Assembly: GCF_964204645.1 (NCBI RefSeq)
Contig: NC_134025.1
Coordinates: 7,879,001-7,943,000 of the forward strand
Reading direction: 5' to 3'
Source of the DNA: Tubulanus polymorphus
Taxonomy: Eukaryota; Nemertea; Palaeonemertea; Tubulaniformes; Tubulanidae
DNA: 64,000 nucleotides
Shown: positions 1 to 64,000 of the stretch, piece by piece
Position numbering within the stretch: the first letter of the stretch is position 1
Layout of the letters: each line of letters begins with the position of its first letter
Program-made: the position numbers and the translations under genes
The notes under the pieces: model-generated
What the model was told of the DNA's origin: nothing
The model's input: only the letters and a program-made list of their open reading frames with translations
Databases searched by the model: none

Positions 1-3000
1 ATATCTGTAGACTTTGAATGCCCTGCGGGTAAGCATCTGGACATGAAACCCTGGATTACTTGTAATACATGGGCGAGTGCTATTTTCAACGTGTTTTGTG
101 ATACAAAAGAGATACGATAATAGTTTTTCGTGTATGTTAGAGTAATATCTGACAGTACCTTCAACGAACAACCGGGTTTTCAGAAGGACCCTTGCCACAC
201 GCAGCCACTAATTGAATCGTAGCTCGCTCTATCAATGAATTGGACCTTTTAGACACGATCAAGTATTCTTCTTGTTTTCGCCAATTACAGTTAACTGTAC
301 CGTCTGTATTAGCCGACTGTCTAATTGAGATACATTCATAGGCTTTTTACGGCTACCTGATTTATTCCAGTAGGGCGTTCTAAAAAAATATCTCCCTTGG
401 AGAAATGATTGCGCTCCAGTGTAAGTCACGTGCCGTCGTTCCACAATTTCTGGACAAAAACCTACAGTTTCCCTACGCCGAAAGATTCATTTGGCTGTGA
501 AACGAATTTTCATTTTGTCAAATTAGCTGATCTAGTAATTTCCCACACGGCCGTAGCGTTGAGTAGAAAATTGAACGAGAATACGAACGAGACACTGATG
601 CGACTTTAAAAAATAGTTCGCATGCATATGAGTGACGTCTCTGAATATCCACTGAATTGCGTAACAGCAAATTCATCTGCATATCATATGGACAAGAAAA
701 AATACATTTGACTCTAGCATATAACATATCAGATATCATCTTTGGACGCCCACTTCTGGGAATATTTCTGCGGCCGGGGTATAGTGATACATATGTAAAC
801 TGCGTGTGTGTGTATCTGTTAAATCATTATCATTGTTTCGTGAATGTTCTTCAATTGTGGACATGTTCTATTAGCGCGAATTATTTTCTGACTAACGTAC
901 ATGGTATTTATTAGTCCCGTCGGGTAACGAACGACTTTCCCATCAATCTATCTTTTTCTGCGAACCCGCAGCGCGCACAACTCCCCCATTACGTCTAGAA
1001 TATATACGTCCCAACATTCACATAGACAATTCATTGTCCGGCACCACGCTGTTTAAGTGGGAATTATATCTCACTGTCAGATAAACGTGTTTTTCAATAA
1101 TCATCAACCATTAATTGCTCACTTTTCTTCCTCAAATACAAAATTCTGTTTATGTTGATAAATTTTAATACGATGAATTTGAAAAAATAAATCCGAATAC
1201 AGTTAATTTGAAAAAGTGAATAAAACCCGGTTTATGTAAAGGCACCCGTCATTGCACGCTAAGATGAGGATATAATATGAATACGTGTATCATGTACTAG
1301 TAAAAAAAGGCTTACTGATGTCACAGGTTCCTGTGTAACGTTTAACCTCAGCGCAATTACAAGCAATTAGCAATAACTGCTCTAAGGTTAAACTAAGTCA
1401 TATAAATATTTGAATCGTCGTAATACATATGAAATGCTATTTAGGAACCTAAATTTGGAAATTCGTTCTCATTCTGAGTACTCAATGACTGGATAAATTC
1501 ATGCACGGATGGATATCTACAACATACGCTTATCACTATACCAGTTTAATAACTCTAAAAAAACTGTAAACTTTATCATATCGTGCGTGCCCACGTGTTC
1601 TTGGCGACTAGAGTGCATTGGCGCCACTTGCTGCTATATGAAAACTCGTAATAAACATCGCATCGCAATGTCGCATTGAACAATTCAATAAGGCCTCTCT
1701 TCATCGAAATTAAGTTCGCGGATGACAGGTATCTGATATGAATCAATTCGATGAGAGCAAGCGATTTTGGAATCTTCTTGTCGTATATGTTATATGTACG
1801 TATATTGTATATTCAACATAATCCAGACGTTTTCGTTATAGTGACGACAGTTCTCAATGTCAATATCGCGTTGTCGTACGAATCATTTCCCTAAATACAC
1901 GTCATATATTTAACACTACCCGTGACAACGGGCATATATTTAGACGTAATATTTTCACTAGCTTGATATGACGAGTCTGACAACTTAGTAAAAAGAAAAT
2001 AACAATCAAAACCAAGCGGGTATCACTCTTCGCCCTATATACCACAGCTGGAACAGCACAAATGGAACCTGCGTATGGTATTTGTAAACCTCAAGACTAT
2101 TGGCCTATTATCGGGCCCAATATTTTAGGAAGGGGCATTTCATGCTGAATAAAATATGCTTGTACTTGCGGAATATTTTAGCCGGGGACTCCAAGGGACA
2201 GGGAAATATTTGTTGGACAGTGTTTTGACCATTTAGTAGGTTAGATAACTTCTATTAATTGAATCAATTAACATATTCATACTGTATGAAAATAGTATAT
2301 GCATATGTGTATTTTATCTATACAAAAAACATATTCTTTCATGTGATGCGAATCTCTAGTCATCCGTAAGCGAGTCAAATAGCCTACTAACTGGTGTTAC
2401 AGCGAGTCTATTCAATGTGGACTTACAGTAACGTATGAGGGGAAATATTTGTCGATTCATTGGGGCTACGAAAAAAGCCACTGCACTTGTTCACGCAGAT
2501 ACCTATCAGGGAGCCAAAACTCACAAGGGTACATGTAACCACTTGAATCTTGGTATCAAAGTACACTGCACTAAATGATCATAGATAAAAAGATATACAG
2601 TAAGCTGCTCATTTCATATAGAGTTAGACAACCTTAACAAGATGATATGAAATAAACGTATGAACCGATTACACACCTCGAATTGCACTGGTTTTGTAAT
2701 ATGGAGTTGTTTTTTCGTCTGCAAAAAAACTATAGTAAATATTGTTCTGCAGAATGTCTATAACTGCGATCGTCAGCTATAAGTGAAGCTGAAAGATAAT
2801 CTGTATTAAGTTGTTTATTGTCCCGTGACGCATTGGAAGAACCTATTACTTACCATTATTTAAACGACCAGACCATGCATCGCAGTTATGCATACTATGC
2901 ATACAGAAAAAAGAACACAGACTCTCCTGTGGTAGATATGAAAATGACGCGAACGATAAACTGCAAATATCAAAAATGTTGAAAGAAGATTAAAGTGCCT

Positions 3001-4011
3001 CGGGGACCCAACCAATCCTCCAACTGGAGACCGTCTTTCAAAAAAGCCCATGCGTACGAATAAAACTGATATATCCATTTGTCATCGTGCGTCGATGATG
3101 GGCAAATTTTCATGTTTATTTCTTCTGAGATACGACGTATGAATCGGCGATTTCTTTGTGCGGTTGGTTTTATTTCGGCAACGTTGACAACATACAAATT
3201 GCCGATTTGGGATGAACGACGGCGGTAATTCGCTTCTTGAAATGCCATTCGCTGCTGAAGTAGCTTTGACAAAATTTATCGACGAATTTATCGTTTGCGT
3301 CTGAAATACTTCTACGGTGATAAATATTGGCAATTCCACGTCGAGATCAAGTCATTCGACATTTTTGCTTCGGAAATTGGAGGCTAATTCCCTAAACATT
3401 TTGATCCATTTGTTTGTACGCTTAACGTGATAGAAAAAGTTAATAGATCGCTTTACAGGAACTGTTTTTCTGGCGTTGAGTTCATTTATCACGATTTTAC
3501 ACCATTTTCGATTTTCACAATTAACTTGCACGTACTCACAATTAACATACGCATTAGTTAATGGCATTCACACAAGACCTGGGGCCTCCTTTAGGTGAGG
3601 TTTGTTATAAAATATGTCGTGAATAATGATCAATAATGTCATTCCATCTTATGTGTACGAGCGTTCCTGTGATATCAATGAACATAGCCAATAGAAATAA
3701 TTGAATGTACCCGCTAAAAATCTACCTACCACGGGTCACACCTAGGGTCCCAGGGAAATCATAGTTTTTATCAATATAATTATTATTTTTCTTAAGTGCG
3801 GAATATTTTAAATTATTGAATTGAAGAAAACCTAATTTGTTGGCAACATATTCAATAAACCTCTCTATACTAATTGTCAATGTCGAGCAAAATACTACAT
3901 TGTACATTAAAGTTACACTACACGATTTTCAAGTAGATTTATAGACACTATGATTATTTTCTGTCGGAACAAACATTCGAACTAAAATACCCTAATTCCA
4001 TCCCGCTTCAG
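1..4011. other. intergenic, no recognised gene
   Basis: I see no convincing gene here. Three overlapping minus-strand reading frames of 71-100 codons lie between 2860 and 3567. They carry no domain I recognise and no flanking splice signals that join them into one frame. The composition is AT-rich. Confidence 0.5.
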
Positions 4012-4303
4012 TCGTGGCAGTCTGCGAATTTCAAAGGCGAATCGATTTTCGCCGAATTTTGCAGAGTTTGCTGCTAAGAGACGCGACGTGAATTGTCTAG
4101 TCTGTGAATAGATTCGCACGAATCAAACATTCTATAGATACCATCGCTGAATTTTTAATCGGCGATTGCCAAATGAATCCGCCCGTGTGTCACCCCTACC
4201 GAATCTTGATTCGGCGAATAAATACATACCGAATCGCATGATCGCTTGATTGGTGAAAAAAGATTCGCCGAAGAAAATCGCCTGTTAGTCTGTCACGCAA
4301 GCT
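4012..4303. repeat. MITE-like inverted-repeat element
   Basis: The left edge (about 4012-4056) and the reverse complement of the right edge (about 4259-4303) share blocks such as GTG-CAG-CT and AGGCGA followed by TTCG-CGAA. The interior is full of GATTCGGCGAA-type words on both strands. This is typical of a short non-autonomous DNA transposon. The ends are diverged, no target-site duplication is clear, and the superfamily is not assigned. Confidence 0.4.
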
Positions 4304-6231
4304 TAACGTATGCAATATTGTTTAGGTAAACCATGGCGTCTAATGTGTAAAGTAAAACCACTATCGCTCCGGAAACCCAAGTTAGATTTAGCACTAAAAC
4401 ATATGTATAGTCGGAATTCTCGGTTCTTTTCCCGATGTTTCTAGAATCTATGTGTATTAACTGCGTGTGGTTTTAGAAAACCGACACTAATCGCTCGTTT
4501 TTTGAGCTGGTGTTAGAGTCACTCATTATCTTACATTCAAGTTGGGTTCAAATGCAACTCGACTTATATCGCTGTATAGGGAACCTATAATTCTCCACTT
4601 GACATGATTTTCAATTGTTATTATTGAAAGATATTCGTCACCATTCAAAAGAGACGACGTTGAAAATGTCTAAGCCATATGTACGTTTGACTGACTTGAG
4701 AGATTTTTTAGAATCATCGCTGTCTTGGTGTAGCGGAGTTCTCCCCTAGACTACAACCACTACGGTTTAATGGAGCAATAAGTACACTTCAATCGTACTT
4801 TTGGTAATGGCTACAGTCTTCAGTGTCGAATTCCATGTGGTGTTCTTTTCTTCACAAGGGCGTCGGATACGCATTTGATTTTCCTGGATATCTACAGGCA
4901 CTTCCGCACAACAAGAGCAACTTGAAAATGCACGGGAAGACCAATTTTGAATTGTTTGAAAATTTCGCATTGTTTGCATCCAAATGATGTATACATAGGC
5001 ATGGATTTTTAGGATCAATCGTCCGAGATATTTTCTTGACCTTTTCGGACTCAATGAATACCTGATTACACTAAAAACGATGGTTGTACATTTGAATACA
5101 AATACATACGGGTAGAAGCCTACTTTCGTATGAAAAAAAAACTATTCTACAAATAACACTATAACTAAAGCTTCTTATCATGTGTTAACTGCATATCATA
5201 TTATACACAAAAAATGTATATATATATTCGGTTAAATTTTGAGACAGATGTGATAAAAAAGTGACAGTTTTATATACAATACAGTTACTTGTGTCTGCTC
5301 TAATTCGAGAGGAGCGGCATTTTCTCGAAAAAAATCCTCTTTATTAACACAGCAGTTCTAATGGTAATATTGTTCTTCCGCCCATAGAACCTCGATCTCA
5401 ATTCCAAGTCATCGCTTATTCGGCTAATGTTTATCTAATGACGTTTTAAAAAGGGAGTTGTTGTTTTCGATTTTTTGACGCTGTAATCGCGTTACTCAAG
5501 TACGTGAGCTGTAGTGCGTCATCAATATTGGGACTATTATTTTCAAGGCGTCAATAATTCTGAGTTACCCCTAGTAGTTTTCTTGATAACTTAAATCCAC
5601 GAACTTGATATTTGATCGAGGGAAAATGACAACATATTGATACAAATGGCGTTGCCAATCGAAAATTTTGACTCCTCACCCTGCCTGGTTGACTAGAATA
5701 TGTTTGTAAACGATAGGCTTATTCAACATCAAGCGTTAAAATTACTTTTATTGATGAAGGTAACCGTTATACCGACCACAATAAGTATTCTATCATCTGA
5801 AAAATTGACTACCGCCTAATCGCTGCGCGGAAATGCCCGGCATACTGTTAGATGGATGGGAGTCTTTGTTGAAGACGGAGCTAAAAGGTTGTTGTGCAGA
5901 CGTAACAATAAGTTCTTACTGGTTCGAATATCAGAGCAAAATCATTCGTCGTAAACGGTGTAATAAATGTATGATATACGAAAAACTTTTAACTTCAGTT
6001 CAGGCAGCTGATTCAGCATTTATCACAACAGGTTTTAGCGCTGTGCAGTTCACTACCGGTACTTTCATCTCGGAGATTCACGGAAAATCTAAATCATACA
6101 GGATTGGCCTTGTTGAGAAGGTTTGTTTTTATTTTCTTCGAGATTTCCAGTGAGGAGCATTAACATTGTATATAAATGTGCACCTGCGGCAGGTTGGAGG
6201 AAATCTATCAACAGATGCGAAGATACATTTC
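4304..6231. other. intergenic, no recognised gene
   Basis: AT-rich sequence up to the left boundary of the CACTA element. A 106-codon open frame at 5833-6153 (+) has no recognisable domain. It may be chance or a fragment of whatever the transposon landed next to. Confidence 0.4.
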
Positions 6232-6233
6232 TA

Positions 6234-6253
6234 CACTGTAAAAACTAAGAACG
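6234..6253 (+). repeat. left terminal inverted repeat of CACTA element
   Basis: A 20-bp sequence beginning CACTG. It is a perfect inverse match to 15955-15974 and is preceded by TA. It defines the 5' edge of the transposon. Confidence 0.92.
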
Positions 6254-6420
6254 CAGTGAACATACTGAGAACACTGAAATAAGGTGTTCCCGAACACTTT
6301 TTAATGAATTTGGAACATCATCGAGTGTTCTAAGCTGATTTAAGTGCAAAAGCTCGTTCTGATGAACGCTGAGAACGGCTATGGAACGGCAAGAACACAC
6401 CGATCACTCCACTAGAGCGT
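6254..6420 (+). repeat. left subterminal repeat region of CACTA element
   Basis: Dense GAACAC, GAACGC, GGAAC and their complement GTGTTC occur on both strands, for example GTGTTCCCGAACAC near 6282-6298. They mirror the GTTCC-rich region at the right end. In CACTA elements such motifs are the binding sites of the element's own DNA-binding protein; that role is inferred here. Confidence 0.7.
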
Positions 6421-7315
6421 ACGTGACTTTTCAAAGCGTTCTAGCACGCTTCACTGCACCTCGCTGACTGTGGAGAATCATCTTTAGTAAGCTTTTGTAT
6501 TCTTGATCTTATAATATTAATCGGCATTCATTGGAAGTAATTATGTCAGATCATGTAGGCCTAAACAAACAGTGCATTTCACAGCCGGCGTAGGCCTAAT
6601 ACGCGCCACGATGCGCCATAAATGCAATGAATGAATGCGGCAGAAAATCTTTTGGCGGAGGCCTCCACCATAACTGCGAGCTAAGTGAAGCCACATTTTT
6701 TCAGACAATTATTAGCGGCCGCTGCCTTGTGAATTAAAGTTTTATACCAAAAAATATTTTCCTCGGTGACTCCGCGCTGTTAATCAGGGCAGGGATCGAA
6801 CCTATGAACTAAAGCTACAATCTCGCTCAAGAAAGTGAATTTGATTGATTTGACTTTTCTCAAGGTCGTTGAGCTTAAGCTGTCTGCTAAAAACGAACAG
6901 TCGCCAAAATTCCACATTCATTGCCTTAAGAAATTATAATTCGAGGCCTTTACGGGTATGATAGTTTACATCTCTGTAGGCCTAAATAAAAAGATAAAAG
7001 CTGCGGTGCATTTTATTGGCATGATGATATACTGAAACTGTGTTATTTTTCTTTTCAGTTTCTTTGCCGTTCAGCCATGCCCATGCAACGATATATTGCA
7101 TTCCAAGATATTACTAGTTTTACGCGCATACTGGAAATTTGCTCTTATTTGAATTTTGACGTCAGCGATGAAGTGATTGATAGCCACTTTACCATATGCT
7201 TTTTTAACATAGGACAGTGCAACCTGATCCAGAATATTTGTGCCTATTATTTGATCGAATATCAAGTCATAAATACAACATTATCGTTGTAGAATCAGTA
7301 CAGTAGAGAGTAAGT
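6421..7315 (+). other. CACTA 5' leader, no coding gene recognised
   Basis: This lies between the left subterminal repeats and the transposase start. It contains a possible SINE B-box-like fragment on the minus strand near 6790-6806 (reads aggttcgatccctgcc). An acceptor-like tract ends in TTTTCAG at about 7060. A 71-codon open frame at 7077-7292 does not look coding. A GTAAGT donor-like hexamer occupies 7310-7315, directly before the transposase ATG, so the transcript leader might be spliced. Confidence 0.4.
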
Positions 7316-9847
7316 ATGGTCTATACTTGTAACTTATGTAACTTTTTTTCAATAAGCAATGATGATTTTAAAAATCACATCTTAAGAAAACATAGAAATG
7401 ATCCACATTTCAAAATAACGTGTGATGCCTGTGGTGCCACCTATCATAATTATTTTTCATATCGTAGTCATTTTAAACGCCACCATGCCCATAGGGAAGA
7501 AGTTGACCATGAACCCGATGACATAGACCTACCAGAACCGCAAAATCTCCAAATAGGCCTAAATGATGATCCTAGACCTGACTTAGGCCTGGTGGAACAT
7601 GATATTCAACAAAATCAAAATGAACTCAATGTTGCAGCAGTTGACCAACTGAAAATGAGTGCTGGGCAATTCATTCTAAAAATGAGAGCTGGCCATAAAA
7701 TAAGTGCAAGAGCAACCTGTGAGATGCTTGAAACAGTCAGCCAGTTTACTGAAATTGTTTCTGAGTGTACTCGTGATAATATTCTTAGATTAGTTCCTGG
7801 ACTGAATGAAGAACAAAAGAATTTGATTACTCATTACTTTGCTGAAAAACAGGATGTATTTGCTGGGCTTCAAAGTACTTATATGCAGAACAAGTTCTTT
7901 AGAGATAATTTCTCTTTGGTTGAACCTGTGGAAATAGTGTTAGGTCATTATTTCAAAAAGGTCAAGGTTAAAGGTAGATATATTTTCAAGAAAGTCCCTG
8001 CTCTTGGCTATTTTATACCATTATTAGAAACTCTTAAATCAATTTTGAGTATACCTCAAGTAAAGAATTGTGCCAATATAAGTCATGCTAGTGAAGATCA
8101 ATACATGCGAGACATGTGCGATGGTACTTATTTCAAAAACCATCCTCTGTTCAAAAAAAACCCGAATGCACTTTGCCTTCTTGCATACTGTGATGATTTC
8201 GAGCTAGCCAATCCGATTGGAACTCATGCCAAATTGCATAAAATAATCATATTCTATGTAGTTGTATGCAACATTCCACCTGAATTACGATCAAAATTGC
8301 CAGTAATTCATCTTGTAGCTGTTACACTGAGAAAGTATATTGTTGGTCACAGGGACAGGCTTCAAAAGCTTCTTAAAAATTTTGTTGATGATCTAAACAC
8401 TCTCTATGATGGGTACACATTCATCTTACCCTCCGGCATATATCGTACTAATGGGACTTTATTGGCATTCACTGGAGATACGCCTGCAGCAAATGAAATT
8501 GCTGGCTTTAAAGAAGGGGTTGGTGGAGCCAGCAAGCCTTGCAGACTTTGTGATATTCATAAGAATGACATGAATGCTATATTCTGTCCCTCTGACTGCA
8601 TGATGCGAGAAGAAGTTGAACATAGAGAGAGGTGTAATTACCTGAAAGAACTTAGTAGGGCTGATAGGCTTCTAATGAGTAGTGAGTATGGGATAAATAA
8701 TGATTCTGTGTTGCAAGGTATCAATGATTTCCAGATAACGAAGTGTTTTCCTATGGATGTCATGCATGTACTACTGGAAGGAATTTGCAATTATGAGACC
8801 AAATTATGTCTTCGACATATGGTATCTGATAAAAACATGAATGTTAGTGTTCTAAACAACTGCATAGCAAATTACAGCTATTCTGAACTTGAAATGAAAG
8901 ATAGACCTCAACCCATAGATAGAAAAACTCTTTTTGGTAATGGAAAACTAAATCAAACGTCTGAATCTATGCGGATATTAATGTATCATTTGCCATTCAT
9001 TTTGAACGCTATGAACATACTAGATGATAGAGATGAGTATTGGAGTAACTGGATACGTCTTCAAAAGATAACTATTCTGAGTTTATCCCCTATTATATCT
9101 GATGAAACTATTGCATTTATAGATATATTGGTTGCAGTACACAACAGAAAATTCGTAGAGATTTATCCCGATGAGAGCTATACGCCCAAATTGCACTATA
9201 TGGTACATTTGGGGGATCAGATGCGAAAATATGGTCCTCTGCGCACACATTGGTGTATGCGCTTCGAAGGGAAACATGGTTTTTTCAAAAAGATGAAATG
9301 GAACAATTTTAAGAATATTGCTCTAGTTATTGCGACAAAGCACCAGCAGTGGCTTTGTCTTCAGCAACTCGGGACGGATGGGCAAAGATCCATGTGTTTC
9401 TTAAATGACGAAGATGACATAAAATTTGGGCACATAATGCATGAAGACGAAGACCATTTCAATGATATAATGACATATTTAGTACGTGAAACACATAGAT
9501 TGCAGATAGGTCCTTTGATGATAAGCCCAAAGATCGTCGTACATGGTCATATTTACATGCCTGACAACATTCTCCTTTTAGAATTCGATGAAGATGAATA
9601 TCCCGTATTTTGTAAGATTACTAAGATTGTAGTTGTTCAGGAAGAGAAATACTTGCTACTTGATAGGTTTTTAGTCGAGAGGTATGATTACACTCTCAAT
9701 GCTTATGAGCTTCGAGAGGATCACTCTTGTAGTAGAAATAAGATCTTGTCTGTTCAGGATCTCCAATTCCCTTGGGTACTGCCCCAAAAATGCTTTGGTT
9801 ATAAGAGATATGTTTTACTTTGCTATAGTCCTCTCGTAATGTTGTAA
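7316..9847 (+). CDS. CACTA/EnSpm-type transposase with C2H2 zinc fingers
   Basis: A single uninterrupted frame of 843 codons ending in TAA. An in-frame stop at 7304 and the first following ATG set the start. Two C2H2-type zinc fingers open the protein (C5-x2-C8...H21-x4-H26 and C36-x2-C39...H52-x3/4-H56/57), presumably for DNA binding. An acidic linker follows at about 60-100. The core carries three motif blocks I take to hold the catalytic acids: a GDTPA block (D388) followed by a GGA...CRLC segment, an FPMDVMH block (D481, DxxH) with LLEG, and a WCMRFEGKH block (E651). Similar blocks occur in many uncharacterised animal transposase-like proteins related to the CACTA transposase_21 group. 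The assignment to CACTA rests chiefly on the CACTG termini around it; the DDE residues are inferred. The frame is intact, with no stops or shifts, so the protein could be functional. Confidence 0.85.
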   Translation: MVYTCNLCNFFSISNDDFKNHILRKHRNDPHFKITCDACGATYHNYFSYRSHFKRHHAHREEVDHEPDDIDLPEPQNLQIGLNDDPRPDLGLVEHDIQQNQNELNVAAVDQLKMSAGQFILKMRAGHKISARATCEMLETVSQFTEIVSECTRDNILRLVPGLNEEQKNLITHYFAEKQDVFAGLQSTYMQNKFFRDNFSLVEPVEIVLGHYFKKVKVKGRYIFKKVPALGYFIPLLETLKSILSIPQVKNCANISHASEDQYMRDMCDGTYFKNHPLFKKNPNALCLLAYCDDFELANPIGTHAKLHKIIIFYVVVCNIPPELRSKLPVIHLVAVTLRKYIVGHRDRLQKLLKNFVDDLNTLYDGYTFILPSGIYRTNGTLLAFTGDTPAANEIAGFKEGVGGASKPCRLCDIHKNDMNAIFCPSDCMMREEVEHRERCNYLKELSRADRLLMSSEYGINNDSVLQGINDFQITKCFPMDVMHVLLEGICNYETKLCLRHMVSDKNMNVSVLNNCIANYSYSELEMKDRPQPIDRKTLFGNGKLNQTSESMRILMYHLPFILNAMNILDDRDEYWSNWIRLQKITILSLSPIISDETIAFIDILVAVHNRKFVEIYPDESYTPKLHYMVHLGDQMRKYGPLRTHWCMRFEGKHGFFKKMKWNNFKNIALVIATKHQQWLCLQQLGTDGQRSMCFLNDEDDIKFGHIMHEDEDHFNDIMTYLVRETHRLQIGPLMISPKIVVHGHIYMPDNILLLEFDEDEYPVFCKITKIVVVQEEKYLLLDRFLVERYDYTLNAYELREDHSCSRNKILSVQDLQFPWVLPQKCFGYKRYVLLCYSPLVML

Positions 9848-9915
9848 ACTGCTGTTGTTTTTATAGATTTTATAGAAGGCTAGGTCACTGGATGTGGTGT
9901 GTCTGTCAGAAACTA

Positions 9916-10076
9916 CAGTGGAACCTCGTTACTTCATGAGACCAGAAAATATGTTCATTATAACTGATATATTTTGAATCCAGTATGAAAAATTATAGGA
10001 GGTCAAATTATCCCATTTTGAACAGTTTGTAATAACCGATAAATCGTTATATCTGATGTTATAACGAGGTTCCATG
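9916..10076. repeat. pogo/Tigger-like MITE nested in the CACTA element
   Basis: The left end reads CAGTGGAACCTCGTTA and the right end is the near inverse TAACGAGGTTCCATG. TA lies on each side (9914-9915 and 10077-10078). Termini of the CAGTnGAACCTCG type with TA target sites are typical of pogo/Tc1-mariner derived MITEs. At 161 bp it cannot encode a protein. It sits between the transposase and the second gene. Confidence 0.7.
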
Positions 10077-10295
10077 TATATCCAACTATCTGACTACTCC
10101 TTTAATGCTAGAATTTTTGTGGAAATATTTCTTATTGCTTAGGTAAACTGTCCGTTTGAAAAAGCAAGGTTTTCAATCTCACACTGACAGTGTCAGCTTT
10201 ATTAAAATATGTGTTCGGTCGACAACAAAACCACACTTCATCGGTGCATAAATTCAGCAGGAAACAAAGTTTTCTTGATCGCGTCATCACTAAAA

Positions 10296-13200
10296 ATGTT
10301 AAAAGATAAAGGTATGTAAGTCGATATTTGGTATTATGTAGTTCAAGTTCAAGTTCATGTAAATATACTGGTTTATTTAATCTTGTATAACAATATTTTT
10401 GGTTGTTTAGCTACGAAATGGTTATCTTCAAGTGAAGATGATCCACCGTCAGTGTACACCAGCGATGGAACTGAGATCTTCGACGAAGAGGTGTTTGAGG
10501 TGATTTCACAAACTGATACGACTCTCCTCATATTAAAGTCTGGTGAAACTCTGATCAATTATGGTGAGTATATAGGCGTATATATTCTTAGAAATGGTGA
10601 ATCATCAAATTATCGTAGTTGTTTTAACTAATTATAATTCAATTATAACTTTTATTAGACGTCCATAAGAGTACTCTTCAACCTGATTTATCTTCGTCAA
10701 CTGATACTGACATCAGCTCAGAAAGGTCTGATTTCATTGATTCGGAGGAATCGGCATCAATTGTGAGTATATCTTTTATATACTATCAATTATAACAGGG
10801 TTCCTACAGCCCCTCAAATCCCTCGAATAACCCTCAAATTTAGAATTGGTCATGTAGCAAGCCTGTAAAATCCAATATTTAAAGGAATTACCAAAACTAA
10901 GCGCTGATGTGGTGGATAAGCTATCAGCCTCTGCATCAGCTGCTGCCGCCGTTTGGGATGAATGTGTGACTCAAATGGCATACGGTTTACTCAAGAGACC
11001 CGAGGGAATCTCGACATCAAGACAATATACAGAGGCATGCCAAGAACTCATAAAAAGATATCCCAATTTGGCCAGAATCTCAGCTGGTAAAGTTACAAAG
11101 CCTTGGGTAAGTAATCATTATATGATATTATAATTACATTATATTATATTATAACCTTTAACTATTTGCATATTAATCTAAAACTTGGAATTTCAATGAA
11201 AAGTGATAGTTCATATCTCAAGTTGGATTCATCGAAGCAAAATCCTGAAATGTTTTTAAGGAAAAAGACTAAATACCGGTATATATGTTATAATTTTTAG
11301 CCCACTTGGCCGAAGGCCATTCGGTTAGTCCCTGTGGTTGGTTGCACAGTTTTGATTTAAGTCCAAAAGTTGTCTTAAATTTTAGAAGTGATCTTAGGTT
11401 GTTAGATTGGCTATAGAACTTAGTTGGTCTTAAGTCTAAGCCGTGACTATGCAACCGGCCCTGGGTCTTAGTGTGGTCTGGCGTGCGTGTGTCATATTTC
11501 TTGTGAACGCTCTACAGACCACAGTTTTTGGCCAATCGGCTTTAAATTCACATATATTGTGTATGACCAAAACATCTCGGAGGAGTTTTATATTTGTATT
11601 AATTGGATCCAAGATGGCTGATTGGCGGCCATCTTGGTTTCTGAAATGTGAAATGAAATGGTCTATCATATGACCAAACAAGGTCATCATATCATCCAAT
11701 ATGGCCGCCTGGTGACCATCTTGGTTTCTGAAAATGCACAATTTTGATATTACCTGATATAATATTCCATGTAGATCTTTCATATTTCATATGAGAATGT
11801 GAAATAGAAGGGTCTATCATATGACCAAACTAGGTCTTCTTAGCACCTGTCCTATTGTGCTTAGATTTTGTTTGATTAAGGTGGCTTTTAAGAAATCGTT
11901 AAGTATGAAAGTGAGACACATTCGGCACTACAGAAAGAAGAGAGATAATACGTCAGCTAGCAGTAGTTACAGGAAGGCAGTTAAGGTTTCAGGTAATTTT
12001 ATGAAATAATAGTTTAGTCGTACATGTATGTATTATTAATGAAATATGGTATGATATTAAAACAGATGAATCTGTTTTAGCTTGCCGTGGTTTGAGTCGG
12101 GAGTCTCCGTCGTCGCCTGTTGGTGGTTTAGACGAAGACCGGAGTTCTTTCACAGCTGTTAAAGCGTCAGGTATTTATAAAATGAATAGTTCGTTGTTGT
12201 TCCTGATAAAATTCCAATCAAATTACCGCATCTAATTAGATGAGTCTCTTTTAGGTCGTTGTGGTTTGAGTCGGGAGTCTCCGTCACCTGTTGGTTTTTT
12301 AAACGAAGGCTGGAGTTCTTGCGAAGCTGTTAAAGCATCAGGTAGTTATAAAATGAATAGTTCGTTGTTGTTCCTGATAAAATTCCAATCAAATTACCGC
12401 ATCTAATTAGATGAGTCTCTTTTAGGTCGTTGTGGTTTGAGTCGGGAGTCTCGGTCACCTATTGTTTTTTTAAACGAAGACTGGAGTTCTTGCGAAGCTC
12501 TTAAATCGTCAGGTATTTATAAAATGAATAGTTCGTTGTTGTTCCTGATAAAATTCCAATCAAATTACCGCATCTAATTAGATGTGTCTCTTTTAGGTCG
12601 TTGTGGTTTGAGTCGGGAGTCTCCGTCACCTGTTGGTTTTTTAAACGAAGGCTGGAGTTCTTGCGAAGCTGTTAAAGCATCAGGTAGTTATAAAATGAAT
12701 AGTTCGTTGTTGTTCCTGATAAAATTCCAATCCAATTACCGCATCTAATTAGATGAGTCTCTTTTAGCTTGCCGTGGTTTGAGTCAGAAGTCTCCGTCAC
12801 CTGTTGGTTTTTTAAACGAAGACTGGAGTTCTTGCGAAGCTGTTAAAGCGTCGGGTAGTTATCTGAAATAATGGTTTAGTTGTATATATGATTGACGAAA
12901 TTCTATTCAGATTATGGTATGATATTAAAACAGACGAGTCTCTTTTAGTTTGCGGTGCTTTGAGTCAGGAGTCTCCGTCGCCCGTTGGTGTTTTAGCTGA
13001 AGACCTGAGTCCTTCTGAAGTCTCAAATAGTGGTAAGAATGATTCCAAAGTATATGAAATGTATTAATGTGAATTGAGTTCAGATGCCTCTTTTCTTTAA
13101 TCTCTTAGACCAAGCTGACCTTGCTATGTTAGGAGAAAAGCGATTGTTGGACCGACCAAAGATATTCAAACTGATGAAGGCCACACTAGCGCAGCGTCGA

Positions 13201-14702
13201 CAGGAAATAAGAAATTCAGGCGATATACTTTTCTTCATGCAAAAGTATAAATTTTTTCAACATTTAGATTATGTGAGTGCAAATATCTTTGATTTTGAAA
13301 TTTCCACATCAAATAAGATTTATTTGGTTGTAAAGTTTGTTTTGGATATTTTTAGATTTTCGAGGAATTTCATTTGATGGGATATGCAAGGGACTTTCTA
13401 CATAATTTTTCTCAGAGATATGAATCAATGTTAGAAAAGTTAGCCACTTTGGCTATGATGAATGGAGATATTAGCGTAAGTCGCCTAGCCCGATTGATGT
13501 TGATTTTTTAAATTACGAAGTACACTTTGAAGAGTTCTGCTTGGATAATGTAATCCTGCTATTTTCATCTGTAAGCTTCAACATTTTGTCCATGTTTCAA
13601 CACATGGCTAAATCTATATAGCTGCGTTCACACGACAACTAGTTAGACCGGTCTAAATCGGTCCGCACTGGGCCCACAGGATGTCGCCATGAGTATTTTA
13701 CCCCAAAATTTATGTAAATGATCATAGATTTATGATTCCCTGGCAGTTTTTTATTTGAACAATTTTGACGCAGTGTACCATATATCTGGACACATCAACC
13801 TATAATAGATTCTAGGTATTTTCCAGAACAATTTATAGGGATATCTATTCAACTATCAACATACGCTGAGATTTTAAGATAAATAATAATCCGTTAGCGT
13901 ACACATTAATTTTAGGTAGTAAAGAAATTATATGAAATCTTAAAACTATATTAATAGGCTTGATAAGTAATTGCTGACGATACAATTGAATTGATATTGC
14001 AGAGTACGATTTAGACCGGCTCCTAGTACCAGTTTCTCTCCACGGCACACACACAGATTTAGTTCTGTCCTAATTTAGACCCATCTTAATAATGTCGTCT
14101 AAACGCGCCTATACAGTATATGTATTCTAAACCTACGTATTTATCATTCTAGGAGGATCAGCATCAGATTGCTTTGATTGAGTTTGTACACAAGGAAACA
14201 AGCTACAATTATTCACGTTGTATAATTTCCGTTGTTGACGTAAGTTCATTTGCCTAAGCTTGAGCTAATTATGAAAATATCTGGTACTTAAAATATTTCT
14301 GGTATTTAAAACATTTCTCTGACTTGAATTTAAGGATAGTCAAAATCTCATACAATGTTTTTATGGTTACAGTATTGGTATTTTTAGGAAGTGGACTTTG
14401 GAAAGACCAGCAATTCAGAAAATTCAGCATTCCCAAGTATTGTTGTGGTTGGTGATGGGGTATCGTATGCGCAATATTTTCTTTCTATCGGAACAGTGCT
14501 TATCGATTGTACCACCTACAAAGATCTATCCGGAATCAAGTTAGCATTACTGGCAACACTGGTATTGTACTACATTTTTGACCTGAACTATCCGAGACCT
14601 TTCAAGGAGTCCCTATCATTCTTTCAGGCAGTTCTATTTCAAGAAAATTGTCGTAAAGGCAATAGAACGGCCAAATTATTCAGCCATTTTACATGTAGTT
14701 AA
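10296..14702 (+). CDS. second CACTA-borne gene, SAMD3-like C terminus, 15 exons
   Basis: Spliced coding exons that I joined: 10296-10311, 10411-10563, 10659-10762, 10885-11106, 11881-11992, 12081-12170, 12255-12341, 12426-12512, 12597-12683, 12768-12854, 12949-13032, 13109-13272, 13356-13475, 14153-14239, 14388-14702. All junctions are GT-AG and phase-compatible, giving 604 codons plus a TAA stop. Residues 1-90 are acidic and serine-rich. Residues 91-200 contain a helical segment ending in ELIKRYPNLARI and a basic stretch. Then come six ~29-residue repeats from the tandem exons. The C-terminal ~230 residues (LMKATLAQRRQEIR, FVHKETSYNYSR, SIVVVGDGVSYAQYFLSIG, YYIFDLNYPRPFKESLSFFQ) resemble, from memory, the C-terminal region of SAMD3-like animal proteins. 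No SAM domain is visible. By position it may be the TnpA-like partner of the transposase, which is inference. The exon 5 acceptor (AAG at 11880) is the weakest junction. Confidence 0.72.
11337..11460. repeat. MITE in intron 4 of the second CACTA gene
   Basis: The left end (GGTTGGTTGCACAGTTTTGA...) and the reverse complement of the right end (GGCCGGTTGCATAGTCACGG...) match over about 40 bp with divergence, including TTAAGTC / CTTAAGACC blocks. It is a short non-autonomous inverted-repeat element. No transposase is present. Confidence 0.5.
11600..11835. repeat. compound repeat in intron 4 of the second CACTA gene
   Basis: The 20-mer GGTCTATCATATGACCAAAC occurs at 11660-11679 and again at 11811-11830 (period 151). 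CCATCTTGGTTTCTGAAA also occurs twice. CCAAGATGGCTGATTGGCGGCCATCTTGG forms a hairpin near 11608-11637. Together they look like a repeated, partly inverted MITE that makes up most of the second half of this 774-nt intron. Confidence 0.55.
12081..13032 (+). repeat. tandem array of six coding repeat units (~171 bp period)
   Basis: Exons start at 12081, 12255, 12426, 12597, 12768 and 12949, so spacing is 174, 171, 171, 171 and 181 bp. The four central units have an 87-nt exon plus an 84-nt intron and are nearly identical, introns included. The flanking units are more diverged (90- and 84-nt exons). Every exon starts and ends in phase 1, so any number can be included or skipped without a frame change. 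Each encodes a ~29-residue unit with the pattern CGLSRESPSPVGFLNEDWSS-EAVK. The high intron identity indicates recent unequal exchange or slippage. Confidence 0.85.
13621..14108. repeat. MITE in intron 13 of the second CACTA gene
   Basis: The left end (GCTGCGTTCACACGACAACT, then GACCGGTCTAAATCGG) pairs with the reverse complement of the right end (GGCGCGTTTAGACGACATTA, then GATGGGTCTAAATTAGG). The inverted repeat is about 45 bp and imperfect. It fills most of the 677-nt intron 13476-14152. The interior has no gene. Confidence 0.55.
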
Positions 14703-14790
14703 ATAATACATGTAGTTGAATTCCTGGAAAATCCAGCCTTGGTAAACTAATGAGTAGTTTGAGTAAAAATACAATATTAGAATTGAAATC

Positions 14791-14960
14791 TGACAGTGAG
14801 ATTTAAAAGATCAGTTTGGTGGAGCAGATTTTGTGGCCTTTTAAAGTGAGAAGGGTCAGTGTGATTCTACGAGGCATTCATTAATTCATTCATCCTGACC
14901 CTACTCACTTTAAAAGGCCACAACATTTGCTCCACTTAGGCGATCTTTAATTTCAGGGTC
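14791..14960. repeat. foldback element downstream of the second CACTA gene
   Basis: Arms 14791-14859 and 14895-14960 are near-perfect inverse copies. The best block is TGTGGCCTTTTAAAGTGAG on the left against CTCACTTTAAAAGGCCACA on the right. About 35 nt of loop separates them. The transcript could form a long hairpin, so a 3' end or processing role is possible, but a nested foldback transposon is simpler. Confidence 0.65.
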
Positions 14961-15038
14961 AAATTTCATCTTCAATAATAATTTTTCACTAAAACTGTAT
15001 GCTATAAAACTACATTTCTGTATAGGCGGTAACTGTTA

Positions 15039-15150
15039 GGAATTTCATTTCAGGGGATATGTAAGGGATTTTCTAAGTGATTTTTCTCAAAGATATGAAT
15101 CAATGATTGAAAAGTTAGCCACTTTGGCTTGGATGAGTGAAGATATTATC
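15039..15150 (+). pseudogene. degenerate copy of exon 13 of the second CACTA gene
   Basis: This stretch matches exon 13356-13475 closely (GGAATTTCATTT, GATATG-AAGGGA-TTTCTA, CAAAGATATGAATCAATG, GAAAAGTTAGCCACTTTGGCT). It lacks a clean frame and donor, and an in-frame TAG follows at about 15154. It looks like a partial duplication of the gene's 3' part within the transposon. Confidence 0.7.
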
Positions 15151-15293
15151 ATTTAGATGAACTAGAAAATGCGCATTCAGAAAAGAAATAAACCTGGAAA
15201 ATCGGCAGAATTTTGAATTTGCTTGAACTATATATGCTCTTCTTTGATTGTGTTTTTATTTCACGCTTAAGGCTGAACTGTTCAGATATATTA

Positions 15294-15660
15294 TATTATG
15301 TTTTTTAGTGATGCAGACTGAGATGGTCAGATATATATTTTACCATGTGAATGACATGTACTAATGCAGCTATTAAAAGGCAGCATTCTCTTAAAAAGAG
15401 CGTGTATGTATTTGATTTACGCTTATTGTGGCCAAATACATTGGTTAAGGATTTTGATTCAATGGAGTTTGTGCACAAAGAAACCAGATACATTTTATTA
15501 TGTTTTTTAGTGATGCTGACTGAGATAGTCAGATATATATTTTACCATGTGAATGACATGTGCTAATGCAGCTATTAAAAGGCAGCATTCTCTTAAAAAG
15601 AGCGTGTATGTATTTGATTTACGCTTATTGTGGCCAAATACATTGGTTAAGAATTTTGAT
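15294..15660 (+). repeat. 202-bp tandem duplication in CACTA 3' region
   Basis: Two copies, about 15294-15456 and 15496-15660, with period 202 bp. Both contain GTTTTTTAGTGATGC, TTTTACCATGTGAATGACAT and GGCCAAATACATTGGTTAAG. The segment between the copies (about 15450-15490) resembles exon 14 (GAGTTTGTGCACAAAGAAAC versus GAGTTTGTACACAAGGAAAC at 14178). These are probably remains of duplicated gene sequence. The 66-71-codon frames here do not look like genes. Confidence 0.7.
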
Positions 15661-15762
15661 ACTTCCTTTTTGACAATTTTAATTCAAAATAATAAAATTT
15701 TGGATTTCAAGATTAATCTCATCTTTTTGGTTTTTCTGCCGGGAATGTGTTGAGTTTTGCAA

Positions 15763-15954
15763 TGTTCCCTCAGGTGTTCCGGAGTTCTACAAGTGTGTTC
15801 CCAAAAGGTGTTCTTGCAGTGTTCCCACTGGTGTTCCAGAGTTCTAAGAGTATGTTCCCAAAAGGAGTTCTCGTAATGTTCCCACAAGTGTTCCATGATT
15901 TAAGTGTTCCAAAACTCTACTCAACTGAAAATGTTCTAAGTAGTGTTCAAGATA
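15763..15954 (+). repeat. right subterminal repeats of CACTA element (57-bp units)
   Basis: TGTTCCC-led units begin at 15763, 15820 and 15877, so the period is exactly 57 bp. Each contains GTGTTCC followed by GAGTTCT, then TGTTCCCAAAAGG. A shorter partial unit follows. They mirror the GGAAC/GAACAC words inside the left end. These are probable binding sites for an element-encoded protein, by analogy to CACTA elements in general. The apparent MFPQVF-type peptide repeats read through here are not a gene. Confidence 0.78.
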
Positions 15955-15974
15955 CGTTCTTAGTTTTTACAGTG
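15955..15974 (-). repeat. right terminal inverted repeat of CACTA element
   Basis: An exact reverse complement of 6234-6253, followed by TA. It marks the 3' edge of the transposon. Confidence 0.92.
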
Positions 15975-16108
15975 TACTGAATCACATTTCTACAATTCAT
16001 TCTTAAAATCTACCGCGTGTAGGATTTTTACTGGTCTTTCCCCGAAAATACGCACTCAGCCGCTGCGCCTGCGGAGTCGATCTCGCAAGTGCCCGAGGAA
16101 ACTGCGCC

Positions 16109-16116
16109 TATAAAAG
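16109..16116 (+). promoter_or_regulatory. TATA box of a putative upstream promoter
   Basis: TATAAAAG lies in the context cgccTATAAAAGctcgcg. A candidate initiator (ccAgta, A at 16136) lies 27 bp downstream. The surroundings (16030-16135) are more GC-rich than the neighbourhood, as expected of a core promoter. What it transcribes is unknown. The next donor is at 16491. Confidence 0.5.
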
Positions 16117-16135
16117 CTCGCGTGTTTCTGCTGCC

Positions 16136-16490
16136 AGTACTTAGTTTCTTAACTTTTCAAGATTGATAAAATCCAGCCAGAAGGATACTAAAACACCAAC
16201 GAACCAATTTGTTCTTGGTTCATCTGCATAAGTTCTAATATTTTTTGGAAACTCATTTGTGAAAAGAGTGAAGTAAAGGCAAAACTCATTGTCGACTGGC
16301 GTTCTCCTCGCTCCCAGTTGCACTCGCACAGCTCACTGTTTATAGGGGATCATTCGATTCGAGGCGCTTTCCTGAATTGGATTGATACACGCATCGGACA
16401 CACACACACACACACACACGACGACCTAACTCTTATGTCAAACCACACGAGACATATCCGAACGATCTACTTCGCTTAATGCCAATCAAG
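16136..16490 (+). other. putative leader exon with 4-codon ATG tail (MPIK)
   Basis: The exon would run from the inferred start at 16136 to the donor AAG|GTAAGA at 16491. An upstream ATG at 16436 gives a 14-codon uORF stopping just before a second ATG at 16479. That second ATG reads four codons into the donor in phase 0. The same phase is needed by the common exon at 39612 of the IP3R-like gene, so it could be its most distal leader. Nothing else ties the two together. An AC dinucleotide run lies at about 16398-16419. Confidence 0.3.
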
Positions 16491-19400
16491 GTAAGACGAG
16501 TCAAGTGTCGCGATCATTTCTTTCTTATTCGTTTCGTTAAAAATATTAGAGGAGATGATTAGAACTAGCCGCTTCCTTACCAATGATTATTTACTTAAAA
16601 ACTCTTTCGTCAGGGATTACCGACTAGATTATGTCATGTTTCATTGGACATTATCACGATAAGCGATCACCTAACTGGTTAAACTGGAAATGTATGATAG
16701 TTTTGAAATGAGAGAAATCATTTAGTTTTATAGTCTTGGCAATAATGCGCAGCTCGATCTGTAATTCAGCGAGTACTCTCAACACTTTTCGGTCGTTAAC
16801 CATTAATAAAACACTACATCCGTTTGTAATGATATCATAACGAGAACGGACTTTATTTTTTCGTTTTAATTGTGGGATTTTCGTCATACTTCTCGGTCGT
16901 TATTTCGTCGTATTAACTCTGGATACTAAATCACGACGTTGAAGAACGCGATGTAATTATATATACCTTGCCGTATGATCTCATTGGACCCATTTGTCTA
17001 GGACGTGATCGAGTCGTAATCGCTCGTACTAAGAAAAGGCTGACGTGGAACTTAAATCTTCTACTCACTGCATCACGATAAACATGCGTTCGCATGACCC
17101 TTTCTATAAAATAGCAATCGTCAGATGGACGCAGATCTTCGCAGCATATGAAGGTTGCAAGGTGTATATTATGTATACGCACAAAACATGTTGGAATAGT
17201 TATGAAAGAAAATTTAGATTTGCAATTTTTGATCGAGATCTCCTGAGGCAGAGGGTATAACGAAGGTATAACACCGTTGGCACAAATGTTGTTGTTTTAT
17301 GGAATAGTATAACACACTTAATCGAATTCGGTTATATCACATCCAATGAAGTTCATCTCGCGTTCCTTAGGGGAGCAAATTTGGTATCAGCAACGTGGCA
17401 TATAACGCTATACTGGTTTATGTTCATCGAGTTTCCGATACTAAATTCCATCAAAATCCAAAAAAAGTGATACTGCTTCGTATTCAAATTATGCTCGCAC
17501 GCGGAAGGCTCAACAAAAGGCGAGATTTGCCAACCATTTCGGGAACCTCTTTATTGGCAATTTTAGTGTGCTACCGCTTGAAATTCAGTTGACTTTTATG
17601 GTATCGTCTAATTGTACATCCATTATCTCGTCGTTTTGCCGACAAGAACAAGCCGTCTGCTAGTATTTTACGGCTGTTTTATCGCGCGAGACGAAAATAT
17701 TTGACAGGTATAAAGAGACAAATTTTCTCCACGGGAATCATATAATGCACGGTGGTAAGATTACTCGGAAAATTGCATCCGTATGCGTATTGCATTCTTC
17801 AATCTCTGACGAGATGAAACGATGTCGGTCTATATTTCACATGTTTTATATTGTGAAGCTAATAAAACTCGCGTGCGGATCATAACAATTTGTAACGTAT
17901 CGAATACCACGATATGTTTAACATTTACGAGCACATTGTTTTTTCAGGTTTGAAAACGAATGCTTTCAGTTTAAAAGCTTGTTGCTATTTCTGGTATTTC
18001 CCTACGTCAAATGTTACTTAGTGAATGGGTTATCATTTCCCCGTATTGAAATACGTCTGAACTACACACGCACCAACCTGCGCTGTTACCGATTCGAAAT
18101 AAAATTCTAAATCTCAATTCGTAACATTTTTCCGCACAAAACTACACGTTTATACATAATAGCGATTGAAAGCCCACTTCATAAAACGTCCCTCTTTATT
18201 TGAGGTGAAGAAAATCTACTAAAACCATCGAAATATGAAAACGGCGTGTTTTAATCTCACTTAAGCTGTCATCATCAGGTGTTTTCTCTCTCATTGTACA
18301 TAAAAATTCTAGTTTCGTGCACTGGCTTTGCACTCGTTGACCACGGGGTGATAAAGCAATCATGGACTCATTTAATAACTATTCAACTATACGCTAACCC
18401 GAAATGATGGCTAAATGGTTAGTTTGTTATGTTCCTCGTTTCCTCCCGAACGTTGATATTAATCCGTTGATCATTATCATATCCGACTTTTATCGGTAGA
18501 CTAACTGTATTCTCCGTTGCCCAGTGGGTTTAATCGTAGGATATCGTAGATGGATTAGCGAGGAAACTGCCATCTCACTGCTACTTCAACAGCAATGGTT
18601 TTCTTGGCCCCGAACACTCGTAATAAAATATCTACTTTTGCAAACATTGACGAAACCGAGGCCAAGAAAGACGACTCGAAGTCAGTAATCAGTAGTAATC
18701 TCTCAGAGTCTATAGAAACGAAGGCGTTTGGACCTAAGTACATCAAAAGGTTGCTAACTTTTTCGTGATGTTACAATCTGCTTTATCTAAAGAATATAAA
18801 TGGCACACTGTTATAGCAGTTATACTATGTATTCAGTGTGGTAACTTCTTTTTTTCATGTTTGAATTGTTTGATAACGTGTTATCGTGTGTTTGTTGCAA
18901 AATGATAAGCTACGAAACTACAACGCCCGAATTTGTATCGATAGTTCTGTGTTTTTACTGACATGAAACAATCAGATCGTTTTCCACGATCATTGCATCG
19001 TTAGGCTTAGAAGTCATAGAGCGAATGTGGTGTTTGCGTGATGAAGACAAATTGATAATGGTTAGGGTCTATTGGATGGCGTTGATGGGCTGAATTGAGT
19101 TGCATTCACGCACGGACCATGTCGTGATTGATGCCTCCCCTATCTAGATAAAACAAGCCGGTATCTGCCATGGTATATATCCGTTAGACGTTTTTGTTGC
19201 ATAGCATGCAGGGTCAATCAACTTAATCAGTTGGCTGGCCAGACGATCCTAGATTTCTCTCGACGTGAACATGAAAATAATTATTTCCCTGTCTATGTTA
19301 GAAAGAAGATGTGACTGTAGGAAATTATAACTCTTCACTAGAAATCTAAATCAACCGGAATATCTCTACAGCGTTTCATAATCAAAGGATAGATGCAGCG

Positions 19401-20750
19401 TGATATATTGGATGCAGAGGTCGGAAAATTACTTCTACCTATTAACTTCATGACGAAACCATAGGTGAAAGATGTTTAATTGAAATACCGATGTGAATTT
19501 TGTTCAATTTAACAAGTGCACCACAGTAAAAGGAGGAGAAGAAACAAACCATGACATCCAAGAATACCCCACATGTGTCTATTTTTGGAAATAGAAATCA
19601 TTTGAATCTTGCTGAATAAAACTTTGATTGAATTTAATCATCATTTTCGTCATCGGTCACGTACGAAGAAAGTGTGGACGAATTGTCCAACGAGTGATAC
19701 ATCTATAGACATCACTTTACAACCGCAAACCTCAGGGAAATCATACTTAGCATGTCATGTTCCGTAAATTATTCATCGCTTAGAATAATTACCGTGTTCT
19801 GAATCGTATCACTAAATTTAGTGACGGTCACAGATTTTTTCTTAAGCGGCTCCAGCCATCTTCATCGAAGAGGCCAATTATATGATTTATTGGCTTGCTC
19901 TCGCAAAGAAGCAATCAACAGTACCTTGCCAATAATCCCGATGTAAATCACGTTTTGCTCCGCGGTCCGTTCGATGCGATGATTCCCAAATCCCGAATCT
20001 GGGCGGAGAAACTAGGTACATATATGTAAAACTGCGGAGTAATGTCTTTGATATCTGCTTATGTATACGTGGATTACAGATCAGAAGGTCCATCAGTATG
20101 GCGCCAAACAATTGAGGAGAGACGAAAATTTATCCAAGCGTTGGAAACACGAATCAATCGATCGATTTTCTCCATCAATACACGGTATATAACGTTTAGT
20201 ATCTGAATTATCATTTTCGTCGGAGATAAATCGTAGAAGCGTTAGCTGGGGCAATAAGACGTTCATTTCATTTTTTGTTTTTATTTCATCCCATTAGAGG
20301 TGGTTAATTATCAAACCGAACTCGGCCGCTCGAGAGAAATGTTCTTATCGTAGCGGGTTTCAAGCTGAAATATTTCATCAATACTCTCCGTACATATACA
20401 GGTGGGAAAAATCATTCGTTTGTATTCATTTTCTGTGCATCGTTTTCTTCCCACGTATATAACGTTCAAATCGTGCTGGATGAAATACAGGTTTTGCTTA
20501 TATGATATATTCTACTAATCCCTTTGTTTGTATGATGTATTCGTAGTGGTTTTTTTAACTTCCGCGCCTATATACATCTGCTATGAATCGGATCTCAAAT
20601 CAACAAGATGGTTATTGATATTGAACGTTTCTTCAAAGCGATGATTGTGGAAACTACCGGTTATCAAAACTTTATCTGAGTATATCAGATCTGTCTCACA
20701 TAACAGGAAATGAAAAGGAAGAACCAGATATTGTGAACAGGCTATGCGCA
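16491..20750. other. no recognised gene
   Basis: AT-rich sequence with only short chance reading frames. I see no repeat family I can name. It may be intergenic, or a first intron if the 16.1-kb leader belongs to the IP3R-like gene. Confidence 0.4.
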
Positions 20751-20759
20751 CTGATAGCC

Positions 20760-20865
20760 TACATTAAGCCATCCTCCCCGGCGGGTATTCGAACCTGATG
20801 GCATCGAGACTCGCCACGGTACGAAATCTTGCCTCACTAGCCCTAGTGCGCAGCTACATGCGTAG
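20760..20865 (-). repeat. possible tRNA-derived SINE
   Basis: Read on the minus strand, it has a B-box-like GGTTCGAATACC preceded by A-box-like words (TAGTGAGGCAAG, TGGCGAGTCTCG) and followed by CGCCGGGGAGG. It does not fold as a normal tRNA gene by eye. A SINE head or diverged tRNA pseudogene is more likely. Confidence 0.35.
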
Positions 20866-23800
20866 CTAAGATGATTTCATTATTAGCCAATCAGAAATCT
20901 TGTTTATATTTTAACCCGGGTTTTTCCATTTATAGTTTATCCGTGAAATTTGCCTCTGCGATTATATAACGGGCAATGTGATCGGTGCCGCAAGTTTTCT
21001 TGCAGCAAACCAACGCATGTACCTGTGCACATGGTCTTCTAGTACGGCAGGGTTTCGTGCCGTGGCTGATTCTAGCGATGCCATCAAGGTCGAATCCGTG
21101 CTGGGAAGGATGACGATTTAGCATAAAGGTTACGTTTTTTATCTCAAAAGAAGGATTGTCCCGATTGGTGTCCCTGACAAACCCACCACACCTACTGGGA
21201 ACGAAACAGGGGGTTTGATTTTCGAAAATCGAAGTACAGATATAGTTGAGTGATCGGCGGTCTAATCTACAGAATTTTTATAGGGACATTAGTGGATATG
21301 CATCTTATCTTAGGACAAATACGGTAATTTTTGCACTGCGGCGTTGGTGCATCAGGGAGGGATCCAATATTGAACACTGAATTTCCATTGGCTAGAAAAA
21401 AGAAGAATGATTAAAACAATTAGAGAAATGTCAAAGCGAAGCCATCCATCAATTGTTAGTGGCTTTTATAATTCATCTTGCTGCAAGTCAGGTCAAATAG
21501 TTGCCGATTTGGATAGATTGGTCTCATTTCATTCATACCACGAAAGCAAGTTCGTTCTGCAAGATAAGTTGAATTGCTTTATGTGCCGCAGAAATATTTT
21601 TTCAAATGCTAGTAATTATTGTCTGGAACTTAGATGAGCAAGCGACTCATCGAGTTCCAAGTGACGTTGTAATTTCCGCCATTCGAATTCAAAAGAGTAA
21701 CAACGGAGATTTAGTTTTCCCATTTATGTGTCTAATGCAAATATTCATTGATTTCATAGTCGCAGTTGTATCGCTCATCAAACCGAGGCCACGATCTCAC
21801 ATTTAATCATTAATGTTTGAGTGCGTTAAAAATAGCGTTTACGCTATGCATAACTTATCTTCTTTTTAGCCTGATATAAATGAATAAAGACTTGTGGTAT
21901 TTTCCAAAAAAATGAAACATCTGCTATGATGAGCTTTTCATTGCATCTCCGCATACTTGGCAGGATGTTGGGCAACTCACCTTGCTCTGTGTAGTAACCC
22001 ACACTTTGCACCAACCAAGGATATTAGCAGCTATTAACGTATACTGGACTGTCCAGAAATTGGTTTAGTATGGCAATGATGTAGACATAAACATACATAA
22101 TTGCTTTGATGATGCCATCATGATTAGATAGCATCGAGGTGAGCTCATATCAAATAGCAAAAGTATTTAATAATGTAACCTCTAAACCATTCGAGTTGCT
22201 CACGTGATTTCTGCATTCATTATCAGTCAATAAAATTCGTGGACATTTTCCTTTCCTTAATTTCGAAAGATATTTTTTGCGTGGGACGCAACGTCTTATC
22301 ATTTCATCTCTGCTTAGCTTATCGTGATTTTCAACATAAAATCAAGATCAAGCGCAATTTTCAATGGATCACGAACCCGTGGCTCCTAAATTAATTAATA
22401 AGATGGAGAATACTAGCTGTTTACCGCCCCTCCTGCGAAAGCAATTGGTTTTCCCGTTTAAGGGCTCCCACGACGAAGCACTGAGTGTAATTACGTTTTC
22501 GGAAAGCTTGATTAATACCGACTTCTTTGAGAAAATATTGACGAAAAAGCTTTCTGACTCAAACCAAACGCCTCGCACTCCCTTGAACCTCGACGACACG
22601 CGATCATTTTAAGCTGTTTGGGCGACTGACGATGGATACGGAATAGAAAATCTGTCCTAAATTCCTTCTTCGTGGCGTCTAGACAAGTGTAATTTACTGG
22701 GCCATTAGACACGATCTCTCAGAAACGAACGTAGGCGCGAATTATTAACTATTATTAAGATTTTATGTAAATACTTATTTTTGTTTCATCAGTGATTCTT
22801 TGGAGAAAGCTTCCTTCGATTTTAGAGTGAGAAATGACAAGATCGTGCCAGTAACAGCTGAGTAGGTGATAATCGTTCGAGACCATGTAAGCGCGACATT
22901 TTAATTCGTGTTCCTTGTTCTGTGCGCATCTCTCAATAAGATAAGACACGGAATTCTGCAATTGACACTTACTGAACATTCAGCTGTTGTATAGATAACG
23001 AGGAACCTCCAACCCCACAGTGGCAATCGAGGATTCCACCATGGCAAGCAAGGATCCACCAGCTCGCAAGCCACTCGGTCTTTTGCCTTCAATTTCTTCT
23101 ACATTTACATGTCAGTTAGAATCGAATGAACCTCGTTTTTAAAAAAATCGATTATTTATGAAAAATATACCAATCAATAAGTAGAAAAATGAATTATCAT
23201 TAATAAACGTCATTGATAATGAACCAATTTTGACAACTTAGAATTGAGTGCACGTGATCTGGAGTGAAGCCTGGTGTTGCAGCATCCGATTGCATCATAG
23301 GTTGCAAAGGCTCTATTTTCAAGGTTCGAACCCAAATGGTGGTCATTGTCTCGTCTTTCCCCAAATCTTTGATCCAATTACTTCGCCAAAATGCATCGAT
23401 TATATAGGTGAACTGAAATGTAGAATAAATATCTCCTTCTTATGCCATGTGGGTCGTCTAGGAGAGAATACTCTCTGTTGTGTCTTGTCGTTATGGATGA
23501 AACTCGTATTTCCAAGGAATTTTACCATCGATCTTTATGGATGTTAAGACACTAGAAAACCTTTTAGTCTGCTTACTTGCTAGAATCATGGATGATACGT
23601 GACTGATACGAGATGATGACCTGTGCACTCATTTATTCAAGGCAATCTATCCTGTAAGTTCAAACAAATATCACAATTAGTGTGAAGGCTATACTAGAAT
23701 GCTGAGATAATCAACTAAAACTTCTAAAAGGTGTTTCCGAGAAAAAATTCAATTGGAGTATTTTTGTCCAGATAGCTTTTCCATTTCATTCAACTCATTC

Positions 23801-25942
23801 ATTTATTTGAAGTCATAGAAAAATACACCACTCGGACGTCTACTCAGTGGCTATGATAAATTTCATCAGTGATCAGGTCTGTTGACGCTTTTCCTCGACC
23901 TGTCAACTCGCTGCGGCTATTTTTCATCGAAATCAATTTTCGTTCTCAAAGAGTTCTATAATCCGTATCTCGAGGGATGTTTACATACGTACATACATCA
24001 TTCGAACTTGACACGTCGTGCATTTCCTTCTACACCGGAAAACTTCATCACACCGCTAACCAGTGATCAAAAATGGACTTATATCTCTCTTCCTATTGCC
24101 AGGTTTCTTCGTTCGACATCGCTACTAAACGTGTATGATGATGGATGGCTGTTCGTATCGCGTTTAGAATTTCATTTAGTAATGATCAATGCAAATCGAA
24201 TTTGTTTTGTTGCATTTCGTTTTGGTGCGCGAGTTAAAGCGTGTCGTTGTTCGTTGTTGTTGCAGTAAACATGGTCGGGCATTGTGAAATATTTCGTGGT
24301 AGTGACCACGATATGGCGAGTTCACACTTTATTTGATATGTGAGGACTGGTGTCCCCCATCAACTTCACACATTTGCTCATGCGGTTGAGGATTCCATCA
24401 TTATCATCGTTGGAAATTGGCCAACGTTCCCTTGCGGGCAATTACCTTGTCACTAACGGCAATTTACAATATTGCTGTCCCACTCGAGTCTACTTACTGT
24501 TTATTGCTGTTCTACACACTACAATGGCATTCCGTAAGTGGTGGTGGTTGGGGCTGACTTTAAGGCGATCGATAAGAAACCGAAACATCGATCAACTAAC
24601 GTAATCGACAACATCAATAAATAAGATGCTAAGAAAAAATTTGATTTATCCATCCCGCTCTGAGTTATACTTTCTACAGCAAACGATCCTTTGGCCAAGA
24701 ATACACAATCATATTTTCTTCTGGCCTCTTCTATTCCAAACTTTGAGCATCATCTGTCCGAAACTAATGGCTCATTTGTGTGTTTTCAAGAAAAATGCTC
24801 GGAGACATTTTTGAAGTTTTTATGATATAATATGCAACCAAACGACCCCGCTTCCGTCGATTCGGAAGTTGCAACCGCTTTGAATCAATATTTGCTTTGC
24901 TATTTGTCGAATGCTATATCAATCCCTTGTCACCAATGAGCACTCTTAAAATAACGGATAAGACCATTTACAGCATTTAATTAAATTGTCTCCAAGTAAA
25001 GTGACAGCATTTATATTTGATGAAACGTTTTTGCAATTCAATCTCCGTTACTTTTCTTTGTGACGTCAATAGTGCGCAAACTCCGGCGTGTTGTTTCTCA
25101 CAAAAAAGACATTCCTTTTCTACAGTCTATGTTTCTATGCACATAATGCATTCAAAAAACCGTGGTTCGATGATATTGTGCTGGCAATTCATCAAGTTTC
25201 AAAGATGATTAGATTAACTATGATTTTTCATACATGGAAATTCATATAGTACATTTGATAACGCATGCATTCGTTTTCATAACGTGTGCCTTTCACGTGG
25301 AGCTGATTTGTCATTTCCGACGCCTCAGCCACGTATATACGAGAAATATATTTCCTATCATGCAACTTGTAGAGACGTATCATCATGATAAATCATACTA
25401 AAGGAAGACGCATAGATTATGCCATTCGAAATTAAAGCACATTGTCCCGGGACTGATGTCGAACTCGGTTGATGGATTAACGTATGTCATTTGCTTTTAA
25501 CTCCATTAGTACATACTTAATATCTTAGCCACGGAAAATGTCTAATCGCATTAAAGGACGCGGCCAAATTCCCCCGAGTACGTGAAACATTAAAACAATG
25601 CTGGAATGATAACAAATGAAAATTAATACACTAGGCATTATGATATTTGTGCCGTGACTCACAAACTAAATCTATTGCTCTAATTTTATGTATATATCTG
25701 CATATATATTCAACTGTTAAATCTCTTGCCAGCCTGGATAACAAATATAATCTGCTCAATATATATAAATGTATAATAAGTGAATTTAAATCCATGATAT
25801 GGGATTATGGATATTGAATAACACGTACAATATATGTATATATGTGTACGATTGAATGTTTATTCGTTTCAACCAGCACGATAGCCATTACGTACAATCA
25901 CCTCACAACACAATCAATGCAGTTACTTAATATCTAACAAAT
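20866..25942. other. no recognised gene
   Basis: No gene is supported. An 82-codon frame starting with ATG at 22364 (+) and a 128-codon frame at 23882 (+) are the longest. Neither shows a domain or usable splice context. A lone B-box-like GGTTCGAACCC at about 23324-23334 might be a SINE fragment. Confidence 0.4.
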
Positions 25943-26110
25943 AAAAACCCACGGTAGATTGTAGAGACAGTTTATTTCCTAACAGTTCCGAGGTTCAATC
26001 TAAAAAGCTCATCTTCAGAAGAACAAAAATACCGTATTTTTGTTTTTCCGAAGATGAGGACTAGTTGTAACCTCGAAATAAACTGTTTCTACAATCTACT
26101 GTGGGTTTTT
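25943..26110. repeat. foldback MITE, ~168 bp
   Basis: The two halves are near-perfect inverse copies. The left starts AAAAACCCACGGTAGATTGT and the right ends with the complement, ACAATCTACTGTGGGTTTTT. The match continues through GAAATAAACTGT, CGAGGTT, CTCATCTTC and ACAAAAATAC to the centre. About 10 extra bases (ctaacagttc) in the left arm are the main asymmetry. Such an element would fold into one long hairpin. Confidence 0.75.
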
Positions 26111-28451
26111 GAACTGAGATTTATATCAGTTCACTACAGTCTACTTAATGTTTGTTTTTAATGACCGTGTAATTTTTTTCTTGTGGGTTGTAGTATTTCC
26201 CGAAAGTTATGCATATAATTGCAGCGGCTCGTTTGCTACTTGGCGAATTGGTACTCCATATAACGGCCTATTCATCGGCTTTTCTTCGAGATTGGCCGCT
26301 TTTCCACAATAGCGATTGCCGCCTTCTTGGAGCAGAACGACTGTGAAAAAAAAAACAATTTCAGTCCCAATCAATGGTAGTACCAGTCTGTCTCCTAATG
26401 AACACTTTTCGTTACCCCTTAAGTATTCGAAATCAATAGGAACAATGTGCGGACCCCTCGATGCCCAGCTACCGACATTTTCCCTCTCACTCAAAAAGCG
26501 ATGTTTTCCTGATTCCTCGTATCTATTTCCTTGTGGTGAAAAGATTCATATCGGGTTTCTGCCATCTATCTTGCCTGTTGGACTTCATTCCGTGTAACGT
26601 AATATCGTCTTGCGCAAATGGATATAATGCGTATTTGCTTGAATTTCGCAGTCGGCGATAAAAATACGCACAAAAGATCTTTCCTACTCGAAAGACCGCT
26701 TTCGCGAAAAGATCACAGACGTTTGCCCTCACTAACCTCCACTGGATCGCGTTTTCCGTCGGTGAATATTGTTTTAATCAGCAAAAAGGATCTGACTGTA
26801 TAAACTCGGTTCGCAATTAAGTAATTGACTTTTATTTGAAAATTGCCCGCTCTTGTTTGAAGTGAAGACTTCATGAGTTGCTGAACATGCAAGGCTAAAT
26901 TATGGATGTCTCATCTGGGCCCACGGCGTTTAGAATAAATTATCATTTTGTCGGGTTTTCGCAATTAAAAGTTTGCACACGTGAAGGGCTTACCTTGGGA
27001 AATAAACGGAAAATAGACGGCTGGGTTCTTTTTTGTGTTTGTATGTCCAAAGAGATTTATAACATTATTGTGAGAAATATATATCCATAATTCTGATTCA
27101 CGAATGGAATTTAACCTTCACCTGGACATGACCTCTAGAGAAGCTCGTAACATAATGTTCTCCGTTTTTAGATTTTGAATTAATGAATTTTGCTTACTTT
27201 TAAATTTGTACATTAGTGGTATTTAATCATATAACATTCATATATAAAAATCTTGCTTGGAATTCTGTTCAATGCAAGGAAGGGAAATGTGTGTTTGGGA
27301 TTAATTATCAGCCTATATTCCAGAATAAACATAATTACATGCAAATGTGAGAGGAATTTTAATCAAACAATTTCAACATAAACTCCAACAACACAACACA
27401 CGTGTATAAAATGTATCAATATCAAGGTAATCGCAGTCGTCAAGTAAAGTAGATGTAGAGGCTCCTTTTCAGAATTTTTTTCAGATGCAATTTCAACATG
27501 AGGAAATGTACACATTTCTAAGAGCAATGAGAGATATAACCGGAAAAATATATATTGAAGCGATATTTCTTTAGGCAAGTTAGATAAATAATTATCATCT
27601 CGTTTTCTAAACCTTTGCATGCCAAGACTTCGCGTTACTTTGCATAATAATATTATGAATAGCAGTCCTATATATCATGGCAAGTGGTAGATGACCCTTT
27701 ATTCCATTAATATAATTTACAAATTTTCAAGCAGAATTGAAGACTGGAAAGGATAAAAAACGAGATGATGAACAATCGATAACCATTCATACATTAATCA
27801 AACTTGAGATAGTGCGCGTAGACATTTCCGGGCTCAGAAATGTTCGGATTTAAATGGAATTTTCATCAATTTTTCGTAACATTATTCCTTTAAAAACGCT
27901 TTCATATATAACAATACATCTGATGTGTATGTCGCTGTTGTCAACGATCTGATAACGATCACTTGAAAATTGGATTTTCAGTCAGCGGTCGTGCCCAGTC
28001 ATCACCTGCGTGCATAATGCAATTCATTATTGTACACAAGATGCGTAGTTGAATTGAACTAACCTGGTCTATTTCGGAGGTATCGACAACAAATTACAAG
28101 TGATTAGCATCCTAGAACGAAGTTGCAATTGAGTGGAGTATCACAATTACTATACGTTAGGTAAACAAGTCAGGATCGAAATCGGAAATTAACAATAGTT
28201 ATAACTTTTAATGTTCGCATGTTCCATCCCCTGATGGTTGATAGGCCGCGTGCAGTCGGTAGATTGCGTTGATGTTGTGATCAGAGACTAATGAACCAAG
28301 AGAAGCAGCAACGGCCGTCAGCTGTATACGTTCCGCTTCCCTGAAGTAATAGCGCTGTTGTTAAAACACAAAATAGCTATAACGCTGATATCAAAGCGGA
28401 CATATTGAAGCGCTGCACTCCGGGGCTGCACTGTACACGGAACAAGAAAAA
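26111..28451. other. no recognised gene; promoter-like tail
   Basis: No gene recognised. From about 28230 the sequence becomes richer in GC and less repetitive, ending at the putative first exon at 28452. A promoter or 5' leader there is possible, without a TATA box that I can see. Confidence 0.35.
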
Positions 28452-28487
28452 ATGATGATCGGGGACATTTTTTGCACCGTTTATGAC
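28452..28487 (+). CDS. candidate alternative first coding exon a (12 codons)
   Basis: Two tandem ATGs (28452, 28455) open 12 codons reading MMIGDIFCTVYD, then the donor GAC|GTGAGT in phase 0. The phase fits the common exon 2 at 39612. IGDI-C resembles the opening strand of IP3-receptor N termini (IGDICSLY in human type 1, from memory), but that is short enough to be chance. A purine at -3 supports the start. Confidence 0.3.
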
Positions 28488-30910
28488 GTGAGTGGAACGA
28501 GCAGAATTACCTTTTGCTCTATTCTCCTTTTCGTGAATTGCAATCTACCGTTCGTAAAAGTAGTTGAAATATCAACGACGAAAATGCATCTCATTTCATA
28601 AGAAAATCTGAGGTTAATGATCTTTTAGCGCTCATATGTTGAGAGTTGTTGATATTGTTATATCAATCGTTCAGTTTATGTATGTTTCATTTTGCTTTCA
28701 TAAGATGAAACGTGTGTATGTAAGAATATTTTTACGTAGTTCTTCGATCGACACATCATTTTGACGTCAGCTGCTGTCATATTTCTTGTTAATTTTTACT
28801 TATTTCAGACATTCCAGTGATGAATAGACCCTAAAGAACTTTGAAGATTAACTTACATAGTTAATGGGAAGGTAGGTGGTAATATGTTGGTTTAATTTCT
28901 AGAATTCTTAATTCTCGAGTGTTATTATATATGTGTAACTATTTACCATATTGATCACATTCTCCAAATCTAATAGTTCATCGTTGAAAATTGAATCATT
29001 AAATTCGAATTAATTACTAATAACACTAACTGCAAAATAAACTAGCGTCATTCATATCCATAAATGATATGATATTTTGTATCTTTTATGTGTTTTATCA
29101 AATAAAGAATATTGGAAGGCACTTGAATTTCAATCAACATTTTGGTGAAAATTGGTATAATTTTGTTCACATCAGATTCGCTCACTCAGTTTGTTAATAA
29201 AGGCTTCCGAAGCCCTTCAATTCTATATTGCTATACAAACAGTTACATTATGGCTTCGTTTTTCATTACAAATTAATCTCCACGTAATAAATGTACATTA
29301 TATGTTGACTCAAACTGCGATAATTTCCATCACGTTTTCTAAATAATCTAATTAATGATAGGTATTAAAAATAAGACCAAGAACAGCGTTAGGACCAGAT
29401 TGCCCCGTACAGTCCATATTGGGGCTCTGAAGCAAGCATCGAAAGCTCGATGTAATTTTGATTTTGCAATCATTGATTAAGAAAATGATTTTTATAAGCA
29501 TCATTACGAAAATAATTTCTTCTTTCGCATACGGCGTCACGCAAGCCTAATCAATCGATCGATATCGTAAGAAATTAAAGATTTCGAGTATCTAAATTCT
29601 ATTTGTAAGTACGGCTCTTTACGCCCTTGCAGTGTCCTTAATGACTATATGCTCGTTATACTTGTAATAGAAACAGCTGTTTTTGGCAACGACTGCATAT
29701 TGCCTTTAACTCTTCGTATATCAATTACGCAGTTTAAAATGCAGTTTACAATGGTCATATGGTAGTATTCTCTGATAGTTTTTTCCCGGGCGGTGATGGC
29801 GTCGAAAGTCCAGGTTTTACGCTGATGTGGAACCCGCTCGCAACGCGCGCAATCGACCGCGCACTCGCTTTCAGTGAACGAAATTATCGATCTAGCGATA
29901 TTTTCAATTTCGCTAGTACTTAACATCGTTAAGGCATTGTCTAGTAAAATGAAGATAATTGCTCTGGAGGATTTCAAGTGTCGTCGCCGTATCATTTTCC
30001 AATTAAAAATCTTTTTGAATCGAAAATTGAGCATTGTGCGAGTTCGCTTTTCTAGGTCTGCCGTCGCCGCGCGAGTCTGCTGAAATTCCATCACGCCGAA
30101 CGAATCACTCAATGGCTTTTTCTTTTTAGGTAACAATAGATGATCAGACATTTGAACATATTGTATGAACATTGATTTTTCTCTTATTCTCAATTCATGC
30201 CACATCACTTCCATATATATACTTACATATTGTATGATAACGATTCTCAATCTACTGAAAGTATTTTTTTTATTGATTACGTTTTGCATTATATATTTCA
30301 CTGGGATATTTTGTTTTGATTTAAAGATTCCACCTTAGCCTTATATCATTTTTTAATTGAACAGTTATCTCGCTATTACTGAATTTCATTCTTCTGAAAG
30401 GTTACACGTCCATTTTAGTGTTTTGATTTAGAGAACAGCTCGTTATCGAAGTTCCGGTTCATTGTCTTACAACGCCATCAGTCGACGTTGTGAATAGAAC
30501 CAATCACAATAAAACATCTTAAACGGCTTTTCGCTCATAGTTTCATAACTTTAGCGGTGTTCTGGCGTTGTTTCCCAATTCTGTCGTAAACCTCCCGCCC
30601 GCTTCGCAACTGAGTTCCATTATCGGGACCCAAATATACTGCTCTCCGCAGCCGTTTAATCTTTCCAGTCGAGTAGAAGAATTATGTAATGCGCCGATGC
30701 AGGAAATGACGTCTGCGCCGTAAAACAATCGAAAAAGCTCGTTAATCACCTTTACGAGCGAAACCTGTTATCGATAGTCATCAATCGATCTGCGTTGTCA
30801 AAAAAATATTAAAGGTACATTACGCGCAAAGTAAATATTAGCTGCCGCAGCGTCGGTGACTACGTGGCGTAAATAACCGAAAAATTGTGATTGGTCATTG
30901 ACTATTGGGA
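28488..30910. other. no certain gene; one long minus-strand frame
   Basis: A possible non-coding leader exon lies at about 28810-28871 (TTTCAG acceptor, GTAGGT donor). A 218-codon minus-strand frame at 29645-30301 is long for this base composition, but it has no domain I recognise and no homologue I can name. The GC-richer patch 30400-30900 may be promoter sequence for the next exon. Confidence 0.35.
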
Positions 30911-31108
30911 ATGATAGATTGGTTGCCAGAATTCAATATTCCACATTTTAATTCGTCATCTATAATAGGAGGAGACATGAGAAATAACAGAGCACGACTA
31001 GCAGCTAGATCGGTCGCGATCGCAAAACCACCGCGCATCGTCCCGTGGCCAACTGACGACATTTCAAATATTTTTAGATGCCTGTATTATCCGGAATTGA
31101 TTGGCCTC
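30911..31108 (+). CDS. candidate alternative first coding exon b (66 codons)
   Basis: ATG at 30911, directly after an in-frame TGA, opens 66 codons that end at CTC|GTAAGT in phase 0. The peptide has a hydrophobic/aromatic start (MIDWLPEFNIPHF), a basic middle (RNNRARLAARS) and a proline-rich segment (KPPRIVPWP). The longer frame, good donor and phase match to exon 39612 suggest an alternative N terminus of the IP3R-like gene from its own promoter. Alternatively it belongs to an unrelated gene whose other exons I do not see. Confidence 0.45.
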
Positions 31109-31421
31109 GTAAGTTTATATATGAAATGTTGTAACATCTGGTAAACAAGTCAATTCGCCATGTTCATCGAGCAATAGTCTACACACAAAAAAGCTGGGAA
31201 TCGGCGAAGTTTTTGCAGACGCAGTACTTACTATATCGATGAAGCCCAGATTTGTAGGTGATTTACTCTGAGAAACGTCCGACGGATCGATTGTTTTAAT
31301 GCGTTTCAACCATATCCCACGGAATATGATGTTTTTGTACGTTACAATTTTCAAATTAACGGATCTTTGAAAGTTAATTTCCAAGCTCTACATAATAGAA
31401 GTAATTGATCGCTGAAATACA

Positions 31422-31529
31422 ATGGCAGGACGACGGGCGAGAAGAGTAAGCAATGTTAGTCAATCTGGCGACCGTCTATCACTTCTTACAAGTCGAATGG
31501 AGGAGACAACTAGCTGGTTCTACCGCGTG
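31422..31529 (+). CDS. candidate alternative first coding exon c (36 codons)
   Basis: ATG at 31422 in a strong context (aca-ATG-G), with an in-frame TGA just upstream at 31413. The 36 codons run to GTG|GTAAGT in phase 0. The peptide starts very basic (MAGRRARRVS) and ends aromatic (TTSWFYRV). The phase fits exon 39612. The RRxS spacing could be a basophilic kinase site, which is speculative. I regard it as the best-looking upstream alternative exon after the one at 36225. Confidence 0.48.
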
Positions 31530-31833
31530 GTAAGTTAAGTCAATCGCTTAAACATCGATTATCAATTTCAGGTCGGTTTGCGGTGTAAATTATGTCCTTA
31601 GATACCGCACACGGTAATCACCGCTCCGATTAACGTCGATAATTTGATAATGAACTGTTTAAAGAAGTTAATTGTTCTCGGAGCCTCCCCGAAACGCGCT
31701 GGTTTTAATCAAATATCAACAAACCAACGCGCGTATCGGAGTCGAGAGAAGGACAACTTTCAAGAAATTTGAAAGCATTGGTTTGGTCTGATATGAATGT
31801 CAGAGTCTAGTTTCATCACGAAGAAAGGAAACT

Positions 31834-31866
31834 ATGTATAGATTTCTAGACAGTCTTGTAAGTCCG
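31834..31866 (+). CDS. candidate alternative first coding exon d (8 or 11 codons)
   Basis: ATG at 31834 starts MYRFLDSL, followed by a GTAAGT donor at 31858. Three codons further (VSP) comes a second GTAAGT donor at 31867. Both are phase 0, so the tandem donors would add or remove three residues. It is short and might be chance, but phase and signals match its neighbours. Confidence 0.3.
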
Positions 31867-34800
31867 GTAAGTTGCTCTACGTTCGTTAGCCATGATGCTT
31901 TGGACTTTTTTAGGCGTTCACATATTTGTTCATTCATTTGTTACTATACTCTTAGTCCATTAGTTCACACGCTTTTTGGTTAGTGAATTGATAGTGAACC
32001 TTCGATGCAGTTTTCGTCATGCAGTATACCAAGAACGCATTCGTGACAATAAGTTTAACCTACGCTGATTTGTTGTATTCGGTGTCAATGAAATTATTTA
32101 ATTCAGATTTTCAATTAGTAAAAGTAATCATAATCAACACTGCTGTCGCATCAGAAAATCTGTCGCCCTGACAAAAATACAAAATCTAAATTAACCTCTG
32201 CCTGTAATATGTATAATGGGAAGTTTGTATTTATTATCCAAGAGACCATATTTCATTTTCATATCAATTGTTTAGCTGCATAATCAACAATATAACCGTT
32301 CGAATTTTTGAATTATTTGATTGTTTATCGACGGATGAAAAGACGTTTTTAGCAAATAAAATCAGGTTTAAACCTGACTTTCTGAAACAGGGGATATCAA
32401 AAGGCATATATGAATATAAACTATCACTTTCTCTTTTTACTTTTTGCAAAATCACTATTTTCTTTTTACTTTTTACAAAATTACTACTCAATCCATCTGT
32501 TAATGGAAGAAAAGTAATGATAAATTCGTGAAACCATATCGCATAGTGAATACGCAATGAACGCTTCGATATTCATTATTACGCTGTACGCGTATTGAAA
32601 GTATCCGAAGGAAATTATATTAACTGAGATAAAGCCGATAGAGGATTAAGCTTGTTTCTTCTCGATCGGCTGCGAACCCAAGTAACTAAATCGACTGTAA
32701 AAATGTTCGATTGTATGAATAAGACTACGGAAATCCACGATATATGCGAACAAATTCCTTCTGTTTTATGTAAGAAAATAGTTCAAAATATATCTGTGAA
32801 TAATGCGTATCACCGAATGTATGGTCAACATTAATTTGTATTGATACCGCTATATGTTGATAGCGATTTGAGCTATGAACAATAGTTGTGGGTTTATTGA
32901 GTGCTCTCCGTAATGAACATCGTTCTCGACTTTAGTCAATGCGGCAGCTCAAGTTCATCACGGGCAATGAATAGATTTTCGTATCGTTTCTGGACTCGAC
33001 CCTACTTTACACGCCACTTTGAGGAATCTAAATGAGCAGTTGAACTCCTCAATCGAAATCGTTAACTGAATGCTATCGATTTCCATTAGCCACAAGATGA
33101 GCCTATTTCTAAAACTACGAGATTTGACGTACTTATCTATTCGGCTTTTTGTTGACGAATCATGAAGTGTAAGAGCCTATACAGGAATGTTGGGTTAGAC
33201 TCGTGGCAAACTGAAATAACTTATCATAAGGTATGACAACACTGATATATTCTATTCAGATGATAGTCATAGTATTAATAAGAAATGAACTAATGGATAT
33301 GTAGTTCATTTATAAATTTGACTTACTGCTTTTATCTGATGTTGGCTTCGTAGCAAGAATTATTTTCAAAGGAGAGTTCAACGTACTTTGTGGGCGGAAT
33401 CGTTGTCTATTGGCGATGTTTAAGTGCACCAAAAACAAAGCTTGTATAGATTATTTGAAAAATCGGATGGAAGACCGGTCTATACAGCAATGAGATTGAT
33501 ACCTACTAAAGTGCGTGTATTCAAACAGCGTCCGCGACGACGGTTTCCATAAAAACGAAACAAGAATGAATTAATTTCAGACGCATACGCATTTTTCATT
33601 CGGCTAGATTGACAAACAAACGGCAAACGATTGCAATGATTATAAAATCATCAAGAGCAATAATGATCATTCATGGTTTGATTTGGAGGCAGCAATAAAA
33701 TATCCGCAGCTAAAAGCATTCGCAATTTGAAATCTGTCAACTTGTCCTAGTGTCGGAAGTCTACGATGTGGTAGCTCATGAGGCTGATAATGAAAAACAA
33801 TGAAATAGAAAAAAAATCCGATGCGGTATAATAGGACTAAATGGAATTCATGCAACCTGTATTTCCTCGAGAAAAATGATCTTATGCTTTTGTGTGAAGG
33901 ATTTCAATAACGATCGACTCATTCTTCGCCTATAGATTGGTACGGTGCTAAAATGTTCATGCTCCGTGGACTTAATCCTTAAGTCTGAACAATGCAAAAG
34001 ATGCGTTCTCACAAAAAAAGCCATTACCATGTTCGGTAATATATTTCATATTCATAATTGAGAAATATATAATCTCATTCTCCTTATCGTTTCGGGGAGC
34101 TCATGACTACTTTCAACTGAGCCATACGAAATATCAGCTATTTTAAGAGGTAACTCTTAAAATAGCTGATTTGCAGATGGATCGCGAAGCAGCGAATCTG
34201 TTTCTTCTCGACGTCGACGTGACTGTTTACCGAGCGATGTCGCAACAATCGGGCTTCGTGTCTACTGAAAAAGAACCAGCCCCGCAATATCTTCAACCGT
34301 GTATGAAACGAAGGATTGGTTTATAGGCTGTTGTTGGTAAACATGATTCGATCAACGTTTACTACGTCGGATATTGTTTTATTAAGGGCCGCAAGAATTT
34401 CCAATGAATTGAGAACCGTGTTATACGCCGCTGCAGGCTACAGCAGGCGTCGATATCCATTCCCCGCTTTACATAGACAGATGTGAGATCTGAATACACG
34501 TCGCTTCTTTTAGAATGTTTTATATGCATACAGGTAGTTATAGATTATGAACTTGTCACCCGTATATACATATATAATTATGTTGTCATAACGTGCCACA
34601 TGCCACAGGTGGAATCATAGCCCGGGTAACTCTTGAGCCTCCCAGATGATTGGTTATAATATATGAACAAATAAATCGTCGCTTGACGAACAAGAGATTT
34701 TAAGTGTCCGGTGCGGTGATTGGAATTCATTTGAATATTTTGTATTCGTTGGCACTGATGTCGGGATACAATGCATACATTTAATCGTTAGCAGATAGTT

Positions 34801-36224
34801 CTGTTTTCGTCTATATGACCGAAAGGGTTTTTATTGCTGGCCGGAGAATTATATTTTAGCGTTCGTTCGCTTTTACCAAGGTTTCCAAAGATTGATTGGC
34901 ACTTCATTGATGGCAGGTAATGAATAAACGTTTATGAACAGAAAATTGTAACCGTTTTGATATCACCGTCGATGTGGTTATCCATTTGATTATATTCCCC
35001 GTGTAGTGCGGCTTATTATTTTCCCGTATGCGATCCGCTCTGGTGGCGGCTGGCGAGGCAGTGAAGCAGCACCATAACCCTCTCAGCTTTTTGATCACCG
35101 AGTTGATTAATGGAATTTGCTACTCGTCTGAGAACTTTTCCTCCACGAGAAGATACGAAAAAATAAACAGTAAAAGTGCGTGTATACAAAAGCGGGAGCA
35201 ACTTTCGCCGGGGCGCAGCGCCGCATACGCCGAGATCCTCTTCCGAATGAACTTTACAGAAATGGCGGATAGAAATCGAAACTGCATCTTATCCCGACAG
35301 CGCGATCATTTCGCGATGGTTTTATGAGTGCCGCTCGATCGTTTATCATCGGTGATTTTTAGCGTTGAAACGAGTGTGTTGTTACTACCGCTTCTGCTTC
35401 GCGCATTGAAATTCCACTTTGCGGAAGGTATTTAAACAAAATAAAAACAGAAAAACTCGATGTTACATTCCGAACAGTGGATGTTTGTTGATTGGGCTCA
35501 AGGGAGACGACGTAGGGAATCTTAAGGCAGCGCAGTGATATTTATCTCCGGTTCGAGAAACCTGCACTCTTTAACTATATATTGATATCATGTACATACT
35601 CGTTTGTATCGAATGTTTTTTTTAATAGTTTAATTTGCCATTCGCATTCATTATTCATGAACTCCATTGAAAAGCATTGAATTTTTCTAGCGCTTAGTTC
35701 TATCTTCGCCGTTCATTTGTTAGTAGCTACGTATATATGTTTAGTTGGAAGCGATGGGACTCCGTTTTGTTAATTCCGATGTTATCGCTGTCTTTTAACA
35801 GTAATTAGCGGGCACGTCGTCGGACATTACATGGAGTAGAATATGCATTACTTCTCTTATGGTGTTGAGTGAAAATCATCAGTTCGCGAGAGCCTCATAT
35901 CAATAGATATAATAACAGATTTTACGAGTGCCATAATCTTCGAGTGGTAAACACATCAGAGCAAAGACCGGCAGCGTTCGTGTCAGGGGATGTCCATCGG
36001 TTCGCCGGTGAGGGATATGAATGTTCCGAGATATTGAGGACATAAAGCGTTACTTTGATCGTGATTAATACCCAATTTTACGACGGCAACACAGCATAGA
36101 ATAGCTATTTCATATATCGAGGAGGATACCGGGCCGAACGGCGATGAATCAAACTCATGAAAACCCGGCTTTTGATAATAGAACGCAGCGGTGAGCAGCT
36201 CGGAATAAATTTGAAAGTTTTATC
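31867..36224. other. no certain gene; regulatory-looking stretch
   Basis: No gene is supported. It includes a perfect hairpin at 34133-34170 and GC-richer segments at 35020-35550 and 35950-36220, which may be promoter or enhancer sequence for the exon at 36225. Confidence 0.35.
34133..34170. repeat. perfect 17-bp hairpin
   Basis: ATCAGCTATTTTAAGAG (34133-34149), loop GTAA, then the exact inverse 34154-34170. Function unknown. It could be a remnant of a foldback element. Confidence 0.75.
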
Positions 36225-39200
36225 ATGGCCGCTGAAGTTAGTGTAAATGCTTCCAGTAATACAGGATTCAATTGTAAAAATTGTGGGGCCGGAATTAACA
36301 TCACGCAACAAGATGCGGTAAGAACAAATATAATTCTAACGCAATATAAACATCATATTTCTTCCTGTCGTTGATTTTTCCCATTCCTCTGAAATGTTTG
36401 AGCTGAGCAGTTTATTCTTAGACAGATCTTCCCTCTACTCATAATATGTTTTCTATGTACTCGAGCTTAATAATGTGTATGCGATGAAAAATCTTAGATG
36501 ATACATGTATAGGTATAGGCTTTGTTTAAACCGTAGAAATTGTCGATTTCACATTTCCAGGCATCTTGTTCTTGTTGCTTTCCGCGAGGTTTTTCCAAAC
36601 GTTTATTTTGCCGTGTATCGTAAACCCTTCGATTTCAATCTCGACATTTTGCGGTTAATTTATTGTGCCCTTCTCTTAGTTTATTGCTCGTTTTTTTGTG
36701 AAGATCTTGGCCCAGAACCGCCCGCATTATTTTTGACGTATCTTCCCGCACGCAACTATCATACAAACCAATTCATTGTCAGTAACTGTTGTTCGAGATA
36801 AAACTTATTTCAGGTTGAAAGACTTTGTTTTGAATTCAACATAACAAAACTGCACTCTGCGATTTAGAAATAAATTACCAGGGTTTTTAGTGAACGACCT
36901 TTCAAGTAATGTGGAAAGTTACAGCATATATATATACGGCAATCTCGAGTTGGATATTTTACTTGAAATATGAGGGCAGCCCTTAACGCGTGTTTATCAA
37001 TAAAGGCAAACGAACGGAATCTTATCATTGAAAATGTACAGGATGAAGCTATGTGTGAAACGTTCAGGTGGTAAAAATCAAACAGTTTCCAGCCCGATGA
37101 AGAAATCAATGAGAAATCGCAAAAATCTGAATCTGTTCGTTGGTAGAGAAAATGGTCATCCATTGAACAGAAAATAATCTCATCGGGCCAACACCTACAC
37201 CTATTTGCAGACTATTCACTCCAGGCTCAATTCTGATCCCGTTTTTCATTAAAAGAATCAATTACGTATTCGATGATTCGTCATGGCATGAAAACGAAAT
37301 AGCATTAGCATGTTCTCCTATACCGTTGGCTTTTACGATGATCTAATCCAAACAAACACGTGATTTAATATAGATTATCAAATGAATTAAGATAGTTTGA
37401 TAATATAAGATGTGGCATGGCAACATTACGCACAGGTTTAAGACTAACGTAACTGAAGCAGATTTTCTGAAAGCCTATAAACTTGTACGAAGCATTTTTA
37501 TCAAACAAATCTGGTTCATTGCCATTCAGCCTGAGTTTACGTGAAAACGTTATATAAAAAATCCCATATTAGGTTTTTATTGCTTACGCAAAACTTTCTT
37601 TAGTATTCCAGACGGCATATGACGCCTTTTTAAAGCCGTTTCGTAGAAATAACCGACTTGGGAACCGGTACTACTCCCTACTTCGCGCATAAATCTTCGT
37701 ATGAATACGTGATAGAAATTATCAAAGAAAGTTTTAGTTGTGACTTACGTAATTACTAAACAATAAAATGTGTTACGAAGAGTCTGTGATGTGACTTAGC
37801 AATTTGACATTATGTGCACAATATTGTACACATTTCTTTCCAAATGAAACGAACATATTGATAGGTTGATAATAATTCTATATGAACTATATCTCATTCA
37901 ACTAACATTTTGATATATCTCAATGTCTCTTTTCTTACATTTACGTATTTCGTTGATGTTTCTTCTGTTATTTGCAGTTTTCGCGCGCGAACAAATTGTG
38001 AATTGTTTCTTACCATTTTCTTGTAACGTTGCTTCAATTACAGTTCGCTACACCAGGCGCGATGGATCTCCCACTCAGTGCCGCCATGCAAATGGTATAA
38101 AAATCCGCATTGGTTTATGTTATTTTCCATATAGAGAAAGTTACATAATACGGAGATGTATATTATTGACCGTTTTGGGGTATTCGTAAAATTGTTTTGT
38201 CGCGATAGGCATTTTTACCATGTGCATATATATTGTAATATACACCCATATATAGGCTAGGTCCGACGGTCACTAGATCGCTTTCCGATCTTATCATTTA
38301 GTCTGCTTATCCCGCAATTCGTCCCGACAGACTACAACGAAGCTCACCACCACAACGAGAGGTTGGTGTTTGGTAGGCGTGCTCATGCTTGCATCAAAAA
38401 TGTCAGAAATACCATTCGAAGTCGCGAAGCATTTCATTGAATGAATCCGAAACGTCGATCGCAATCTAGTGATCGGGACTTTACTCGAATAAAAAGTGTC
38501 CACCATTTAAAAGTGTGTCAAAACGTTGGAAACAGCTTAACACAGAAATGTGCTCCGTGATATAAAACTTCGAGCCATTTCCATCATGTTACGTTATGTA
38601 TGTATCTTACTGCCCGACAAAGCATCTGATGAGCAGCTGATGTTTGGTGAGGCATCGGACACTTTTTTGATTTTATTCGTTTATTTCTTTAACGAAAGCT
38701 CACAAGGGCGTGGAAATATCTTTTTGTAAACTTTTAATATCAAAAAGTAAAGAATAACATTCATGCCGTAACGCATTGAAACGATCCATTCAGTCCGTGA
38801 CGATTGAAAGTTTTGAAACAAAGGGAAAAAGATCGATTCCATTCCCGAAGGAGCTTTTCCACGACACGAGATCGATCGGTCTGTGAGAATTTTTTTCTTA
38901 TCAGTTACATTTAGATAGATTTTAGCGGCAGATTAAGTAGCAGCATGCCCAGGTCGACGCTGCCCTGTCGCTTCCGCTGCAACAGTTTATAGGCAGTCGT
39001 TGGCGTTTGGTGTTGGTTGGCTATGTAAATGCGTAGCAGCTTGAGTAATAATGTTGTATTCGTCGAATTCAATATGCAATTTAATAACTGCACCGTCATA
39101 TCTAATAATAATGTATATAGTTGCCGTACATGTATGTGTTTTATTTGAAACGAATGCAGTGGAAACCTTTGCCTTTGATCAAATTCGTTAATGAAATTAT

Positions 39201-42200
39201 TTAGCATGTTCAAACTGTATATAAAGTTATTCAATGTAAATCTATAAACGATATCATTCATTTTGAGAATTATATAAAACGATATCGTTCATTTTGAGAA
39301 TTATATAGAAATCTACGAAATAATCTCATTTGCCAGCTATTGTGGATTAAAAGCGCAAACATTCACCTAACAGTTTGGAAGAAGATTTACGGTAGAATAA
39401 AATTATGCGTAACAGATTTCACATAGATTGAAAAAAGAGGCCGATATTCACTGCTTAGGCACTAGAAAATATAATTCCAACCAGTCGACACATATATACG
39501 AGCACTTCATGATATGAACGTGTTTTCGGAAAGTATCGGACACATATCATTTCATTTCATCACGCTCTGAGATACATTAAATATATATACTTTACGCGGT
39601 TCTTTCTGCAGGTGGACAGCTCCAACAACGGAATGGGAGAATTCTTATGCGTTGGTGATTACGTTTGCCTCTACTGCGAGGAAACTGAAGGATACGTGTT
39701 CAGCGTTCAGTCCAGGTTAGTATGTTAATAAGCGAAGTTTTTTTTCTTCGTTTTATATATTCCGAATCTTAAGTATTGTAGGGTGTTTTTAAAAGTGGGC
39801 GAATATTCGATGATCCAATTATTTTACTTAGGCTTTCAAAATACGGCTGTAGTCTTTTCAAAACAGCTTAATTTTTTCGCACTGCAGTTACAACAGAAAT
39901 ATCTATTACAAAATTGATATTCTCAAAGCATTGATATCGGACAATGAATGATATGGCTAACTAAGGTTGTAGTGAAATTTATTAGAAGAAAAAGGAATCG
40001 ATTGTTAGCAATAATGTCCGGCGCTTGAACATAATGAGTGATAAAAGTGCACTTTGTTATAACCGATTGATTTGACACAATATTGCGGTAATGAATATTT
40101 CATCCATCAAACTTACAATAAAGAACTCCGATCATCGCCGACGCCAGATGTCAAGGCTGACTGCTTCCCGACGTACACATTGTATTTTTTCATCGAATCT
40201 GCAGACATTTTGACATTTTTCAGAGTTTTTATAGGGTTAAGAAATGCGTTCGAAATAATCCTGCCGCATTTTTTTTCTTCACGCGTTCAACTTCACGCGT
40301 TTAGCATATCTTGGATTATAGGATGAATAAGCAGCGAAAGCGTACAGCAAACTCAGTTTGATACCGGCCGCCACGCATCCTATGTTTCAGGAAGAAATTC
40401 GTTTTATTTTTGCTGATAACAGTATAAAGAATACATTCCAGTACGTAGGTTTACCATTTACGGAATTCCAAAGCTTGCCGAAATATCTCCGTGGGAATTT
40501 GGAGATTTAATGTGTTGTCAGAATGGCTGTTTTGATGACCAAAGTTTATGCCTTGACTGGCAATTCAAATAGCTAACGTGAGCAATTCGGTAAGAAGTGT
40601 ACTTCAATCTTCTGCTTCAGTCGGTTCCTGGAGTATTATTGACGAGACGTGACAACATCATTAATTTTTTCTGCCCAGTCTATTGCGTGAATGGATCAAT
40701 CCAATTTTCCATCCACAACCCAACATCCGTCTGCCGCAGCACAGGTGAACCGTATCGCATTCAAACATGGCAAGTACGCCATTCTTCATATGGCAAAAAG
40801 ACGGAAGGTAGCTGTTTGCAACTTTAGTTCGCAGTTTTAGCGATAACCGACCGTCGTTCGAAGATGAATGGTTTATACTGAGATGACTATGCGCATTAGC
40901 CGACAATCCCAGCTATCAAACGGCAGAATTCAAATAGATAAAACGCGTGAAGAATATCAATTATTTATGCGAATCTAAAGGGCAAGATTTATCTTCGAAT
41001 TCGCTTACATTTTATTGACGTTGTGAAATTTTAAGAAAAATGTTATCGCTGTGGTTCCACTTCATGGTCATATCGTCGCCGACGATTGATTTTCCATGCG
41101 CTGCTTTTTCGTCACATTTCGCGTCGCGCTGAACGAACTGTCGAGTCGATTCACGTAAATAGTAAATTTCAATTTATTTCCGACCATCAAAACGCGATAT
41201 ATCACCGCGATGTTTCGAAGATACAATCACGTCAACGCCGTCGCATTTAACCGAGTTTTAAAGCATTCGGCAGCACGGATTTACACCCGCAAACGCTGCT
41301 TTATCGCTACGACTGTTCCCATCTCCAACGAGTAATGATCAGCAGAGTCGGTCTGAGTCCTGTAGATAAGGATAACAGTTATTCTATTTCCAAAGAAAGC
41401 ACTTGTACCAATAGTTCTCCTATTCATGCAATCTATTGCGACGACATTTGATTTATTGCGCGCAGTAACGAGGCATATTGTAATAATGGTAAATATAACT
41501 GAATCCCAACGCGCTGAGCATTTGTTTACAGTATGTATATTGGTAATTTTGAGCTCCGATTCAGAGAAATAATCGTTATTACACTTGGTAGCTGAATTCA
41601 CTTTTGTCAGCTCGAGAATCTCGAACAATATACGTAGGCTTGTTCCTCCTTGACAATGAACCAAAGATCTTCGCTAAAGATAACCATTAATCTTGTTCGT
41701 GTATATTTTCTTACGTCTTAGGGAAAATTCAAGATTAGAGTTTACATTTGAGTAAAGATAATGATGGCGGATTTAGATAGCTCATACGGCCAATTTTAAT
41801 GGTATCGGAACTATTTTATGTATTTTGAGGGTCTGCGAATTACTCCAGACGCCGATGTTTTGTAGGTAGAGTTATGCCGCTTGCTGTTTGGATGAAAGAT
41901 CGGAAAATCCCTACGGCAAGACTCAATAGCATCCCCATGGGTCGCTTGGCGCATAGCGGATTTTTATATCGGCGATAAAGAAAAAATGTAGAATATTTCA
42001 TCCACTAAAGCAGCAACTTCGTGTGTTGCCTTATTTCAACGTCTTTCAATCTGCAGTGCTGTTAAGTGAATTAAAAAACAAGACATAGCCCATCGAATTC
42101 AAAAGTTATCAAACAGCAATAGATCGTGAAACTATTTCAATGCGTTTAACCTGTGAAACAGCTACCGCATTTACCCGTAGACTGATAATCTCTAGCGATC

Positions 42201-45200
42201 ATGGCAATTATACGTATCATCTTCTTTTGTGATGTGAAGTCCTTCTGAATTTCACTTGTTAAAGACATTTTAACCTATTTTCTGCGGTAATCTCTTGAAT
42301 TCTAGTTCGACAGATTGTGGGGTCCATATGTAAATTGTTAGAAAGTAAATACCGGTAATATAGATTAAAGTGTGAATGATGTCTCGAAATTTCGATTTAT
42401 GCGTCAGGTTCTCAACCGATATCTTGCTTTCATGTAAATCTATTTTTTTTCAATTAGAAGTTCGCTTATTTCATCGATTATACACTTACTGGCTGAAAGT
42501 CATTTTTTTAAATATTGAATTACTGTTTCATGTTGTAACCACTAGATTTGATGAAAGTTCAACGTGCTTTTCACATGCTTTTTTCATTTCTAGCTCTACG
42601 CATAATGGATTAAACGTATATCCCCGTCAAGACAGGACTAAACCAAACAATCTGCCAACCCCACACGGTAAGTCATATTTGGTTAAGCAAAATGAACATC
42701 GATTTTCAAATATCGATTTTTGAAATTCAAACCCAACCGTATAGCTCTTCGTCCGTCGCATGCAACGACGTTTTGTGTGGACTGCCATACCGAAGGTCGA
42801 CGTGTGATGAACATGAATTTCATTCACAGGAGTTTGTATATTATATATTAGGAAAAATCATGATATGGTTATAAATCGTGTGTTGTCGTGGAGGGTCTTG
42901 CAGGCGTGTGCTTTTACCACGTGACTGTGCCATATTGGTCGGCAAAAACGATAAGCGATTTCCTTGACAGACCCTCGAGATTTGTTAATCCCCACGACCT
43001 TTCAAAATTTGTTAAGTTCAAGTTTGACTCAAGAGTTAATTCATTGAAAATCAACTAATTTTAACTCGCACTTTGAACCGAATCCTGATTATGCATGGCG
43101 AGGCTCTAGTACTGGCTGTCAAATTATGACGCCATGTGCACGTAAATGCCGCTATATTCCGACCTTAGCCTCCATGCAGAAGCGCAATTACAATCTCGTT
43201 ACGATAAATACTCATATAAAACAATTAATGGGGGTCCAGTGTTCCACTCTTATCTCAATATATCAATTCGTATTCGTATATTACATAATTCGAGCGCTAA
43301 CAAGAATAACACATGTACAAACAGTTTGACGTATGTTCGTTGACATGATTACCTGTGTCACTTCAGTGTATATTGAAACCATCTGGCTCCAATATTAATT
43401 ATCATTTCATAAAATGTCATCGATTAAGTATGGCATACTTCCAGATTTCTTCCTAGGGGTGTATTTAACGGGGGGGGGGGGGATTTTGCATGCGGAATTC
43501 CTACCGGGGGGATTTAACCGGTTACCCCCCAGACATGGGCCAGTAATTGTGTATTTCTCATCAAGCATAATATGAATTTTGATAAGTTCAATCTGTGTCA
43601 ACTGTACAAATTACATATCAACCACTGCATAATTATTGTAACACATATGCGAATCAAATCTACATTATTCTAATCAATCTATAACTATAACGCGTTATTT
43701 CATGATAAATAACGAAAGGTTTAATCAAGTGCACATAATGTATCAAACGTCTTTTTTAAACTACGACGACACCATTTCCGCATTGTAAATCAGAAGATAA
43801 CTGTACGTGTTTTGAAATAACGTATGCGATAAAAGTAGCGAGAGGCTAATTTATACTGTGTACAGAAGAGATCCGATCTATCTTTTTTCGGTATGTTTTC
43901 CGAGGTTTTCTTCTGGCAACAATTTTTCCCGAAGCAACCCGAACCTCGGTGTATCAAATGTAAACAAATGTTAATATATACGTAATTTCACATGATTCTA
44001 ATTAAATCTCACCTTGCACGGAGTTTACCCTCTCCTGTTGCAGGCTGCCGTTTTGTACAATAGTGAAAATGAACTGAATATATGAATAAACGGTGCTTCT
44101 TTTGCCTTGGATAAATTCTCTACCCTTGAATATCTAATTTCAATGATATTTGAGCTATGACTTTCAAATGAAAATACTAAATCAACTGACACTCACAATA
44201 ATCTAATTGGCTCGTTGTTGTTTCTATCTCACGATTTGCATTTTATACCATGTATATTTGGTTGATGGTTTATTGTTATTTCACCAGTAACTGTGTTTTT
44301 TTTTCATCCGAGATAAAACATATAAATTTACTACAACATGCTTAGCTCGCGGTGGCGATGTTCACTCGTTCGTTTTTGTTATCAGTATAACCAGTTTTCA
44401 CGTTTGATTTTAAACGAATTCCGATTTCTGCAGGCCGATCATAACTTACGTAAGAAATAAACTGGCGGGGTGAATATTGTGGGAAGTAATGTATATTGTG
44501 ACTAGCTTCTTGGTCAAAATTTTTTTAAGAATTATTTTACATGTATGATACATTATGCTTGTCTCATTCACGCGCATTTTTTGGCATGTGCGCGGTGGAC
44601 TCAATTCTGCGCTAAAATGCGTACGAATCATTTTAGCGCACGAACTCGATGACACTTAGGCTTGAAGACTTTTTGCTCGGTTGATTTCTTTTAGGTTAAC
44701 GTATACATAATGAGAACCAGACCTTTACGCTCAGACGATAAAACATGTTACTTTTCTTTACCTCAGTACACATCAGGTACCCGTAGATGTATACTTGCTA
44801 CGCTGGAAGAAAAAGCTAATTTTCTGTTAGCGTCGTTCTTTCTACCCAGAATACAGTGCTCTACATCCGTGCTTGTTTTCCACCTGTATCGTCTTCTCTC
44901 GGGTTACAATTTCTCGGAGTACAGCCCGGAGTGGCAAATGTCAATAAAAGATTCTATCTCGGCTAAAGCTTTAATCCCCCACTTTCCAAGTATTTATCTA
45001 TACAGGCGCGTCGCAAAGGAGCAACTATTGTCAGGGAGTCGTGACTGAAGTACAAATGGGTGGTAATGAAATGTGGATGCGAATTAATAATTTCTGACTG
45101 AATAGACGGATAGAAAATCGCTTGAAAACCATAGTTTATCAAGGTTTAGCAGTTGTCGGCAATATTATTGAACACGCAAGCTTTTCCTATTCACCGCATG

Positions 45201-47063
45201 AGTTGAATACGTATATGCTGCTGCTCGAATGCTCGAACCGCGGCGGCCCACTGCCTAACGACGTCTTGATGAACAAAAATCACTGCAATGCCGTCGGCAT
45301 AATCACGGCTAATGATTTATCTTGGCAACTATGCTCGTCCTGACACTCAGTTCATCCGAGGTGACAAATAGACCCTGTAAGGTGATGGGATTCCGATATT
45401 CATCACTAAATAATCGGTCGTATTTATATGTAGTTCACGAAAATAAACACTTGGTGACCCTAACGAAAATCGGCCTTAATTATTTATATGTACTGTCTAT
45501 TCCGTAAGTAACCATGTAATTTATATGTTAATTGTTCATTTAATGAATATAAACGGTTGTCGTATTTATCATTCCTATTACATCCCTTATCATTTATATG
45601 GTCATTTACGCAATTTTCACAACTTACATTACTTGTATTAAGTTACTATGTAACGATAAACTCGAATTGTCACCGGTGACAACTTTACTGTGGTGCCTTT
45701 ACCTACTGTATATCAGCCAAGTGATAATTTGAGCAAATTGCTTGTCGGTATTTAGTGGCTAGATCAATTTTACGGCTACTGAGACGGGGCAGAGAATTTC
45801 GCGAAAGCTTGTACGGCGGAGGAGATTAAAAGAGTGCTGCTGCTTCCAATTCGGGAATAAACTTCACATAAAACACGTTCACTGGACATCCCCGGATGCC
45901 TTGTAAATTGCCTAGTTCACAAGTTAAAGCCATCGAGTTCAGCAATATTAGCATAAAGCAAACTAAGTACATTTCTGGCTTCGCTGGTGAACGATTGCAA
46001 AATTTGATTATCATTATGTAAATGTATATGAATTTCTGGGGATTAACATTTAACAGCCTTCGTTGGTTTTGCATATGTATCAAATAGACGCATTTGTAAT
46101 ATGTAATGGGCAATCATCATTTGTGACATTCACAAATGCAAGATTATTCCCGTTTGCTTTTTGACTTAGCGTTTGCTCTTCGAGTCATTCATCAATATTT
46201 TCCTTTGCAGCGGTGACGTTTCAGATCTGCATACAAAACCGCTATAAGCTCAACAAGAAATACAGAAAATATTACAGCAATTACGACAAGGACAATGAAG
46301 ACCTCGAAACGAAGGGAATGCTGGCCCAAGCGAAGGTATATGATAATTGAGATCAGCTTTAAATAAAAAGATCCCAAAATGATGACGCAAATGCTTTCAT
46401 TGAAGAAAATCGTTTCAATTTTCATTAGCTCTTTCTATATCATATCCGACTGCATATAGAACAACGATTCGTTAACCGAATTAACACACCGGAGTGTCAT
46501 TGCCTGTTTGACAGTACATATGGATGGTCATCCGGCTATGATGGATGGTCTCTGGGTGGGAGTGATGTGCTCTTTGCTCAGCAGCAATATACCACCGCGT
46601 TGACTTGATCCAATTAAGTCGGTTATAATAATCTTCGCTTGGTCGGTCACCCAAGAGAAATAATCACCATCGCATTGAATTTGTGATTCGAGGGTAAAAC
46701 TGAACGCTCTGAATAAGAAATGTGAAGGTCAGGGCCGGTGATAGCAAAATATCACACTTCCAATTTAATTTGTACCAAAATGTTGATTACCGGCGCATCC
46801 GAATTCTCAGCTGAGAAATCAATTCAGTGATTTAGTAAATTCTGATGGCGATGGAAAGAATGGACTTTCAAGCCGTACTTCACCGCATTTATTGTTTGTT
46901 TGTTTACCTATGATTGGCTTTATTTTTTCTATTCTGATTCTGATTTGGACGAATATTTCATATATCGCTATTACAGGCGGCTGCCGATGCGGAGAATATC
47001 GACAATATCGCCGAACAACGGCGGCAACAGGGAAAACGTGTACGATACGGCGAAATTATACAG
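36225..47063 (+). CDS. IP3R-like exons 1-5: N terminus and start of suppressor-like region
   Basis: Exons 36225-36317, 39612-39715, 42594-42667, 46211-46335, 46977-47063. ATG at 36225 has A at -3 and G at +4, with an upstream in-frame TGA at 36192. Exon 1 (31 codons) encodes a serine-rich start and a CKNCGAG zinc-ribbon-like knuckle, then splices in phase 0. Exon 2 carries FLCVGDYVCLYCEETEGYVF, the first beta strands of the IP3R N-terminal trefoil. The codons split across junctions 2/3 (AG|C) and 3/4 (G|CG) are restored exactly. Exon 4 has CIQNRYKLNKKYRK, a strong family signature. Exon 5 is the basic helical EQRRQQGKRVRYGEIIQ segment. Introns 1-3 are long (3.3, 2.9, 3.5 kb). Confidence 0.85.
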
Positions 47064-50000
47064 GTAATGAAGCAAATGGATGGCGAGTTATAAATTTTGG
47101 ACTCGAGAAGGCCACGCTGTAATTTATGACAGCCTCGGGATATGCAGGTCTTCAGACCTTTTGTTGACCCATCATCATCTCGTGCTTCTGACGATAGTGA
47201 ATCTGGAAATCCTGAAAAATATATGCTTCGATCACGCGATCATTGTCGCTGAGTCTAACTATGCTTCATACTATGATTTTAGGGAGTTCCATGCGTTGTA
47301 GATCTGTTTACAAACCACAAGGCTACAAATGGCCTTTACGTGTAAAGGCCATTTGCCCCGCAACTTGTTTCGATGCCACTGAAAAAAGGCCTACGATGTG
47401 GAACATTCCTGATGTTGCAAACCACACCTAATTCCAACGAACTGTTTACTGTTAATAAGACATCTAGTTTGATTTGGTTCATATTTCAGCTTAAGCATTT
47501 TTTCACTCGCAAGTACCTACATGTTAATACGACGCAAACGAGTAAACGAGACAAGAATAATATGCTGGTAAGTTGTTGTTTGATACCCGAGGCTCAACCG
47601 CTGTAGGATGCTCACACTTTTTTCTTCTACAATAAGTTCATTACAAAGTTTACTTGATCGTACTTCACTTCAGCTGTTGTACAATCATAATGTAATCATC
47701 ATCATTCTTTCCTTTCCTATGAATGGATAGTATAGAATAATCGAGTCGAAATAGATTCAAATTTTCTTCAAACATGTTTATTGCCAAGTTCTTTTTTTTA
47801 ACTCAAAATTTTTAATTCGTGTCTAAGTTTTAAAGTTACGGTATATTCATAAGACGTAGAACGTGAAAACAGAATACTTTAGTTTTTCTTTACGTACATA
47901 TCGTGTTTTCAATGATTCTACAAGCTGCACATGGTTTTTGTTATCGTTCTTGCTTCAACTGGCTTTATTAGCATTCACCTCTTTCTCCAGGTTTCTCTAC
48001 ATGAATATAATGCAAAAAACGCCCAATACAGAATACTTCCGAGATATAAGGTGAAATCTGAAGGCGAAGTGGTGAGTTTGTGAATTTAAGCCACTGTTAT
48101 TTAAACCCATACATGACTTATTGTATCCATAACATTGCCAATTTGCCATCTTCTACATAGATTCAAATATTTGATCAAGTCGTACTTGAGAGCATCAAAT
48201 CACCCGGTCATTATCTCCACGCCAGCAATCCATTCCAGATAGATTATTTCACATTTGGGTAAGCGATGTTAACATAATTACAATTTCCACTGGAATAAAA
48301 CTTAAAATAAGCGAAATAATACTTTCCTTTTTTCAATTTAAGCTCCGAGTTGAATCTTGGTGTGGAAGGCGCAGGTTTTACTGTTATAAAGAATTATTCA
48401 CCAAAGACCGACCATACAGAGCGTAATTTAGTCAGGGTATGAACAAAATGTTTTAAGTGGCCTTCGATAAACCTATCCAGCACACCTGATCTGACAAGCG
48501 TGGTCTGATTTATTCTAGGGAGGCTCAGTAATCAGTCTGTTCCATAAAGAGTTAGAAGCTTACATCGTTGCTGAAGGATTATTTGGCGAAGTCATCACCG
48601 AGCAAGGTAATTTATCTTGAACTTCGAAACATTAAATCCACACTTGACGTCCCGTGTCTTGAACACGGTCCGTAACGCACGGTACCATTCTATGTAATTT
48701 TGTTAATCTTCCAACACGTCAGAAGTTAATGCGTTGAAATGATGTATAAACTATACGCTGTTTGCATTCAATAATCTTATAGTGCATCTACGAATTAGAG
48801 ACATCGACCAACTGAATCCGAAAACGTTATCGCCATCAACTTCGGGAATTACCTACTGGCAAATTGAACCGGAGTCAAGTACAATTAACGGTAATTAAAT
48901 AATGCATATATTGTTGAATTTATTGTTAAGTACTGTGCAATTTCCATATAAAATCTTGAATTGTCGGATTTCACACTGAGGGCAATATTCATGATATATA
49001 CAGGAGATATACTACTATGGGAACAACAATTTCGTTTCCGGCACATGACTACACGTCAGTATCTATGCATCTCGGCCGAAATGAAGGTGACCTTGACCGA
49101 AGATGTCGAAGATCCACGCACGGTGTTCCGTCTACACCCAGTTGTCAAAGAATCGGATGAAATCACGTTTGAAAGTTACGCCCGAATTGAGAATGTCCTA
49201 ACCGGATATTGGCTCCATGCACTGAAGGGTCAGTCTCGAATCGAAATTGTTTAAAGAAATGAGATTCTAAATCTAGTTTTTGTCCTCGAAATTCCAAAAC
49301 CCACTTCTTTATTTACGTAGAGGAGGAATATAAAAGGGAACAGTTCCAAGGAGCTGAAAATGACACATCGATGAGAGGTCTACGGTGGGATGGAGCAGAA
49401 CTACGAAAGGTGATTTCTGATCCTAGATATACATCGTAATAAAATGTGTTAACTTTTGCATGCACCAGTAAATTCATATTCATCTGGATATATGATCTCG
49501 CGGACCAGTGCATGCCTCATCCACAATTATTCTATGGCAACCGACAATAAACAGATTCACCGGATAATTCAATCACCGGTCTTGTGACTGTATTTCTGCC
49601 TTGTTCATCTTTTAGCTGTCGGCCAGCGGAGAGAGAATGTACGATGATGCATTTACCATACAGAAAATAGTAGATGAGCACGCCAATTCGTTTAACTTCG
49701 TGGCAGGAATGGTGCCCGTTCTCGTCAATCTAATTAAAGACGTAAGCCGCCCTCACTCGTCATTACATTGCAATTTATTGCATTCCGTCATGATCTCGCA
49801 ATAGTAGGAAAATGATAAACTTCAGAATCACCATAAATTGAAAGCAATCATTTCTAGCTGAATGTTCGTTAGTTTGCACAATTGATTAGAGCACAACATG
49901 ATACTCTTATTCTTTACAGTAACAGTAACATCTTTTTTGTTTTTTATGAGAAGCTATTTTACAGCGATTTCTTTACACTTAAGCTGTTTAACTATGCTAT

Positions 50001-53000
50001 TGTTTTATAAGAAGAAGGTATTTTTGCTCATTTGTATCTCAGTGAAGCTATTTGTGTACATCTTTCTTTCTAATCACAGCGACGTGAAGGCCGCTTCCTA
50101 AACGCAAAGAAAACGTTCAAAGTTTTGACGGCTTTGAAAGAATTGAGAGAGTTCGTCATGAACGACGGTGAAGCTGATAAAAATCGCCAAAAACTGCTCC
50201 GGAATCTCAGGGTGTGTACAAACATGCAATATCTCATTACAGACAGTTTTTTTTTGTTCATTCTGTGAAGTATGCGATAACAACCGCAATGGCGCGTTAC
50301 GCAATAAAACAGTCAATATAGCCATAAAACAACCATTTTCCGAGAGAAAATGTCTTCGAGAAATGCTACGAATGATATAGTTTATTTTCTATAACCAGTA
50401 CAAACGTTATTTTTGCCCGTTTACAGGTAATTGATTTACTAGTAATGTTGCTGCAGTGCAAATTGAAAGGCGTCGCCGATGAAATTAACCTAACGAAAGT
50501 GTTCAAAGCTGCGTACGAGGTCATTTACAGCTATATGATCGGTAACAGTCGGAAAAATGCGCTGTACTTCGCCAAATATATCGACTTCTTCCAAACTCAG
50601 TTTTCTATAAAGGTAATGAATATGAATATTTTACAATGCGATCACATTTCGTCTTATTTATACCCTTCAAAATAGAATATATAAGGACAATTTCAAACCT
50701 TTCAAAACCAATGTGCGTTTGTTTTAACAGGGTGATATTGGTCTTAACGTTGCTCAGATGATCGTGGAATTAGTAAGAGACAACAGAAAAATTGTAGACA
50801 GAATTACTCAAACTCAAATTGATGAATTTGTCGATCTGTTAAGGGAAAATCAGGTATAAACCGTTTTGACAAATTTTCTCGTCTCTCTCATACTGGCACA
50901 TCTCAAAATGTATGTAAGAATGGACCTTAAAGATACCATTATCTTTAGAACTATCGTTATCTGGACCTGTTAAAAGTTCTGTGTGTATGCGATGGTGTAC
51001 CAATACCAGATAACCAAACGTACGTGGCACAGCGATGGCTCATGAAAGATAAGGTAGGCTTATTCGTCATATTAATGGGATTTTATATAAGTTTTCATCG
51101 TGGATATTTCCAAGGGAAATATATCGCGTCACCCCGTTATCTTCCCAGACTATTCACAAGGAAGCAACACCGAGACCGAAGCCAAAACTGAAAGCCGCCG
51201 CTGATACGGCTTATACTGAAGTCATAAAAGAACTTGGTCCACCTCGTGGAGAACAGGTATGCCAGAAAAATGACGGCCTGATCAATCAAATTTCAATGAG
51301 ACAATATCTTAAGAATACGTTTTACGCTGAGGAATTTTATCTTGGATATTTTAGCGGGGTCTGTACCTGACCGAACGAGGCCAGAATATTCACAAAACAC
51401 CAAACATATGTTACGTGTCAACGGATAGGGGACGATCGTGGACGCCACTTCACGAATTTGTGGAGGTTTGTGGAAAGATTGTAACTGGATAACTGAAAAA
51501 ACAGCCGTTTTATAACTATTTGTCTAGATCACGTCAAACTAATTACATTTACTTTCAGAGAACCAACCCAAGTTTCTCAGATGATGAATACACATTTCTC
51601 ATTCATCAACTAGATTTATTTGCTGCTTTGTGCTTCGTAAGTGAATTTTGCATAAACATTCATGTGTGTGTGTGTGTGTCATGTCTATCTATATGTAAAA
51701 TGAATGAATTCTTAACGTTTTTAGGGAAGAAATGATTTTTGCATCCATCTCATCACAAGACAGCTGAGTTATTTGTCCTGGGAAGAGGTTTTCCTCTGCC
51801 TACAGTCTGAGATTCTCCCCGATGATATAAGAGCTAAATATTGTGAACTCATCATAGGTAATTCTTTATGATACAAGTATCACGAAAACGCTACTATATT
51901 GATATTTCAAACAGTCATAAATGATGCAGTTGTAATTTTTTATGTATATACTTTGTTTTACAGGGTTATTTGTTGACGTCGGCAATAATTTTTCAGTGCT
52001 CGATCATCCAAACATATCCTTTATATATGAGTATATAGGAACTAAAGATCAGAACAAATCTCAAGGAGACATGGTAATGTCAATGTTCTCATGTCCTGCG
52101 ATCATTAGATTTTAGACAGATACCTATTTTCATTCATACTTTCTTACATCATCTAGAGTGCTCCGCGAGATTTGGTTACTATTTTCCCAGTACTGAGGGA
52201 CTGGATTACCGAGTTTCTCGATGAAAATAAGGGAATGACTGCTAGTACTATCGGACATAATATGCTCATCGAACAGGTAAAGAATAATCGGTTAATTGTT
52301 TCGGGGAAAGATAACTAGGAAGATAAACGTTTTTAGCATGTGATTCCAAAATCCATTTCACGCAGGTGCTGAGATTACTGTATTACCTGGTTCAATTTGG
52401 ATATTACGGTGATGTGGATGATGTAAAATGCCTGCTGAATCCCTTACTAAATTTACTAGATGGTAGACACGATGTTCCATTCTTGCCCGATAAGGAAAAA
52501 GGTAACTTCTGTCGTGCAGCGGCTGCAACATTTCATTTTACATTTTTCTTTACTTACACCCTTTTTATCTGTGTAACAGGTTACTCCAAAGACTCCCAGA
52601 AACTTATACAAAGATACCGCAGTGGAGAACGATATGAAAGAGCAGCCGAAACTGCGGCCATTGTGAATGCAAAATGCAGGTATGTCTGTGCATGATGCCG
52701 AAACCGATTTGCTGACGATGGCTAATAGTCTTTAGCCGAAACTTGCTCAGATTATATACATCTCTAAGTACTACGCGCTTGCTCTCGTATTTTCATCTTA
52801 CATGGATATTGTGTATCATCTCGACTTATGATTTGGTAGTTTGTTCCTGTCTAAATAAACACTAAACTTCACTTATTGAACGTAGGGCGATGGAAGTCTT
52901 AGATCTACTCTTGACATATCAGTCGAATACCCGTCTCGAGGCGTTCATACGAAAATTTAAAGAAAGTGAACAATCCGCGCATCTCAAATCAAAGCATCAA

Positions 53001-56000
53001 CACATCTTACTACCTACTATGTTTGCGACGTTTGATGCTTTTGATACAGTGAAGTGAGTTGATATTTTTATTCTCAAATATGCCCGACCTCAAAAATAAC
53101 CGAAGAGGTCCGCGCGTCTTTACGAATGCATCTTACGTTTTGTTATCGTTTTCATCTTTTTCATTTTTTTAGGAAAGCAATGAGGAAGCAAAAGATGATG
53201 GTGAAAGAATTGAAAGAAATGTTTGAGAGCAGTGCATACATTGATGGCGAACAGATTACCGCCATTCTTTTGGTAAAACCCTGCGTGTGATATTTGAATT
53301 TGAATCTCCGTATTTTTGTGATTCTATATGATAGCTTAAAAATCCATTCGTTTTATAGGATCTGTCTAATTACAAGTACGACAAGATGATCCAAATGTCA
53401 CTACGGCTGTTGACGAAATTCTATTCGTCGAAAACAAACCTTTTTAAAACCGCCGTCAGAGCGCAAGTATGAACATTAGCTGATATACATGTAGATGATG
53501 TTCATCGTACAATGAACTTCACTAGAAAAAATATTGAAAGTTGCTTTTGACGTACTTATATCGGAAGTTTATATTTCTACAGGTGCTTATCACCACCGAT
53601 TCGTGTAAAATACACCGGGAAGTTGCTCGCCAGATGCCTGTGATGCGAATGTTGGCTCGCATTAAGATGAACGACCGACAAGTGGAACGCATGGAGTACA
53701 TACTCGAAGAATTCATCGAGTAAGTTAGGCTCCGATTCAACTTTCTTTGTTCTACGTGTAGTATTGTGTTTTTTGACGTTCGATAATCATTTCATCGTTA
53801 TCATCTCATTTTTTCGTATTTTCGTTCTTGACAATTTCAACCTTCGATTAGGTAATGGACAAACTTGCGCATAAAGTTTTTCATCGTGGCATTATTTTTT
53901 CATCATTGCACGTTAAATGATTTCAGATATGCAATTATTCAAATACCAAAGTATGTATGAAACGCTAAAAACACCCTAGATCTTTAGCAAAAATGAATGA
54001 ACGTAAAAGTCTGTCTCAAAACACTCGAAACATCCTTCCCTTCTCTATAATGACTCACAATAATGCAGTTAGTCCGACTTATAGTATTTTTTTTAATCTC
54101 ACTCGTGAAGTGTTTTCTGCTTTGGTGAAATGTGCACGTGGATCAACGTCAAGCACAGGGTTTCCTAATGTATAACTTTTTCCATAACAACTTCGTATTC
54201 CACTCAGATTCCCCTCAGATTATACACATATAAACTAATTCTTCAATTTCAAAATCAAATGAACAAATCATATAAACATCACACTGCAGTAAAAATCCTC
54301 ATTAATAATCCGTGGATATATATTGCGGCTTTGATCGATAGGTAATTTTTTGTCCAGCTATTTCTAGCCTACAGTAGTACCAGATTAAAGATTTCTTTAT
54401 GTTTATGTACAAAAACTGTATATTAAAAACGTTTACAATATTTAGGTTTTGTCACTTACCTAAAGTCCCAGAGGAACGCCACCCTATGAATCAAAGCATC
54501 CTAGTTACACATGGTAAGACAATTTTCATCCGAGCTTTGTTTGATGTGTTAAACCACCACACATTAACAAATATTAAACTCTTACCGATTGAATATTTGT
54601 AGATGTTCTTTCTGTGCTGTTTCAAATCTTGTCGCAGGACTTCGATGTTATAACAAAGGTTAGTTTTGGCTTTTAGTCAATTACAAATATAACGTTTCTC
54701 AAATGATCGGCTACCATACTCTAAATAGTTGGAAAAGTTTGATTCATTTGATAAGTCTACAACTATATTAAGTCTAATACTACGTTATCAATTCAGTAAT
54801 AATCAGTTCTAATTTGCTTTTTCTAGGATCGTTATCCAGGAATGGAGCGAATATTTCAAAAGGCGTTGAAGCTCCTGCAGTTTCTAACACGTGGTTTTGA
54901 CCTAGTCCAGAGAAGGGTATTTGATAAGATGGATACACTGCTAAAAATCCACATGGAACGTTCTCAACTAGCTACTTGTTTGAAAGAGGTGTTCGTTGGT
55001 AATCAGAATACCTGCCTGAAGATATTACCGAGACAGATCCAAAGGATAGTTGGTTTGGCAGTTGAACACAGAGAAAAGGCACCGGAGTTACTCGACTTAC
55101 TGAACGCTATTGCTAAAGTTGAAGGACAGAATCTCGCCTTGAAGAGAAATCAAACGCTGGTAATGAAGTACATAATGCAGAACTATGCAAAGGCGGCTTA
55201 CGTTCTTGACCAACCGTGGGAGATGAGGTGGGCTTAAGTTCTCTTTATTCTCTTCATTGCTTTCGTCACTGTTTTCTAAACACTTATCCTTTTACTTTTG
55301 TTATTTTTATTTTATAGAGAGAAATTATTGACTTATCAAGGAGAACATTCACACCTGAGATATCTTATTAGTTTGATAGATCTGCTGGCAACATGTGCCG
55401 AGGTAACTTGTTAAATGATACCCAGGTCTGTGTTAGTGATAATTTCAATGTACCATGTATATTTACCTATTTCAGGGTGAAAATCGGTTTATAGAATCGC
55501 TCTGTCAGACGATCATATCACTCGATGAAGTGCTTTCTGTTTTGAACCATAAGAACATCGAATTCAGTTTGAAGAAACCTTATCTTCGATATTTGATATG
55601 GGTTTACATGAGAACTGCCGGTACCGTGGTAGAAAGTGGTGCTGGGGATCTTCCTCACGACACGTAAGCTATAGATCTAATAGCGGATCGATTCAGTTAA
55701 CTTATAGAGGAAATATGTAGCCATCACTAAATCTAACGCAAACCTCTCCTTGATCAGGACAAATGTTTATAAACGATAAATGAACAGAGGTGGTGCCCTG
55801 ATCTCAATGAGCATGATACCTTTTGTAACCGTTTTCATGATTTCCTTCGTTTCATAGAAAATTAGCTAAATTATCGTCCCAAGGACATGATAATTTATGA
55901 GGCATGTCATTTTTGGCTAACGGTTATTTCAAGTTTTCGAGTCATCTGGCCCATCTTAATCTCATTTTAACTATGCATGTTCGTTGTTCAAGGCTGTTCA

Positions 56001-59000
56001 AGATTTTGTGAACAATTTTAGTGTTTATCATTAATCATACGTAAAGAAGGATGACGTTAATACTTCTTTTTTCATGTTGATAACTTTACCAGCGGGCCCA
56101 AGTAAGTTTCTCACCCAGTCTGCTGCGAACGCTTGTGTTTTTATTGGCATGCTCAAAGTGTTCCTTTCGTAGCCGACCAGGTCGATTTTTGTACATATTT
56201 CATTTCTTAGAAGCGTCTTCATGAATAGTGTTAGTCTAGTTATAGTAAATTAGACTAGAAGATTCATCTGCAAAAATCACATTTCCGCTTCGTTAGGAAA
56301 TCTTGGCTAGTTTTCCGACGTAGAATACAATTATCACAGAAATGAAATTCAAGCATGACATAGCGAACTTTTAATTAAATCGTATATAAATGACTAACAC
56401 TTAAAAGCTGCATCGCTGTTTATTACCTTGCCTCAAACTAACACACTTCTATTCTAGGCACATTGCTATCGTTGTCTCCTGGTGGATCTTGTGGTATCTA
56501 GGAATTCCATTCTGTTGAGGAGTTCTTTTCTTAATGAGGCACAGCAAAAATGTCTCCACCACGAAGCAGCTTAATTTATCATTTTATATCTAAATTATGT
56601 GTACTGAGATTTTATTCGGTATTTACAAAATGTTAAAATCTCAATGGGATATACTCATCATTCATGTTATGAATTATTCTCATATTGATATTATGTCATG
56701 TGATTTCTATTACGTATTTAATCTCATCTAAAAGAAAATACGTTCAAACTCTGATTTAGTCTACTACTTGCGTTCATTGCATGGATTGATGAAAACAACT
56801 TTTATATTTTCATATTTTATTTTTGAAATAACATTTGTTATCAAGTGGGGGTGGTGATCACTCTATAGATAAAAATGCACGTTTAGTTTAGCATTTTTTA
56901 CGTATAACTTAGGTGACGAAGAAGAAAGTACTTTCTTGTCTGGTAATATATATTTTCCTCTGAAACTGCAGGAGGATATGATACATTTGGTTTTATACGT
57001 TTGATATATTTCATAACATTTCTAGTCAAACGATATGAAAATAAAGATTGTTATATTCGGCGTGTGATTATATTGCTGTGGAAACAAATGCCTATCCTCA
57101 TCGTTTTATTCTCCAGGTCCATTTGGCTGTTCGTGCAAAAAATCTCCGAGGAGGCAAAAAAACTGACCGACTATATCAACACTACGAACAATCTCGACAA
57201 AATTGGACGGCTCCTTGTGACGAAACCGCCGAGAATGTAAGTAACTAAACCTCGAGTTAAGTAAGATATAATGAACGAACTAATAATGCTAATCGGACAA
57301 CCTATATTGGTCATTGCTACAATGGCCACTTTAATTACCCTTACCTCACCTGCAATTAACTCAAGCCTTAAATTGCAACTAATTCCTTGAATGTCGGTCC
57401 ACAAAAGGGTTGTTTCAAGCAAGTGATTCAGTATTTCAAAAATGCTGCATTTGCCGTTAATTTGCACACTTTATGTACAGTACATGATACACTGTTGCAG
57501 AATGCTTTATCGACATTGTCTCTTCTATTATGTAATCGCAATATACTCTCTATAAATCTGTATGATTATTGCACGACACAAAGTCCTTGTATATGCAATC
57601 TATATCTATCTTACCAATCACTTAGGCAGTCACACCGAAAAATATGCCACGAAACCTATATCCTCCAGTGAAGAGACCGAACAATATTGCCTTCCTACAA
57701 AGTTTACAAAACAATTATTCATCAATATTCTATTGCAATAAAACTCAAATTGAAATGTTTCCAACAGAGATTGTAGATATTACACACTTGATATTGTGTA
57801 ATTTTCGTAATTTCTGTTCTTGTACGTTCTATTATTATTATGTTGCATATTCGTGCTCAAACTACGGATTTTATCTTGTTTCTGATCGTGTGTTTCGTGT
57901 ACAGTTTAGTTCTGTACACATCTGTGCATATATTTCGTACGATACATTTAAATGTCCATTTGTATGATCATAAAATCGTATGTTTTAATCATCATATCAT
58001 TCGATTTGGCTGAAACGTTTCTGTGACCTTTGACCTTTACAGCATCCACTCAGATTCATGTGCCCTATTCTGCACATGCGATACTGCGTCCAGAGCCAGT
58101 GGTGGAACTCTGCAAGTATCCTTATGTCCTTTGGGCAACTTTTAGGACAGTGTCGGCGCCTTTGGCTGTCACATCTGCTTAATTATCTCTAGTCCCAATA
58201 ACTTTTGCACTTGATGTGGGATTTGTTTCACTATTGCATGCTGACTGTCTTTCCCGTTTGCTATTCGAGTCTATGATAAAATGAATAAACTGTTCTGTTT
58301 TCTAAAAGAATCTCTTTTGAATCTCGAAAGAATGAATCTCGTCTAAAGTATATTACTTTACGATCTTTTGAAGTAGAAATTATTGCATGGAATGTAAGTG
58401 TTTAGACTTGTTGTCCCGATGTTGTTTGTAAACGAATTTCACTTTCTATAAGATTTTATCGGAGTTGCTTCAACGCGTGTCTTAGCGAAGGTGTTGCTCA
58501 AAGAATTTCGATTTGCTGATAAATTGAACATAATATTCTATAGAAAACAAGCCGAATGCCTTTGTAAGACTAGTGAGTATTGAAGTGACTCCTCATCTCA
58601 CTACATAAAAAATAGATTCGAATAACAAACTATTTCAGTGTATGTATCGACAATGATTTTATCTTTTATTTCATCGATCAGCAAAATCGTTTCAGTTACC
58701 GGCCCGACATGTGTTGAACCTGATGATTTTAATCTAGAGCAGATATAGAGCAATATATACATCAAACAGGGAATTACCGGATATTCGTATTGAATCATCT
58801 ATGTGCATGCTAGTGCGTCAATCCTTATTATTTTTGTTACCATTCAATCATAATTATTGTGTTAGTTAGATAGCATTTTGCGCGTAATGATTTTATAACA
58901 TGTATATATCAATTTACTTCATTGATATTCATTCAATCGAATTCGTATTTCGAATAAATCTTGTTATGTCGATGTACGTAGTTTTCAGAGAAACACAGTT

Positions 59001-62000
59001 CCATTGGTTACATAGACCAACATTATCCTAACATCTTTGAATACTTGCACAAACTTGTATTACACGATACCTGTTCACACTGACCATAGTCACACTGACC
59101 ATAGCCACAGTCAACTAACAAACATGTTTTAAATGGAATAATAGATCGCCATCACAAAGCTAACCATTTTACCATTTTCATCACCTCAAACAGAATTTAG
59201 AGACAAGAAATTATCATGCACGGGGTTATATTGTTTGGAGCTTCTTGCATGGGGTTGATAATTTCTTCGAAATTCGAGGGAAAAGATTTTTGATCGGATT
59301 TTCACCATTTTCTCATATTTTGCCAGGCTTGAGCATGGAATTGATTTGTATTTGAAACATTTTCAGTCAATTGATCAATCAATTCTATAAGGATTCATAA
59401 TGCTTTAATTGTAATTTACATCTGAATTATGGTAATTTTTGTACGTATGTGTAAGCCGGACTTCGTCTTTCTTTTGGCCATAATTGGCCATACTGCTCTT
59501 TTGCAACATAAATTTGTTCGAATGCATTCTAACTCATGATATATTTCGTGTTGTTTATAGGAGCACAACTGACGATGCACAAGATAATGAAACAACTGCA
59601 CACGTAATGTTACATTACTTCTACGAAGGTGTGATGCCGTTTCTTGAGGTATATTCGCTCATAGTTCACTCACAAAATCAATGATAACCTTCCGCTTTGT
59701 TTATATTGGCTCCACACCTTCCATTAGAATAGCTTGATATCAAACAAAGTTTTTCTCCTACTTCAGACGTTCTTTGAGAGATTTTATAGCGCAGACCATG
59801 AGCTTTATCCGATGGAAATTGAGTATGTCAACAATCTTACATCTGCGTTGGTGGTACGTGTACTGTCTCTTCAACGCGAATGTCTCTCGTGATACATACT
59901 ATATATATATACGTTGCTTTTCATATCATTTTTTGTGTGTAGAGTCTTAACGATGCTATTTGTCCAGTGTTGATAAATCCAGACTTTTTGAAGACGATGA
60001 TTGCATGTTTGACAGCACTTATACCAGAATCAGACACTCCTATTAGCGTAAGTCTATATACAAAGGTCTTGTCTGTGTTAGGGACCTAACGACATTGGAT
60101 AATTACACCATTGATACGGTTGTAGGCCATGGAAGCGATCGTAGAAAAAATTGGTACTCGAAGGAATTTTGAAGACACGACGGCCCAAGTAAAAATGGTG
60201 AGCCATCGCCGAGATCAAATTGAGCACCATATTAAGGGTTATGAAGTTTCCGAAGAACGATATTTTTTCTATTCGTGGTTGTATTTTCAGGGAAATGCCA
60301 ACTATTACGCAAACGAGTTAGATTTAAACGCGAAATTGAGAACGTTTTCGGTAAATTGTAGCCTTTTATACGGAGGTCACAATACAGTTGCAGCTCAAAT
60401 GAAATACAGCTCGAAAAGAGGTTTGATATAAAAAATAGATTACTCTATTGAGAGTGGAGTTCTGTATTTTCGGGTTTTCCTGTCACTTCCATTCTCCTCG
60501 TTTTTACTTTTTGTATTGTACAGATTACACTACGATAGGCGGCGATGAGGATTTGCCATTGGGTGAAGAGTTTCAGACACATCTCCGATGTTTTATAAAA
60601 CCACATGAGAAAACATCTGAAGAGAAATATCGCCTGGCAGAGAAATTGATACTGCAATTAGAGTAAGATAGACGTCAAACAACCTAACATATTATGACTT
60701 TTCATAGTTAACGATACATGGGCCATTTAGAAAATAAGTTTTCCCTTGCTTTCTGTTTTCTCGAGAAAACCAAAATTCTGTTTTCCCTAGACCAGAAAGC
60801 AGTTCGTGCATAGAAAGCTATCCTCTAGGAAAGCGTCGATTCTTTTTATGGCCCGAATCAGCCACCATACGATACCCCTAGCTGCTGGTCATCCAGTCAC
60901 TACACATTTTGTGCAGTACATTCTATACATGAGTTCAAAAATAACGGTGCCTTTTACTAAAAGTGATGTCCATACTGTAGGATATCGTCAAAAGTTCGCC
61001 GCACCATGGCCTACTCAATTGAGCAAGAAGAACTCGATATAAGATGTTTACAGTTGTTGCGAGCTATGATACATAACGAGGAACGAAAATTGCCGGAAGA
61101 TTGGGAAAATCGAACAGCTGAGAGAAAAATACGAAAGTAAATTACGTCGATTTTTCCGCCAAATTCACCTACGTATGTTGTTTTTTTTTCCAAAGATTAC
61201 ATACATATTTTGTGCATTGCAGAGGGTTGAAGCTAATCGCGGATTTGCAAGCAATTATCAACAACTATGGCGTCGCATTGAAGGTGCTGCCGCATTTAGC
61301 ACGCCCTAGTGATGATATAGCGCGGGAGGTTTTGGCATTGCTTTGTATTCTGCTATTCAATGCCAATCGCTGCGTTCAGGTAAGGTTTGGAATGAAAACG
61401 ATATGTTGACGATGAGAAGAATGAAATTGTGCGATTGTTAAAAAATTTATATATCTTTCAGTCATCGTTACTTAAATACTTCCTAACCACAAGGGAAGAA
61501 GTATTCTTCTATGCAGTTAGGAACCGCATGCAGTTGTCTGTCGGTGCATTCAAAGAAAAGTACGTATTTTTATTAAGTCTTTGGTGCAAATATCCCAAAT
61601 GAGTAGATGTCCTTACTGGTAATAAAGAGCCTTCGTTGAATATCACCATGGTTGGTCAGCCATTTGAATACCTACCTCTAATTTCTTGTACCGATCTTTC
61701 CAATTCCAGGCGTTTGCTACAAGCGCAGAGAGAATCACGACAAAAACAAAGCGAGGAGCAAGCAAGAAATTTGGAGTGCTCTATGACATTGGGTCGACAG
61801 GCATTTCAGGTAGAAATACTATCGATGACAAAAACGTTTATTACATCAGCCGAGATGTGTCTACGTTTTGTACTAACTTTTTCAAACTTTTCCCTTAAAG
61901 CAAATTAGAGCGTTCGAGTATGCTATAAAGATCGAGGAATTGCGCAGAGGAGCAGCAGTTAGTGTAAGTTCAATTTATCTATCAACACGACTACCAGTTT

Positions 62001-64000
62001 CGGTACAATACCAAGGAACCGGTACTTTCGCACCGTAGAGCCGAATGGAAAGTTTTTTTTCAGAAATAAATTTCTTCGATTTACAATCTCTAGTATAATG
62101 CGATAGAATATCTGATAATGTTGTTTATCGATCTACAAAGTCATACTACTTTTTAGTAAACTTCCAATCGGCTTTTCGCATGATAACGATTCGGTTGCTG
62201 ACCAATTTCTGACTTTTTGATCAACACCCGCTTTGGCAGTGCATTGTCTCAGTCCACACCACAGGCGCGCGCATCGCGCTGGGGTATCAATAATATTAAC
62301 ACCAGTCACACTACACTGATATGAGCCTGAATTAGTTTAGAATGAAGCACCGATTGTCAAAATGAAATAAGGGCTCGTATACAAATTGTACATGATTACG
62401 GTGTTAACACGACGATAAGAACTTCATGTGAAAATTCACCGACCAACAATTGTATAAAGTCGAAGTGAAACTGTCTAGTGCTGCATCGCAAAATATTGTC
62501 TCACTCGCTATGCGTAACGTAAACGGTAGAAAGGTACGGTGGTGGCACAATTTGCAAAATAGTTTTTCACGTGTAGGTCCTATATAAAGCTTGAAAGGTG
62601 CACAGTAGTTGGTTGGTCGATATCTCATAAGAATATCGCAACACATATAGTATAATCGCACAGATTTCTACGATACGACCACCGAAGGCCACTTGCACCT
62701 CTTTGCGTCTGAACTTTCCATTTTGCTAACTATAAAGCCGATATTTTCAATCACCTACCATAGGCTCTGTGCAATGATATCAATTTGAATGAACTGGTAA
62801 GTGACGCAGCTGCATTTTAGCCAATCATTAGCTTGCTTGCACGAATATTGTATAGCGCACATTGATTCGTCGATGGTTTTCCATTACTCGATGTATCATT
62901 TTACGAGTTTTGACTCGGCCATGATTCTGTACAATCGAAAAATACCATATACTTGTGTTATAATTACGTAGGAGAAATTGTATACGATGTTAGTGTGCTA
63001 AGATAGTCAATTAACATTGTATTCTGTGGTAGAATAGCTTTATAGGGAATATTTCATATTTCCCTCTACGAATAATGTTTGTGTATTAGTGTGTCAAATG
63101 CCTATGCGTTCTATCAGAGTCGTCAGTGCGTGCGCAGCTTGTGTCAGTGTCTATGATTAATCACTTTTCATACTTTTTGTCTCGTCTTACGTCTGTGAAA
63201 TGTCTACAAAACGTAACAGCTGTCATATTTTCAGTTTATTTAGCACTTTCTACGTCGATGATTTCCGTAACAGTTTGAAATATCCAGCTTTCCTTTGGAT
63301 ATATTGGTTTCTTTTCTTTTTGAGGGAAATAAAGCAAGGGTATACTGAATTCATGTGACTATTTTATGTTCAATACTTTATTTGCGCATGATTCCTTATT
63401 TTGAAATATGAAGGGTATCTATTCAAATGTTTTGTTGATTATCAATACTTTTTATGAGTGTTTTGATATCCTTCGTTTGGATGTTATTTTTCTAAACAAT
63501 GCTACTCTTTGTTTTCTGAATTCTAACAGATATTTTCTTTTGTCGTTTATAAAACATGAAAATATTTTATCTGTAAAATCAATTTCAATTAAAATATTGT
63601 CAAAATCGATATTATATACGTATTTTGATTTTAGATAATGAATTTAGAATTGTGGGACATTTTCTAATCTTTTTGGATTCCAGAAAATTCCGATAATCAT
63701 TCTAGTATTTCCCCTTGCATCTGATTATTAGTATCTAGTTTTACGATTCAATTTAGTCATCATTGTGTGAAATTGTCAATAACTGTTATTTCCGTTTTTA
63801 ATTCAAAAGTTCTTTCATTGAGTTAGTAAATGTCATCCCCGATCAGTGCTACAAAAGGCGTCGGTTTCATTTTAGCCTAATTCTATTCATTCTAGCAAAA
63901 ACACAACTTGCTTGCAATTAAGTCTCAGCGGGGAAAGAAGAAGACAAAGAAAAAGAAAAAGAAACCGAAGCCACCTAAACCCAAAAAGGAGCCAAAACCC
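36225..64000 (+). CDS. IP3 receptor-like intracellular calcium channel, 5' part (49 exons, runs off window)
   Basis: Forty-nine exons from 36225 to the right edge join into 1892 codons with GT-AG junctions and compatible phases throughout; coordinates are given by block in the next entries. Family features in order: N-terminal suppressor-like region (FLCVGDYVCLYCEE, residues about 40-250), MIR/beta-trefoil core (to about 450), first RIH domain (about 470-690), long helical solenoid, second RIH-like region (about 1184-1345), and a further helical region with RCLQLLRAMIHNEERKLP (about 1670-1690). Known receptors are ~2700 residues; the RIH-associated domain and pore would follow. It would sit in the ER membrane and release calcium. 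Of the classical IP3 contacts, K528 and R531 (human K508, R511) and R576, K577 (human R568, K569) are kept, R504 is K524, Y567 is S575, and the RTTGR loop is missing. It is thus a divergent paralogue, and IP3 gating is doubtful. It is not a ryanodine receptor: SPRY and RyR repeats are absent. Confidence 0.9.
38044..38094 (+). CDS. candidate 51-nt cassette exon in intron 1
   Basis: A strong pyrimidine tract ends in ATTACAG before 38044, and a GTATAA donor follows 38094. The 51 nt are open in the phase-0 frame needed between exons 1 and 2, giving 17 codons (FATPGAMDLPLSAAMQM) with a GCCGCCATG Kozak-like ATG inside. It could be skipped, included, or act as another start. The donor is weaker than average. 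Confidence 0.3.
39246..39307 (+). repeat. 31-bp tandem duplication
   Basis: AAACGATATCATTCATTTTG...TATATA is followed by a second copy 31 bp later with one A-to-G change. It is intronic, with no obvious function. Confidence 0.7.
39716..42593 (+). other. intron 2 of the IP3R-like gene
   Basis: 2.9 kb with no exon or named repeat that I can support. Confidence 0.6.
42668..46210 (+). other. intron 3 of the IP3R-like gene
   Basis: 3.5 kb with no coding exon recognised. It holds a run of 13 G at 43470-43482 with further G6 and C6 runs nearby, and a 12-bp perfect hairpin at 44608-44640. The 112-codon frame at 44710-45048 has no domain or splice support. Confidence 0.6.
44608..44640. repeat. perfect 12-bp hairpin
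   Basis: TGCGCTAAAATG (44608-44619) and CATTTTAGCGCA (44629-44640), with a 9-nt loop. It lies in intron 3 of the IP3R-like gene. Confidence 0.7.
47326..47355. repeat. perfect 14-bp hairpin in intron 5
   Basis: CAAATGGCCTTTAC and its exact inverse GTAAAGGCCATTTG are separated by only GT. It lies in intron 5, 135 nt upstream of exon 6. Confidence 0.75.
47490..49409 (+). CDS. IP3R-like exons 6-13: beta-trefoil/MIR core
   Basis: Exons 47490-47567, 47991-48071, 48161-48258, 48343-48436, 48519-48606, 48783-48890, 49004-49228, 49321-49409. They encode the second half of the suppressor-like trefoil (LKHFFTRKYLHVN, SPGHYLHASNPFQID, GGSVISLFHKELEAYI) and the MIR repeats (FRFRHMTTRQYLCIS, DPRTVFRLHPV, NVLTGYWLHALKEEE). 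In human type 1 receptor the RTTGR loop lies where this protein has VHLRIRDIDQLNPKTLSPS (exon 11). The arginine/threonine/glycine contacts are not there, the clearest sign that ligand binding has changed. Confidence 0.88.
49616..51053 (+). CDS. IP3R-like exons 14-18: first RIH domain
   Basis: Exons 49616-49741, 50080-50211, 50427-50612, 50731-50853, 50949-51053, all phase 0 at both ends. The segment begins AFTIQKIVDEHANSFNF and contains KNRQKLLRNLRVIDLLVMLL, which aligns with the RERQKLMREQ helix of classical receptors. GNSRKNALYFAKYIDFFQTQ aligns with the DYRKNQEYIAKQ helix. It then gives RDNRKIVDRITQTQIDEFVD and RYLDLLKVLCVCDGVPIPDN, standard RIH/ARM1 landmarks. Runs of phase-0 exons could be skipped without a frame change. 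Confidence 0.9.
51149..54658 (+). CDS. IP3R-like exons 19-32: central helical solenoid
   Basis: Exons 51149-51256, 51355-51465, 51559-51636, 51725-51857, 51964-52073, 52157-52276, 52366-52501, 52580-52679, 52886-53053, 53173-53272, 53359-53466, 53583-53719, 54446-54513, 54603-54658. Landmarks: YTFLIHQLDLFAALCFGRN (compare the YQLNLFARMC helix of classical receptors), LSWEEVFLCLQSEILPDDIR, RLLYYLVQFGYYGDVDD, a MEVLDLLLTYQSNTRLEAFI segment, KYDKMIQMSLRLLTKFYSSK and VLITTDSCKIHREVARQMP. Exon 24 (40 codons) shows DWITEFLDENKG. Exons 31 and 32 are small. A (GT)n run at 51665-51678 lies in intron 21. Confidence 0.87.
54827..55663 (+). CDS. IP3R-like exons 33-35: second RIH-like region
   Basis: Exons 54827-55227, 55318-55402, 55476-55663. 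Exon 33 is the largest (401 nt), unusual in a gene whose exons average ~115 nt. It encodes KALKLLQFLTRGFDLVQRRV, a long helical stretch and LLDLLNAIAKVEGQNLALKRNQ (compare KFLQTIVKAEGKFIKKCQD in classical receptors). Exon 34 has HLRYLISLIDLLATCAEGEN (compare HLVELLAVCTEGKN). Exon 35 ends in the middle of an ACx codon at 55663. Confidence 0.88.
55664..57116 (+). other. intron 35 of the IP3R-like gene, with possible alternative terminal exon
   Basis: 1.45 kb. A candidate acceptor at 56457 opens a short frame that stops at 56516-56518, and an AATAAA lies at 57039-57044. Otherwise nothing recognised. Confidence 0.5.
57117..64000 (+). CDS. IP3R-like exons 36-49: distal solenoid, cut by window edge
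   Basis: Exons 57117-57236, 59561-59648, 59767-59853, 59943-60047, 60126-60197, 60291-60420, 60524-60662, 60981-61136, 61223-61379, 61462-61559, 61710-61809, 61901-61963, 62764-62796, 63896-64000. Landmarks: KLTDYINTTNN and LLVTKPPRM (36), VMLHYFYEGVMPFLE (37), LEKTMIACLTALIPES-type helix (39), TIGGDEDLPLGEEFQ (42), RCLQLLRAMIHNEERKLP (43), KVLPHLARPSDDIAREVLAL (44), FLTTREEVFFYAVRNRMQLS (45). Exon 49 opens a lysine/proline-rich tract that is still open at the last base. Exon 43's acceptor (CTGTAG at 60975-60980) was chosen because it restores the frame and gives the family-like lead-in. Confidence 0.85.
57237..59560 (+). other. intron 36 of the IP3R-like gene
   Basis: 2.3 kb with no exon that fits the phase needed by exon 37. 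A DR1-type TGACCTTTGACCT lies at 58024-58036. A 15-bp tandem TCACACTGACCATAG lies near 59076-59105. Confidence 0.5.
58024..58036. promoter_or_regulatory. DR1 nuclear-receptor-like element
   Basis: TGACCTTTGACCT is the exact complement of AGGTCAAAGGTCA, the direct repeat with 1-bp spacing bound by HNF4/COUP-TF/RXR-type nuclear receptors. It lies in a long intron. A 13-bp match may be functional or chance. Confidence 0.3.
62797..63895 (+). other. intron 48 of the IP3R-like gene
   Basis: 1.1 kb, very AT-rich toward 63400-63650. A 76-codon frame at 63408-63638 looks like chance. No exon recognised. Confidence 0.5.

Follow-up and report, generated by a model that had tools for sequence, protein, structure and literature searches.

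Introduction

Two-protein CACTA systems are understood chiefly from plants, where TnpA binds the subterminal repeats of the En/Spm element. The roles of TnpA and TnpD in En/Spm are outlined in the part of PMC1636069 drawn on here, and the same part reports that the extra proteins of SmTRC1, an element of Schistosoma mansoni, showed no resemblance to proteins of other elements. Transposases of CACTA/EnSpm elements are defined by C(2)C and H(3-4)H motifs (PMC12730594, in part).

We describe an element of this type in a stretch of 64,000 nt from Tubulanus polymorphus (contig NC_134025.1), referred to as the window, in which all coordinates are counted. The gene that lies downstream of its transposase is almost certainly a functional accessory gene of the element, which would place the element in a two-gene CACTA-type lineage.

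The element and its transposase

The element (Table 1) is present in the genome as seven full copies, four of which are identical across 9,741 bp. All seven have CACTG...CAGTG termini and a 2-bp target site duplication (TSD; TA in four, TG in two and TT in one, as read from the flanks), in agreement with CAC...GTG ends and TSDs of 2-5 bp. The 3-bp TSD of classical plant CACTA/EnSpm elements was not found in these copies. The window transposase has the C(2)C and H(3-4)H motifs and the DDE acids of the CACTA/EnSpm (CMC) superfamily: C412xxC415, H630x3H634, D296, D391 and E654 are invariant among four diverged transposases, and by our own assignment the three acidic residues are the putative catalytic acids. 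Pfam DUF4218 and Transposase_21 match this protein below cut-off only. Across the genome the DUF4218 profile gave 10 matches. A match to a related transposase overlaps one of them, at C3:13130945, and the result is uninformative for the window family. A search of viral contigs with the transposase and with P0001 returned no relative.

The motif GAACA is concentrated at both ends of the element, with seven occurrences in the 5' and 12 in the 3' terminal 350 bp, whereas the remainder of the element predicts 0.9 for a stretch of this length. In 2000 resamplings under a dinucleotide model, the 5' end gave a mean of 1.2 and seven was reached once, and the 3' end gave a mean of 1.7 and 12 was never reached. 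The element therefore has a subterminal repeat array at each end, as expected of a TnpA-like system. Such GAACA arrays are present in two families; by eye, the L025 family lacks the motif.

Table 1. Features of the element and its accessory gene, by position in the window.
Feature	Position	Strand	Basis or remark
CACTA/CMC element, 9,741 bp	6234..15974	+	bounded on each side by TIR CACTGTAAAAACTAAGAACG
TSD TA of the window element	6232-6233 and 15975-15976		flanking bases
5' terminal 350 bp	6234..6583	.	TIR and 7 GAACA, five pointing inward and two reversed
Transposase open frame, 846 codons stop-to-stop	7307..9847	+	N-terminal C2H2 pairs
Accessory gene, 15 exons, 672 aa	10209..14702	+	exon joining, copy comparison
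Exons 1-2: CIDE-N domain	10209..10563 (10209-10311, 10411-10563)	+	residues 20-81, Pfam
Exon 3: Ser/Thr/Asp-rich linker	10659..10762	+	exon translation
Exons 4-5: middle domain, basic stretch at end	10858..11992 (10858-11106, 11881-11992)	+	
Exons 6-11: tandem exon+intron units	12066..13032	+	spacing 171-181 bp, phase 1-1
Exons 12-14: conserved body (DRPKIFKLMK...FVHKETSYNYS)	13109..14239	+	
Exon 15: terminal module (YYIFDLNYP...FFQ)	14388..14702	+	common to deeply diverged families
Second copy of most of exon 13	15038..15148	+	87% identical, downstream of stop
3' terminal 350 bp	15625..15974	.	12 GAACA, single orientation, then TIR

Structure of the accessory gene

The gene is encoded on the same strand as the transposase and lies wholly within the element, beside the transposase, as a TnpA-like gene would. 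A sequence-only reading of this DNA had joined fifteen exons without frame conflict inside the transposon, and GT-AG exons are indeed in frame from 10296 to 14702. The start that it chose did not survive: in the same frame, exon 1 reaches back beyond 10296 as far as the first ATG at 10209, which is preceded by an in-frame stop (TAA at 10203) and completes a CIDE-N domain, so the ATG at 10296 was rejected. From 10209 the protein is 672 aa long, and CIDE-N (PF02017) is recognised at E 5.2e-8 (33.3 bits, cut-off 23.5); from 10296 it has 643 aa, not the 604 residues reported, and CIDE-N falls below the cut-off (21.7 bits). This start was too far downstream, and the domain therefore went unmentioned.

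The middle of the protein had been called a variable tandem-repeat region. Six tandem exon+intron units are present, all in phase 1-1, and alternative in-frame AGs lie 15 bases downstream of the acceptors used; variability was not borne out, however, as the unit number is constant and the exons are free of gaps in the seven full copies. All 15 exons align without gaps or stops in the six other full copies, two of which have one mutated splice site each (a donor in L004 and an acceptor in L006). Diverged relatives place three of the donors at the same codons, after W, Y and D (W and Y in L010, Y and D in L017), the W being that at the end of exon 4. Random exon chains were open in 0 of 2000 cases, a weak null on which we do not lean. 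The second copy of exon 13 may be an alternative or a leftover exon.

Seven comparisons of the accessory gene across families or subfamilies, of which one is a subset of another, give a pN of 0.31-0.47 and a pS of 0.825-0.96, and the accessory exons are under purifying selection between families. Among the seven near-identical copies, 14 exon changes alter an amino acid and four are silent, a neutral-looking pattern that is uninformative on selection. Profile comparison by hhalign matches the terminal modules of diverged families at E 3.6e-7 (probability 93%), the bodies at E 0.002 only (14%) and the middle domains at E 0.023 (2%). The structural model of a 417-aa relative is poor (mean pLDDT 53.6), with blocks near residues 121-180 at about 75-86, and that of the exon 15 module has a pLDDT of 64. 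A fold search with the 417-aa model gave no convincing match: Foldseek had no hit with an E of 0.001 or below, and the top VIA-align Z was 4.6. A possible BEN-like fold of the middle domain found support in neither sequence nor fold matches, and the fold search does not speak against it.

Relatives and their linkage to transposases

The expectation that matches to this gene would lie next to matches to the transposase was borne out at most loci. At 20 of 28 loci of the C-terminal half, whether the window's or a relative's, a related transposase lies on the same strand 0.8-5.0 kb upstream (12 of 15 loci in one search and 8 of 13 in the other); the 20 are not independent, since they include seven copies of one element, four of another and three of a third. 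Linkage was counted from body loci, plus two loci chosen by transposase alone (L032 and L033), both of which have the accessory body and terminal module downstream of the transposase. The transposases of the linked families are 22-46% identical to that of the window.

The further expectation of CACTG TIRs around such matches held for all seven full copies of the window family, and other families have TIRs of their own. In the L025 family, whose transposase is about 25-27% identical, copies on C8 and C4 have TIRs starting CACTGTTA and TSDs of TA and TG; L025 and these two sisters encode most of the accessory protein in one frame of 417 codons. The family with 46% identity has the TIR CACTCTAAAAAC, with matching TSDs in two of four copies. 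Its copies are very alike, and in one of them (L013) a stop interrupts the middle-domain exon.

The N-terminal module and the SAMD3 question

Of the proteins given to Pfam, those of the window family and L020 alone have CIDE-N above the cut-off, and in L021 it lies below. Pfam did not find it in the N-terminal pieces given for L010 and L016 of the 46% family, nor in those for L025 and L027, so CIDE-N is not established as a constant part of the gene. The nearest solved chains, DREP2 and CIDE-3, match at E 0.15-0.3, which is not significant alone. CIDE domains build charge-based head-to-tail filaments (PMC8647176, in part). Four of the five acidic interface positions given in that part appear, in an alignment by eye, to be kept in the window protein if its DGT is aligned. 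No CAD nuclease or DFF-C region was matched by Pfam in the 643-aa version (E up to 1) or in parts of it (E up to 10), and no Pfam family matched the rest of the accessory protein, its C-terminal half included.

The body motifs YGCxNW, WPxL, HFxxL and YxVFNxxYP of L020 and L025 may resemble those of SAMD3-like animal proteins, to which the sequence-only reading had likened the C-terminal third of the window protein. A SAM domain suggested by eye in L025, L027 and L026 had no Pfam support, and a two-sequence profile of the N-termini of L025 and L027 gave nothing significant against PDB sequences (best E 0.51). We tentatively raise the possibility, which we think somewhat doubtful, that the accessory gene is an old possession of an animal CACTA lineage, constant in its C-terminal body but able to exchange the N-terminal module for oligomerisation (CIDE-N in some families, a SAM-like helical module in others), and that this gene is the ancestor of the SAMD3 and SAMD3-like genes of animals, still mobile or domesticated. 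If so, the published enrichment of CIDE-N genes in Hydra, and of DUF4218 in Hydra viridissima, would be a trace of these transposons, and certain tallies of CIDE-N and SAMD3-like genes in animals would be counting transposons. Among the matches listed, the open-access full-text literature on CIDE-N, SAMD3, DUF4218 and transposons does not name the gene.

Probable function and alternatives

Position, linkage to transposases in diverged families and the GAACA subterminal repeats support a TnpA-like reading, with putative binding to these repeats; the reading had already been suggested from position. The N-terminal module probably oligomerises the protein, and the balance tips slightly towards action at the transposon ends. 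Taken as a whole, we favour, with modest confidence, a TnpA-like helper in the pairing of the ends, with the N-terminal module as its means of oligomerisation. The C-terminal body would bind the GAACA repeats or the transposase, and the CIDE-N module would join molecules head to tail into an oligomer that could gather both ends and stabilise the transposase there, a role comparable to that of TnpA in plant En/Spm. The region of repeat exons may serve as a flexible linker, whose phase 1-1 exons could vary in number with the frame intact. Against the accessory protein as the binder, the C2H2 pairs of the transposase could themselves bind the GAACA repeats.

The protein might instead be an anti-silencing or promoter factor that, like Spm TnpA, mainly binds the ends and relieves methylation or regulates the promoter, while being dispensable for cutting. 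We consider this unlikely, even though the GAACA arrays, which flank the element on both sides and are denser on the 3' side, suit it and Spm TnpA is a precedent (PMC1636069, in part); it is compatible with the end-pairing role and not exclusive of it.

A role directed at the host is distinctly improbable. Here the CIDE-N domain would pair with DFF40/DFF45-type CIDE-N proteins of the host and dampen the DNA fragmentation that DNA damage sets off, protecting cells that bear element breaks. The CIDE-N family mediates DFF40-DFF45 pairing (PMC8647176, in part), and two other strong CIDE-N exons in the genome (C3:15396272 and C4:17386301, 46 bits) are candidate partners; however, it is the C-terminal modules that diverged sisters keep, and the four N-terminal pieces named above show no CIDE-N to Pfam.

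That a host gene was captured as Pack-type cargo, as the sequence-only reading had also allowed, is very unlikely. The multi-exon structure, the occurrence of CIDE-N in cellular proteins and the eight of 28 body loci with no linked transposase would fit capture. Most of the relatives found nevertheless lie beside transposases, and two of the eight exceptions point the same way: L007 is a 5'-truncated piece of the window element that retains the 3' TIR, and L019 lies downstream of matching split transposase pieces 22-34 kb away. Linkage persists across families whose transposases are 22-25% identical, and because relatives adjoin the transposases of such different sister transposons, the gene is better regarded as a long-kept transposition helper than as a recent capture. 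Lastly, the possibility that the exon chain arose in prediction alone, with no such protein in the cell, is scarcely credible despite the damaged splice sites in two of seven copies, given the frame kept in all seven, the conserved donor positions, the recognisable domain, the predominance of silent over amino-acid changes when families are compared and the single 417-codon frame of L025 and its sisters on C8 and C4.

Comparison with known systems

DFF40, DFF45, the CIDE proteins and the fly DREP proteins share the CIDE-N domain with the accessory protein, which differs from DFF40/DFF45 in having no nuclease or other DFF region by Pfam. It differs from SAMD3-like animal proteins in beginning with CIDE-N. 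An extra gene with a proposed part in escape from methylation-based silencing is also carried by TET/JBP-bearing EnSpm and other fungal DNA transposons, some of which belong to the CACTA/EnSpm superfamily; as described in the relevant part of PMC12730594, that enzyme has passed among unrelated transposon lineages, whereas in this genome the window gene accompanies a single broad lineage of transposases. SmTRC1 is likewise an animal CACTA-type element, with 2-bp direct repeats at seven of 14 copies and extra proteins proposed in a TnpA role (PMC1636069, in part); its TIRs start CCC, and the comparison is one of published features. En/Spm of plants shares CACT-starting TIRs, a DDE transposase with a second protein and short subterminal repeats. 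Its TSD is 3 bp (PMC4158355, in part), against 2 bp here, and the second protein here is the product of a downstream gene with CIDE-N, which is likened to TnpA by position and repeats, not by sequence. One accessory protein is recognisable here across transposases that are 22-25% identical, and its filament-forming front end in some families suggests a concrete way, open to testing, in which a large transposon may bring its two ends together.

The element and its accessory gene

Seven full-length copies of the element were found, the one in the window and six elsewhere in the genome (L001-L006), flanked by 2-bp duplications of TA (four copies), TG (two) and TT (one). The window copy, L001, L002 and L003 lie at four separate places and are identical over 9,741/9,741 bp; the element has therefore moved recently. 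The transposase motifs C(2)C and H(3-4)H are as defined for the CMC group in the relevant section of PMC12730594. Pfam matches to CACTA transposase domains are all below cut-off, and the L006 transposase frame has one extra base inserted near its start.

The sequence-only reading had described fifteen exons without frame conflict inside the transposon and a tandem-repeat middle, and this structure is borne out. Its gene start and length (ATG 10296, 604 aa) require revision, as the frame upstream of 10296 continues through a longer exon 1 to the ATG of 10209, which is preceded by an in-frame stop codon (10203). Because this start adds 29 residues, the CIDE-N domain rises above the Pfam cut-off of 23.5 bits (33.3 bits, E 5.2e-8; 21.7 bits from ATG 10296). 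Alignment of the other full copies reveals no gap and no stop in the 15 exons (6/6), and the mutated splice sites among full copies are one donor in L004 and one acceptor in L006. The protein is likened here, as in the sequence-only reading, to SAMD3-like animal proteins, a presumed resemblance. A hairpin and a second copy of most of exon 13 follow the gene; the latter has matches at the equivalent place in the other six full copies, L007 and L019, and could be an alternative last exon.

Features of the element, its relatives and associated loci (window positions unless a locus is named)
Feature	Position	Description
CACTA/CMC element	6234-15974	9,741 bp; inverted CACTGTAAAAACTAAGAACG at both ends; flanking TA duplication
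Transposase frame	7307-9847	846 codons; N-terminal C2H2 pairs, C(2)C, H(3-4)H and DDE-like positions of CMC group
Accessory gene	10209-14702	15 GT-AG exons joined in frame; 672 aa
Accessory protein, N to C		CIDE-N (residues 20-81); acidic, serine-rich linker; middle domain with basic end (exons 4-5); six tandem repeat exons; conserved body (exons 12-14); terminal module (exon 15)
Exons 6-11		Tandem exon-plus-intron units; spacing 171-181 bp; phase 1-1 throughout
Hairpin	14806-14948	Arms 59 bp, 83% complementary; immediately 3' of accessory stop codon
Second exon 13 copy	15038-15148	87% identical; 3' of stop codon
Fused frame	L027 2280-4673 (C1:12658779-12661172, minus)	798 codons
Body fragment, then directly another frame	L029 1211-1732 (C12:10012247)
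Body fragment, then directly another frame	L028 5992-6513 (C12:10189957)
CIDE-N exon	L022 4746-5078 (C3:15396272)	46 bits
CIDE-N exon	L023 (C4:17386301)	46 bits; same printed translation as L022
L025 family ends (C8, C4 copies)		Start CACTGTTAAAAATAACTG, inverted CACTGTTAGAAA at end; TSDs TA and TG
46% family ends		CACTCTAAAAAC; TSD TA (L009/L010), TT (L011/L012)

Linkage to transposases

Whether accessory matches adjoin transposase matches had been raised by the sequence-only reading; they do so, on the same strand, in 20/28 loci from two queries (15 + 13), the 20 not being independent (seven copies of the window element, four of the 46% family and three of the L025 family). The C-terminal half of the window protein gave 53 matches in the genome, grouped by place into 15 loci, 12 with a same-strand transposase match 1.8-5.0 kb upstream. 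The body of locus L020 gave 14 matches in 13 loci, eight with a same-strand transposase at 0.8-3.0 kb. Given 55 transposase matches, the chance of a link within 6 kb on the correct strand is about 0.0006 per locus. Two loci picked from these 55 by transposase alone (L032, L033) both carry body and terminal module downstream, and their bodies are absent from the L020-body match list.

Among the three unlinked loci of the window-protein query (L007, L019, L008), L007 (C12:8160325) is a 5'-truncated copy of the window element retaining the 3' TIR, and L019 (C10:8914066) has transposase pieces, mostly about 90% identical, 22-34 kb upstream. No related transposase was found within the 9.9 kb fetched for L008 (C5:9916579), or the 8.5 and 8.0 kb fetched for L030 (C4:16299058) and L031 (C3:13152206), respectively. 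The frame 3' of the body in L028 and L029, read by eye, is probably a different transposase; that of L028 has no Pfam match. Further mobile-element-like frames lie upstream. With L028-L031, C12:10924238 makes up the five unlinked loci of the L020-body set.

In L027, within a tandem transposase-accessory duplication, the first part of an accessory protein runs directly into the second half of a transposase in one frame, which may be a genuine fusion gene or the product of an unequal exchange.

Conservation across families

Transposases of the 46% family (L010, L011, L013, L016) are 45-46% identical to that of the window, and those of L025, L032 and L033 are 22-25% identical to it and 36-54% to one another. 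Copies of the L025 family occur on C2, C4 and C8 and are about 99% alike. Within the 46% family, there is no matching TSD in L013/L014 or L015/L016, and the latter has an altered 5' terminus. The order of protein parts is identical across families. Profile comparison of the two groups gave E 3.6e-7 (probability 93%) for the terminal modules, E 0.002 in the same register for the bodies (hhalign probability only 14%) and E 0.023 (probability 2%) for the middle domains. Three donor positions coincide: one after W in the window gene and L010, one after Y in the window gene, L010 and L017, and one after D in the window gene and L017. In accessory exons, pN is 0.31-0.47 versus pS 0.825-0.96 across seven comparisons, one of which is contained within another.

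The window family and L020 (25.4 bits) pass the Pfam cut-off for CIDE-N, and L021 (15.9 bits) and L024 (18.2 bits) fall below it; the N-terminal pieces of L010 and L016 gave no Pfam match to it, and tblastn aligned 20 residues from the N-terminus of the window protein to L010 at 65%. Since CIDE-N varies in score and presence, and a SAM-like start read by eye in L025 and L027 was unsupported by Pfam or PDB profile search, N-terminal domain exchange between families is advanced only as a hypothesis. The strong CIDE-N exons of L022 and L023 have no related transposase within the 9.9 kb fetched; L023 has, by eye, a RING-like frame downstream and a long retroelement-like frame upstream.

Terminal repeats and proposed mechanism

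GAACA occurs 12 times in one orientation in the last 350 bp of the window element and seven times in the first 350 bp, with 0.9 expected per 350 bp from the remainder of the element. The one 46% family element counted (L009/L010) has 13 at the 3' end and seven at the 5' end. The motif was not found in L025 family ends, where TGTAA/TTACA recurs by eye. Such subterminal arrays are expected of CACTA elements with partner-protein-bound ends (En/Spm). GAACA could equally be read by the accessory partner protein or by the transposase zinc fingers.

With anatomy, linkage, selection and repeats as its observed parts, the favoured mechanism is that of a TnpA-like, end-binding and bridging protein: the accessory protein would bind the transposon ends and oligomerise via CIDE-N, bridging them, and transposition would need it. 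CIDE domains form filaments head-to-tail, as described in part of PMC8647176. The structure models are of low confidence.

Among the open-access papers listed for CIDE-N or SAMD3 together with a transposon or transposase, none was found on the accessory gene. An animal CACTA relative, SmTRC1, has extra proteins without similarity to those of other elements, according to a passage of PMC1636069. Table 2 of PMC7642931, a study that classes CIDE-N among DNA-binding motifs, lists CIDE-N as enriched in Hydra viridissima (10 genes) and H. vulgaris (7) and DUF4218 as enriched in H. viridissima (47 genes). These Hydra enrichments may reflect genes borne by such CACTA transposons.
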